From assembly GCF_000003815.2 (NCBI RefSeq), contig NC_049988.1, forward strand, positions 5,358,065-5,422,064: a DNA stretch of 64,000 bases, given 5' to 3'. Source of the stretch: Branchiostoma floridae (Eukaryota > Chordata > Leptocardii > Amphioxiformes > Branchiostomatidae). The notes below the pieces were generated by a model. It saw only the letters and a program-made list of their open reading frames with translations. It was not told where the DNA came from and searched no databases. The translations under genes and the position numbers were made by a program. Below, piece by piece: positions 1-64,000 of the stretch; the stretch's first letter is position 1; each line of letters starts with the position of its first letter.

Positions 1-439
1 GATAGCAAAGATATCTAGGATGCATCATGGTAAAGACAAATGCTTCATATGCAACGACTTCTAGTTCTTTGTATGGTACTGGCCAGATGGAAAGGATACA
101 TATTCCATGTTCCATAATTCGACATAATATCCTTATAAGTCGACGTAACGGTTCTGTTTGAAATGCGATATGGCCTGACATTATCACACCGTAACAATAC
201 CAGGTTGACCTATAAACTTAAACGCTGTACGTGAAATGTGGTATTTGCGAAGACTAATGGGCTTTGCAGTGCCGTCCCTGGAAGCAATTGTAAATAAATA
301 CCAAGAGCAGGACTCGCTTCTTCAACAGCCAGATAGCCTGGAGAATGTTACACACTGGCAGTGTGAAATGGCGACTATTGCACTTGTGTTCACAGCCTGC
401 GTTCGGTTATTCTGGTCACGAACTGCAACACCAACTTAC
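1..439 (-). other. First intron (partial) of the receptor-like gene
   Basis: This is the start of the intron that follows the receptor-like exon at 440-713. On the minus strand it begins with a consensus GTAAGT donor (plus-strand 434-439). The rest of the gene would lie to the left of the window. I see no other feature here. Confidence 0.5.
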
Positions 440-713
440 AGGAGGACAGCAGCACGATTCCCAGCACCACGACCAGAACCACGGCCTTGATGAGGGCCAG
501 CGGCGGCACCCCGTCCTCTTCATCCCCGCCGACATCCCCGGCTGGATGCCCGGTCGTGTTTTTCCCGCCGAAGTCGTTCTCCCACGTAGAGTTGGTGATG
601 TTCCAGGAGCTCCCATTCAGAAACCAGAGTGGAGATGCTGTTATGGCACCAACGTTAGAAAGTCCCGACCAATTTCCGCCGTGGCGACCCAGATGTGCGT
701 GTGCTTTTGCCAT
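440..713 (-). CDS. First coding exon of a probable class A GPCR (partial)
   Basis: The exon starts at an ATG with a good context (AAG before, G after) and encodes about 91 residues before a GTAAGT donor. The first 68 or so residues are hydrophilic and carry several N-glycosylation sequons (NWS, NGS, NIT, NST, NTT). They are followed by a hydrophobic segment, residues 72-91 (ALIKAVVLVVVLGIVLLSS), which the intron cuts at its end. A glycosylated extracellular tail followed by a first membrane helix is the layout of a rhodopsin-family receptor, and the helix resembles TM1 of aminergic receptors. Ligand and subfamily cannot be read from this exon. It could also be another type I or multi-pass membrane protein. 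The gene is incomplete because the other exons would lie left of base 1. Confidence 0.5.
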
Positions 714-2215
714 CTTCCACCTTCCGTCGGCAGGATGTGTTGGTTTACATAGAAGGCGTGGGAGGCTTTCAGGCTGCTGTCTAGTACTCAGGCTTGTCCT
801 TTAGTCTTCTGGTGTTTCCGTGGCCTGCGGGAATATCAAAATTGCAATTACGCACAGAAAACAGCTGCAGAAGAACCACACAAGCCCTGTAGTAAATTCG
901 CTCTCCTTTCAAAGAGGAAAGGTGCTAATCCTTATGTTTCACTCAGTCTAGGCTGCAAACGTTTTGATTGATTCGGCTAAGTCCAGCGTATGCTCCTATT
1001 TGGTAATAAAAGAAATAACGGAAGTGCGTTTGAATGAGCGGAGAACGTAATGTTGAGAAATTTGTTTAGGAAAAAAGTTAATGTTCGTGTCTGATATGTT
1101 TGACAGGTTGAACAGGCGATAACTGACGAAAGGGTTGAGATGAAACGTTTACAATTTCCCTGTTATGGAGAATGAAAGTAATATCACATGCAAAAAAAAT
1201 GTTAATTTCTTAATAATTTGCAACCTACAGACGCCATGATAAGTCAGGGCATATATGCTCAATACCGAATTTCACACACACACACACACGCATATATATA
1301 TATATATATATATATAGGAGCCCAAAATACATATAAAATATGACATAGGAGCCCAAAATACACATTCTTGAAAAAAGCCCAAAATTAGAAATAACTAACA
1401 TCCTAACATTTAAGAAAGTTCACATTTGCTAGCGAGTACAGTAATCTCTCACTCCACCTGCGTCCCCATGCGGGATGAAATGTTATCGGAAGTAGACTAT
1501 CTCAAAATTCCTTCTACCCCTTTGCAAATAGCAAACCAAGATGTGTTAGAAAATAGCAAACAAATCTTAATTAAGAATTTTGAAATGGTGCATGGAGAAA
1601 TATTAAAAAGGCATTTGTCCTTAGCACCCCAGTATCAAATGTCTAGTTCTTAGGTTCAATACCTGGGCACAGGAAAATATACATTCTTGGTCTGAAGCTT
1701 GACAAAAAAAATCCCAAAATGTCTCTTTCTGAAGGGACCTATTGTAAACAGTTCGTATGCCGTATGGGTGCCTTGGAAATATTTCCACAGAGCTTCATGT
1801 ACATATTCAGCATCAACTTAATATTACTTATTATTTCAGGCTATTTGCAGACCGAAGAAATATACTTTGAACTTCTATGATACGTAGCCAAATAAAGTGA
1901 AATTACCTTGGCCTTGAATACTATGTTTTTAGTTGTGCCCTGGTGGAGATGCTGTTTTCCGACGTGTGTTTGTAACGTTATGTATGTACCCGATAAGCTG
2001 TGGATAGATCTTTATGATATTTAGTAGGTGAGTACATAGTGATTTTGGTAACGAAGGTCAAGTTCCAAAATGATTCACCTATTTTTTTCTGCGGGCTGTG
2101 TATGTATGTGGACAATATATTGTCCATTGAACGTCATTCACATTTTTGCACACACCAGTTTTCAATTCTTCATTTTGGAATGTCTGTCCTTTTCTTACGA
2201 AAATGTATAATGCAT
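714..2215. other. Intergenic, no gene recognised
   Basis: Presumed upstream region of the receptor-like gene. It contains a CA/TA microsatellite (1273-1315), a short direct repeat of GGAGCCCAAAATACA at 1317-1364, and a stretch at about 1925-2065 resembling the dispersed family described at 55590. No coding region can be supported. Confidence 0.5.
1273..1315. repeat. (CA)n(TA)n microsatellite
   Basis: A run of CA dinucleotides passes directly into a run of TA dinucleotides. Confidence 0.9.
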
Positions 2216-2330
2216 TAAGTACGTCGATGAAGGTTAGACATCCAGGTAATAAGATATGCCAAAAAGCAGTTACTCAAGCAATTGCATATGATTTTGGAAA
2301 CGGTCAGACGTTTCAGACAAGATACGTTGT
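2216..2330 (-). repeat. Dispersed repeat, Penelope-tail type, minus orientation
   Basis: On the minus strand this segment contains motifs that recur at 24570-24690 and after the Penelope-like GIY-YIG segment at 42720-42790: a CAAAATCATA block, a CAGTTG(C)TT block and a TTACCTGGATGTCTAACCTT block. It overlaps the left arm of the foldback at 2276-2563. Confidence 0.55.
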
Positions 2331-2563
2331 CTTTCGTTAGTGACACTGAAGTGATCTTGTTGGAGAACTCTTCGTCTTCCCCCCTTTGCATACTAATTCA
2401 TAGTTAGGAAAAACCTGCTCTCCAACTAGATATATTTTGCATATCCATTCATGGCTAGGATATGAAAACTGTTCTCCAACAAGATCTCTTCAGTGTCACT
2501 GACGAAAGACAACGGAACTTCTCTAAAATGTCTGACCGTTCCCAAAATCATATGCAATTGCTT
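2276..2563. repeat. Foldback element with ~93-bp inverted arms
   Basis: Arm 2276-2368 is repeated as a nearly complete reverse complement at 2471-2563, with a spacer of about 100 bp. Both arms contain AAGCAATTGCATATGATTTT-like sequence at their outer ends and a GTTCTCCAACAAGATC-type inner end. No transposase is present, so this is a non-autonomous foldback or an inverted duplication of a Penelope tail. Confidence 0.75.
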
Positions 2564-2855
2564 TAGCGTTTTTGCATAAAAAATTACAGTATTGTATTAG
2601 GCTTCTGTTATCAGTAAATGATATGTACGTCTAGACTCCTACATGAGAAAATCTATTTCGTAACGCCCGGCCAGTTAAAGCAATATTCATTCTTCTAACA
2701 AGAAATTCTCTCATCTACTTGAATTTCTATACTGCCAAATTATCCTTAACTAACAAATGACCGAGTAATACTTGTCTCATTCTAAACTTGTACATCTTTT
2801 TTTACGATCCGACCTAACCTAACCGAATTTAACGTAAATGTTAGGTTAGATTTAG

Positions 2856-3386
2856 TTTAAGGTCACAGCAAGTAGATTTTATGGATGACATCAGCGCGCG
2901 CATTAATTTTCGCCTGATTTCAGAAAAAAAAAAAATTTTTTTCTTCTGCAGGGATGGTCAACGTGACGATAAAGTGCCAAAATGAGCAAATATGTTTTCT
3001 TGTAGCCTAATAATTGTACTTGTAGAAGTGACACTTGTGAGGTACCCAGGACTGTAGTTGTAGAAATGAAACTAATTGGATAGTTGTAAAGGTGACACCA
3101 ATATGGAAGCCATGAGTGTGGTTACCAACTTTGTTGGTGATGCCAGTCTACCACACTAGTGTCACTTATACCACTTCAGTACATGTCTTAAATACAGGAA
3201 TGAATGCCTTGTTGGCTCTGATACCATGTTTCTTATTACAACATTCATCACAACTTATGGTGCCTATTTTTGAAAATGTAGCCATCTTGTTTTTTTTCAC
3301 CCATCTTGTTTTTTTTTCGCCCTATCGCACTATTTTTGCAGTCTGCAGAGGATGTCATCCATAAAATTTACTTGCTGTGGCCTAAG
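2856..3386. mobile_element. MITE-like element with 35-bp inverted ends (family B, full copy)
   Basis: The left end reads TTAAGGTCACAGCAAGTAGA and continues into a TTTTATGGATGACATC block. The right end (3350-3385) is its reverse complement, finishing GCTGTGGCCTAA. Other copies are at 7005, 35785-36051 (reverse) and 44497-44873. An inner block (about 3030-3230) recurs at 8828-9010. No transposase is seen. Confidence 0.7.
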
Positions 3387-4840
3387 GGGCGCTCACGTAT
3401 CAGAAAATCCCTTGTAACGAATGATGTGATGAAAACAAAGATTTGCTGAAACTATAAGCTTATGTTATTGATTGACAGTCGCCATGTTTGAACAAGAAAT
3501 GGCTTAGTTATAAAGTCGGGCCATTTCCAGATACAATCACGGCGAGAGCTAGTCTTTAGCGTAACACGATTCAGCAAAGGTAATCTTTCATCACATCCCT
3601 GACCGGCATGCACGTCCGTGATGATTTGTGTTATCATAGAATTCTTTTACAGAACTAAGGACAAACATACGGAGGCAAAGCGAGTCCCTAGAACAGCGTA
3701 TCAATACAATAGTATTGATATTGTAACGTTACTTCCGGTCTTTCGCTCTATTCGCTGTCACCAAAAGGCTATCCATTCGTTGTCATCTATCTATATAGAC
3801 ATCTATGATTATCAATGACTCTACAGCGTATCGGTCTGTAAACATAGGTAATATACATGGTTACCTTCTTATGTCTGTACAGAGTAGTCAACGAACGTTT
3901 CCAATGGTGGCCCAACGCTTCCCAGAGGGAAATATAGATGGTTGTTTCGAGTCAGTTCTCTTTCAATCCGCCAAACTTCCTCATTCGCTAATGGCCTTCT
4001 GGTGTTTTTTCTCCACTTTATACCGCTGATGTCATTCCCTGGAGCTTCCGGAGAGCGATTCCCCGGTCCACAGACGTGCTGGCTCCCTCATTCAGACCGT
4101 CATTTCCTGTGTACAAAGACCCAATCGGTGTTTTTTTCTCGGCAGTACGGTCGCAGCGAGCACAAGGTTTGCCTGCTAACTATGGAACAGCGCCGAGAAT
4201 ACAACAAGGTCAGGTGTTCCTGAGAAGGTCCATGTATTCAACATCCTCAGCTTTCGACATTTTGCCTGGCTATCGGACGAGTATAGCTCTGAAATAGTTG
4301 TCCGCGACTGCTAGGAGTACTATTACCGGCGGTGGATGCATCAGTCCGCCCGTGATTCTTATCCACCCAGTATTGTATTGACAAAACATCCCGACAAATG
4401 GAAGCAAGATCCCTGGAGAATTTGAATGGCTTTTGTCGTCTGTCTGCTTTAACAATGATCATGGGATATACACAAAGGTCCTGGTCATGGCTACAGCACA
4501 ATATATCATGCGCTTTTGAGTACGGTTGATGTGTAGGGGTGACATTATTTGCGCATTGGGTTCCTAAAGGTTACAAGGGGCAAAAGGTAATATTGTATTT
4601 GTCATACATGAAAATGATATGGAGCATAGCTGTCTGACACCGTTCTCATGTGGTCTTCCTCTTTTTTCTTTTACCATCACAATATTACACAACAACAATA
4701 ACAATATCTGCCGTAGTGGAACGCCAACTCTCAGATCCATAAAGACTTAGAACTGGTTGACGTTACTGTTGTAGAGTTACTGTTGTCTCCAAACCATACC
4801 AATTCAGCAAATGTATGCCGTGAATTGAAAACAAACTATC
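3387..4840. other. Intergenic, nothing recognised
   Basis: Short open stretches occur on both strands but none has a domain, splice context or repeat match that I can support. Confidence 0.4.
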
Positions 4841-5095
4841 GGAAATGAATGCTTGTGTTACAAAAATTCAAAGATCAAGGAAGAAGATGTGAAGGAACAA
4901 AAAATAATAATCTACTGCTCGGTAAACCACACTCTGTGTTGAACAAATATTTGGTTCAACCTTCCTGTCTTCTCAGATTTCATAGTGAAGTCAACTATTG
5001 TGGCCAATGTTTTTATTTGCGCACTCGCATCAGTTTTGGGGTTCCAAGAGAATGCTATCTTTATAATCAAATCAACATGGCCTCACTATTAGCAT
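4840..5095 (+). repeat. Dispersed repeat family C, copy 1
   Basis: The segment aligns by eye with 25735-26055 in NFX1 intron 5. Shared blocks include GAAGGAACAAAAA, CACACTCTGTGTT, TTCAACCTTCCTG, GTTTTGGGGTTCC and AATCAACATGGC. The origin is unknown. Confidence 0.6.
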
Positions 5096-7004
5096 CAGGT
5101 GTTATGGAAGGTGCCATCTGCGCGTGCTGTCCGCCCACACAGCTACTGCGTCATACACGGAGGGGTTCAAATCAAAGCCACACACTTGTTTTTGCCGCAG
5201 GAGCACATCGATCATTACTTCACTGCCTGCCAGATAGCTCACACCCGAAGGGACGACTTCAGAGAAGCCACAGAAAATATGCACGTGTATCATTGGTTCC
5301 CATCATGTAAAAGCGATGTTTGTCTTTTATCGTCCTCCTTTTGAGAGAGTAGAGCAGAGCTGTCCAATGGCTGCCTATGGGAAATACGTCTTCTATTGTA
5401 GCAGCGCTCCCGTTCCATTTTGTAACTAGAGTTCCACGAACCCAAATGATATCAACTTTCATGACTGATGAGGTTTCTCAACTGATGTGGTTTCTAATTC
5501 ATTATTGGCATTGTTACCCTATGACTGGAGGGTAACCTCCGTGTACAGAGTATTGTGAACGGTCTATGTCTTGAGTGTTCGCACCTATATCTCTTTGTTT
5601 CATTTGCAGCATTCGTATGTGCATGGTTTGGCATGTCGTTTGTACTCAGTTGCGCGATGATGTAATGTGAGTTTTATTCCACCTTCGCTCACTTGTTTAC
5701 ATATACAGATGTACATAGTATTACTCTCTGTCTTCTCCTCCTAAACAACACAAGTTGTCCAAAGTATGAAAGTCTTAACTTAAGTTAGCGATTCTATCAT
5801 TTTCTCAGTTATGCAAATGTTCCATGATTTGTATAATTTATGTTTGATGATGTTCCTTTTTTATGAACTTACATATATTACAAATTTTGAATTCCCGCCA
5901 TGTCATCATCATTTGTCATCCTCTGAGGCGCATGCGCAGCAGGTGAAGTTTGACCTCCAGTACAGTCTGTCTTTCATCGCTGTAAGAATTCCCACCATAT
6001 ATCACTACGGAATTATCACATTTTCTCGGTAAATATACAGCTTGGCTCATATTTGCATAATTAGCATCTAGCTATATCAATAATAAGTAGCTAAACAAAA
6101 GTTTGACGATCCTCTGACTCCTTCTTGAGTTATTCCCAAACAAGGCAACGGCACCACCACTAACTTACACCTTTCCGTTGTACCTAACGATCTAAAGATT
6201 TTGAGGATCCTTTGTAACGTCTACTTCTTCTATTGGATTAGTAAGTACCAGATTCCTCAATTTTGAGGAGCAAGGAGAAAATATATGTATGGTCACCCTT
6301 CTGGTTGGCTGGACAACGTCGCCGATGGAAGACGTACAGTTCATAAAGCTTGATCTGAAAAACGATGTTTAAAAGTCGTCTCTCTCAAACTTGTTAACAT
6401 TTCTTTAGACGGTTAGCCTCAATATCCAATATTAGCATTGTTACCTGGGATGCTATCTGCATTGTCTTGTTACAATTTTGAATAGGATGAAATGAAACGA
6501 AATAATTCCTACGTTCACACATTCAAGTTTCCCGCCAGTATGTTCACCTTGATAGTTTGCGCAATTGCAGACCAGTCAACAGAGCACCTAGCGGGTTTGC
6601 CGAGTACGACAAGAAACTATGCAGTAATAAACTTTTGGTTACTAAACATAAGAAAAGGTCTATAACATGAATTATCAAATTGACACGACTAAAGCAAAGG
6701 TCGTTTCGCGATGTTTTCTACAAGTATGAACACACAAGAGCAAGCACAAACGATAGTAATTACGATAAGAATGATAATGGCAATGATGATAATGATATTG
6801 AGTGGATGGAGGTTTATGTTGCTCACCTTGTTGTGCCGAGTGACACATAGGTTAGCAAGTTTCCTTGCGGTTTTCTGTGGCAGGGAATGGTGTTGTTGCT
6901 GCTAACAGCTAGAATCTAACAGCTAATAGCTGTTTGTTGGTGCGTTCGTCACACATGGAATGCCGGCGGAAAACATGTCGTAGATGTATAAACTATGTAT
7001 ATCT
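5096..7004. other. Intergenic, nothing recognised
   Basis: AT-rich DNA with no supported gene or structured repeat. Confidence 0.4.
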
Positions 7005-7080
7005 TTAAGGCTACAGCAAGTAAATTTTATGGACGACATCCTACGCAGAGTGCAAAAATAATGAGATTGCGCTAAAAAAA
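7005..7080 (+). repeat. Single terminal end of MITE family B
   Basis: Begins TTAAGGCTACAGCAAGTAAA and continues with the TTTTATGGACGACATCC block of family B. I did not find a matching opposite end, so the copy is truncated. Confidence 0.6.
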
Positions 7081-7269
7081 ACAAGACCGAAACATATTAT
7101 CTGATCAATCTGAACCAAAAGACTAAAAGACAACTTTCCCCAATACTTTTACTCAATATTGAACTCTTATGGTAAAAAGAGGAATCTTCAAATTGAGAAC
7201 ATACAAAAAATCAAGCTTACTTATGACAGAAAAAAAAATACGTAGATGTACAAAATTCCAATCATCGCC

Positions 7270-7725
7270 GAGCCATGACTTTAATAATGATTAGACACTT
7301 CAAATTGAAGCCGGTAGATACAACCTCCTCACCTCAACAAGATACAACCAGACTCATCCAAAGGACAGAATATGTCAAATTTGTAATTATAATCTTGTAG
7401 AAAATGAATTACATTTTGTTTTAGAATATTCTTTGTACACAGACATGCGCAAATCTCTTGTAAGTTCCGTTGAACTAGTTCACATGTACGTTTCACGAAG
7501 GAAGAAATGTTTGCATACGTTATGTCATCTAAAGACTACCATGTAATGGAAAACTCTGTAAAATTTTTCTCATGTTTCAAGAAGAGGGAAGAGACCCTGT
7601 AGTTTTTAATAGAATGTAGCGTTTTCTTCTATACTTCTAATGTTACATTGAGTTTTTAACTGAGTGCATTTAGCCCATGTTGGGCATGGATATGCAATAA
7701 AGATCATTGTCATTACATAACTGAG
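7270..7725 (+). mobile_element. LINE 3' end: C-terminal reverse-transcriptase-protein fragment
   Basis: An open frame from 7304 to 7546 encodes IEAGRYN, then RICQICN, VENELHFVLE and Y.DMRKSL. This arrangement (a grouped C..C, a glutamate-rich turn and HF, then LY..R) is the familiar C-terminus of animal non-LTR retrotransposon ORF2 proteins. It ends at a TAA, and a 3' UTR follows with AATAAA at about 7696 and a short CATT-like end. The rest of the element is missing, so this is a 5'-truncated copy. The clade cannot be fixed from this part. Confidence 0.7.
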
Positions 7726-8433
7726 AGAACTTGGCCTTTGCATGTGGATCACCAACCTGAATAGAAACATAGCGTATTGCCGTTCACTTTCCATAACATT
7801 GGAACGAAACGACAGGTGCCGACCGCCGTGTTGGCGTCCGCACACATGCTCCAGTAAATCATCAACGCTATCTTAATTTTTACCCATTTAGGTTTAAGTG
7901 TTCCAGGAGAATATTGAGTCAAATGTGTAAAGACTATCAATTATATATTGATATAAGGTATGCCCTATTTGTGAGATCTAAAAGGCTCCGTGTTTAGATT
8001 ATAATTTCAGCTGGCATTCTCAGATAGAGGTCATCTCTCCCAGCCATCACATTGTATCTATCTGTTCAATGTTTGCTTCCTTGAATGTAACGTGAAACCA
8101 GATACATGCCGCGTTAAAACTACTCGTAATACATGGATGGCCGAAATTTCGTTTTACGACATTTTCTACATTTTGCAGTACATGCCAGATTAGTGTGATA
8201 CCAGCAGCTGCTTCAGTGATTGACGTCGCAGCACTTCCTTCCCATCGATATGGAGGCAGTAGTATCTCTTGGTATCTTCTGTGGGAGATATACAGTAAAC
8301 TTACGTTTTACCTACTCTCAAAGCAGAGGTTGGTGCCAAAAATCGTGACCTTTTCCTTTCGTCCATTTTCTATCGACCGACCTTTCCTTGTTGGTGGAGG
8401 GGTTGGTGTGGCGTGTGTGTTCACATAGGCACG
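7726..8433. other. Intergenic, nothing recognised
   Basis: No gene or repeat structure supported. Confidence 0.4.
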
Positions 8434-8734
8434 ATCTAGACACAGTTTTTCCCGATATCTGCGAGCTGACAACCTCTCGCCAACAGCTTTTTTTCAGCGT
8501 CTAGATGGAACTGCAATATCGCCATAAAGATATCGGCAGAATTTCTGCCGAAAGGTCCGTAGCATTCGTCCGATAGCTTAGCAGGGGTCCCCGACAACTT
8601 CCGTGTCCGTGTAGATGTGTCCCGACTTCGGGAGGGCTCATTAGCATATAACGCGGGCTCATTAGGCTATATAACTGTTTATGACAGATCCCTCCCGACA
8701 TCTCCACAGATATCGGTAAAAACTGTGTCTAGAT
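8434..8734. mobile_element. MITE with ~29-bp terminal inverted repeats
   Basis: The left end ATCTAGACACAGTTTTTCCC, continuing into GATATCTG, is repeated in reverse complement at 8706-8734 (CAGATATCGGTAAAAACTGT, then GTCTAGAT). The 301-bp element has no coding capacity. The superfamily is unclear because no clear target duplication is visible. Confidence 0.75.
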
Positions 8735-8827
8735 TGGGCCTTATGTATCCGGCAGAAATAGGTATGTTAGCTTTTAAGTAAGGTTTTGGTACAAGTCGAT
8801 GTGATATATGTTCTGTATGCGATATAT

Positions 8828-9090
8828 GACACTTGTGAGGTAACCAGGACTGTGCTTGTGAAAATGAAACTTATTGGATAGTTGTAAAAGTGACACCACT
8901 ATGGAAGCCATGAGTGTGGTTACCAACTTTGTTGGTGATGCCAGTCTACCACACCAGTACATGTCCGAGTTGAATACAGGAATGAATGCCTTGTTGGCTC
9001 TGATACCATGTTTTGTCCCTTTTTATTCTTTTTACAAGAGTCATCACAACTTCATGGTGCCTAAAACATACAAGGTAAGAGTACGGCTTT
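8828..9090 (+). repeat. Internal part of MITE family B without ends
   Basis: A block from GACACTTGTGAGGTA through ATGGAAGCCATGAGTGTGG to GCTCTGATACCATGTTT closely matches 3030-3230 inside the full family B copy. It has an open frame in both places, but no family is recognised. Confidence 0.65.
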
Positions 9091-9278
9091 ACTGCATCAT
9101 CAAATAAAACGTTCTATTCCAAATACCAGTAACTAGCAAACTGATAAAAGGAAGCTCGACTCTGCGAAAATGTATTTTGTAGTCAAACACGACATGTGTG
9201 AAATATTGGTCTCTGTTCCTCCCGTGACAGATCTTCATGTCATCGCTAGAAATCTGTGGCACAGTAATACTCTCCAAG

Positions 9279-9471
9279 CAGAGGTTAGACTCCGGCTGTT
9301 TTTAAAACGTTTTTTATAATTGTTTTTTATCGGGCTTTCTATTTTGTACTGTATCTCGTATTGTCAAAACCTAACTTATGTTTGGCTAACGTAATTCAAG
9401 AAAAATTGCAAAATAGAAAGCCCGATACAAACGACAAAACAACGTTAGATACAGCCGGAGTCTGACCTCTG
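9279..9471. mobile_element. Foldback MITE with ~65-bp arms
   Basis: Starts CAGAGGTTAGACTCCGGCTG and ends with its near reverse complement, with further pairing through ATCGGGCTTTCTATTTTG. The CAGAGG end resembles hAT-type termini, but I do not see a clear 8-bp duplication. It is preceded by TCTCCAAG, which is also part of the terminus of the element at 51044. Confidence 0.75.
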
Positions 9472-10621
9472 CCGCAACTGATAGGGACAAACCAAAGCTA
9501 GGAATGAGGAAAGTCGTGTCTTTTGTAAAGTGCACAGCGTCGGTGGCATATACACGGATTTAAACACAAAAGAACGCTGGGACAAACACCCACACATACT
9601 AATCTGTTTCACAGTCTTTCTTAAGATGTTTTACATCTCCGATCTAAGTTGACACAAATTACACAAATGTCTATTTGTATCTACACAATCACTAAAACCA
9701 GTAAATGTTTGTACAGAGATACGTCAGATAACACGGGTCACATTTGCTGGTATTTGCCAGACCTGACCTACTTTCGATATACCTTTTTTGGCCGGCGTTG
9801 TTTGGTCATTCGCCATCACATGCGTTCTTCAATCACAGGGGACAAGATGTACGAGTGATTCAAACCACCCACTGTTTTACAGGCTGGGTTGAAAAGTTCA
9901 CTGCTCTGTTCATATATTCTCCAAACAGCTCCAACTGTTTTTGTATTACTTTTTTTGCGCTTTTCTCGAGTTTTCTAAATTTCATTTTGTACCGTTTTGT
10001 TGATGTCTGTTTGCAGAGTGTCACGGTTAGGCCTACTATACTGTGAAGCAAACCACAAAGCCCTTCACAATCCGCCATCTATATCAATCCTGGAGAGGGG
10101 CATGTGGCTGGGAGATAAACCCTTTCCTACCTTGCCGTTATGTACGTGTCTTACCAGAACAGATCGGGGGTAAAGCGTAAAAGTCAGAAAAGTCAAAGCG
10201 TTCGTTTTTTTTTTTTACAGAAAGTCACATCGGCCAGTTTAACAGTTCATGATTGAGACTTTCCGGTACTCTTTGATCTAGAATTAGGTAAGAGGGGGTA
10301 CACATGGATGTGAGGCTCCGATTGGTGTTTCAAGTATTTTTGAGAAGAAAATAAACTGTGACATTTTTCTGCCTCTAGAATGGGAGATAAGTCCTACATT
10401 TTAGGAACTCTACTGAGACGAGACCATCTTTCAATTATCTAATGGCCAATGATTATTAGTCGTTAGACTCGCTACATCTATTGAAATCCCTGTCTGGGAC
10501 CTATGTAGGCACCTGGTTGTGCACGTCAGCCATAGTTCTAATGGACACCGGGCGTGTACCGACATCTGGTTCCTGCCGGTAAGCCTACTGGGTTCACTAG
10601 GCTGTCATGGAGCCACACTTA
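9472..10621. other. Intergenic, nothing recognised
   Basis: Several open stretches overlap on both strands at 9744-10078. None has a recognisable domain or splice structure. Confidence 0.4.
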
Positions 10622-10713
10622 TAGCCTGGTATCCAGTCGTAATATAGCTCCCGACTACGAGTCTCTTTCTCAGGAGACTCGGGAGCTATATATTACGGCT
10701 GGATACCAGGCTA
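10622..10713. repeat. Near-perfect hairpin, 33-35-bp arms
   Basis: Arm 10622-10654 (TAGCCTGGTATCCAGTCGTA, then ATATAGCTCCCGA) pairs with 10679-10713. Inside it, GAGTCTC (10659-10665) pairs with GAGACTC (10674-10680), so almost the whole 92 bp can fold into one hairpin. It is probably a very short foldback element. Confidence 0.85.
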
Positions 10714-12617
10714 CCAAACTTGGGCATGTGTCAAAAGGTCAGGTCACGCCTCATCTGTGGTCTAAAGGATTGTTAAACGTTATACACACTTCTATTTACA
10801 TTAAGTGGTATTAGATATATCAGTGACTCCTATACAGCCATACGTGCAATGTAATTCTTCTAGAGACTGCTATCCTTTCACTCTTACCAAAATCACACAA
10901 CTATGCAAGAAACGACAGAATCAAACGTCATTAATACAGCACACGTTTTAATTGACCAACTGCTTACGAATAGTCCTATTGGTCCATTGACAGACATTTC
11001 TGTCCACTGACTCCTGTATTTAGGAGCTAATCGGAAAATACACTTTTCTCGTATATCAATACACCATCTACACATTTCGTAAATCCCAGGCATTATAAGC
11101 CGGTCATGTCACTGATAACGAGTAATGGTACAAACTATTTTCTGTGCAGCAAGAGAGGTAGACACGACTCCCGTGTCACAGTGAAGCCCAAGACTAAAAA
11201 CAAACAATTTTCTTTTCATATCGTTTCTGTTAACCTTTAATTACAACTAGTGAAAGTGGTAAAATAAAGGACGAGAATTCACAACTGCTTCCATCGCACA
11301 GTATACTATACGAAGCAACTTGCGCTTCGAGCAGGTCTGGAATGCAGCCAGGGCATTACAGCTTGGGCCCCAATGTGACTACGCGACCATGTTAAGAGTT
11401 TTCATCCTACACGAAATTAACAGATTAAATTGTTCACCACACGGAAACTATCAGTAGTGTACTTGTCCACTGTATACTGATTTTCTACAAAAGGCGTACT
11501 CGTAGGGTCGCCACATTTCGGAAAGGAATGATCAAGGAAGGTGTATATAAACGATTTTAAAAATGTTACAAGAAGCTGTGAAATGTTACCCGAACGACTT
11601 ACATACGTTGCAAAACAGCTGTGAGAATATCACAATTGTTAAAGACAGAACATAACTGTAGGCCCGTGGCTATCCGTTACATAAAATTTATGTCACCTAC
11701 AACAATAAAAAAATTATAAACACGAGTTGCAGCTATACTTATGCACTCTAATAAAGATATGACACTGTGTTGCTTATGAAGGCTGTGATGAAACGTTATT
11801 TTGGAGTCAAGTATATGCTACACTCACATTCTTTCCTGCTATACAGACGCTTTCAGTCATCTCGTGGGTTTTGTTGACCTGACTGTGCTCTTCCCGTGGT
11901 TCGCGTACATTCGCAAGACAACCAAACTAAATAGATATAAAAGTTTGATTTCACTACTGTTGGTAGCGGTATTCACTATAGCACTACATGTAACACCATA
12001 TTGAAAATACAAACAAAAGCCAATATGCTGCTACATACATTGCTTCTTACCAGTACAGCGAAAATACTGGACGCATAACTCTATTCTTACTCTATTGTAC
12101 TGTTTAGTATGGTATGGTAATATAGAAGTTTTCCCCTTTTTTACCAATCTACCCCGTCTATAGATCGATCTTGAGTAAAACAGAAAAGAAATAAAGATAG
12201 ATCAAACATGTATAAAACAATCTCTAAATATGACGCTAATACAAGCATACAAAAATTACATCTGGGCACTGTGAAGAGACATGGTAACGATACACAGGGC
12301 TTCTTGCAGCATTCAGGACGCGCAACTGTCTACGGTTTATACAGACTCAAACGAAACTCCACCCCAAAATACAAAAAGAGGTGGTTGCGTAAGTACGATG
12401 AGGACATTCAACACCTCAAGCCTACAGCATTAAAGACATCATCGCTACCCTGTTGTTGACGTTATAGTTGTCCTTTGCCCTCTTCGAAACATTAACAAAC
12501 TAGCCTTTTAGCCAACAATTGAATGCAGACGACCATCATCATCTGAATATGATGGAAACCGAAATATGTACTGCGCATGGAAACGGTAAAGGTAATGCCA
12601 CTGGTGTTAGGCCGTGT
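10714..12617. other. Region downstream of the ZC3H10-like gene
   Basis: The stretch next to 12617 should include the 3' untranslated region of the minus-strand gene. I found no clear minus-strand AATAAA. A hydrophobic open stretch at 11801-12004 (plus) has no recognisable family. Confidence 0.4.
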
Positions 12618-13776
12618 TTAGTGTTGGGGCAAGCTCTGGGACAAGCTGCTCTGTGCCATGGCGGTTCGCATGTTACCAGTCATGATAGGGTAAGACACCA
12701 AACCCTGCTGCGCGACTGAAGCGATGGCCTGTGCCACAGACACGGGCAAGGTGCTACCTTGGTGGGAAATGGGGATAGCTGCTGCAGAGGCGGCGGCGGC
12801 GTTAGGCCCGGACAGCAGGTCCTGGGCGAGCCCTCGCGACTGAGCTTGGTTTAGGGATGCGCTGTTGAGCTGCGTTACGCTAGGTGCCTGTGGAATCTGT
12901 GGGTTGGTTACGCTAGCATGGCTGATGGTGTGCGTGATGGCTTGGGAGATTATACCGTGGTTATAGTTAGTGACGGGGAGGTTTTCGGAGCGAGGCGGGG
13001 TGCCGGACCGCTGCAGCGCCCGCTCGGTTCGGTAGCGTGCGTTCTGCTCGAGCAGGACTTCGTTGGTCGCCTGGAGATCGGACACCTGCTTCTTCAACTC
13101 GTCGATCTTTCTACGGAGCATGATGTTTTCGTCTTCAAGGAATCGGTAGTCCAGAGGGCGTGGCCGTGGAGGTTCGTAGTCGCGTTCCCGTTCACGGTAG
13201 TCGAAGTCCAGGTCATCTCTGCGTCGCTTCAGCCGAAGGCGATCGTACTCATAATCATCGTAGCGGGGTTCGTACGAGTCGTACCGAGAGGTGTAGGACG
13301 GCAGGGGTGGCTCCGGTGCTAGTGAGTCACGTGAACTCAAGGGATAGTCGTACTCATCTTGGGCCATATGGCGAAGACTTACACTTGGAACCACGGTGAC
13401 ACTCATTCTTCAGAAAGTCACGGCCAATTGGTATGTCTCCGCCCCCCAACGATCCGCCGCCGTTACTAGCGCCTAACCCAAGCATTCCAGCCCCTACGCC
13501 GCCCGAACCCACGCCTGTCTGCTTCTGTAGACTAGACGGCAGCTCTCCAGTCTGCTTGTAGAAGTCCTCTTCTTCCCTTGTGCAGTGGATGAACTTGCAG
13601 TTGTTCCTATCACAGCCCTTGTTCTGGTAGTCGTGACAGAAGGCGTAAGATTGCTTCTGTTGGCCACCAGCACCTTCGCCCTCGTCGGGATGGCGGTACT
13701 TGCACCGCTTGCCTCGCCGGCAGACGTTCCGCAGAAAGTCGCGGCAGATGTCGTCGTCCTTATTCTTATCACTCAT
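12618..13776 (-). CDS. ZC3H10: ZC3H10-like CCCH zinc-finger protein (single exon, one frameshift)
   Basis: Starts MSDKNKDDD at 13776; an in-frame TAG lies a few codons upstream. Finger 1 is ICRDFLRNVCRRGKRCKYRH and finger 2 CHDYQNKGCDRNNCKFIH, followed by a GELP..LQK linker as in vertebrate ZC3H10. Finger 3 is damaged: its first cysteine is Gly (GGC at 13423-13425), and one extra base (G at 13376, C on the coding strand) shifts the frame just before the final histidine. Without that base the segment reads CKFRH and the gene is 385 codons plus stop. The second part has a Tyr/Arg/Asp-rich region, a coiled coil (FLEDENIMLRRKIDELKKQV, then DLQATNEVLLEQNA) that closely matches ZC3H10, and a Ser/Ala/Gln-rich tail. 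Known members are RNA-binding proteins with a regulatory role. The human coding region is also a single exon. The frameshift may be an assembly error or an allele. Confidence 0.85.
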
Positions 13777-14120
13777 GCTGCGGCCTTTTAACAGCTTCTA
13801 TCTGTATTCTTACGAATGACAGGATATGTCTTAAATAGGTAGAGGTCCTGCTTATAGACTAGTGACCTAGCAGTCTTACTCAGCAGTCGCCTCGCTAAGG
13901 AGCAATCTACGGGACTTTTCGACGCCACCTGAAGCTACACGGCAGGCTGGGAAACTTCGCTGCTGCTGGCGCCGCTTTCGCCGCTTGAACTCTCGCGCTG
14001 GGATCCTCACTTCGACTTTGTCGCCCTGTCAGATTCCGCTTTGAGCTGCAAAAAGGCAAAACGAACTTGCAATGTACACTATAGCGTCTGTCAACGTTAG
14101 AATAGAAACAAATAAGCAAA
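13777..14120 (-). promoter_or_regulatory. Presumed 5' UTR and promoter of the ZC3H10-like gene
   Basis: The stretch upstream of the start codon has a CpG-containing, GC-richer core at about 13900-14040. I see no TATA box at a convincing distance. The call rests on position and base composition only. Confidence 0.3.
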
Positions 14121-15754
14121 ACAATTTCTCGCCGTAATGTTTACAGCTACAGTTAAACGTGACTACAGCATACTAAGGGCAATCGTCAATTATCTAGCTC
14201 CGACGTGATATCTGTATTGCCGGATCCACGTGTGTACATGGAGCGGGATTATTTGCCTAATGCCCAAGTGATACAGATTTTTCGCATGCTCCCTTTGGAC
14301 CTAGAAACGTATATGCTTGGTTACCAACGCAATAAAAAGAACAAGCACCACAAACGAGAGCTAATCGATGGCTTATTTCGTTAGGGCGACGTATGGATAT
14401 GCTTAAATTAAGTTTTAAAGAAGAATTATGAAGATGGAATGGTGTGTTAAGGGACAGATGCAGCGGACAGGAAAGAGCGCTGATGAAGGAAAGATGATCC
14501 GGAAGACGGAAGTAAATATATAGCGGTGATTCATGTTGAAATAAACTTCGTGACCAAAGGTCGTGAAAATGAATAATATGCCAACATGCCACCAATAGAT
14601 CACAAGCATTGGTACGAAGCGAGACAGGGTCGTACATGTGTAGGAGATAGCTAGCAGCCAGAAATAATGGGTAGTCGCATTTACCGCGTACCTTGCGTTT
14701 CGCAATCGAGCGCTATCCTATCGGTCACCGCGCCAGGCGATATTTCCTACCCGGGTTGCTTCACTTTCCGCCGGCAATGTTTTCAATCTGTCGAAGCAAG
14801 AAAAACAACGTTGAAAAGCAATGACCTTGATGTTAAAAATAACACGATATTCACTGCTGCTCAATTAGTCTCGCAAACATGCACACCGACTGGTATTCAG
14901 AGAAAACACATAAACCCGTCAATTCTCCATTTACGCTGGCAAACACTGACACAGTATACTGATACCCTTTAGCTGCGCTGAATGGGCTTCAGATGGAACA
15001 TCCCAACCGGCCATCTGTTCGACTCTTGATGCCGTCCCCTGTGACAATTTTCGGCCTGGGGACCAAGACCCGACTTAGGCAGGACATGCAACGAATGCCA
15101 GGGAAGTTTGCCGGTCCAGTTGTATTTTTGGGTTGCGCTGTTGTTTTATGCAAAAGTCTATTTCTTTTCAAAGCATCATGCTGCGAGAGATTAAGGGTGG
15201 GGTCAGTGCGATCTATTCTAAACAATTGCGCTTGCTTGCATCTGTCTCTTACCACTTTGAAACCCAGATCACTTACAACAAGGAATCCAAAACACTGAGG
15301 ATAGGCAAGGCATTAAGTTGTCTAGATGGGTGGAGCTCTCAAGAGTCAAGCTTCCAACTGCGAGACGTGGAAACCGGCTAAAGATGACTTGTATCGCTTT
15401 AAATTGTGACGGGTCAGAGGCAACAAATGCCAATCGACCATATCAAGAGAGGCAATTTCTGTGGGTGCCAGCTGTGATGTCTTTTCTTTGTAAATAGCCG
15501 GGAGGAGCACAAGTTGTAATTTATCAAGCCCCTTGGTGATGACTCTCGCATCTGTGCCTGTCAATTTCTTCAAATGAGGTCGTAACACTACACGACGAAA
15601 ACTTCCCTCATTGGACACGTACTAAATTTGTAAGTTACATTAAATTAGCAGAGGCACGTTCTAGGTCAAAATGTAAGGGCCTTCGTTTTGGATGGCATAT
15701 TATCATGTATGCCAGTGTGGCACTGAGTAGTCGGTGAAACATGGCAGTTATAAC
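14121..15754. other. No gene recognised; several open stretches
   Basis: The region contains overlapping open frames on both strands (for example 14993-15298 plus and 15346-15618 minus). The minus-strand frame at 15346-15618 encodes residues such as VITKGLDKLQLVLLPAIYK. It lies just upstream of a Penelope-like remnant and may be transposon-derived, but I do not recognise the family. Confidence 0.35.
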
Positions 15755-16130
15755 CCACGTACGTAATTATAGACATATGTGCAATGTCACGTGTCAAGGG
15801 CAAACTAGTAAGGATACTTACATCAGTGAGACAGAACATGCAGTGAAAACTAGGTTCTCGAACTTCAGCGTCTAAGTTCTGTTAACTCCAAGGTGTCACA
15901 ACATATACACCTAGAGTCTCTGGGACATTCTATTTCTTTGGACAAAGTCAAAATCATAGATTCAAAACTGTATTTCTTTGCGCATGGCGTGAAGGAGGCA
16001 GTGTACATCAGAGCCTACTGGCCCACCCTCAACAGAGACGGGTGGCGACATAGACTTTCTGATAATTATGACCCCTCCTGCAAAAGTGGTCTGTTCCTGC
16101 TGGAGATGGAAGGGTCATTCAATCTTTGAA
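15755..16130 (+). mobile_element. Degenerate Penelope-like element: GIY-YIG endonuclease end
   Basis: Across two frames the translation gives CQGQTSKDTYISETEHAVK, then SQHIHLESLGHSISLDKVKI, then GVKEAVYIRAYWPTLNRDGW. This is the order seen in the GIY-YIG endonuclease module of Penelope-like retroelements: YIGET core, downstream arginine, GVKEA helix and PTLNRDGG end. The copy is dead. YIGET reads YISET, the usual glutamate before GVKEA (FFERGVKEA type) reads FFAHGVKEA, and a frameshift lies near 15865. Confidence 0.7.
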
Positions 16131-17194
16131 CAAGGTCGACCGAGTTCGTCCGAAAATTTAGAGGGGTAAGTCCTTGTAGCGTTAATTGTTAATGGATGTT
16201 AAGTGTTAGCATTTTTCTATAATGTATTCTACTAACATGTGTGAACTTTCTACTTGAAAGGTTCAATCTGTTATGGTGCTGTCAGTAGGTCTTCAGAAAA
16301 GTTTGCTATTTCTTCAGAAGACGAAGGTCAAGACTGAGTTTGGGCCTCCTGCAAGTAGTCAGAAATAAGTCTTACACTTACAGCCCAGCACCAGTAAGCC
16401 CACCCCAACACCCTTCTGCAAACCTGATTTTAGAACTGCAATCAAAGCTTCCAAAAAGAATAATAGTAAACGAAGAAGAAAAATACAGATGTTCATGATT
16501 CGGGGCAAGTTTAAGAAATGTACATAATTAGATGCCAGTTATGATGTACATTAATTTGCATAGTCAACGAAATTTTATAGTGCCATTCTTTTCCATAATA
16601 ACCTTTTACACAATGCAATGTCATATGACTATGAGCTACATTGACAATGCCATACATATCTCCTGTAACTGTGGAAGTCAATGGCATAATTAATGATGAA
16701 ATGCTAAACTTGACTTCAGTCCAAGGACAGATCTTTCACATATACATGTAATACTGGTGGAAAAGACCATTGATCAAGATAGATTTAAGCTCAGTACACT
16801 TACTTTCATCATCAATGAGACAAGGTAAAATTTACAATTGATCTTGATAACTTTGGAGGTAAGAGGGCTCAAAGTTCTCGTTTCTATTTCACATTTTCTA
16901 TGTTGTGACTTCCTTCACAAAATCAAGTACACAATAATACTGTGAGCTATGACATTTGTCACAATAATATACATATTTAAATCGTTTTCATTTTCAAATT
17001 CTATCATAATTTCTTCATCTTTACAGACAAAGAAAATCATTCTCCTAAATCCTCATCACATCACAGAGCTCACACAGTACAGAAAAAGTTGGACCCTTTT
17101 CTTCCACTGCCTTAGGAAAGGATTGAGTTTTGAATCTTGTGAAAGTGAAAATCTTGTGTGAATATTCAGACATGCTGTAACTGGACCAAGAATT
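16131..17194. other. AT-rich intergenic, nothing recognised
   Basis: No gene or structured repeat supported. Confidence 0.4.
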
Positions 17195-17330
17195 TCACAA
17201 AATTGTCTTTCGAAGGGACGTAAAACGGGGGTCCCTTGTTGGAGGAGGCACCTCAAGCACGCATCAGCCTCATTACTCCATTTTGGGTACCAAATGGCTG
17301 CAAGTAATTCACCAGATAAATGAATCATAT
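17195..17330 (+). mobile_element. Decayed SINE fragment (same family as 48133-48620)
   Basis: TTTCGAAGGGACGTAAAACG with GGGGTCCC, followed by a CACGC block and an AATTCACCAGAT block, matches the body of the full SINE in the same order. The tRNA-like head is missing. Confidence 0.5.
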
Positions 17331-18343
17331 AACAAACTACATTGTTTGTCCTTTTCATGTTACTTGCAATCAGCCGGACAAGAATTTCAATGAAATTGGG
17401 CCTAATCCTGTGGAAAATCAGCCTGGTGAATGTAATATTCTATATGACCTAAGGTGACCCCTAGGCCCCATCAGGAGCAGACACAGGTCATACCACCAAC
17501 CCAGCAAGCAACATGGTATGTTAGGGATTAGCAAGAAAGTCACGTTGTTTATTTAACTCATCTAACACCAGGCAAGGCTTCTCTGGATTCTCATGTCTCA
17601 CACAGCAAACTGGCATTGGCAACTACTTCTACACTGTGGGTGGTGCAATGTGCTCAAAGTCAAACTGATAGAGCTGTACTTGCTGTGCTGTAACACATAA
17701 AAATGCTAGTACTGTCACCTAAGCAAAGAATTTTTTTCTTCAAACAAAATGACATGCTTGATTTACAATTTATTTTTGGCTGCATGAGGTTAGTTTTTCT
17801 GGAATTTTATACCATTACCCTAATCACCTAAATGCTGACATTTCACCACTATCATAATCACCTAAAATGCTGACATCTCATTCTCACCACTATTATAATG
17901 CCTCTATTCTACAAAGTCAATTATTTTAATGGAGCCTCTTGAGTTCATGTCATTTTTAGTGCCAATTACTCCTAAAAAATAGAATTTCTAGAAATATTCA
18001 GCAAAGGCTATATTCTTGATAATCCATCGATATTTCAACTGCAAAAGCGAAAGCAAGGACGAAAAATACTGTAAATGAAGGACAGCAATGTAATACAACT
18101 TTTTTTTTTACAAGGGCCATTTTAGGGCCCTGATATTAGGGCCTATTCCCTTCATATTTTTGAGTCTTGTTGGAAATCTAGCAAACTGGTATTTGCTAGT
18201 CAACTTCATAGATTAATAAAAAAATCTTGAAACTAAATCTAAAAGATCAACTAAAATAAAAATGTGATATTTTTTTTTTACAAATAGTGTCACCTTAACA
18301 AAAAAAATGTGGCGTCTGCACTATTAGCAAAAATCCACCAGGT
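17331..18343. other. AT-rich intergenic, nothing recognised
   Basis: Contains CACCTAA(A)TGCTGACAT repeated at 17826 and 17861. No gene supported. Confidence 0.4.
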
Positions 18344-18691
18344 CTTAAGGTTCCGGTTCGGAGTTTTTTTTAGGATTTGGGGCCGATTTCACTGTCTCTG
18401 AGAAAAGCACTAACGCTTCTCAAAACACCGTTTTTCGGATAATTCAATGTTTCCGATGGAAAAGGGTGTGTTGTCGCTGACCGACAGACTCATTTGACAT
18501 TTTCTGTAGAAATGTTATTTTTGGTAAAAACCATCAAAAATATATGCTTTTCATCAAAAAGATTATAGACTTTTAAAGCGATAGCCGAAAAATCTAGAGC
18601 TAAAACTATGGAGACAACCTCTGATTTGCGTCTTATTCTTAGGGACTATTTAGATATCTGGACACTTGAAATTCCGAACCGGAACCTGAAG
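18344..18691. mobile_element. MITE with perfect 15-bp inverted ends
   Basis: AGGTTCCGGTTCGGA at 18348-18362 is repeated as its exact reverse complement at 18673-18687. The element is about 340 bp and non-coding. The flanks CTTA and GAAG give no clear target duplication. Confidence 0.75.
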
Positions 18692-18879
18692 TACATCTGA
18701 GGTTGTGTTCAGATCTATTGAAGCACACAAGGTGACCCCAAACCTCATACATGTCATCGGTGAAACCATGGTATAAGAAACACATATTTTGGTGATATAG
18801 ATGGATTCTATACAGCAACTACAGCATCTTGTATGGGCGATCTATCCATCTACCTATATAAAATACTGGCCAAAACCAC

Positions 18880-19260
18880 CTACGGGGTATCCCGGCCAGG
18901 TAGGTGCACGATAGTGTAGCCGGGGGTGGTGCAAAAAAGTAGGTGCAATCAACGCAGGTTAGTGCAGGTAATATTAGAGCTGTGCAGGCATTTGTGGTGT
19001 CTACCTGCACCTAACCTACACTGGTCCATGTGTACTGGGTTTCATACATAAATGTCAATGATGAAGCCTTGTAGGTGCATGTGGATTGATATTAGCTGCA
19101 TTGAATGTTACCACCTATAAAGTATAAAAGAAAAAAAATAGCAATGGTCCCTAAACAATTTTAGTATGATCCATACTTCCAAAATTCAGAGTGGTACAGG
19201 TAAAATTTGTCTGGTGCAGGTAATTGTCAATGTTACCTGAACCAGTGCAGGTATGCGGAA
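18880..19260. repeat. Cluster of about ten GTGCAGGT/TAGGTGCA motifs
   Basis: GTAGGTGCA, GTGCAGGT and ACCTGCAC variants recur about ten times in 380 bp, on both strands, without regular spacing. The core CAGGT(A/G) is also an E-box half recognised by Snail/ZEB-type factors, so this may be a regulatory cluster or a decayed minisatellite. Confidence 0.45.
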
Positions 19261-20981
19261 AAAAGTATTTCGCGCCCTGCAACGAGAACAAAAAAGTTAC
19301 TAAGATTGTCATGGACGATGGTGCTGTGAATATACTATCAACATCATGGTACTAACAACATGGCAGCATTCACATCTCATCTTCATATCATAATTAATAT
19401 GGTGCAGATATAACCATACACTAAGCTAAGAAAAGCTCACATTTCCACTGGAAAACATTGATAATTTTTGGAGTGGCCTAAATCTTTCGAAATTGGCATG
19501 ACAATCACCAGTGCTCGAAATACTTTTTACATCGAGGTTGCCCAGGCGGCACTTCCTTAAAATCAACTGATCCATTATATTGGATTACACTATTACAGTT
19601 ACATGCAACTTCTTATGTTTTATCCTACCAAGAATTGAATACAAAGCTTATTCACGTACTAGTATTAAAGGTGGGGGAAAGCGCCCCCCCCCCCCCAAAA
19701 AAAAAAACAATCGGGCAAAGTATTCTAGATGTCCTTGACTCCTTGGTCACACAAGGCACCCATGTCTATATTCTGTATACCTGAATAGTTATCGTAAGGA
19801 GAACTTATGCTGCTTTAAGTAAGGAAAAATGGTGCACTGCATTTTATGGTACATGTAGTAACGTTACATTCCTGTTTAATTTAACAAGAAGAAGAAGAAT
19901 TTTTTTGTACAGCGACACCGCCATGTTCTTGCTTTCGGCAAAAAAAAAATTCTCAGCTTTATTTAGCTGGAGAGAAGAATGGGTTTTAGGGTGCTTCAAT
20001 TAACCTAACATAATCGCCACCCCTCTCTCTTAGATAAGACACCAGTTTACCTCAGATAATCAGATTGTGCTTGGCATTCTAAAGCTGTACGTTAAATAAT
20101 TTTTGTGGATTCGCCGCTGCTTCAACACGCACGCACACACCTTGCCCCCTGAAGTGGCCCCTTCCTTCTTGTAATATTCGCAACCTTTCCAGCAAGGCGA
20201 GCAGCGGATAAATGAACAGTCGTGGTTACATATCTTAGTATCCACGAACCCAAGAATTACTAACCCAGTGCGTTAGGAGTTTAATAGCGACACCCTAACA
20301 AGAAGTGAGTACCGTGTACACGTTGACTTAGACAAGCCTGTTTTCAGCAACACTTCCTCACAACATAACTTACGCCAATTTTCAGCTCGCGCAGGATTGA
20401 GAAAAACCACCAAGAGTAAATCCAGACTGTCCAGGTGGCGCTCCTCTTGTGATTTTCCGTCAGTGCCCGTGCCCAAAGGACCAACTTGAGAAAACCTTGG
20501 CCAAAATGCTGTTTCTGACCGACGCTGTCGACTTTCTGTCCCTCCGCCAAGCGAAGCTATATTTTGCGCACAGCACGCCACCTACCTTGGACCGTGATGT
20601 ACTTTACAAAGGTTGCTCCTCGTCCAAATCAGATTTTCAACCCATAATTCACATTCTTGATATACTATCCTTGAAATATCCAGTTACGTTTTATGAAAAG
20701 ATTATTCAATTCCAAATCTTAGGTTTTGGGTATGAGATATATGATCCGTAAACGATGCATCACAGACCAGGGTAAATAGGTGACGTGTGCATAGTTTCGC
20801 GCCAGAATCTGACCCTTGACCCAGAAGTACTTCTAGGTCCAACAACCAACATGGGTGAACGTTGCAACATTTCCACTTCCTATTGTGCAAGAAGTTAGAT
20901 TATTTAGAACTAGTCACGCAAGGCAGTTCTTCATGTGTAATAGAGTAAGAGAACTAGCCTCTTGTGTGCAACTTGGCAGCA
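19261..20981. other. Upstream region of NFX1
   Basis: Contains a poly-C/poly-A run at 19681-19708 and open stretches on both strands at 20273-20751 with no recognisable family. The NFX1 promoter should lie at the right end, but I see no TATA box. Confidence 0.35.
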
Positions 20982-21009
20982 ATGGAGGCGTCTGGAAACG
21001 TCGCGACAG
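20982..21009 (+). CDS. NFX1: NFX1 exon 1 (start codon)
   Basis: Encodes MEASGNVAT plus one base before donor GTATGA. An in-frame TAG 27 bases upstream means the protein cannot start earlier in this exon. The join to exon 2 restores a Gly codon. Confidence 0.75.
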
Positions 21010-24000
21010 GTATGAGTAGTGTAGTTTAGAGTTAGACATTTAAATTATAGACAGCTGTGATCAGCTGAATGTGATGGTTACCTGCATACCTGCATGGCTT
21101 TATAGTCGTAATTTTGTCCTATCCAACTGTAACATTCCAAAGTTACATGTAAGTTGTAATATGAAACTTTGAAACTTTGAAACTTTATTAGAATAACCAT
21201 TAGCGGTGGACCCTAGGGTCCACCGCTAGTCTTCCTGGTATTCATTCACAGAGACAATACATTATACAAACATGGTTGGCAACTAGACAAGTCACAAACA
21301 CATCTAAATCAATAACATATTTACAATATACATAATTTAAAAATTGACAATCCTGTCGCACAGTGCTTGTAACTACTGGTGGAAGTATTTGTGCAAACCA
21401 TCCTTAAACACTCTCAGGGATTGTGTGGATTGCATGACAATTGGAAGGTTATTCCACACACTGACAGCCCTGTACATGAAACACTTCATCAGTGCGTTAG
21501 TTCTAGGTTTCTCTAACAGAAAAGATTGTTTAGCAGCAAAACGGGTTCTGTAACTATGCAAATTGTTGACCGAACGCAGTTGCCTACTGATACAAATTCA
21601 TAAACTTTTGAATTACGTGATTCCTGTATAACTTGTGACTCATGTTGTTGTTGTTAGTCATAACAGACCGTTACATATGTTGCAAAAAAAAAAAAAAAAA
21701 TTATGTTGTATATTAAATTTGACTTAATTCCAGGTGATCAAAAGAAACAGACTGATTCGGAGGAAATCCGAAGGCAGCAGAACTCTCGAAGTCAACGCCA
21801 AGCAGCTCAGGGCAGAGGCAGAGGATGGAGAGAACAAGGGAATGGGGAAAGAAGAGGGCAAGGAAAGAGTAAAGGAGAGCAAAGAGAAGACAAAGGCAGC
21901 AGGCACAGGAAGAATACTGAAAGACCTCAGGATACAAAAGAGAAACACAATTTATCACATCAGACTGGCAAGAAATCAGATAACTCGTTCCCACAAGGAG
22001 CCGAGGGTCAAAGCTTTGAATCTTCGGGAAAACAAGTCACAGCCCAAGATATTGGGGACTTGTTAAGCGTCATTGATAATATCAACGCAAAGGGTGGGAA
22101 ACAAAATGTAGTAAAGCCAGCGAGCCAATCCCGGTTTGAGAGACGTGGGTCAGGGTCAGTGCCTAGAGGCAGAGACAAGAGGCCTGATAGGTCTGGTGCA
22201 GGTGAAGATGATTGGAAGCGCCGGCCACATAGTGGAAAAGACTATAGAAAAGGAAAAAATTCAAGCCGAGGCTATGAAGACTCTACACCGGAAAATTCTC
22301 TATATTATTACATGCCAAAACAAAGAAAAAAACAAGATAAAGATGAAAAAGGGAAAGAGGGAAACCTTGTATATAAAAATGAAAGCACAGTAGAAGAATT
22401 TCCTGTTGAGTTACAGGATGTTAGATATGAAAGAAGCCAACAGAATCAGATAGGTTTGGGTGCAAGGGGTGGATTTAGAAACGGATTTGATAGAAAATCT
22501 AGACCAGGTGGTGGTGAGTCCAGACAGAGTTGGCGCAGAGGAGATGACCTTGCAGTTGGTGGGATCCAGCAGAGGGCACCGGACAAGAGGAGGGACAAGA
22601 TGAAGAAATTGGACCCTGAGTCACAGACAGGTTGGTTTATTGCATACAAAGAAAATTAACCTTAAAAGTTGAAGGGACCACCCAAAGCAAATGTCTTCAA
22701 ACTTTAAGACAGACATTTTAAATTTGTATGTAATTTTCCATTTCAATTGATGCATTTGAATGTGCTTTCAAACATACTGCACTCAGCATTACGTATGGAA
22801 GACGTATATTTTTGCTGGTGTGATCTTTTTACTTACTTCTTCTGTCATGAGCCTAGAATTAATGATGATTGAAATTTCTTTTTTACTCATACACAATGAT
22901 ATAGGTTGAGTAGCTTGACAAAAGGTAACACGGGAAACATATACATTTTCTGGAAATGTTGCCTTTCTTGTTGCCCAGTGTACTTACATGTATAAACGTT
23001 TGGAAATGGAATGTACCTTTGACTGTACCATGATGAGCTTATTGCTGCTGTTATTTTCCAGCTTCCCTGATAGAGCAGCTCCAGACCAACAGCTATGAGT
23101 GCATGGTGTGCTGTGATGTCATCAGGAGGGAAGCTCCACTCTGGAGCTGCAAGAGCTGCTTTCACATGTTTCATTTGCGGTATGTTAATATGTTACCTAT
23201 GACTAAAACAATCTGCAGTAATAGAGCTTATGAATAGTTTGATCAGGTGGGTAGTGATGTGTACCTGGCACTGGACCACAACTTGTAATAAGGTTCAGGC
23301 ACAGTTAAGAAATCCTAACGTTGGGAACCAGTTCCAGACTTGTTAAAACCAACCTCTTATAAGTTATATTTTCTTTTTCTAGCACACTTGTGCTATGGTT
23401 CAGGTCCAGACTTGTAATTACAAGCTAGTTTAGTTCTAGTGAGAGAGCGTAGCAAAATGACAGAAGTTTGGGCAAGACCTACAGGTCTCTGGTTCAAATC
23501 CTGTTGTATCTCTGATCTTGTGCCCTTGAAAATACCTAGTTCCAGCTAGGGACGTCCCTTGGATAGGACGTTGAAAGGAGGTCCCGTGTTTTAGGAGGGC
23601 CACCCCCCCACACATTAAAGAACCCAACACCTAGCAAAAAATAGTAGGGGTATGCCCTGGTTTGCGATGGTGCAATTCCATTTGTCTGGAGTTAGTGATT
23701 CACTTCAAATCATTGATTTCCATCATTCACACCGGAAAAGTAGTGATGTATCAGTCGCTAATGGAGATCTGATCCAAGCAAACCAAATTAAGTTTCAAAG
23801 TTAGATAGCACATCATGCTACCTAGTATTGGGGCGGAGATGGGAAGTGTTGTGTTATTAGTCTACTGCTGTGTGCAGGATTAAAATCAATGTTGCAACAC
23901 CAAGTCAGGCTCAATCAATAAGAATGTTGAGGTACTACTACTAGTATCATACTGACTTTGAAATTGAACGTCTTTCTTTTAAAATCTCCCCATGTGGTTT

Positions 24001-27000
24001 GGTGAGATTTATCTATGTTGTCTAGTTTGCGGCCGTCGGGTGATGCTTTTCTGCTAAACATGAAGATCTTATTAGAATTCAGTTGCAGAGCTTAAGATTA
24101 GGGCCTTGGACTTGTGGCATCATCTAAAATGTTTCCTGGGTATTAAGTGGGCAACCAATAGCAGGCATTTGTCTGAAATTGCCCCCTGATCTGGCATGGG
24201 TACCATTCAGTCATAAGGCTTTCCTTTTACTAACCACAGGAGCAAAATATGTCAAACTTGAGCCAGCAATTACACTGAAATATACTACTCAGCATACCAC
24301 TGGGCATTTTGGCTAATATAAAAAGCATTTCAAACCTTGATGTCACTTCTGTTTACTACTAATTTTTTAATAATTTTACCATGGAGATAACATTGTCCCT
24401 CCTTCAGGTGTATTAAAAAGTGGGCGCGCTCGCCTGCCGCCAGTCTGGAGGGTCAGGACAATGGGTGGAGATGCCCCGCCTGCCAGAATGTCACCCGCAA
24501 GGTGCCAAACGCTTACAAGTGCTTCTGTGGTAAGGTCCATTTTAGTATTTCAGTTACTGACAAAAGACAGTGGGTGCTATCTGAAACGTCTGACCAATTC
24601 CAAAATCATATCCAGTTGCTTTAGTAACTGCTTTTAGTTGTCTTCTTACCTGGATGTCTAACCTTCATTGAAGTACATAACAGAAGTAGCAACTAGGGGT
24701 GGGTCAGGTACAGTCCAGGTCCAGGTCCAGAGGATCAGGTCCAGATCTGGACCTGAACCCGGACCTACCTGTGAAAGCCTGTAAATGGGTGATACTAAAA
24801 ACAATGGTCCATTTCGTTACAAGGATCCTTTTGGAGTAGTCAACATCCACTTGCATTTTAAAATCCTATATTCATGTAAAACACTAGCTGCCCCTGATTT
24901 AGACCAAGTTTAACTGTAGAAACTGGGTAAAAATGACTATAAACTCTCCTTTACTTTGCTCTAGTTATTTTCATAGTGTTATAAGGCCCAAAATACATTT
25001 GAAAGCCTGTCGGTATTATCTTCATTTTCTAATCGGTCCAAAGTCTGGTCCACTGACTTTTATCAGGTCCATTTTTCTGGACTGGTTCAACAAGAAAAGT
25101 TTTTGTACCGGTGTACTGGCATGGTATACCAGTACCCACCCCTAGTAGTACAGTTGTAGTAGCAACTATTCTAAATTTGTACGTGAAGGGTTTGATTTCT
25201 TTGTGCATACAGTACTACTGGAGATGAATTGTTGAATGTATGTTAAAAGTGTGCTTAATTGTGCAGTCATGTGTTTTCCCATGATGTTCTGTTGAACAGA
25301 GAAGGTATGGGAGCCTGAGTATGTGAGGAATGACACACCACACTCCTGTGGAGATGTCTGTGGGAAAAAGAAGGACCAGGACTGTCCACATCTCTGTACC
25401 ATGTAAGATAGAGTTCATTTGTTGTCTTAACATCTACATCTTGTTAGAACATCTACATCTATATGTACGGTCATGTGTATTTGTGACTAATATGTAGAAA
25501 GGCTTGGACTGTTATGTTCCTTTATATTTCATTTTCATGATTTATTGTTTTTTGTTTTTGTGTGAACAAATGACAACACGATTTTATTATATTCATGACA
25601 TCTACATGCGGCTCAATTTTTGTCCATTTCTGTAAAAAAAAAAGCTGTTGACCCTACTGTAAATCATACAAAATACCTGCATAGTGAGAATTGTGATGAA
25701 ATGAAAAAAAAGTTAACTTTAACTGATGTCATAGAAAGTCAGTTTTAAAGTCAAAGTAGAAAGATGCGAAGGAACAAAAATTAATTTATTGTTTGGGAAC
25801 CATACTCTGTGTTAAGTCATTTATTCAACCTTCCTGGCCACTTAGAATTCATAATTTGAGGCAATGTACCTTTGACTGACTGCCTTCAGCATATTCTAAT
25901 AATTACAAAAAAACTTTCACACATACAAATCTTGGCAAAATGCCAGCTTTTTTTAAAGCACTTGTTTCTCATTCCCATGCTTGCATCTGAGTTTTGGGGT
26001 TCCCAGAGGATGTCATCCATAATATGATTGAATCAACATGGCTGTATTATTTATGACTTTGCAAGAAGTGTTAGCAAAACTTTGCATTTTTCCTGCCAGG
26101 CTGTGCCACCCAGGTCCCTGTCCACCATGTCCTGTCATGGTCACCAAGTCATGTCACTGTGGAAAGACAAAGTGAGTACAGCACATTTCTGACTTAAAAG
26201 CAGTTTGCACACACATTTTTAACGTTTCTTCTGCAATACTTTCAGCTGCCACTTGACAGTGAAAAGAACAAATAGCTAATGTATAGTAAGCAAAATATTC
26301 ATGACCAAGCAGAGCTTGAAAGGAAATATGCACTTTTGGAAATACATAGGGAAATACACATACATGTAGCTTAAAGCTTAGGTGCTCAAAATTTGTAGGG
26401 TTACAACCTAGTATGGCACTGTTTGCCTCTCTACTACTTCTGTATAATTTACACATGTCATCTTGATTCTTGTACCACTCTTTAATACTGTTGAAATTTT
26501 TATTGCATCAAACTTATCCCAGATGAAAGTCTAATCGTTCAGCACAAGGTCCCAGTTCAGATTGATATTTAAGGAGGGTTCAAATTTAGCTTAAAGGCTG
26601 TGGGGTACCCTTGAAAGGGAGTCCCGTTTTGGCAGCTAAAATATATATGTTGAACCATGAACTTGATATGCCCATAAAGTGTGGAATTCTGAATTGAGCC
26701 TGACATGTGCATGTTTAGTTTACAACAGGAGCACGTTCTACGAAAAGTTGCACACAAGTTGCTCCTTAGTTTATAGGCCATATGTGCAAGAATATATCTA
26801 AATTAGACATTGTTTCGACATTATAGGCCCCACCAGTGTAACCATACATGTAGGCATGTCAATAGCATGCCTAATAATTGTTGTGATGTTTTAAAGGGGG
26901 CTCAACTCCAGAGGAAAGTGTCCTGGTTCTGCAGATTCCAGATATTTTTGAATCCAAAATTGTATTGTGCAACTTTGTATTGACTTGGGTGTGTGTGTGC

Positions 27001-30000
27001 GTGGGTGTGGGTGTGGGGGTGGGTGGGTGTGGGTGGGTGTGGGTGTGGGTGTATGTAGAAGACCAGCATAAGTTGATGAGTCCTCGAAGCAATTTTTGGG
27101 CCCTAGTGGCTTGTTATGATACTGCACTGAAACTTCCAGGTTTGATATCTCGAAATCTGGACATGCTGTGGCTATAATTTTGGAGTGGTAGATTGTTCTT
27201 GAGGCAGAGAGTAAGTCTTATAAATTTGTGTCCCCTAGCAACATGTTTTAAAACTGCAGGGGCTGGTTTAGAGTTTGAAGGAGAATAACTCAAGAAGGGG
27301 TTTATAGATCATCATGGTTTTTGGTATGTAGACAGCTTGAGTGACGCTTCACATAGTTCAATATTGATTATGCAAATTGGAAAATAATTTGCATAATTTA
27401 TCAGGAAACTGTCTAAACCTGTTCTGTTCCATTAAAGGACTGTTGCAACACGTGACATTGTAACTGAGAAAGAGAAAAATATTGATACTTTAGATAAGTA
27501 TTATGCAAATAAAGACCTAATTTGCATTATTGTGAAGAAAATGTTGTAATGCACTTTGTTGGTAAATGGCAAGAATTTCATACTTCTGGCATTTGGAAGT
27601 TATGTACATGTGAATGTCATTCAACATTTATTATGCAAATGAGTATCTCATTTTCATACCTTTTCAGAAATGTGATTAAAGCCTTTTTGAGTGTGACAAA
27701 TGAGGATCTTATTTGCATAATCAATGACAAAAATAATTAATATATAAGGTTGAAATCATTTGTCAAAGGTATTTCATTGAAAACTTCAAGTTGGTACTAT
27801 TCAGTACAATTTGTATATGAATTATCCCATAGGAACATTATAATTTCAGTCCAAGAAATTAATATGAGTACCAAGAATTGTGGTTGTTTGGTCTCTAAGT
27901 CCTATATTAGCTTATCAGGAACTCAGCCAAACCAGTCAATTACTATTTGTGAGCCGTGTTTATTCAACCTATGCTAAACTCAAGTTATGTATAATACTGT
28001 AACAGTGATGTTCGAGTACCGCCTATCGTCCTTGCCCAAGGGCACTAGTGTTTTTGTAGCGACAGCAATAGCGGTCATGACTTGTAATCTGCCGACCCCG
28101 GTTCGATCCCGGGTAGGGGGCATGTTGTTTCTTTCTGTTCTACTCGCCCCTCTGGTTGTTTCACTGGTTCCCACACCGGGAATCGAACCCGGGCCTTGGC
28201 GGTGAGAGCGCCAAATCCTAACCACTAGACCATTTTTTTTCATGCTGATCTAGCAGAAGAGGGCTATGTATCATCAGTTTTATAGCCAAGTTCAAACATA
28301 ACAACCTGAAATGGCCTTGTGTAATATTAGCAATCAGAAGTGGAGCCTATAGGCTGCACAGAAAGTTGAATTCACTGTCAACTGTTAAACTGTAGATGAA
28401 AATTGTGCTTTTTTGAGGAACGAAAAAGAAAATTGACTACCGGTAGTAAGTAAAATTTTGACATATATGTTCATTGATGTCAACAGAGAGACTACTAAAA
28501 CATTTATTAAAGATCATGATGATGATGATGAAATTTGTAACATTAAGAATGCTGTTTTAAGTATGTGTTCCTTGGATTACAATTGGATTGTCAGTGTTTA
28601 TGTTCATTGTTATCTGTAATTTCTCAACTTGTTGACAGGCAGTCTGTTCGCTGTTCGCAAGGCACAACAATCAAGTGTGGCACCCCTTGTGGAAAGAAGC
28701 TGAACTGCAGCGTACACACCTGTGAGGATATCTGCCATGCTGGAGACTGTCAGCCATGTGCTGTTATCCTAACTCAAGGTAGGAATTATGTGACAAAAAA
28801 TACAAAGTGCCAAATTCCAAAAAAATATGAAAAGTTCCTTTCAACATACCACAATGGAAATATATTGAAACTCATCCAGTACAATTTTACAAAGGCAACC
28901 TAAGCCAGCTTTTTTCGAAAGCACTTGTTTATCAACAGCCTGGATGGAGATCTACAAAAAGATATACAAAATTTAATGTAACTGATATCATCATGTAGCC
29001 AGACAACATTGACCAATCAAAAACTTTCTGGTGTAGCAAATTGAAGGTCATTAATATCCCATATACTACCTGCATCCGGGGTATAGGTCCAGGGTATTGT
29101 CAAACATAAGTGAGTAGAGGAATCATTACAATGCTGGGAACGAGAGCCACAAAATGGCGCACAGTTCACAAAGACGAAAAAACGTGCGAACAAAACGTGA
29201 CTGAGATTTTATCGGCCAGCCACTGACATTTCAGAAGGTTCGAAAGGTAGAGAAAGCAAGAATCCGCCCCGGCCCGCAAGGAAAATGCCGCTCCGAACAA
29301 AGTGGATCCCATCTCTAACTGATATATAAGCTAACGGTGCTCTGTAGGGTAAATATAATGTGCTCGCGGGAGCTGAGTCATCATGGCTCGATATATGAGA
29401 ATGTCTATATGAAGATAACATCCCATAATCCCAGAAAGGAGCGTCTAAGTCTGCGTAACAGAAGAGGTGGTTTATGAGGTGGTTATAGGAATAGGCCATG
29501 AATTATGGTACAGTATACACCTGAAGGAGGGTCATTATCCGTATATAGTATTAGTGACATGCAAGGTAATCTAACATATCGGCGTCGGGCTACATGTACA
29601 TTGTACATGAACATATCATGATTCATTTTGGTTTTCACTATTTTTTGTACAACACGTCATGTACATGTATATTTTGGGCAGTGTTCCGTAACTTTGTTAA
29701 TGGGACTCGGATAGAGAGAGAGAGAAAGATGAAGAGTTCTCTCCATCATTGAGGACCACCCACTGAAAACATATCTGCAGAGTATATATTTGTCCCTGAC
29801 CTCAGACTGCACTTATAAACCTAAACACACATGTGTACCCAACATATGAAAACTTCACTCCAAACCACGTACATGTTACAATATATATTTCTAGTTTTCG
29901 TGAGTTCACTGATTGCCCCCGTTTACGGTACACTGTAAGTTTAGTAACCTCTGCCTCCCTGCTGACAATTTCTAGGGCTATTCTAAGCAGTGTATCCCTT

Positions 30001-33000
30001 GTCGGTTCCATTTTTGCTGTGAAGTTGATCATGATAAATGACTGCAGGGTCACCTTGTCTGCAATGTCATCATTTGTCACAGCTGTGAGGTCAGCCTGAT
30101 CCCTGCAGCTGTCTACTATCATCATGGTATCTCTGGTACCCGCATTTATGGTTTAGTCTTTAGCTGATGATTGACCCAGAAATCCCCGGATTGACCTTAA
30201 TGTTGTCTTGTGGTGTATATCTGTATCAAATTCAAGATATAATGTAATCAATTAAGGGTATAGGGTAAAAATACAATATGTGCTTGCCAGTCTTATTAAG
30301 TAACCCACATTTACAGACTACATTAAATTGTTTATCCCACCAATATACAATTGCAACATTTTTGTATTATTATTAACAAAAATAGTACCATAATGATTGT
30401 GTAATTAATGACTATACCTGTCATGACGTTACGGTTAACTTGCCAGCTTGTTGGAAACCTGGCACCATGGCTTTGAAAACTTTATTTGATAAGCAAACTC
30501 ATTTAGTGATTACATGTACATACAATGAAAAGACTTTACAATCAACTTTCACAAATTTTAAAGTACTGTACAGTGTACATTGTATGCTGTGAGCAGCAAA
30601 GATCCATCCCGGCTGCCAATGTTCATTGTCATGACAAGTACATCTGTATGATAATAACCTGATTGGAAGTATCAAGACTTGGAACATACAATTAAGGTAA
30701 CATCAGAAGGTGGTATATTTTGTGTAAATGTTATTTAGCAATTTGGTTGAATGTGATTTCAGGGATTAAAAAAAAATTATTTTGGTGTCATAAACACTTT
30801 TAAGTTTGGATACATGTGTATGTAACAAATGTATTGTCTTTGCACTGTGAAGTATTTTTGAGCTCTAGGTACATTATGTAAATGAGTTTTTATGTTCCAG
30901 CTTGTTACTGTGGCAGGGTAGTCAGGGAAGTGGTGTGTGGGGGTGAGGAGTGGACAGGGGAGGATGTGGATGGGGACGGGAGCAGCTTTTCCTGTAAGAA
31001 TGTATGTGACAGGTAAGTTTGCTCAATGACAAGTTTTGTCTGAAATGTATGTTCTATTTATTGTTAAGTGGTCTGAGATTCACAGGGACTGCTGAAAGTG
31101 AGAAAAAAATGCAAAGAATGTGTATAGAAGCCCCCAAATTATCTTTGGACTATTCCTATGCAGGTTTTGTAATATGAAAATTGTTCCTTCCCCCTCTGCC
31201 TGTGACAGAGAACTAGAGTGTGGACATCACACCTGTGAGGAGCTGTGCCACAGCGCCCCCTGTCCACCCTGCCCCAAACTGCCATCACAAGTCAAGTTCT
31301 GCTGCTGTGGCCAGACCACTGTGGACAAGCTGGAGGAGCTTGGGGAAAATGGCAGCCGCAAGACGTGCTTGGATCCCTTACCAACCTGCAGAAAAACCTG
31401 CAACAAGCCTATTGGTTGTGGATCTGATGGTATGATATATGAGACAATGTCACATATTAATTAAGAGTNNNNNNNNNNNNNNNNNNNNNNNNNNNNNNNN
31501 NNNNNNNNNNNNNNNNNNNNNNNNNNNNNNNNNNNNNNNNNNNNNNNNNNNNNNNNNNNNNNNNNNNNNNNNNNNNNNNNNNNNNNNNNNNNNNNNNNNN
31601 NNNNNNNNNNNNNNNTCATGTCACCATGCATTAGGTCATGCAGACTTAATTTATGACGTCTGCGCTCGTAAAAAATTGGGACCACATGTCAACTTCTAGC
31701 ATCTATGGTCAATTAGAATTCTATGCTTGCCTGAGGATCTGCTCTCCAGGGGGCACATGGTCAGGGCATGGGGCCATACTAGCCTCCTTAAACAAGAATA
31801 GCAATAAAACATTAACTGAAATGTTGATGATTGTCTTACATCTGAGTGAAATGTTTGTTTCCACAGAGTCTGACGAAATCCACTTGTGCCAGAAGACCTG
31901 CCATGCAGGGAAGTGTGGGCCTTGTGAGGGGACTACAAAACTCACCTGCAGATGTGGATGGAAAACTCAGGTCAGATTAGGAGTTTTGTTTGTTTCATCA
32001 AGAGATTGCTGATGTTCCAAATATCCTCAGGCTGTAGTTTCTTTCGATAGTCTGCAGGACTTTTGTAGGATAGCTCGCATGATTATTTAACCTTACCTTA
32101 GACCTTAGGTCCTCCTATAAGGTAAGTTAGTTTCCATCGGCACCTGTCGGTTGATTATAACTATTGTGTAATGCAATTGGCAAGGCCAAAAACGTGGTGT
32201 GAGACCTAGTCATGCGGGCCTCCCGACAAAGCATGCATTTTTGATTTTCTTTCAGGTAATCTGTTCAGTTGTAATGAGAACGTAGCAAATAGAGTTTACA
32301 TTTTACAAACCAATGGTTCTTCGCATAAAATTTGTACAGATTGAACATAAGTTACACAAACACTGCTCCTAAAGGTTACTTTGAGGTCATTGAAACAGAA
32401 AAAAAACACCATGCACTGTATTCTCTTACTGCCAATATATGGAAAAATGTTCACGGTTGTTTTAAGTTCGCGGTGAAGCAGCCACCGCGAAAACTGTGAA
32501 CATTAAACCACCACGAAAGTTTCTGCATTTACAGTATATTAAAGTCTCCGGTCCTAATCCCGCCCCATTCCCAATCCTGAACTGCGATATGCATGAGTGT
32601 CCATTCATGATACGGACCCGTGACAGTTGACTAAGTTACTCTCTTGAGTACCACAGGGTAAAAACATTTGTTTCAGTTAGTAAGCACCAACAACCAATGC
32701 CTGAAAATTTGCTTAAATGTAACCGCTCTGCGGGGAGCTGAGGAGCGAACAGCTCACGAACATGGCCGTCAACATCGCAGAGTAATTCAGTGTAGAATAC
32801 ATTAATATCCCTGCATGACACCATATGTATAAAAACATGTAGTGATAATTAAACTTTACAACGAGCTACACTTTTGTCATGCCGATATCTTTCTTGCTGG
32901 ATAATCGAAGCTAACACGACATGCGGTTTTTCACACATCTCCGGTTCGGCCATTTTTATAGATCACGTGATTCAAAGTCATGTGTTGCATGTAAACACAA

Positions 33001-36000
33001 CACGGCGTCAATTCTGTTATGGACTTATCACACCACACCGGTTGGCGGCATGAAAAGACTGAGAGAGCTCTGTTTACAACAGAAAGATAGTTATCAAGTT
33101 TTTCAATTAGTTTCAGAGTTTTAAATGCTTGACAAATGGAAATAATACTGACAGTGACTGTAGTTGCATAGTTCTCAATTAGGGCACACATTTTTGTGAT
33201 GGAACGTTCCACAAGCAAACGAACCAAAAACCATCTCCAGCTCACGTGTGATGTAACGCAAGTGACGCAAAGCGCATCACTTGTTAAAACACACGTCTGT
33301 AAAGCTTTAATCTCGGTTATATGTACAGTATAAGAATGAAGCTCACTGAATTGTAAATTCAACAAATGCACATTTACAAAATGTGTAGAACATAGGTTGG
33401 AATTAGGACCGGAGACGTTAGATAACACATTCTCATTTTCTGGGTCAACCTCACCTCACCTCACCGGTCAACACTGAATTGTAAATTCCAACAAAAAAAG
33501 TTGGACTAAGCCAGATCCATCTGCAGTCTTCTTCATGGAATCCACTGCTGTAGAATCTGTGATGCCATGTTCTTCAGTTCAACTTTGAGACAGAATGACT
33601 TCTACCAAGAGAATACAGAATGATGAACTTTTAAGTTTAACATTCTTGTATCAGATTCACAGTGTATTCATATCATCAGTCTGCTATTAATTATATCACC
33701 ATGACATTGTCCTTAGCTTGTAAGAACATAGAATTTAGGGTACAATGAAGGTCATTTATTCACTAATGACTTTCATTCATTCAGTCAATTTGTATATTTA
33801 ACATGTGAGTCAGACGTCATGTTGAATAATTGGTGTTTTGTATTTTCTCAGGAACTACCATGCAAAGATGTCAAAGGTCGATCAGGTATGGAAATATTTT
33901 GGTGTGTCTAGATCTAGTGTTGTAATAAACAAACACATTAACAAATCAATAACTACTATATCTAGTTGTAATGACTAAATTCTGGAACATTTCTGCTGTA
34001 GATAGCAAAATGAACATCCAATTAGTAATAACATTAAACTTATTACCTCCATGAAATGTCATGGAGGTTATATTTTACCCCGCGTTTGTCTGTGTGTCTG
34101 TGTGTGTGTGTGTGTGTAAACAAGATAACTCAAGAACGGCTGGTTTGATACTTGGTGTGTTGGTAGGGTGTGATGAAAGCTGGAAATGATTAGATTTTGG
34201 GCCCCCTAGCAGCTCCCCTTGGTACTGCAGCGCAACTTCCGGTTTTGCTATTTTGGTGTTCTGAACATGCTATGGTCACGATTTTTGAGTATTAGATAGC
34301 TCTTGTGCTCAGGAAGAAGTGACACAGTTTGGGCCCCCTAGCATCTAGTTTTGGGATAGCAGGGGCATTTTTGTCAAAAACTTCTGAAGATAACTCAAGA
34401 AAGGAACAACGGATTTTCATGATTTTTGGTATGTAGGTACCTCAGACAATGTTGTACAAAATGAAATACTAATTATGCAAAATAGGAGCAAATTTGCATA
34501 ATTAATGACAACATTCCATCATAGCAGTTTTTTCTATGTATCTCTTGTCTTGGACGTGATATGGTCTTGAAATTTAGGTGGTAGATAGCTTTCAGTGTCA
34601 TGACAAAGTGGGGCAAGTTTCAGCCCCCTAACATTTAATTTGGGAACTGCAGGGGCGTTTTTGTCAAGACATTCCAAAGAGGATAACTGCAGAAAGGATT
34701 GACGGATTGGTATCATATTAGGTATGCGGGTACCTTAGGCAAAGATGTTCATAATGATATACATGTTATGCAAGTGAGGACTTAAGCAGGGGCATTTTTG
34801 TCAAGACATTCCAAAGAGGATAACTGCAGATAGGATTGACGGATTGGTATCATATTAGGCATGCTGGTACCTTAGGCAAAGATGTTCATAATGATATACA
34901 TGTTATGCAAGTGAGGACTTAATTTGCATAATTAATGAGGAAATTGTATAATTCCATTGTTTGCAATAACTGGACTTCAATAAATGTAACATATGTTAAT
35001 TATGATAGGTGGAATATAAGCAGATATCAAATATGGTAAAAATTGCAAAACCGCTTTATGATTAATAATGGGAATTTTATAATTGTGACATGTGTATGTT
35101 TGTCAATGATGAACAACACCATGCATAAATTATGTTAATGTCTTAGTCAATTGCATGAAATTTACGAAAGCTCTAAATTTTCATGGAGGTATGAGGTCGC
35201 CGAACTCTAGTTAAATATATACAATGCTATTAGATTAAGACAGTGTATAACTATACACCAACAGGTAAACGGAACAAATTGATCACTTAAAACCAAGCAG
35301 AAATGATATATTATATGAAAAATACTATTCTCTCAATGTTATATATTTGTAAACCCCAGCATAACTGTCGACGTCCATGTTTTCAGTGGAAGACGAATTC
35401 CTGTGTGACAAAAGGTGTAACAAGAAACGGAAGTGTGGGCGGCACAAGTGTGGACAACCCTGTTGTGTGGTAAAGTTTTCCACGAATGTAACTTCTTGGC
35501 AGTCAGATTTGAAAAAGCAATCATTTATAATGGTTAGCTGGATTAAAAGAATGGAAGGGGGAAGTCATTTCTTAATCTTCCATTTTGGCTTTATAATGCC
35601 TAAGAACAAGGAAATAAATTGGTTCAACCTTAGAGTCCATTCCAAGTCACCATGAGGGTTTTTAGGTGATGTTTGTAATTAGTCTGAATTATTTTGAATA
35701 AAAGAATATCTGAGCCACAATAATTAAATTCTTTTAAAAAAATTGACTAAGAAAATACTAATCTATTTGAATTCCTTTGAAAGTTGGCAACTGCACTCAT
35801 GACTTCCATAGTGATGCCACTTTTACAACTATCCAACTATAGCTTCACTTCAATAACTACAGTCACTGCTACCTCGCTAGTGTCATTTCTACAAGTACAA
35901 TCAGTACACACAACACATTTTTCCCATTTTGATACTTTCTTGTCACGTTGACCATCTCCGAAGATGAAAAAAAAAAATTTTTTTTTTTCTGAAATCAGGC

Positions 36001-39000
36001 GAAAATTAATGAGCGCGTGGATGTCATCCATAAAATTTAGTTGTGGCCTTAGCTGGATTAAAAGAATGGAAGGGGAAAGTCATTTCTTAATCTTCCATTT
36101 TGGCTTTATAATGTCTAAGAACCGAGGAAATAAATTGGTTTTGCCTTATGCACTCTCTTGTTGTACAATATGATATGTCACAGTAGAACAACACAATACA
36201 CTTTTATTTTTGGTAGAAGATTTTTTTTTTCTTGCAATTTAATTAGAATTTTATATTATTTCAACATTTTGATATTTCTTATTAGACTTAACATTAGATT
36301 TGTACTTGCTTCAACTAAATTTTTTTAAAGGTTTAAATGACCAATGGTCTTGTGATAATAGTAAACTAAACAAATTTGGCAGGACTAATATTTCTAAGTC
36401 TTGCAAGAAGAAGAAATCCAGGCCTGTGAGTCGTGAGTTTTGATGTTTCTGTCTCCCTGCAGGAGTTAGATCACACCTGTCCGTTTGTGTGTGGCAGGAA
36501 GCTGAGCTGTGGTTTACACAGGTGTGAGCAGCCGTGCCACCGAGGGAACTGTGAACCTTGCTGGCAGACAAGTGAGTTGTGTAGCTGGCAGCTTTCAAAA
36601 TCCTTTTATGGTTGCAAGTTGGGAAAATTTTACATGCAATTAAAAAAATTTACATGCAAAATACACACAGATGGTTGGGGGACATCTAGATCTACCAAGC
36701 CTCTTGGCTAAATTTGTCAATTAACAGCCAACACACATGCAATATGTTTGTTTGTTTGAACATTTGTTTATTCATTGTCCATGGGGCTTGCATTTTACCT
36801 GACAATTTGTACAAGACAATGAATGATGTTTTACTGACAATGCTGTAAGTGAGACACTTTGTTGCACACACAGGTTTCGAGGAGTTGTACTGCCACTGTG
36901 GAGCATCAGTTCTGTTCCCCCCGGTACCCTGCGGCACACCTCCCCCAGAGTGCCACCGCATGTGTTCCCGTCAGCACAGCTGTGAGCACCAAGGTAAAAT
37001 AATGCAGGCTAGCTAGGGGCAGGCTACTTATTGTGTTACAATGCAATTTTCTAAGTGTGTTGTTAAGTATAAAAATCACAAAAAAAAACAAAACAAGTCA
37101 CGTTCTGAAGTTTACACACAATAATCAACATTTGTACGAGTCTATTGTACAAACTGTATACAAGTTTGTACACTCTAACTTTGTGCACTTTACCCTGATA
37201 CTGGACATAGCTCTTTTGTTGACTGTCTTTCCGTGACCCTCCCCGCCTGTGAGCTTTCTGAAGGAAAATATGACTGGTTCATACTGCACTGTACATATGC
37301 TGTAAAGTATTTACTGCTCCCCTTCAGTTCAACACACCTGCCATAGTGATGACAAGTGCCCTCCCTGCACCTTCCTCGTACAGAGGAAATGTATGGGGCA
37401 GCATGAGGTAAGACTTGGATATATTTTACAATCAGATGACACTGTTGAATAATGCTTTACATTTGTCTGAATCTATAGCCTCCAGAATTGTCTGTGTCTG
37501 TTGGAGATTGCATGTGGGCTTTTTTGGCCCAGTAAAGTCTTAACCAGAGTATACATATATGAAGCCTATAGCAGTGACTCTACTGGTCAGGCCCCAAGAA
37601 GCTTGATAGTACATACATCAATGACCGAAGGTCGGGACCAGGCTAGTACATATTTCACTCCATAGAGGCCTATCTACCATAGCTTTAACTTCTCAAAATC
37701 AATATCAGAGTCTCTAGTTAAAGTGTCCGTAAAAGTCAAACTTCTGCAATGTACCTGGCCACTCGGTTTCCGAAGGGCAGAGGAAACTATTTCCTGTTTA
37801 GCTCGTCAGCTTCTGAGATAGCTGTGGAAGTCCTCCATAAATTGTATTAAGTGTAGCTCCATGCAATAAAAGATACTGTGTAATACAGGTATGAACCAGT
37901 TTCCTTTTACAATCATGACAATGATCTCTATCTTCATTCCAGTTGAGAAACAATGTGCCTTGTCACATCACTGACATCTCCTGTGGACGACCCTGCAATA
38001 GACTCCTCCCCTGTGGTGTGCATCAATGCCTTCGCATCTGCCACAAGGTTAGCTATTGGCTGTCAGAGCTACAATAATTATGCTTGACACTCATCTCTAT
38101 TCCTTTGTATATAAGTGTCAGGCTTTTGAAAAAAAAATGGCATTGCAGCCAGGTCAGAATGGGCAATACTGTCTCCTTTATTACTTTTTTTTAGAGAATG
38201 ATTGGAACCATGATTGGAACATTTCTTAAGTAATTTTTAATGCCATGGAAAGTACTGTAAAAAAATATATTTCATATGTATTTGTTTTCTCTTGCAGTTA
38301 CTGTTACAGTAACAGAACATATTAAACTGACTTCTACAAACAAATTTTGCAGGACCATACACTGTGCAATCATTCCTACTGATGGTTCACTGCTCACCAA
38401 TTCACATCTGCTATCTGCATAATGTGACCTCACAGAAGCAGTTGATTGCTAATTCCTTGTCCAAGACAAGTTGGACAATGAAAATTTTTGTGTTGGAATG
38501 TACAGTTCAACTAACTCTGCTTCTGAATGCTGAACATTGCTGTGTTGGAGCTAATGTTTATGTTGAACATGCTGTTCTGCTGTACTTGCAGGATGAGTGT
38601 GTGAGAGAAGATCAGCCATGCGAGCAGCCCTGTAGTAAACTTGTTGTGTTGGAGCTCACACATTGATGTTTATGTTGAACATGCTGTTCTGCTGTATCCT
38701 TGCAGGATGAGTGTGTGAGAGAAGACCAGCCGTGCAAGCAGCTGTAGTAAACTTGTTGTGTTGGAGCTCACACACTGATGTTTATGTTGAACATGCTGTT
38801 CTGCTGTATCCTTGCAGGATGAGTGTGTGAGAGAAGACCAGCCGTGCGAGCAGCTGTAGTAAACTTGTTGTGTTGGAGCTCACACACTGATGTTTATGTT
38901 GAACATGCTGTTCTGCTGTACTTGCAGGATGAGTGTGTGAGAGAAGACCAGTCGTGCGAGCAGCTGTAGTAAACTTGTTGGGTTGGAGCTCACACACTGA

Positions 39001-42000
39001 TGTTTATGTTGAACATGCTGTTCTGCTGTACTTGCAGGATGAGTATGTGAGAGAAGACCAGCCGTGCGAGCAGCCCTGGTAGTAAACTTGTTGTGTTGGA
39101 GCTCACACACTGATGTTTATGTTGAATATGCTGTTCTGCTGTATCCTTGCAGGATGAGTGTGTGTGAGAAGACCAGCCGTGCGAGCAGCCCTGTAGTAAA
39201 CTTGTTGTGTTGGAGCTCACACACTGATGTTTATGTTGAACATGCTGTTCTGCTGTACTTGCAGGATGAGTATGTGAGAGAAGACGAGCTGTGCGAGCAG
39301 CCCTGTAGTAAACTTGTTGTGTTGGAGCACACACACTGATGTTTATGTTGAACATGCTGTTCTGCTGTATACTTGCAGGATGAGTGTGTGAGAGAAGACG
39401 AGCTGTGCGAGCAGCCCTGTAGTAAACTTGTTGTGTTGGAGCACACACACTGATGTTTATGTTGAACATGCTGTTCTGCTGTACTTGCAGGATGAGTGTG
39501 TGAGAGAAGACGAGCTGTGCGAGCAGCCCTGTAGTAAACTTGTTGTGTTGGAGCACACACACTGATGTTTATGTTGAACATGCTGTTCTGCTGTATACTT
39601 GCAGGATGAGTGTGTGAGAGAAGACGAGCTGTGCGAGCAGCGCTGTAGTAAACCTCGTCAGGAGTGTGGGCATCCGTGTGGTGCACCTTGCCACCAGGGC
39701 ACTCTCTGTCCCAGGACTCCCTGCAGGGCCAAGGTGATTGGTTTTTACCTCTCATTTCTTTCATTATTAGAATCTCCACAGCAGAATAATTGCCAGTTGT
39801 ATGCTTAAATTAGTTTAAAGATTAGTGTAGTCAGGAAATGCTGTGGTTTCGTATCGTTATAATATCAATGAACCCCCAACCCTACATGTACTTGTACAAG
39901 TAGTTTGTCTAGTTCTTATTGGAGCACCTGGCATTTGCATAATCAGTCTGCTGAAAAACTTTTGTATCATTCTATAATTTATAAAGTGAAGAAAAAAAAT
40001 GAAATGAAGGTTTTAGATATGTTCTACATGCATAATTTATAATATATTGTATAGTCTGTTTAGTTATTCAAGACCAGAAATGTTAGCATAGTTTCATGCA
40101 GATATGTGTAATTTTTTTATAACTTTTTGAACAAAATTGCAACAGAATGGATGGGATTAGGTAAAGGTAAAGGTACAAAATATATGGCTGTCCTTTTTGT
40201 AAGAAAGGTTTATGTCAGATGTCACTGAAGATCTTATCAGGATTAGGATGTCAAATGTGTACTAGCTCCAACAAATACAAATTGTACTCGAGACTTTTGT
40301 TCTTCCAAACAGTTGGACATTTGTATCAGACTGGTGTATTTTGTGTGTTGTGTATATGTAAGACTTACATGATATAGCCTACATGTATATAATGCTCATA
40401 ATACATAATATTTTGTGCTGACAAGTGAAGTTGGTGGATGTTTTGTATTGTCAGGTGACAGTGAGGTGCAAATGTGGATTGAGGAGTGAAAAAGTACAGT
40501 GTAGTGAGACCCAGCTAGAACATGCCTTCCAAAGGTTGGACATTCTACATTTTTGAAAAACTTGTAAAATTTTTGTATAATTATACAAATCATAAATCTT
40601 TAGGGCCTGTGGCAGATGTTTTGTGTTTCTGTTTTGTTTTGAGATATATTGAACTTCTTACTCTTTGCTATACATGTAGTTATAACATGCCTGAAGATAT
40701 ATCCATCTTTGTAGAATTGTGTGAAACTTGCAATTTTCGATGCACAACTAAAAAAAGACAACTGGCAATCCGTGTTTTCAAATACTAATTGCATTATATC
40801 ATAGTTTATAGATGTTGTGTTCTCTTCCCTTTGAGTACCCTTTGATTGCAGCTTTACCCTGTAGAGTCTTTATTATAGAAGAATAAATTAAACCATCATC
40901 ATGACATCTTAATGCTTTCTGATGAATATTTCAGACTGACCACTTCCACCCTGGCCACACGGTGGGGAGACATGCAGGCTGGACAGTCAGTGGACATCAG
41001 TGCCCTGGTCAAGATGGGCAAAGACGGCAAGAAAATCTTGGAGTAAGTGGACCTTAATCTGAATTTTCTGTATCAGAAACAGGGCTTTAGCCAGCTCGAA
41101 ATTTTTTTCCGTCAGCCAATTACAATCGTCGCGAAAACCGTGAAAATTAATTAGAAGGACTGAACTGAGACCTTGAAAAACGGGTTTTAATGAGATTATC
41201 GTATGCGAAAGGGCACCGACACACATTGTCAACAATCATAACAATAGCAAAACAAACAGTGTGTGGCTTTACGATATTTCAGACTGACCACTTCCCCCTG
41301 GCCACCGGTGGGGAGACATGCAGGCTGGACAGTCAGTGGACATCAGTGCCCTGGTCAAGATGGGCAAAGACGGCAAGAAAATCTTGGAGTAAGTGGACCT
41401 TAGTCTGAATTTTCTGTATCAGAAATGTTTATTAGTCTTGACCATGTTGATAAGATAAAATAAAAGTTCATAAATAAGTCATTGTTACTTCAACAGTATA
41501 GAACTTGGAAGACTGAGGTTGTGAAGCTTACAAACTGGGTTCTGCTTGGCACAGAAATTTCACTCATATTTTCTGCATTGTTTTCCATTTCAGAAATCAT
41601 ACATACATTATTGTATGCTGTAAAACTATCAAGTTGGCAATGCTTGGAATAGTCTTGACTTGTATCACAATCATTCTTTCTTCATTTCCTTCCTCTTTAG
41701 ATTGGACTGTACTGAGGAGTGCGCAGTGTATGAGCGAAACAAGTAAGTTAAACTTTAATTTGTAATGTAATGAAGGGGTAGGGACTGGTGCATGGTACTG
41801 GTATACAAAACAGATATGTTTTATTAATGGACTGTTAAAAAAATTTTAAAAAACTACTAGTAGCCATGCCAAAACAGAAAGAGCTGATTGTGAACAAATC
41901 GTATGTTTTGTAACATCTTGGTTTTGTTTTTGCATAATAGTAATGTACTTCTATAATTCAAGCATAATTTGTAGCATTCAAAGAGACTTAGTCCATTACA

Positions 42001-45000
42001 GTTGTGTCTTTTTCTCCAAAATAGAATATACTGTATTTACTATCATACCTAATCCTCTGGACCTTGACTTGAATTTTCCATACCTACCCACCACTATAGT
42101 TAAGAGTTGTTAGTGTGATCTTTTTATTGTACTTGGTACTCTTGCTGCTAAAAAAGGGTAAAAACATCATCACCGCATTAGGTTCATTATTTTGATTAAC
42201 ATTAACATTGCTGCTAACTTCAAACCTCACTCAACCTCTGACACAAACTGGTACATTCCAAAGACTGACCCCAGAAGGTACTAAAGCCAAATGTATCTAC
42301 AGACTCAAATGTGAAGAACCCAACTTCAACAGTACGTATATTGGTGAGACCAGCTGGACACTAAAGGCAAGGTACAAAGAACATTGCAAACCCGGCACTA
42401 ACGGCTGCTCCTCTGCCATTTTTCACCACCTAAAACACAACCGGGGACACTCTTTAAATCTCCAATCCACCGATATCCTAGACCGCAAACCCCACTGTTT
42501 GGAACGGGGAGTCAGAGAGGCTTTATATAAGAGAATATACAATCCCACCCTTAACAGGAAGGGGGACCTTCGTATGGAACTATCAGGTACTTGGGATCTA
42601 GCACTACCCTCAGCTGCCTCCCACCCCTGCCCCCACCCCCACCCCCACCCCTGCGACAAACAGTCAGCTCCTGTGATTCAACAACAGGAGCTTATTAACT
42701 CAATTGCATCGACGTAGTCTTAACTCATCTGACCGTTTCCAAAATCATATCCAGTTGTTTGTAATGAGTAACTGCTTTTTGTAGAATCTCTATGTCTTAA
42801 ATTTGTTAAACCCATGTTTAATTCACCCTCTTTTCAAGCTGGTTGCTAGCTACACGTAATGAAGTTCGCAACAGGGATTTAAAATGAGGGTTCGAGCTTA
42901 GCATACCTTTTACCAGATATACAACAGGTACAACAACAGTGCTATTCCATACTTGATAACACGCTTAAATACTGATTTTAGTCAGTGTCACATTATCACT
43001 GAATGGTAATGTAACCGTTGATAAATGCTAATTTTAGCTTTGGTGTGTATCCATTATTAATAAGTAATACTATATTATGTTGTATGTAAGGTTGCTAGAC
43101 TAAAACTAACTTGATTCAGGCTGAGCCATTTTTACAGCAAGGTTGCAATGTATATTATATGTGAATAAACCATTCTAACTTTATTATCTGTTTCGGTTAT
43201 AATAATTTCAGGAGACTGGCCATGGCTCTGCAGATAGAAAACCCAGACACGTCTTCCAAGCTGGGACCACCTCCTTACACAGAATTTCTCAAGGAGCAGG
43301 CCAGGTAATATTGGACAATGTGATACTAGTAGTCACCTAGCACAGAAAGTTTGAGTTGTATTTACATGTAGGTCAATCATATCTCTGGAGTCAATGCATT
43401 ATCACAATATTACTAACCCTCTAGACTAATTCTAACAATCTTTATTGACAGAACTTAAAGTACATTATATGTCAATAATTTTGTAAAGTCTAACAGCAAC
43501 AGTTGCTGTCATTTGCATTTAGAATATATTTATTAGATATTGATGTCTTTTTTTGGGGGAAAATATAGTTTTAATGATAATGTTGGTAGCATGGAATTAA
43601 TGTCTACTAGTCACTGGTCACTGTGTATTGGCAGCATGTGCTGCTAAATATACGACATTTGAAATAAAGCTTAAAAAAACACTACAGATATGGATCTTGT
43701 CGTTTAATGAATAAAAAACCAAGAAGAAAACCAACCATAGCTGCCATTGTTTCCCAGTGGGAGTGTGGTCGTTAATGTGACAGTTGAGCGAAAGCTCCAT
43801 TGATCCGTCACACTCTAACATACATTTTGTATGATTTGTACCATAAGAAATCAATTTGATTTTTGGAAAATTCCAAACAAAAGGTACAACAGTTTTTCCT
43901 TTCTGCAGTAAAAACAAGAGCCTTGTGTCATCGGTTGAGGATGCTCTAACTAAACTGGTCCAGACTGCAAAAGAGGTGAGTTTGACCCATTTGTTGTCAG
44001 AAATTGGCATATTAACTCAATTTTTTTAAATGTACATGATGACCATTCAGAATTAGTATTGACCATGNNNNNNNNNNNNNNNNNNNNNNNNNNNNNNNNN
44101 NNNNNNNNNNNNNNNNNNNNNNNNNNNNNNNNNNNNNNNNNNNNNNNNNNNNNNNNNNNNNNNNNNNAGGAATCATTTCCATGTTGAAAATCACTTTTTT
44201 TTAACTTTTCTTAGTCGAAGCAAAAGAGTCGTAGCCACCGCTTTTCCGCCCATGAAGCGGGAAGATCGCAGAGTGATCCATGAACTGTCGGAGTTCTATG
44301 GTATTGAAGTGATGAGCTACGATGTGGAACCCAAGCGGAACTGTGTGGCCACAGCTTACAGGTGGGAACTTTCCAATGAGCTACATGTATGCATGCATTA
44401 CAACCTATATTATTATTAATGAAATTTATCCTGCATTCTGTCCTGGTATGATTTGGACTTTCTTATTATGATCAAAAGTGTGGAGAAGTTTTAGCATAAG
44501 GTCACAGTGTAAACTTTATGGATGACATCCTGTGCAGAGTCTCCAAATTTAATGAGATGGGGTGAAAAAAAAAAACAATATGCCTTGGGTAAAAAAACAT
44601 AATAGCTAGATTTTCAAAAGATGAGTTACAGACGTTTTCAAAGATAATTGTAAATTGGTTTTTAATTTTGTGGCCAACACTGTATCTAAATACATGACTG
44701 TCACAGTGTAGTGTCACTGCTACAAGAACAATCAAATTTTTTTTTTTCCATTTCGATACTTCCATGCCATATTCATCATCTCTGGAGGGGAAAAATTATC
44801 TTTTTTTGTGTCAAAATCAGGTAAAAATAGAGTGCGCTGCTGTCATCCATAGAATTACTTGCTGTGGCTTAAGGAATACTTCTACTTGTTTTCTATTTTT
44901 GTTTGGATCCATGACAGTCTCTATTGTATTTGAATTTAATACAATAGGTGAAAAAAAACAAATGGCAAGTTGGAGATATACATGATGTAACCCTCCATGT

Positions 45001-46574
45001 TTGTTGCAGGGATCGATGCTGGCTACCAGCTGCATCCTTGGTAAGTGTGGTGGAGCGGGAATCAAACCCCAAACCTCCCCCACCCATACCTCACCATATC
45101 ACTGACAAAGGAGCAATAGGAAAGTAAGTATCTTCTTCGAGGAGGAACAATCAGAATAAGAGTGTTTTTGGTAAGATGTTATCAACAGCTCATAAAATGT
45201 ATCCTGCAGTAAAAAGCAATGTGTCATAATGTTCTTTAATGAAATGAAATTCCTGCAAACTTTTTGTGCGCACAAAGATCTAGATATGTTTATTTTTATG
45301 TGATGACAATTTTTTTCCTTATGCTCAGGCGGTATTTGGTAGTTGACTTCTTTATTCAGGTTTTAACAAAACAATACACTGTGGGCACTAGGCAGCGAGG
45401 CTGGTATCGTGGCCACAGACATATTAATATACAATACAAAATGAACATGACATTGTGTATATGCAAGTAATGGAATAAAACAGTTTTTACAATAAAAGCA
45501 GGTAAAGCTAACACATCTGCATGACTAGCTAAAGATTTACTGGACAGAGGTATGACTGGAAGTAAATCTTTTGGTTGATATCATGTACACACACAGTGCT
45601 TCTGAAAGCTGTCTATTGGTCACTTTTGCCCAAAGAACAGACAAATCTTAAATTTGGTACCTGACAAACAAGTCTTGATGCTGAAAGAACTGTGAAACGT
45701 TATGCCTGTACTGTCATTATGTACTTGAATATTAATGAGGCGCCTTATATGGTACCTTTGGACAACATGAAGACATTTCTCTGATTAGCTGTTAATAGTC
45801 AGTTATTAGCCACGCCCCTAATGCCATTTTTTTAGGCTGGAAAGGTAGGGTTGATATTGTAAGGCATTGCTGTGAGAGTCAACCCTGTGTGGGAGGGTGG
45901 CCTAAGGCCTAAGTTGACCTCTCAAGGGAAATAGCAAAAGCTATTTTTGACAAAAGGTTCCACCTTGGTCCCACTCACCCACGCAAGGCTCCCCTTATAT
46001 GGCATCTCAAGCCTTTTGATATTATTCTTAAAACGTAGGTAAATGCTTTGAATCTTTCCCTTTTCAGGTTAATGATATTCATCTTTTTCATTGCTGCTTG
46101 CCAGATGGCTGAAGATACATGTTTTGCTATTTGCTTAAACTATGATATTTTAACAAGGAAAACAAATAAATATCAATGAAAATTGATAAATTTCATTACA
46201 ATTGTCATTATGGTAGTATTACTGAAAAAAAGAAAATCACCATAATGATTGCTATATGCTTGTTAATGACACAGTGGTGTTAAACAGTGAAAATGTAACA
46301 TGCAGTTGCCAAACCAGAATGGTCATGGTTATATTAGGTGGTGATCATTTTAGTTTTGAAATTGTGAAGTTTCCAGGGACCGAGAAAAAGTGGTTGCCTG
46401 GGAAAGATGGTCACCTAAGCAGGTTTGATGCAGGATAATGTTAGTTGCTGATATGATTTTTTTCTTGTACATTTCAGGTCTTCTCAACACACAGTTATCC
46501 CAGCAAAGAATGCCTGGAGAGGTCCCAGCAAAGAGCCTGATGTAGAGGTTATAGATTACTTCGACATGGACTAG
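20982..46574 (+). CDS. NFX1: NFX1-type transcriptional repressor / E3-ligase-like zinc-finger protein, 25 exons
   Basis: I joined 25 exons at GT-AG sites. Phases match at every junction, giving 3,325 coding bases. One extra T at 44242-44245 must be discounted to give 1,108 codons, against about 1,120 residues in human NFX1. Order of domains: charged Arg/Lys/Gly-rich N-terminus (1-309), RING-type C4HC3 finger (C322-C373), eight or nine NF-X1 fingers (about 404-860), a less conserved segment (860-985), an R3H domain with R1007-x3-H1011, and the ending VIDYFDMD. Vertebrate NFX1 is a nuclear protein that binds the X-box of MHC class II promoters through its NF-X1 fingers, and its isoforms act with HPV E6 and poly(A)-binding protein. 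The RING suggests ubiquitin-ligase activity. I see no clear PAM2 motif in the N-terminus. The start is supported by an in-frame TAG at 20955 and a strong context (GCAATGG). NFXL1 is less likely because of the R3H end. Confidence 0.93.
21163..21640 (-). mobile_element. LINE 3' fragment in NFX1 intron 1
   Basis: On the minus strand 21561-21376 reads [20 protein letters not shown], then [13 protein letters not shown] and [13 protein letters not shown], the standard C-terminus of CR1/L2/Jockey-type ORF2 proteins (KPRTN..K.SF.YR...WN.LP). The strand ends in AATAAAGTTTCAAAGTTTCA, an 8-bp repeated tail typical of that group. The copy is 5'-truncated and runs antisense to NFX1. Confidence 0.75.
21734..22630 (+). 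CDS. NFX1: NFX1 exon 2 (charged N-terminal region)
   Basis: A long 897-bp exon, residues 10-309, very rich in Lys, Arg, Glu, Gly and Gln (for example [20 protein letters not shown]). It contains one more ordered, acidic-hydrophobic patch ([20 protein letters not shown], about residues 107-126) that could be a docking motif. It ends at donor GTTGGT after ESQT. The vertebrate N-terminus is also long and poorly conserved. Confidence 0.88.
23062..23179 (+). CDS. NFX1: NFX1 exon 3 (RING finger, first half)
   Basis: Encodes [20 protein letters not shown], then [19 protein letters not shown]. This holds C322, C325, C338, C341, H343 and H346 of the RING and is nearly identical to vertebrate NFX1 in these positions. 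Acceptor TTTTCCAG, donor GTATGT. Confidence 0.95.
23443..23800 (+). mobile_element. SINE copy in NFX1 intron 3, plus orientation
   Basis: Has a weak tRNA-like head (GCGTAGCAAAATGA as A box, GGTTCAAATCC as B box at about 23491). The body then has the same blocks as the full copy at 48133-48620: GGACGTTGAAAGGAGGTCCC, TTAAAGAACCC, GGTTTGCGATGGTGC and GTGATTCACTTCAAATCA. It is more diverged than that copy. Confidence 0.65.
24408..24529 (+). CDS. NFX1: NFX1 exon 4 (RING finger, second half)
   Basis: Completes [16 protein letters not shown], then [10 protein letters not shown], adding C349, C370 and C373 of the RING, followed by VPNAYKCFC, which opens the first CxCG linker. Donor GTAAGG. Confidence 0.95.
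24570..24690 (+). repeat. Penelope-tail type repeat in NFX1 intron 4
   Basis: CGTCTGACCAATTCCAAAAT, then CATATCCAGTTGCTTTAGTA and TTACCTGGATGTCTAACC, matches the segment after the GIY-YIG module at 42720 and the arms at 2276-2563. Confidence 0.55.
24697..24772. repeat. GGTCCA-rich simple repeat
   Basis: CAGGTCCA and its reverse complement alternate several times, followed by variants near 25070-25140. This is a local low-complexity segment in NFX1 intron 4. Confidence 0.55.
25300..25402 (+). CDS. NFX1: NFX1 exon 5 (NF-X1 finger 1, first part)
   Basis: Encodes [20 protein letters not shown], then [14 protein letters not shown]. In vertebrates the join reads CFCGKV; here it reads CFCEKV, because the codon spanning the intron is GAG. 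Donor GTAAGA. Confidence 0.92.
25735..26055 (+). repeat. Dispersed repeat family C, copy 2 (NFX1 intron 5)
   Basis: Shares several blocks in order with 4840-5095. Near its right end it also carries GAGGATGTCATCCATAATAT, the inner part of the family B terminal repeat. Confidence 0.55.
26100..26171 (+). CDS. NFX1: NFX1 exon 6 (NF-X1 finger 1, second part)
   Basis: Encodes [20 protein letters not shown] then GKTK. The [10 protein letters not shown] core is identical to vertebrate NFX1. Acceptor TTCCTGCCAG, donor GTGAGT. Confidence 0.95.
26985..27760 (+). repeat. Hairpin/CTAG-family repeat fragment in NFX1 intron 6
   Basis: Contains the recurring blocks of the family described at 34045-35210: a GTGT-rich start, GACCAGCATAA, TTTTTGGTATGTAGA, GTGACATT..AACTGAGAAAGAGA and several ATTTGCATAAT motifs. 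Both termini are missing. Confidence 0.6.
26990..27055 (+). repeat. (GGGTGT)n-type microsatellite
   Basis: G/T-only run with GGGTGTGGGTG units. It forms the start of the repeat fragment at 26985. Confidence 0.85.
28010..28240 (-). mobile_element. Composite tRNA-derived SINE-like element
   Basis: Read on the minus strand, a tRNA-Glu-like head (28240-28168) is followed by a spacer and then by a segment whose plus strand carries a second tRNA T-arm (CCCGGTTCGATCCCGGG at 28097-28113). After that comes CACTAGTGCCCTTGGGCAAG, a motif similar to the GTGCCCTTGGGAAAG motif in the SINE at 48133. Two opposed tRNA-like modules in one unit suggest a dimeric SINE or two nested insertions. Confidence 0.5.
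28168..28240 (-). pseudogene. tRNA-Glu(CTC)-like pseudogene / SINE head
   Basis: The D arm and A box (TGGTCTAGTGG), a perfectly paired anticodon arm with loop CTCTCAC (anticodon CTC), and a perfect T arm (CCGGGTTCGATTCCCGG) are all intact. The 3' acceptor strand is TGTGGGA, but the 5' acceptor strand is an A-run instead of TCCCACA, so no acceptor stem can form. Confidence 0.75.
28639..28778 (+). CDS. NFX1: NFX1 exon 7 (NF-X1 finger 2)
   Basis: Encodes [20 protein letters not shown], then [20 protein letters not shown] and AVILTQ. This is one whole finger (CG.PCGKKL.C..H.C...CH.G.C.PC). Donor GTAGGA. Confidence 0.95.
28779..30900. other. NFX1 intron 7
   Basis: A 2.1-kb intron. It holds a short GA microsatellite near 29715-29727 and, on the minus strand at 30125-29930, an open stretch with coding-like composition (see 29936-30125). 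No recognised repeat in 29000-29700. Confidence 0.45.
29936..30125 (-). other. Unidentified open stretch, minus strand
   Basis: Encodes [20 protein letters not shown], then [20 protein letters not shown] and [20 protein letters not shown]. The composition looks coding, with balanced polar and hydrophobic residues and GC-ended codons denser than in the surrounding DNA. No splice sites or family are convincing. It could be a decayed retrocopy or transposon exon. Confidence 0.25.
30901..31012 (+). CDS. NFX1: NFX1 exon 8 (linker and start of finger 3)
   Basis: Encodes [20 protein letters not shown], then [18 protein letters not shown]. The CYCG linker and FSC start of the next finger match vertebrate NFX1 (VCYCG.....VLCG). 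Donor GTAAGT. Confidence 0.93.
31209..31429 (+). CDS. NFX1: NFX1 exon 9 (finger 3 and start of finger 4)
   Basis: Encodes [20 protein letters not shown], then [15 protein letters not shown] and [17 protein letters not shown]. The SRKTC.DP.P.C block is characteristic of NFX1. A second, in-frame acceptor (TATGCAG, ending 31163) would add 15 residues. The site at 31208 is preferred because it keeps normal finger spacing. Donor GTATGA. Confidence 0.93.
31469..31615. other. Assembly gap (147 N)
   Basis: Run of N inside NFX1 intron 9. Flanking exons join in phase, so no exon need be missing. Confidence 0.99.
31867..31970 (+). CDS. NFX1: NFX1 exon 10 (finger 4, second part)
   Basis: Encodes [20 protein letters not shown], then [15 protein letters not shown]. 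Vertebrate NFX1 has IHTCEKLCHEGDCGPC here. Ends in phase 0 at donor GTCAGA. Confidence 0.94.
32449..32505. repeat. Short foldback in NFX1 intron 10
   Basis: TGTTCACGGTT pairs with AACTGTGAACA, and TTCGCGGTG with CACCGCGAA. A related sequence (TCGCGAAAACCGTGAA) lies at 41132 in intron 19. Confidence 0.6.
32544..33416. mobile_element. 873-bp element with 17-bp inverted ends (NFX1 intron 10)
   Basis: GTCTCCGGTCCTAATCC at the left end returns as GGAATTAGGACCGGAGAC at the right end, with one extra base. A minus-strand open stretch of about 165 codons lies inside at 33428-32931, but it has no transposase signature that I recognise. Confidence 0.55.
33852..33885 (+). CDS. NFX1: NFX1 exon 11 (34-bp micro-exon)
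   Basis: Encodes [11 protein letters not shown] plus one base between acceptor TTCTCAG and donor GTATGG. The ELPC match to vertebrate NFX1 (KELPCTS) and phase agreement on both sides support such a small exon. Confidence 0.85.
34045..35210 (+). mobile_element. Non-autonomous element with 5' hairpin and CTAG 3' end (Helitron-like), intron 11
   Basis: The left end is a palindrome (CCTCCATGAAATGTCATGGAGG). Near the right end TTTCATGGAGGTATG is an inverted copy of the left end, and the element stops at CGAACTCTAG. The inside has repeated ATAACTCAAGAA, TTTTTGGTATG and TTTGCATAATTAATGA blocks. Shorter or diverged relatives occur at 26985, 55590, 56184, 58690, 60687, 62430 and 63500. A hairpin plus CTAG end suggests Helitron-type transposition, but no Rep/helicase is present. 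Confidence 0.55.
34650..34921 (+). repeat. Tandem duplication, period ~136 bp
   Basis: GCAGGGGC(G/A)TTTTTGTCAAG through CAAGTGAGGACTTA is present twice in a row (34650-34784 and 34786-34921) with very few differences, inside the Helitron-like element. Confidence 0.85.
35387..35469 (+). CDS. NFX1: NFX1 exon 12 (finger 5)
   Basis: Encodes [20 protein letters not shown], then KCGQPCCV. The [15 protein letters not shown] block is almost identical to vertebrate NFX1. Ends in phase 0 at donor GTAAAG. Confidence 0.95.
35534..35624 (+). repeat. 91-bp direct repeat, copy 1
   Basis: TTAGCTGGATTAAAAGAATG through AAATAAATTGGTT. It is repeated with few changes at 36049-36140 on the other side of a family B element. 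Confidence 0.85.
35785..36051 (-). mobile_element. MITE family B copy, minus orientation (NFX1 intron 12)
   Basis: The right end (36019-36051) is the family B terminal repeat read in reverse (GGATGTCATCCATAAAATTT, then AGTTGTGGCCTTA). Inner blocks match 2880-3100 in reverse, including the A/T homopolymer pair and the GTCACGTTGACCATC block. A left end is not clear. Confidence 0.65.
36049..36140 (+). repeat. 91-bp direct repeat, copy 2
   Basis: Second copy of 35534-35624. It begins exactly where the family B end finishes. Confidence 0.85.
36463..36571 (+). CDS. NFX1: NFX1 exon 13 (finger 6)
   Basis: Encodes [20 protein letters not shown], then [16 protein letters not shown]. Vertebrate NFX1 reads [21 protein letters not shown] here. 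Donor GTGAGT. Confidence 0.96.
36874..36993 (+). CDS. NFX1: NFX1 exon 14 (linker and start of finger 7)
   Basis: Encodes [20 protein letters not shown], then [20 protein letters not shown]. This matches the vertebrate pattern [24 protein letters not shown]. Donor GTAAAA. Confidence 0.95.
37328..37407 (+). CDS. NFX1: NFX1 exon 15 (finger 7, second part)
   Basis: Encodes [20 protein letters not shown], then KCMGQHE. Matches vertebrate [23 protein letters not shown]. Phase 0 end, donor GTAAGA. Confidence 0.95.
37943..38047 (+). CDS. NFX1: NFX1 exon 16 (finger 8, first part)
   Basis: Encodes [20 protein letters not shown], then [15 protein letters not shown]. Matches vertebrate [34 protein letters not shown]. 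Phase 0 at both ends, donor GTTAGC. Confidence 0.95.
38530..39650 (+). repeat. Ten-copy tandem array of the exon 17 start and its 3' splice site
   Basis: The unit is 110-115 bp: an intron part (TTGGAGCTCACACACTGATG, GTTTATGTTGAACATGCTG, TTCTGCTGTA, CTTGCAG) plus the first 44-48 bases of exon 17 (GATGAGTGTGTGAGAGAAGA, etc.). Exon-like starts lie at 38592, 38706, 38818, 38928, 39038, 39153, 39265, 39379 and 39491; the tenth, at 39605, is the real exon. The first nine break off after TGTAGTAAAC and run into stops. Copies 2-4 have lost CCC. Every copy keeps a usable TTGCAG acceptor. Confidence 0.95.
39605..39733 (+). CDS. NFX1: NFX1 exon 17 (finger 8 end and finger 9)
   Basis: Encodes [20 protein letters not shown], then [20 protein letters not shown] and RAK. 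Phase 0 on both sides, donor GTGATT. It reads EQRC where most upstream repeat copies and vertebrates have a proline (QPC): the codon is CGC here and CCC in the repeats. Confidence 0.93.
40455..40534 (+). CDS. NFX1: NFX1 exon 18 (last CxCG linker)
   Basis: Encodes [20 protein letters not shown], then LEHAFQR. Matches vertebrate VELQCECGRRKEMVICSEA....YQR. Donor GTTGGA, a less common form. Confidence 0.9.
40935..41042 (+). CDS. NFX1: NFX1 exon 19
   Basis: Encodes [20 protein letters not shown], then [16 protein letters not shown]. It corresponds to the vertebrate segment ending GGSVEISKLITKKE. A second, decayed copy follows at 41283-41388. Only this one stays in frame with exon 20. Donor GTAAGT. 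Confidence 0.9.
41283..41388 (+). pseudogene. Decayed duplicate of NFX1 exon 19
   Basis: From ATATTTCAG through the exon to GTAAGTGGACCTTA it repeats 40926-41080 almost exactly, but two single-base losses (in the CACTTCC..CCTGG and GGCCAC..CGG stretches) make it 106 instead of 108 bases. Using it would put exon 20 out of frame. Both splice sites are intact. It may be a real tandem duplication or two alleles assembled in series. Confidence 0.88.
41701..41742 (+). CDS. NFX1: NFX1 exon 20 (42 bp)
   Basis: Encodes [14 protein letters not shown], matching vertebrate LECDEECSALERKK. Acceptor TCCTCTTTAG, donor GTAAGT. Confidence 0.92.
42150..42790 (+). mobile_element. Penelope-like element 3' end with intact GIY-YIG module (NFX1 intron 20)
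   Basis: An unbroken frame to a TAG at 42715-42717 encodes [45 protein letters not shown] and [20 protein letters not shown]. The GIY-YIG core YIGE, the arginine of LKAR and the glutamate of LERG, the expected catalytic residues, are all present. No reverse transcriptase lies upstream, so the copy is 5'-truncated. A ~70-bp tail recurs at 24570 and 2276-2563. Confidence 0.75.
43212..43304 (+). CDS. NFX1: NFX1 exon 21
   Basis: Encodes [20 protein letters not shown], then [11 protein letters not shown]. Matches the vertebrate pattern KRLAEAFHI......YSDSLKEDAR-like. Donor GTAATA. Confidence 0.9.
43909..43975 (+). CDS. NFX1: NFX1 exon 22 (before the R3H domain)
   Basis: Encodes [20 protein letters not shown], then AKE, the helix before R3H (vertebrate FVSDVEKEMETLVEAV). 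Acceptor TTTCTGCAG, donor GTGAGT, phase 0 end. Confidence 0.9.
44068..44167. other. Assembly gap (100 N)
   Basis: Run of exactly 100 N in NFX1 intron 22, probably a placeholder of unknown true size. Confidence 0.99.
44215..44361 (+). CDS. NFX1: NFX1 exon 23 (R3H domain, one extra base)
   Basis: Frame 0 encodes [10 protein letters not shown], as in vertebrate SKKSHSF, and then meets a stop. Shifting by one base after the T-run at 44242-44245 restores [20 protein letters not shown], then [19 protein letters not shown], a clear R3H domain (R-x3-H at DRRVIH). The exon is 147 bases where 146 are needed for phase, so one T is extra. Sequencing or assembly error in the homopolymer beside the gap is most likely. 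Confidence 0.88.
44497..44873. mobile_element. MITE family B, full copy (NFX1 intron 23)
   Basis: The left end TAAGGTCACAGTGTAAACTT, followed by a TATGGATGACATCC block, has its reverse complement at the right end (TGTCATCCATAGAATTACTT, then GCTGTGGCTTAA). The copy is 377 bp and shorter inside than the one at 2856. Confidence 0.75.
45010..45123 (+). CDS. NFX1: NFX1 exon 24
   Basis: Encodes [20 protein letters not shown], then [19 protein letters not shown]. Matches the vertebrate pattern TLTGVLERE...RPPPPIPHH. An internal GTAAGT after TCCTTG is not used if this reading is right. Donor GTAAGT at 45124. Confidence 0.92.
45124..46477. other. NFX1 intron 24
   Basis: A 1.35-kb intron with no recognised repeat or open region of note. 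Confidence 0.6.
46478..46574 (+). CDS. NFX1: NFX1 exon 25 (C-terminus, stop TAG)
   Basis: Encodes [20 protein letters not shown], then [11 protein letters not shown] and TAG at 46572-46574. Vertebrate NFX1 ends EPIIDYFDVQD. Confidence 0.95.
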
Positions 46575-47525
46575 GAAAGTTAAAAAAGGAGGTTTTGTTT
46601 GTCTACTGTTGTTGAGGCATCAGAAAGAATGTGCATCTGGCACTCTGTAGTTCTATATCCATCACCAGGGGCTCCTGGATTACCTCTATGGACTATTTTT
46701 TTTTGGTCCCCTTTTCGTGACCTTTATAAAAGCTTAATTTTAGAGACAGGGATTTTATTTGCCTATACTGTGCAGCCATTGACCAGCTTACAGCCAATCA
46801 GAGAATCGCCTAAATGTTTTCTTTAGGTAAAGATGCAAAAGCCACTGGCATTCAAGCTACTAACTAGTCATATTATGCCTAACATTGCCTTTAAAAAAAG
46901 TTGCTAAATGATTTTGACGGTGAGGCTATGGGACCGGTGAGGTGAGGTGATGTCATGCAAGATTTCTGGAGTCTTCAACAGGACAGTTCAATACTGTTTT
47001 GGGGCAATTGGTGATGTTCTCACCAGCAATCTTGCACATAACACACACAATGTTACACTTTCATTGGAATTTGAGCTAATGTTTTCCTCAAAATGTCCTT
47101 ACAAAGTTTGACATTGTTGGCAGAAATTGATCTGGAACCCTGGTAAAGTATAGGAACTGTTACAGCATACAACGTTCAATGGACCTTTTTGTTTCCAAGC
47201 TTGTTTCTTTGGTTCCAAATGTAAACTTAAACGCAATCCATAGTATGCTATTCTGGCCTGTTGTAGAGAGAGAAGAAGACCTATGACAAACTAGTCAAGC
47301 TGAGAAAAAACAGCAGCTTCATGATTTTGTTGATTGTATTCTTATTATTGTTGAATATGAAGGTTGTATACGACTATGCCCAACTGTAATTTGATACACT
47401 AAAGCAAGGAACCCAAACATAGGAATGCAATCTACATGACAAGAAATGCTTCTATGAACAATTCATGACAATATTACTCTGACCGGTGGGGTGAGGTGAT
47501 TACTCTGAAAACTCATATAAACTAT
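46575..47525 (+). other. Presumed NFX1 3' UTR and downstream DNA
   Basis: No canonical AATAAA is seen in the first 900 bases after the stop, so the poly(A) site cannot be placed. Two short GGTGAGGTGA-type repeats occur at 46937 and 47487. Confidence 0.4.
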
Positions 47526-47529
47526 TGTG

Positions 47530-48122
47530 TACAGATCTGTCTCGTGCGTCTTCTGCTTTTTCAGTTTCATCTTTTTACCAGGAGCTTTCCAAAGAATTAT
47601 TATGGTTTTCACTCAATACTTGTCAACTCTTCAACATAATTTGTTGGGTCATTGGCCTTACTGAAACCTGGCTCAATGATTCCACTTCATGTTTTTATAA
47701 TGAACCGAATTTTGTTTCTTTACACAACAAAAGAAATAGGAGGAGTATATATCTTTAACTTAATACATCAAATTTTTTAGTTCATTGAACAAAAGGAACG
47801 TTGTATCCAATCAGAAAAAGACAGGCATTGGTTGAATCCCTTTTTATAGAAATACCACAATTGTCCCATGCAATGGGAAAAATGAGTTACATTAGGTTGC
47901 ATGTATAGACCACCAAATACTGATATTAAAGAAAACCTTATTATAACAGCAGCTTTAAATGTAGTTAACAAAAAAGGCTAAATTTGTTACATACTTGGTG
48001 ACTGTGATAAAGATATTTTCAAACATGAAAGCCACAGTGACTCTTAAAGCAGAGGTTCTGAATAAAACGTATTTGTGCACATTCTGCCCATTCGAGAATT
48101 ACGAATCCACTAAGCCTTCCAT
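47530..48122 (+). mobile_element. LINE fragment: endonuclease domain, decayed
   Basis: Across shifted frames the strand encodes IGLTETWLNDST, NFVSLHNKRNRR, LGCMYRPPNTDI and LGDCDKDIFKHESHSDS. These follow the order of the apurinic-type endonuclease of CR1/L2/Jockey LINE ORF2 proteins (GLTETWL, YRPPN, GDFN). Many stops make it dead. It appears to continue after the SINE at 48631. Confidence 0.7.
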
Positions 48123-48132
48123 ATTAACGAGT
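48123..48132. repeat. SINE target-site duplication, left copy
   Basis: ATTAACGAGT, identical to 48621-48630. Confidence 0.85.
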
Positions 48133-48620
48133 CATCATCATCGGTCGACGTGATCACACATGTTCGCACATGTTTACACACGACGGGGTGATACCGCCCC
48201 TTACGGGGTGACATACCCTTTCGCTGGCTAATTACAAGACGGGGATGCGCCAGGTCTCCCGTCTGGGTGAATGATGTAAATCACCGTGTGGCTGATACGG
48301 TATGGAGGTTCGCCAGGCCTACAACCGGGTGATTTGAAGTGAATCACCAACTCCGGACAGAGGGGTTTGCTCCAACCACACCGCACCATCGCACGTGTGG
48401 GGGTTCTTTAACGTGCATGGGGTGTGACTCTCCCCATACACGGGACCTCCATTTAACGTCCTATCCGAGGGACGACTCATTTTTCACTTGAGTAAAGTGA
48501 GGAAAGTCGTGTAAAGTGCCTTTCCCAAGGGCACAAGACCGGCAACACGGCAGTCGGATTCGAACCGGCGACCTCTCGGTTACGGGCCGAATACACTACC
48601 ACTGTGCTACGCGGCCCCAC
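48133..48620 (-). mobile_element. Full-length tRNA-derived SINE
   Basis: Read on the minus strand it begins GGGGCCGCGTAGCACAGTGG (A box), has an anticodon-like arm and then GGTTCGAATCC (B box, 48557-48567). A 400-bp body includes GTGCCCTTGGGAAAGGCAC, GAGGAAAGT-type and GGTCCCGTGTATGGGGAGAG blocks, and it ends in (GAT)n. A perfect 10-bp duplication, ATTAACGAGT, flanks it. Related copies lie at 23443, 59240 and 17195. Intact pol III boxes and the perfect duplication mark a recent insertion. Confidence 0.85.
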
Positions 48621-48630
48621 ATTAACGAGT
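48621..48630. repeat. SINE target-site duplication, right copy
   Basis: ATTAACGAGT, identical to 48123-48132. Confidence 0.85.
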
Positions 48631-48790
48631 AGATCAACTTCATTCATATGTAGACATATATAAGATTTCTCCTTTTCTATATAGACAGCATCATGACAAA
48701 CTCTGAGAAATCCTCATTCAGCAGATCTTCTTGTTACAGACATCAGACCACTAACCAGTATTTTACATAATGTCTAGAATCCAGTAAAAA
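48631..48790 (+). mobile_element. LINE endonuclease fragment, continuation
   Basis: Reads like the end of the endonuclease domain in broken frames (SFI, DFSFSI, then LLQTSDH.PVF, resembling the LLTDISDHLPVF motif). It probably belongs to the same LINE as 47530-48122, split by the SINE. Confidence 0.45.
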
Positions 48791-48889
48791 CAGCAGATCA
48801 ATGACACAGCTACAGAAATGTACAAATAAAAGGCATAAGAAATTACATTATACTTAGAATAAACGATACAGTGTAAAAATAATTGTAAG

Positions 48890-49520
48890 AATTACTTAGC
48901 ATTGTTATGTGTGTAATGGAGGAATATATGGAAGGTCGTTAGTTGTGGATAATCTGAAATGAGGACGAGACTGTTCCAAAGTCGGGATGTGTACGGAATA
49001 AAACTGTTTATAAATATTAGTTCTGCTTCAGGGGATGTGAAAATGTACCGAGTTGCGTAGGCGGACCTGGAGCCGGGTTTGAGCTTGTCTTGTTGACGGA
49101 ATGAGTGGTTGGAGGTGGGATGGGACGGAGCCGGTGATAAGTTTGTACAAGGGCATGATGAGGGTTAGGCGATGGTGGTCTCGCCTGGTGGAGAGCCTGA
49201 CCCACCCAAGCTCTTACAGTATATCAGAGTACGGCCTCCTTGGCGCTGCGCGTGTAATAACAAGGCGGCCTGCGTGGTACTGAACATGCTCATGTATCTT
49301 GGAGGTGGCAGTACTCAAAAGGATGGAGGTATAGTCCAGCCAAGGCCGCACCAGGGTGAGGTAAGCCAGTTCCAGCGCTTCCTGTGATAACATTCCTCCT
49401 AGTGTCCAGAGATATCCGAGAACTTTCCTGGCTTTTGCTAGATGTAGTCTGCGCATGCTCAGTCCAGCCAGAAGCCTGATATAAGGTGACACCAAGATGC
49501 TAGTAGAATGGAACCTGTTC
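48890..49520 (-). mobile_element. LINE fragment: C-terminal part of reverse transcriptase ORF, minus strand
   Basis: The minus strand encodes ARKVLGYLWTLGGMLSQEAL, ELAYLTLVRPWLDYTSILLS, HEHVQYHAGRLVITR, RRPYSDIL, then (after a stop) LGWVRLSTRRDHHRLTLI, PLYKLITGSVP and VHIPTLEQSR. This is the standard order LVRP.LEYAS, Q..AAR.V, LGW..L..RR...RL...YK, PRTI..WN of CR1/Jockey LINEs. It is opposed to the neighbouring LINE fragment, so a separate insertion. Confidence 0.75.
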
Positions 49521-49744
49521 GATGAGCTGGCCTGAGATGTAGATAAGAAGCAGAAGAAGGTAGTACCACTCATATGACTTTACATTTTTCTGGATGCAGT
49601 TCAAGGCCCCATACATTAAACCAGTCGGAAACAAGTATCTAAAGAAAATTAGGAATATGTGTAGCATAATACTAAGGCAAACACTTCTTACCATAATTTT
49701 GTCAGATTTTCAATAACGTTACTCATTTTGAAAAAAATGCTTCC

Positions 49745-49910
49745 CTTTTAAAGCTATGTCAACAAAAAAAGAACCCGGAGAACCACAACAAAGGCTGGTT
49801 TACAAAGTCCTCTAATATGAAAAGCTCTACAGGAAGTATTCAAAGAACCCCACACCAAATTTACATCAATACAAAACTTCTAGAAATGGTTTGATCCGTA
49901 CGTCTAAGAG
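49745..49910 (+). mobile_element. LINE fragment: linker before reverse transcriptase
   Basis: Encodes PENHNKGWFTKSSNMKSSTG, resembling the KPWFTK.L..SI..K..LY motif that links endonuclease and reverse transcriptase in these LINEs. It may be a further piece of the plus-strand LINE. Confidence 0.4.
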
Positions 49911-50513
49911 GCAATTAAAAATACTATCATTATAGGTTTACAACTGCAACAAATGACATACGTAATACTTGGAAACTTATAAATGAACATCTTAAGAGTG
50001 ACGTAATTATATTTTATGTTGGTTGTATTGTTTTCTGTGGTGTGTGGCATGGTGTTTATATCGCATACAGAACACATCACATTGACTTGTACTAAATGCT
50101 TACATAAAAGTAAGATATATATAAATATCAGCTTCTCAGAAGAACGACACCAGTCTGAACACATCCCGTATGAGTATGAAATGTAAGGAGTAAACAGGTG
50201 ACGCTGTAGGGAATGGCAACGGCCTCGGCCATGAAGTTTTAATTAGATATTATTTGAAAATGAAAAACCTTTACGCCTCACGCCATTACCATAAATGCCT
50301 TGAAAAATAATAAAATGTAGTAAAGTGCGTAGTACAAGTAAATGTAGTTAAGAGCTCGTAACGTTACGCTTGGCAACATTAGGATTGGCTTTGGCACTGG
50401 CGCTTCTGTCACTGTTCCTGCCCTCTATATACGAACTGTTAGGTGGTTGATTTCTGTTGCTACTACGTTGCCGTTTGAGTAAATACGTACCGTTATAGCA
50501 TTTACATAAAGCT
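49911..50513. other. Intergenic, nothing recognised
   Basis: AT-rich DNA without supported gene. Confidence 0.4.
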
Positions 50514-50815
50514 GGGGTCACACCTGCGTATATATTTAAGTCCTTATGAGGCGCGCATGGGAGTATTTGCCTCCACCAAGCTCCACAGGTCGTTGTAAAA
50601 ATAATAGAAATTGGACAAACGTAAACAGGTAACATGTCAGACGAGTAAGCTGGGTCGCTAACCATATTTCTCGGTCAGCTAACTCATCTTGCATGTTATG
50701 TATCTATATTTGTCCAATTTGTACTATTTTGTGCCGCGACCTGTGGAGCCTGGTAGAGACTAAGAGCGTCATACGCACCTCAAACGGACTTGAATATATA
50801 CGCATGTGTGACCCC
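50514..50815. mobile_element. Foldback MITE, nearly whole element palindromic
   Basis: GGGGTCACACCTGCGTATAT at the left returns as its near reverse complement at the right (ATATACGCATGTGTGACCCC). Pairing continues inward through CCACAGGTCG/CGACCTGTGG and TTGGACAAA/TTTGTCCAA to GTAACATG/CATGTTAT, leaving a loop of about 65 bp. Confidence 0.85.
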
Positions 50816-51043
50816 ACCTTAAGGCACATGTAAGACAAGGAGTTGTCGTTTTGTGACGCATAACAGGTTTATCTTGCTTCCACAAGGTACAGGACAGAAT
50901 TGTTTGATGTCACTTTCGATAACAAAACGTTTTAGAATAGTGACTGTAACAAACGTTCCAAATGCACCACTGTTCAAATTTCAATGCTTTATTCGTTTTC
51001 TATACAACCCGGCGTATTTTACGACTGCTTTGTACTATGCACA

Positions 51044-51150
51044 TAATCTCCAAGCAGATCAATGAGTGGCCAATTTACTCCTCTGTCGGCTAAACTCCTT
51101 CCCCAGTTTATGATACTATCTTATCCTACGCAAGATCTGCTTGGAGATTA
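51044..51150. mobile_element. 107-bp MITE with perfect 17-bp inverted ends
   Basis: TAATCTCCAAGCAGATC (51044-51060) and GATCTGCTTGGAGATTA (51134-51150) are exact reverse complements. TA at both outer edges is compatible with a TA target. The CTCCAAGCAGA core also occurs at the left edge of the element at 9279. Confidence 0.85.
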
Positions 51151-51949
51151 CTATTTACAGTAACGTTATGTATATGTTGTAAGATTTATAAGTCTTCACC
51201 ACTGGATATAAGCATATGATTCACAGTATGGTTCATAACCTTTTTCTTTAAAAATTGATGCAGGTGCGGATATCATTCATATAACCACCTTAACATTGCT
51301 AAAGGCAAGGAACACATCGCAAACAAAATGCGGTTACGCGCCATTCTGAGACTAAGATTGCAACAACGCATCTCGAACCTTATCCATTCCCTGTATTGTC
51401 TACTGTGGTTCGCTGAGCACCGTGCGGTGGTTGGGCATTGTAAACAACTGCCTTGTTCCTGTTTTCTTTTATTCATCACATGCCTAAGATACGACAATGA
51501 CGTGGAAACGGCCTGCAAACACAACAGTGAACATTACCTGTTCAGAACATCCACGCCCAACTGTAGTCTCGATACAAACAATGTGGTATGAAATGAGAAG
51601 TGAAACTATCGAATTCGTCATGCTGTGTTGTGTTACCGAAACAGGTTCTGTTTTTCTCGTTGGTGATATTTTTTCCTGCAATTGCAAATGGATATTGGTA
51701 TATCTTTAAAACAAAACAGAATGCTTCATGAAAGCTTCACATTTTCCGATCAGAAACACCCAGAGCATCGCATGCAACAGACTAAGTCATTTGCTGAACA
51801 AGCACATTGACAGAGACATATTTGCCCTGCGATATTGGAAGCTCGCTTGTGTAGCAAAGCAAATATTAGCCACTGCAAAAGGTTCCCCAGCGGAAATTTA
51901 ACTTCTCCTTTTTCAATAAATGTCTGTGTCGACATAAAAGCAGTGCAAA
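51151..51949. other. Intergenic with overlapping open stretches, no gene supported
   Basis: At 51273-51591 both strands are open for more than 80 codons, and 51497-51709 is open on the plus strand. I recognise no domain. Confidence 0.3.
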
Positions 51950-51951
51950 CA

Positions 51952-52160
51952 ATGGAGGAGTATCAATCCAAAAGGAGACAAGGAAATCGCCGCTTTGGGC
52001 CATTAGGAAGGTAAATAGAGCCTTTCTAGTGGAGCGCCGCTTGCAGACGGCAGGTGGTACAAGCCGGGCGGGTTCACATGACGCACGGTCTCACCTGTTA
52101 CCGCGCCGGGCAGCGCACCTACACACCGACAACTCTGCCTCTTCTGCCAGACATGGTAAG
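51952..52160 (+). other. GC-richer segment with possible first exon(s)
   Basis: An ATG in strong context at 51952 (ACAATGG) opens MEEYQSKRRQGNRRFGPLG and meets a donor-like GTAAAT at about 52011. A stronger donor, ATGGTAAGT, lies at 52153-52161. The segment is richer in CpG than its surroundings. No downstream exon could be joined, so this is only a candidate transcription start or first exon. Confidence 0.2.
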
Positions 52161-55100
52161 TACGGAGATATAATTTCCATGTCGGAGACTTCATATTTCT
52201 TGTTATTTTGTAAAAGAAAATGTGTCGATTTATTCGTACATTTCCTCCGGACAAACAGACAGACCGACACCGCTTGTTTAGTTCAATCTGCCGAACAAAA
52301 ACTGAATGCAACAGTAAAATAGCAATGGCGGCCAGTTATGACATAATTGTTTTCTTTCTGAATCCATGCTTACGAATAAGGTTTTAATCCCAGAATCTCC
52401 GCGATACTATCTTAAATCTGGAGCCTAAATCAGATTTAAGAATTCCTTTCTTATCTTTCACTGATGAGTTTTGTCGTTCAGTAGAAAATTCGAGTTGATC
52501 ATGCGACAGGAACCAATCCTGGTGCGGCAAGGTACACATTCGAGACGAAAGTTTGGTTTACAGTCAGTTTACCCCAGAACATGTCTATGCTACATGTATA
52601 TACCCTACAGTTATCGTAAATAGCGTATTGAATGTAACCTGATGAGCCACGATAGTATGTGTTCACGTACATTTGTAGGACTACTCTAGCTACCATTCTT
52701 GACTACATCCAAATATAACGTTATTTATATTGACAAACAGATGAGCTGACACATTTCGGTCCCTGTGTGCGAGATTTTAACGACGAATCCGGAAATAATC
52801 TGAAATACAATATGCTTAGTATTTGTTCTGACATCGTAGCATTTGCAAGTATTTCAAAAACAGAAATATCCCCTGGAATGTGAGCTTTTTAAGTCCCAAG
52901 AGTTCAGCCTCGAATAAACTTGGGGACTATTGCACTATTTCTGGGGTAAGTTCCGTTTAATGCGTGACGTCATTTTGTCGGTTAACGTCGGCAATCTTCG
53001 CTTGTGTTCAAAAAGTGGAAATACAAGGGGTGATCAGTAGGTTTGCGGCCTCATTCAGAAATGAGGTGTAAACTCAAATTTCCGGGACTTTTCTGCATCA
53101 ATCTTAATTTTTTTGACAAAAATTCACATCATTATGGTCAATACTTGTGAATTACGTCAACACTGTAGGCGCCATCCAGTAACGTTTAGTGAGGATTGAG
53201 GAAGATAGAAGAGACATGAACAACTGAGCTGCGACCTGAGGTGTGCGGGTCAACTTGTTCTGCTGAAAGTAAGGTACTCACTTCTTCTTTTTTTGTATCA
53301 AGATGTCTTCGTAGATGTCACTAAACGGTGCATGACACACATAAGCCCTGATCACAGTCCATCCTTGTGTTACTCCTCCGTACATGCATCTACTGGTTTC
53401 AAAATGACGTCGACAGAAAATTTAAGACCTGAATGAATTGAAATTTGGTGGATACTGACATAATACTTTTTAATAATACTTCATACTGATATATAACTAT
53501 GCCCCGAAACTTTAGCTGTACACCTTACCTCTGGTGATGCCCAGAACTTAGTAATCGTCGTACCTGAAAGCCATATTTCCTCTGGTGCTGTGAAATGTAA
53601 TAAAAAAAAAAGTCGGTAAATACTTACCAGTTGTTGCGAGTTGAAGTCTAAAAGGTGACTACGAAATCTTTTTATACATGTGGTAACTAAAAGTAGAAGA
53701 AAACGTCACGCTTACAAAAGACCTTGCTGTCACATAGCCATAGTGGACGATGAACTTATTTTGGGTGTTTTGGTTCCAGTAAGTGTTGGGATAAGTGTTG
53801 AGCATTTTGTGCCACTAGCATAGGTGATGTGTGGTGTTCTCATGGATGAAATCATCGACGAATAATGACTAAACTGGCTGATATTGAGAGTTTCTATGTG
53901 GAAAGTAAAATGTTTTAAAGTAAGCAGCAAATGGTTAAGAAATACTAATCTAAGAGCGCTGTACAATTGTAGCCGTTGTGTCCAGAAGTTATGCCGTCGT
54001 GAATGCTATATGCATATTTTTCTATTTTATCCATGGCAAACCAATTCCCTGCTGCATTACCTTACACGGCTCATTGAATGGTATTTAGTGCCGTGAACAA
54101 AAGAGTTCTTTATACAGGATTTCTAATGGCGAGGCAGCTATTGTCCAAGGTCCGGAAAGATGTTGGCGTTTTGAGAAAAAGTGTGCTCAAAAAGTAACTA
54201 TTCACTACTCGCAGACATACGTTTCGGTCTCATTTACCACGTAAGTACCAGTAAGGAAGGCATGTTATTGTCATCCATGCATCCTGCCCTTACCTCTTAT
54301 GTTGTAAAGGTAATAGCGTACGGCCTTTGTGCCTTTCTTGGTATCGAACGATCATAGAAGATAAAAGTACGCCTCCGCTACCAATTACGTGGATCAGGCT
54401 TTGACTGAACTTCTGTGGGGAGAACGCTGTTTGACATGGGCATGCTTCATTTTCCTTCAGACTCGCCGCCTCGCCAGGAATATTCCGCATCAAACCCGAG
54501 TTCGGAAACCTCAAACAAAGATCTACTCCTTTAGTCTAATTCTATCTTACATGGCAACACTAATTTTATAAATTACCTTCAAATAGTCATGATATATGAA
54601 TGCCGATGTTACATTTTAACAAACTTAAGTTACACTTGTCACACGTATGAAATCCCCGTCATCCACCACTAAAATGATGGCACTTTTGCCTTAAGCATGT
54701 CAGCTATACCCTTTTGGCATAATTGGTACCTGATAATGTTCCACCTGCCCTAAATTATAAATGGCACATGCCTCTAAGTCCTACTATGGAAACCGCTGGG
54801 AATATCATGTTGTACAATTTTCTAAACTACCAACATGTCTAAGTCATGGAAATCCACAACGAAAACAATACCTCCTTTTGGCAATGATAGGCCAGGAATC
54901 AGGGAGATATCCGTAGAATGTTAATTTAGTTCTGCGGACATTACATTACATCATGAATAACATTTGTATGTGCAAAATATTCAGTAAAATGCAGTAAAAC
55001 GTAATCATCGTTGCATGCCAATTATTCGAAACAGGGATTCATTAGGGTCAAATGATGCATGTGAGTGATCAATGAAGAGAAGGTGAGATTCTATAGAGTC

Positions 55101-55469
55101 GATAAATAAAGCTTTATAGTTAAATCAGCAATAATCTTGAAGTTTAACATTACACATTGCATTGCTTTATTATGTGCTAAATAAGAAAACATAATTTAAA
55201 CAGATAATGCAGACACGGACATTGATTCTTATATTTTCCTTGTACCAGGCTTCCATAGCCGGGAGGCACCAGCCATTTGGGTAGCCTGATTTTTGCACCT
55301 AGGCTCTGTCCCAGCTGAAGGACATTCGTCAATGAATATCAAAACCTTCTCTATTCAATTCCCATTTAAGGGCGTTTCTTCAAACTTTATAAAAGAACGA
55401 CTTCTTCATTTGCATAACGAAAGCCGTTCTATCGTTGTTTTTAAACCAATTTGTAAAAGGCACTTTTGA
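52161..55469. other. Intergenic, nothing recognised
   Basis: Long stretch without a supported gene or structured repeat. Open frames are short and without domains. Confidence 0.4.
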
Positions 55470-55531
55470 ACACATAGGCCTCTTAAAAAGAGTGTTTTAT
55501 ACACATAGGCCTCTTAAAAAGAGTGTTTTAT
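55470..55531 (+). repeat. 31-bp perfect tandem duplication
   Basis: ACACATAGGCCTCTTAAAAA followed by GAGTGTTTTAT occurs twice in a row (55470 and 55501). Confidence 0.95.
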
Positions 55532-55589
55532 ATACTCAGAATGTTTCAGTGTTTGGCTGTAATCGGAGAAGTTGTAAATATTTGTGTAG

Positions 55590-55860
55590 GAAATTATAGT
55601 TGGATCTCCATGATATTTAGTGGATGGGTAGTGGCCGCAGAAAGGAAAGTTCGATAATGAGCCTCCTAACGACGAGTTGTGGTACTGCTGCTGAGGTTCA
55701 ATTTTTTTAGTTTACTTTTTTGTAAGTGATATAAGTTTATGATTTTTAAGTAGTGGATAGCTCTAGGGAATGAGTGTAAATAGTGTAAGTTTTACCTCCC
55801 TAGCAGCTTGTTGAGAACTACAGTGGGAATTTGTGTTGGATACTGCAATGAAAAGAAGCC
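55590..55860 (+). repeat. Hairpin/CTAG-family repeat fragment
   Basis: TTTTTAAGTAGTGGATAGCT, CCTCCCTAGCAGCTTGTTG and ACTACAGTGG match blocks of the family at 34045-35210 and 62430. Termini are absent. Confidence 0.5.
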
Positions 55861-55879
55861 TGCTGGCCGATTTGAGCTT

Positions 55880-55970
55880 CTCGTGAATAAGTTCAGTTCA
55901 GTTCAGACAGAGACCAATTTCCTTGGTGGCGTGAATAAATAAAGGTTTAAACAAACAAACAAACAAATAC
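55880..55970 (+). mobile_element. Retrotransposon 3' tail
   Basis: GTTCAGTTCAGTTCAG, then TTGGTGGCGTGAATAAATAA and (AAAC)n. An AATAAA followed by a short A-rich repeat is typical of a LINE 3' end. No coding part remains. Confidence 0.45.
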
Positions 55971-56183
55971 TTTGGACGAGAATAGCTCAAGCATAGGTTG
56001 ATGGATTTTACTGTGTTTGAAAGGTAGATAGTTTAGGTGATAGTTTACATAATAACATGTGTTTTTTAATGCAAGACTCTGACAGTGATGTGCCCGTGAG
56101 GCTCCCCAGGCTGCCCTGAGCCTGACCCCAGGCGTCTGGAACGTCCAGAAGTGACATCATACGATGGGGATCAGTCCATTTTT

Positions 56184-56980
56184 ACCTTCACCAAGAAGGT
56201 TATGTTTTGAAAACCGTTTGTATTTATCTATGTTTGTATGTTTAAGACCAGCATAACTCAAGAACGCCTATATGGGCTGTATTGATATACGGTTTGTGGG
56301 TAGGTTTTGGTGAGACCTAGAAACAATCATGTTATTGCAGCGGAAATTCCGGGTTTGATATTTTGAGTTCTGGACATGATGCGGCTATGATTTTTGAGTG
56401 GTAGGCAGCTCTTTATGCCGAGAGTAATGGTATAGCTGCTTGTTTTGGAACTAGCTGCAGGACAGGTTTAGTGTCAGACTTTGACAAGGAATAACTCAAG
56501 AAGGGGTTGACGAGTTTTGGTAGGCAGATAGCTTAAGTGATGCCCCATATGATTACATCTCAACTATTCAAATTGCAATCTAATTTGCATGATTGATTAC
56601 GAAATTGTCTAAACACGCTCAGTTCAATCATAGGACCATTGCAACATGTGACATTTGTGACTGAGAAAGAGAAGAATATTTATAGATAGATAGATATCAT
56701 GAAAAATAAAGACCTAATTTGCATAATTGATGAGAAAATGCCATGTGTTAATGTCATTGTGGTAAATGACTGGAACTTCTTACTTGTAGCATTTGGAAGT
56801 TATGTACACGTGAAAATCGTTGAACATTAATTATGCAAATGAGCTCCTCGTTTGCATACATTATCAGAAAAGGCGATAAAACTCTTCTTAGCATAGATTG
56901 TGTACGTCTGTTGTTTGGTGGAGGAGATGATCAAATGATATAACTAGAATTCCACGAAACACATACCTTCGCCAAACAAT
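56184..56980 (+). mobile_element. Hairpin/CTAG-family element
   Basis: Begins with a hairpin (ACCTTCACCAAGAAGGT), a variant of the 5' hairpin of the family. It then has the GACCAGCATAACTCAAGAAC, TTATGATTTTTGAGTGGTAG, ACTGAGAAAGAGA and ATTTGCATAAT blocks in order. At 56943-56976 lies a reversed 3' end (CTAGAATTCCACGAAACACA, then TACCTTCGCC), so a second copy may be fused in opposite orientation. Confidence 0.6.
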
Positions 56981-57535
56981 CGAGGCTTATTATGGCCCTT
57001 ATCAAAGATTTTAAGGTTCTAAACATGTATTAGGTACTTACGGTGAAGAGGTATTTTCCCCCTTATTTTGTTCATCCTTACTTGGCATGGAAAAGTGAAA
57101 GCGTGGTGGTTTGGCTTTGTTTATGAATAGGCTTTAATCACTTTGACCCTGGAAGTCAGTTGCAAATGGGATGGACAAAGGGTAATTTTCAACTGCTATA
57201 TGCGCAGCTTCATGCAGCCGTTTACTTCTGGTAGTTACTTAATACATTAATGAGACCTCAAACAGGAACAACTGTTTTTCCTGGTGATAATGAGACTGGG
57301 AAAAAGATTAGTGGCCCTTCTCACCCGCAAACAAATAAACATTGTGGCAGGCAAAATAACAAAACCTAGGGCAAATCTGTCATCAAGTGCAGCCATCTGC
57401 CAAACAGCCGCTACGCAAAAGCTAAGAGTTATCAAAAAAATAGGTCAACATCTGAGGTTAAATTGGTACATTCCTATTCTACATTAATTGCTTAAATGAT
57501 GCCCAGATTTAAAAACAATACATTTCAGGATTTTA

Positions 57536-57556
57536 ATCATCATCATCATCATCATG
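57536..57556 (+). repeat. (ATC)n microsatellite
   Basis: Seven ATC units. Confidence 0.9.
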
Positions 57557-57739
57557 GCAGGGTGTTGTCGCTCTCTTTGAGGAACCCCTCCCTTGAACTG
57601 TTCCAGACTCTTCTGGATTTTAATCATGACCTAACATATGTTCATACCAAAAGTTATACAAAATAACCAACCCCTGCTACAACTTCGAGTTATACTACAA
57701 AAATGTAACAACAAGACTTAGTGCAGATAACAGAATAAT

Positions 57740-58345
57740 GATGTTTATTACGACTTGTATTGCCAATAGCAACATCGATGACGTCATGCACATCTAAGAA
57801 ACGAGTTAGGCTCCGCCATATTATATCCACCACCTTGAATTTTTAAAACTACTTTTTTGGCAACAAATAATCACAAAGGGCAAGGGAAATAGATTAAATT
57901 CATTCATTTAGATGTTTTTTAATGAAAAAATACCAGGTAGTTACAAATTTTAAGGGATAATTAGCTCGTTATTCTTGATCTGGCTATACGGTCCGCCATC
58001 TTGGATTTTGGGCTGATGACGTCATCAAATTAGCATAATTCATGCATATATAATAATGAAAGATATGCTAAATAATATAAGATTTTATTTATGTAACAAA
58101 ATACCAGTAATATAGCAAATAAATGTAAAAAAAATACATTGTTAGAACCAAAAATAGTGATTTTTGGCAAAACTGCCTGTCAGCAAACGGTTGCCATGGC
58201 AACACGAAAAAATGGAAAATTTGTCAAACTGCCTAAATTGTTGCCAACAATATTCTAGGAAAACTCACCAAATTTGGTGGCTTTAGCGTAAGGCGTTCTG
58301 GCGTTATAGGACATCGAAGTTGGCGCGGGCCTCAAAAGCCCCCCC
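57740..58345. repeat. Probable dispersed repeat with CRE-like palindromes
   Basis: Holds GATGACGTCATG and TGATGACGTCATCAA, a duplicated GTCCGCCAT/CTCCGCCAT motif, a TTGGTGGCTTTAGCGTAAGG block and a poly-C run (58340-58348). The style is that of an old repeat. I have no second copy in this window. Confidence 0.3.
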
Positions 58346-58689
58346 CCCCGGTCTGAATAGGGTTAAAATACTGTACCTTCCACATTTTAACACCAGCTTT
58401 GACCCTCCGCTGCAGTACCACAACTTGTCGCCAGAACGCCCAATATCGAACTTGACCCTCATTTCCCTTAAATAACTACCAAATATAGTGCAATTCGATT
58501 CACACCGTCAAAAGTTATCTTGTCCGCAAATACACACACGCACACACTCACCCCGCTGCACTCACGACAAAAAGTGCCAGAAGTACCGTTTTCGTAAAAA
58601 CCTTGGTATACGCAACCGCTACTCAAAAACCAAATATCGTGACATTCCATTCACAGCTGCTCAAGTTATCTGAGATTGACCTATAACAG

Positions 58690-58850
58690 TTATATGTGGA
58701 CATACAAAAACTTTCTGCCCAAAACATAACCTTCTTGGCGAAGGTAATGAGAATGAGAACCTTATTTGCATTATTAATGATAAACACAATTAATGCTGCA
58801 GTTGTGAAAGAATCATTTAGCGAAGGTGTGGGGTCGTGGAACTCTAGCCT
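58690..58850 (+). repeat. Fused ends of the hairpin/CTAG family
   Basis: A reversed 5' hairpin (ACCTTCTTGGCGAAGGT at 58729-58745) lies next to a plus-oriented 3' end with TTTGCATTATTAATGA and GTGGAACTCTAG (58837-58848). Confidence 0.5.
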
Positions 58851-59239
58851 TGCTTATGGTAATAATCACTTTGCCATCATAGGTACCGTACCTCCGTATA
58901 CAAGCATGCATGGGGCCCCCGGGCACATGGAGAAACTCTGCATTGGCTGGATCTGATTCCTGTCACCTTTCTGGGACCTTTTTTTTTTTTTCACCAATAA
59001 TTCCGAACTTCCGTATAGTGTATCCGTCGTACCTAATATTCAATTGCCAATAGTTGCTGAAATTGCGGAAGAAATGACCTGTGGCAAACACACTAACATG
59101 CTGCAAACATTTTCAAAGTTTCTACTTATTAAGTATCTACATAGACCTCAACGCAGGTCATATAGCAAAACCTTTGGTTAACTATTTAGTTTTACCACAT
59201 TTTGTGGAAGGATTGACATAACAGGTGACTTTCACCTTT

Positions 59240-59535
59240 ATAAGATGTCAACCCGGAGACCAGACTGTAAGGTTTGACCCACTCACATAAGGAGTACCCC
59301 TACTCTTTTTGACAAGTGTTGTGGGTTCTTTAACGTGCTTGTGGTGTGCCTCTCCTCAAACCGAAGGATGGCCCTACCCGAACCTAGGTACTCAAGTACA
59401 CCTGAGCGAAGTGAGGAAAGTCGTGTTCCTTTCCCAACGTCACCGCATCGGGGCACAACAGCGGTTTTGAACCCTAGACCCCTGGGGTTTGCTGTTGGGC
59501 CAAACACCTTACAGATTGCGCCACACGATGCCACA
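59240..59535 (-). mobile_element. Diverged SINE copy, minus orientation
   Basis: The minus strand has an A-box-like TGGCGCAATCTG, a B-box-like GGGTTCAAAACC, GGGAAAGGAACACGACTTTC and GTTAAAGAACCCACAAC, in the same order as 48620-48133. It is decayed and without clear duplication. Confidence 0.65.
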
Positions 59536-59899
59536 TTTTTTCTAGAACAAGTGAAGTAAATATGCGGTCTACAGTTCCATAACTGGACTTTGTCACTTAC
59601 TGATAAGTTGTTCTAGATGTAATATTGGCTATGCATATTTTCCAGTGACATTCTGCTATTCTTTCAAAATGCTATTTTGTCAGATTTTGTTTGAAGTCAA
59701 TACACATCAAAATACATTTCGAAAGCTTGCTTTGCTAGTTAACGTTATATCTATATGTAAAATATAACACCCGCTGATTTACTAAAATCTCTTAGGTGAA
59801 AAATGTTCTACTTTTCTTTGTGATGACGAAGACAGTGATGATACAACCCTATCTATGATGATGGTGATGAAATGTTCATTTCCTCACGTCTCTTCAATC

Positions 59900-60238
59900 T
59901 TAAGCTAAGGGCATTACCCGCCGTACGTGCAAATACGTGTTGTCTACGTGCCAAAACGTGGGCAATCTTTTGGGATCCTTAAGTGCATGGGAAGTACCGT
60001 CCCGTACGAACTCGTAGGGAATCCGACGGATTTGGATCACGCAGACACGCCGTAGAACTTAATGTGCAGGCAGAACTTTGTGTGCCATCTGGCTGCGGAT
60101 TCGCCCCCGTACGTGCCAGTACGGGCGACGCGCCTGCCCTGTACAGCCTGAACGTTTTCATAAATACGTGGCGGACGTGGCCTCCCCCAAAAACGTACGG
60201 ACAAATTGCACGTGCGGTGGTTTGTGCCCTTAGCTTAA
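59900..60238. mobile_element. 339-bp foldback element rich in TACGTG motifs, TTAA-flanked
   Basis: TTAAGCTAAGGGCATTACCC at the left matches in reverse complement at the right (GGTGGTTTGTGCCCTTAGCT, then TAA). The outermost bases are TTAA on both sides. TACGTG/CACGTA-type hexamers occur about ten times, which explains the high CpG. TTAA ends recall piggyBac-type targets, but no transposase is present. Confidence 0.75.
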
Positions 60239-60686
60239 CTGTCTCCATGTCTCAGCGTGCCACATCCCTGCCCAGACAGGCCGAGCCTGGCGAGCAAAGC
60301 TGTGTCTAAACTTAACGTTTTGTTCGTTCGGCTCGCGTTATCTTGGCATGGGCTATCGTAGCAATGGAGGTAAGGGACACTGTATGATGGTGCACTAGTT
60401 CTGTTTAATTTAGAGATTTCATTGTATCTAAATCTGTGAATGAACTGTTCCATGCCCTATTTTTGCATATTTAAGTTATTGCCCTGCAGACCAAATAACA
60501 GAGGTGGGAAAGACATGAGAAAGTGCTGAAACACACGCTGACTTCACTCCTTTAGAGTCAAGTAATGACGAGATAACCAAAGTAAATGCAGTGTAAATGC
60601 AATTGTAAGACGATTTCCTTTTCTGTTGAATTCATAGCACGTGGAATTAGTGACTGTGTGCCCTACAAGAACAACAATTTAAAACA

Positions 60687-61291
60687 AACTTTCCACGAAT
60701 CCGTACCTTCGCCATGATAACTAGTTTATTGATTGTGCTTGTCATCAATTATACAAATAAGTTCCTCATTTGATAAATTGATAATCTCCTTCACCCGGAT
60801 AACACACGTACATATGTTCAGAAAAATACTGTAATCAAATTTTCTTATGATATAAGCAAATGAGGTCCTCATTTGCATAATGCATGCTCAATAATGTTTA
60901 CCTGTACATTACTTCCAATATCACAAGTAAGAAATTCCGGTAATGTACCAAAGTGTTTTTTGCACTTTCTTGATATTTATCCATCAACATCCTTCTTTTT
61001 CTCACTTACAAATATCACATATCGCATTAGTCTCAAAATTATAATGATCCGTTCATCCCTTCTTGAGTTATCATTCTTCAAAGTGAAACATTAAACCGGC
61101 TCCTGCAGTTTTAAAAAAAACGACAGTAGCCCCAAACAAACACCACTTACTCAATGCTCAAGAGCTATCTACCACTTAAAGACCCACCCACGCACCAAAT
61201 ATCAACACAAGGCATCCTGGAGTTATGCTAGGCAACTAGACACACTCGTACACATAAACGCTACCGAAATCATAACCTTCTGGCGAAGGTA
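60687..61291 (-). mobile_element. Hairpin/CTAG-family element, minus orientation
   Basis: The minus strand starts with the hairpin ACCTTCGCCAGAAGGTTATG (61291) and has the CATAACTCCAGGA, CTACCACTT-type and ATGCAAATGAGG blocks in reverse order. It ends near GGCGAAGGTACGGATTCGTG (60687-60713). Its final GAACTCTAG has decayed. Confidence 0.65.
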
Positions 61292-61737
61292 GAAATAAAA
61301 ATGAGAATAACCGTTGTAAAAATGTTGAAAGTGAAAAGGGACAAGAGGACTAGGGCCTTTCCTCAAACTATAAATCACCCTCAAAAAAGACTTTCATTTT
61401 TTTGCAAGACTTTCTAGCGAGGGCAGGTCAACGACAATTACTACGGTGTGAATAGCCCGAATGAGTGGCGGGCCATTCTCACCCTGTTTATCATGCAAAT
61501 GTCATAAACACACACCAAGCAGGCACTGTGCGGGAGTTCACACAAACAGTTCATCTATATAACATCCCTGTTCTATTTATAACGGTTACAAAAGTTTACT
61601 TGATGACCAAAAGGTGAAGAGACTAGAGAGATCTTTACGACTTGAGATTTTGAAATGATGGACCTGCAACAATATGTCTCGTATTATCACGCGCTTTGTC
61701 ACTTGAGTTGTATTAGCACACATATATACATAGTAAT

Positions 61738-61818
61738 GTATCGTGGCGTAGTGGATTAACGAGTAGACTTTTTAAACTTATGGTCTCGGGTTCGAATCCA
61801 AGTTGGTGTACTTTTTTT
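61738..61818 (+). pseudogene. tRNA-like pol III unit (A box, B box, T-run)
   Basis: TGGCGTAGTGGATTAACGAG serves as A box and GGGTTCGAATCC as B box. A run of eight T (61811-61818), a normal pol III terminator, follows soon after. The acceptor stem does not pair and the T stem is weak, so it is not a working tRNA. It may be a solo SINE head or a small-RNA gene. Confidence 0.5.
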
Positions 61819-62429
61819 TCGATAATATATATTTCACTATTTTTCACTTATACGGTCGTTCATATTGAAATTTTGCTTTTATAATGGTTTGTTTCTTGTG
61901 TTCATTTCATAATAACCTTCTTGATACTATCTATTTGCGCTATCACAGTGTGTATTCATTGAAATATATTGAAGTGATACTGGTAGTTTATTGTCGAAAC
62001 ATTACAGATCTGGCGGTGTAGTCTTCGCAACTCGTCTGTAGAAGGAAACAAATGGAAGAGAGACCTTGCAGACAATCCTAGTACTTAAATGGGCACAATA
62101 TACAGTCTTCATACATACCTTGTAACGTTATTTGTATTTCGAAGATTGAACGTAAAATAAACATGGTTCGCAGTTCTAACGCAGTTCAAACTCAGTACAA
62201 GGTAAAATGCGACTTTACTGCATTATGAAATATAACGTTCGACTCCAAATAACTAGCAAACTATTAAAAGAAAGCTCGACGAAAATCGTTAATCAACAGA
62301 CAATAGGTGTGAACTATTTATCCTACTTTGCATGTGAAGGATTCGTGTCCTCACTAGAAATCTACTGGTTGTGTTTTAGTAATGCACAGCAGTGGAAACT
62401 CAATTTTTTATATCTCGTGTTCTGGACAT

Positions 62430-63274
62430 GCTGTGATCATGAGTTTTGAGTGGAAGATAGCCCACGGAGCAGAGAGTATGTGCTGTGAGTTTGGGCTCCC
62501 TAGCAGCTTTTTTGGTACTGCAGGCGCCGGTTTCCTTTCAAACTTTGGACGAGAATAACTCTACAACGTGTTGACGGATCTGCATGATTTTTGGTATGTA
62601 GATAGAATGAGTGTTGACTTACATAATGGAATACTAATTATGTAAATCAACAGCTAATCTGCATAATTAATGAGGAAAGTTTATAAATCCACTACATTCC
62701 ATGATAGGACTTTAAAACTTGTCACATATGTAGCTGAGAAAGAGAGAAATGTCAATACATATTTATCATACAAATGATGACCTCATTTGCATACTTAATG
62801 AGAAAATATGAACGTGTTGATGGATTGTCATGATTTTTGGCATTGTAAATAGCCTAAGCAAAGAATTATATAATGTGATATTTATTATGCAAATTAACAG
62901 CTAATTTGCATAATTGATTAGCTAAAGTTTATAAATCCGCTGCATTCCATTATAGTACTTTCAAAGTTGTCACATATGTAACTGAGAAAGAGAGTAAGGG
63001 GTGTATTTAAAGACTTTGAAAGGGAATAAGTCAAGAATGGATCAAATGATCATCACGATTTTTGGTATGCTGATAGCTTAAGTAATGCTTGATACAATTT
63101 GATATCAATAAATTGTAACTTGGGATCTTATTTGCATGATCAATGCCGAAATTTTATAAACCAACTCCAAGCATATAATTATAAAATAAAATGAGTAACG
63201 CATTTGTCTACAGACATCATTCTACATAACAAACCTGGTTTATTTGGCAAAGGTATGTGTTCGTGGAACTCTAG
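62430..63274 (+). mobile_element. Hairpin/CTAG-family element, 3'-complete
   Basis: Starts truncated at GTTCTGGACATGCTGTG, carries two consecutive rounds of the TTTTTGGTATGTAGATAG, GCATAATTAATGAGGAAA and AACTGAGAAAGAGAG blocks, and ends GGCAAAGGTATGTGTTCGTG then GAACTCTAG at 63274. The two rounds suggest an internal tandem duplication. Confidence 0.65.
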
Positions 63275-63774
63275 TCTTGTTATGCTCATTGTCTGTAAAT
63301 GTAGGTAATTATTTTCTCTCTTGCAGTTACCATTCGGCAACAATTAATACTAAGTCATTATCATAGTAACACTGCAGTCTATGGGAATGAATAGTTGGTA
63401 GATGGAAAAGACATATGAGACCTTGTTGTGCGTTTGTTATGTGTATATTTATTTATTTCACATCAAGCTTTGACAGCGGATCTCAAAGGAGGAAGGGTGA
63501 TTATAGTAGTGATGGCAATTAAGGGAACATGACCCGCCAGTTCCTTGTTGTATATAGTGTCATAACTCCAACCTAATAAAACCACCGAGTGAGCAAAGTG
63601 ACATCATATACACCGAGAAACAGGCAGGGCATTGACGCTTCTAATAGGGGTCGCCTGCAAAAGAACTTGTACATACTGCACGCCAAACATGGTGGAAGAC
63701 GAAACACATTTTATTCCCTTCGTGAAACGAAGGGTTTGTAGTCAGTGCCGTTTTGATGTCAGGTGGTCGTTTGT

Positions 63775-64000
63775 CAGCTTGATAACTAGGGAACGCGTGG
63801 ATGGATGGTTTTAATATTTGGTATGTGGGTAGGATTAGACATGACGAAGGAATGGAAGGAATTGCGTTACGGCAGGGCGCTCTAGCGGCGTGTTATGGTA
63901 CTGCAGCGGAACTTCCGGTTTTGCTATTTTTTGTTTGGGACTTGTTGGGACTTGTTTGGGTGATGATTTGTAAGTGGTAGGTAGCTGTGTAAAAGCATAG
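63775..64000 (+). repeat. Hairpin/CTAG-family fragment running off the window
   Basis: GATAACTAGGGAACG, TTTTAATATTTGGTATGTGG, GTTATGGTACTGCAGCGGAA and TTCCGGTTTTGCTATTTTTT match 34130-34260. The copy continues past base 64000. Confidence 0.55.

What the first reader, a model, noticed from the sequence alone, without database searches (positions are those of the whole stretch)
38530..39733. Ten tandem 3' splice sites with truncated copies of NFX1 exon 17
Nine units of 110-115 bp, each carrying the end of intron 16 with a good TTGCAG acceptor and the first 44-48 bases of exon 17, precede the one complete exon. Any truncated copy spliced in would bring a stop codon. The array therefore offers a row of decoy acceptors or poison exons in front of a coding exon, a possible splicing-control or decay switch, or simply a minisatellite that captured a splice site. 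The complete exon has an Arg codon (CGC) where most copies, and vertebrates, keep Pro.
Basis: partly seen in the sequence, partly recalled or inferred. Interest (0 to 1): 0.75.

Follow-up and report, generated by a model that had tools for sequence, protein, structure and literature searches.

The report
NFX1 intron-exon boundary minisatellite ("mirage")
In an NFX1-like animal gene, the stretch joining the end of an intron to the start of the next coding exon is repeated ten times in a row; this looks like a known quirk of lancelet genes called a "mirage", and the nine false splice sites are probably ignored.

Summary
Ten near-identical units, 110-115 bp apart, each carry a TTGCAG acceptor. 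Nine end in a copy of only the first 47-50 bases of a coding exon; the tenth leads into the complete 129-base exon. The gene is NFX1-like. Each of the nine upstream acceptors, read on to the real donor, meets a stop after 4-24 codons.

The poison-exon or decay-switch reading has little support: no unit holds a donor that would close an exon longer than 7-11 bases (rough recalled matrices), and the RNA fold is unremarkable. The anatomy matches published amphioxus "mirages", minisatellites spanning an intron/exon boundary in Adh, troponin C, globin and PGBD5 genes. The papers seen report differing copy numbers and, for Adh, troponin C and globins, no disturbed splicing.

The most interesting point: the real acceptor and first 49 coding bases lie in the most alike end of the array (units 7-8 against 9-10: 2 mismatches in 201 bases), so coding sequence seems to turn over with its decoys. 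A new member of a known kind. Species, allele length and RNA use could not be tested.

The parts
38533..38553 (+). Intron sequence at the left edge that resembles the tail of the repeat unit; likely the 5' end of the founding duplication
   Evidence: Unit 3 matches 38533-38552 at 90% over 20 bases, E 0.17, weak on its own
38554..39564 (+). Nine complete repeat units (starts 38554, 38666, 38778, 38890, 39000, 39113, 39227, 39339, 39453), each with the intron's 3' end, a TTGCAG acceptor and the first 47-50 bases of the exon
39565..39604 (+). Unit 10: intron 3' end with the presumed real acceptor (last base 39604)
   Evidence: acceptor score 3.94, lower than 8 of 9 decoys and equal to unit 8
39605..39733 (+).
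   Evidence: Open in frame between exons 16 and 18; no Pfam match on its own
39734..39739 (+). Presumed real donor GTGATT
   Evidence: Score 3.63
37943..38047 (+).
   Evidence: Open frame; NF-X1 finger match below the cut-off, 15.1 against 22.7 bits
40455..40534 (+). Next coding exon downstream
   Evidence: Joins exon 17 in frame (one search had its start one base off)
28639..44362 (+). Span of the NFX1-like exons recognised (zinc-finger exons, then R3H)
   Evidence: 4 of 7 finger-region exons scanned pass Pfam's zf-NF-X1 cut-off, 2 are below it, the array's exon has none; the R3H exon passes. Exons at 36874-36993 and 40455-40534 were not scanned; orthology by tree was not tested

Best explanation
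It is an amphioxus-type 'mirage': a minisatellite born from a tandem duplication of about 112-114 bp that spanned the 3' end of an NFX1 intron and the first ~49 bases of the next exon, later expanded and homogenised, probably by unequal exchange or slippage. Shown here: the ten-unit anatomy, a stop behind each of the nine decoy acceptors, the lack of a strong donor inside the units, and the close likeness of the last four units, the real boundary included. Inferred: splicing joins exon 16 to the tenth acceptor because only that one has a good donor at normal exon distance (129 bases), and the decoys go out with the intron.
For: Ten units, TRF score 1870. Left flank, intron part and exon part are all local sequence, and the unit matches nothing else in the window. 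PMC3087553 section 16 (read in full) describes the same anatomy in globin gene BflGb6: tandem copies of an intron's 3' end plus the next exon's 5' part, units of 150-160 bp, 6 and 3 copies in two haplotypes, with the statement that Adh3 data and globin RT-PCR suggest no interference with regular splicing. PMC3902484 (passages) adds PGBD5 (108-bp and 60-bp repeats over splice sites, differing in number between two assemblies) and cites Adh and troponin C. Units 7-10 group together and unit 1 has the longest end branch, as in a homogenising array with a less homogenised edge.
Against: No RNA was seen. The decoy acceptors are not weak: 8 of 9 score above the real one (5.30 or 6.25 against 3.94) and one ties, so the choice of the tenth rests on inference. 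3 of 9 presumed real donors score as low as or lower than sites in the units. PMC3087553 itself says that repeats with splice signals could serve as cryptic sites, and in PGBD5 a gene model annotated part of the repeat as an exon, without EST or mRNA support. Tree support is 92/93, under the 95 mark, and the bootstrap had not settled.
Confidence: 0.85

Rival explanations
1. A regulated decay switch: upstream acceptors are used at times, the extended exon carries an early stop, and the mRNA is degraded, lowering NFX1 output; array length would set the dose.
For: 9 of 9 decoys bring an early stop; 8 of 9 decoy acceptors score above the real one; no decoy has lost its TTGCAG.
Against: No strong donor in the units; four units folded as RNA are ordinary, z -1.40, 10 of 100 shuffles as stable; variation is not significantly lower in the acceptor part (2 of 40 columns against 12 of 75, p 0.13); in the published mirages splicing is reported as undisturbed.
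Confidence: 0.06
2. Assembly artefact: the number of units is inflated or two haplotypes are run together; the real array is much shorter.
For: Runs of N at 31469-31615 and 44068-44167 show a gapped assembly; in PGBD5 two assemblies gave different repeat numbers.
Against: All ten units differ from one another, so they are not one read copied over; PGBD5 repeats stood up to re-sequencing. The own-genome search that could show a second haplotype did not complete.
Confidence: 0.07
3. The truncated boundary makes an NFX1-91-like short product: a stop just after exon 16 removes the last part of the finger region and the R3H domain.
For: Human NFX1-91 shares the N-terminus and centre with NFX1-123 but lacks its two additional finger-like motifs and R3H domain (PMC8067315, passages). 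Decoy use here would end the protein before the R3H exon.
Against: The human short form has a lysine-rich end; the decoy ends read are not. Early stops upstream of further introns usually lead to decay (general knowledge). No polyadenylation signal was looked for.
Confidence: 0.02

Closest known systems
Amphioxus globin mirages, BflGb6 and BflGb9 (PMC3087553, section 16 read)
   Same: BflGb6: tandem copies of the intron's 3' end and the next exon's 5' part in front of the complete exon; splice signals kept in many copies; homogenised units with distinct edges
   Different: Here NFX1-like, 110-115 bp and ten units (BflGb6: 150-160 bp, 6 and 3 duplicates in two haplotypes; BflGb9: the exon's 3' boundary); no second haplotype and no RNA seen here
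Lancelet PGBD5 repeats (PMC3902484, passages)
   Same: Tandem repeats of 108 and 60 bp over splice sites, number differing between two assemblies
   Different: Fewer, less alike copies; position relative to the exon differs
Adh3 and troponin C mirages (cited in PMC3087553 and PMC3902484; original papers not seen)
   Same: Duplicated splice sites without aberrant mRNA, as cited; somatic length instability at Adh3, as cited
   Different: Adh3 units 10-72 bp as cited
Intron gain by tandem genomic duplication (discussed in PMC3087553; PMC4974935 seen in a search listing only)
   Same: Tandem duplication that copies splice signals
   Different: No new intron or exon is shown here; the copies lack a good donor
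Poison exons and tandem alternative acceptors (recalled)
   Same: Extra acceptors that would bring a stop
   Different: No good donor in the units, young near-identical copies, no evidence of use

Membership tests
Amphioxus mirage | Minisatellite-like tandem copies that span an intron/exon boundary | tested here: met
Amphioxus mirage | The complete, authentic boundary stands at one end of the array | tested here: met
   Unit 10 leads into the complete in-frame exon
Amphioxus mirage | Concerted evolution with edges left out | tested here: inconclusive
   Units 7-10 group (support 92/93, bootstrap not settled) and unit 1 has the longest end branch, but the 3' edge is among the most alike units
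Amphioxus mirage | Lies in a cephalochordate genome | not tested
   Species not given; search of the own genome did not answer
Amphioxus mirage | Unit number varies between haplotypes | not testable with these tools
   One haplotype on hand
Amphioxus mirage | Regular splicing is undisturbed | not testable with these tools
   No RNA data
Poison exon | Inclusion brings an early stop | tested here: met
   9 of 9 acceptors, read on to the real donor
Poison exon | Own donor that closes an exon of usual size | tested here: not met
   No GT of 1.5 or more between 38154 and 39733; GTs 40-55 bases into the units score -1.75 to -8.76. Rough matrix: 3 of 9 presumed real donors are under 1.5
Poison exon | Regulated use in RNA | not testable with these tools
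   No RNA data
NFX1 gene | NF-X1 type zinc-finger exons followed by an R3H domain on the same strand | tested here: met
   4 of 7 finger-region exons scanned pass the Pfam cut-off; R3H passes. NFX1 rather than a paralogue was not tested by tree

The most novel reading that the evidence does not exclude
The coding exon is a working member of the minisatellite: the real acceptor and the first 49 coding bases are renewed together with the decoys by unequal exchange, so a mostly non-coding array feeds amino-acid changes (Gln-Pro against Glu-Leu) and acceptor changes (a two-base TA insertion that lowers its score) into a conserved zinc-finger protein, differently in each haplotype.
Probability: 0.3. 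Interest if true: 0.5.

Novelty: new member of a known kind. Interest (0 to 1): 0.3.

Why it matters
It adds a large and clean case, ten boundaries in an NFX1-like gene, to the short list of published lancelet mirages, which have been proposed as raw material for new introns (PMC3087553). It is a natural test of how the spliceosome picks one of ten near-identical acceptors, the more so as the presumed real one is not the best by score. If the coding exon shares in the array's turnover, it shows how a repeat can push changes into a conserved protein.

Tried and rejected
Regulated RNA structure: four units (450 nt) fold with z -1.40, and 10 of 100 shuffles fold as well.

Selection keeping the acceptor part: 2 of 40 columns vary against 12 of 75 in the rest, p 0.13, not significant.

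Other mirages in the window: ten exons with 120-base flanks were compared with the window at E 1e-3; only the array's exon had copies of its boundary. The one other non-self match was a 56-base repeat in the flank of the exon at 35387-35469; the two R3H hits both lay on the self diagonal, which a run of N splits. More diverged copies would be missed.

A dispersed or transposed source: unit 3 matches only the array and its left edge within the window. The rest of the genome was not searched.

Print: 8 paper searches were answered. (NFX1, Branchiostoma, tandem repeat) put papers with 2 of its 3 terms first, so none in this open-licence library held all three. I saw no paper on an NFX1 mirage; subscription papers are mostly not held.

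Full report
Observation. Tandem Repeats Finder reports 38554-39653, period 112, 9.8 copies, 95% matches. Ten TTGCAG acceptors end at 38591 to 39604, 110-115 bases apart. In units 1-9 the exon copy ends at AGTAAAC, 47-50 bases in, and intron-like sequence follows; in unit 10 the exon runs on to 39733, where a donor follows.

Gene. On the + strand, 4 of 7 finger-region exons scanned match the NF-X1 zinc finger above Pfam's cut-off (28640-28777, 31210-31428, 31869-31970, 36463-36567). Two are below it (35389-35469, 37943-38047) and the array's own exon has no match. A later exon (44165-44362) matches R3H. Exons 16, 17 and 18 join in one open frame, and skipping exon 17 (129 bases) would keep the frame.

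Consequence of decoy use. Joined to exon 16 and read on to the real donor, the nine upstream acceptors meet a stop after 24, 13, 13, 13, 14, 4, 24, 24 and 24 codons.

Can the decoys act as exons? By a recalled human-like matrix no GT between 38154 and 39733 scores 1.5 or more; the real donor scores 3.63. The best site in each unit lies 7-11 bases after the acceptor: 1.18 in units 5 and 7, about -0.56 in the other seven. GTs 40-55 bases in score -1.75 to -8.76. Against this, 3 of 9 presumed real donors of the gene score 1.20, 0.71 and 0.17, so the matrix is a rough guide. Acceptor scores do not favour the real site: 3.94, against 5.30 or 6.25 in eight decoys and 3.94 in unit 8. The eight other presumed real acceptors score 0.63 to 8.55. 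If the tenth is used, as I infer, it is because it alone has a good donor at ordinary exon distance.

History. The tail of the unit resembles intron sequence just left of the array (90% over 20 bases, E 0.17), as a tandem duplication of local sequence would leave. Units 7-10 group together (support 92/93; bootstrap not settled; no branch reached the starred mark) and unit 1 has the longest end branch. Positions 39227-39427 (units 7-8) match 39453-39653 (units 9-10, with the real acceptor and first 49 coding bases) at 199 of 201 bases. A two-unit duplication would explain this, though units 8 and 9 also differ only by a two-base indel, so single-unit steps are possible. Units 1-3, 5 and 6 have CAG-CCN (Gln-Pro) where units 7-10 have GAG-CTG (Glu-Leu); unit 4 has CAG-TCG. 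The Arg codon is in the complete exon alone. From one haplotype the direction of exchange cannot be told.

Literature. PMC3087553 (section 16 read in full; other passages) describes mirages in amphioxus globin genes: 6 and 3 units in two haplotypes of BflGb6, 81-100% identity, homogenised units and excluded cluster boundaries. It says that Adh3 data and globin RT-PCR suggest no interference with regular splicing, while allowing that repeats with splice signals could serve as cryptic sites. PMC3902484 (passages) adds PGBD5, cites Adh and troponin C mirages as not giving aberrant mRNAs, and reports a gene model that calls part of the repeat an exon without EST or mRNA support. PMC8067315 (passages) describes the short and long human NFX1 forms. 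The Adh3 paper was not held under the DOI tried.

Verdict. Most likely a mirage in an NFX1-like gene, inert for splicing: a new member of a known kind. What keeps it above trivial is its ten units, a presumed real acceptor that is not the best by score, and coding sequence caught up in the repeat's turnover. Species, true copy number and RNA use remain untested: the own-genome search did not answer in nine tries, and no RNA data are on hand.

Noticed in passing
38993-39809 (- strand): Two open frames of 192 codons run antisense through the array, probably because the repeat has few stops on that strand.
   Followed up: no
34649-34922: A 137-bp sequence present twice in tandem (97% matches) in an intron of the same gene; no exon was recognised in it.
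   Followed up: partly
35534-35589 and 36049-36104: A 56-base repeat, 98% identical, within the same gene.
   Followed up: no
12621-13797 (- strand): A gene with CCCH zinc fingers (Pfam zf-CCCH matches); it looks like ZC3H10, a name recalled, not tested.
   Followed up: partly
42196-42714 and 15854-16126: Open frames that look to me (recalled) like remains of a GIY-YIG endonuclease of Penelope-like elements; no Pfam match at E 0.1.
   Followed up: partly
55470-55532: A perfect tandem duplication of 31 bp.
   Followed up: no
38297: A lone TTGCAG acceptor-like site in the intron, outside the array, scores 6.30, above the real acceptor.
   Followed up: no
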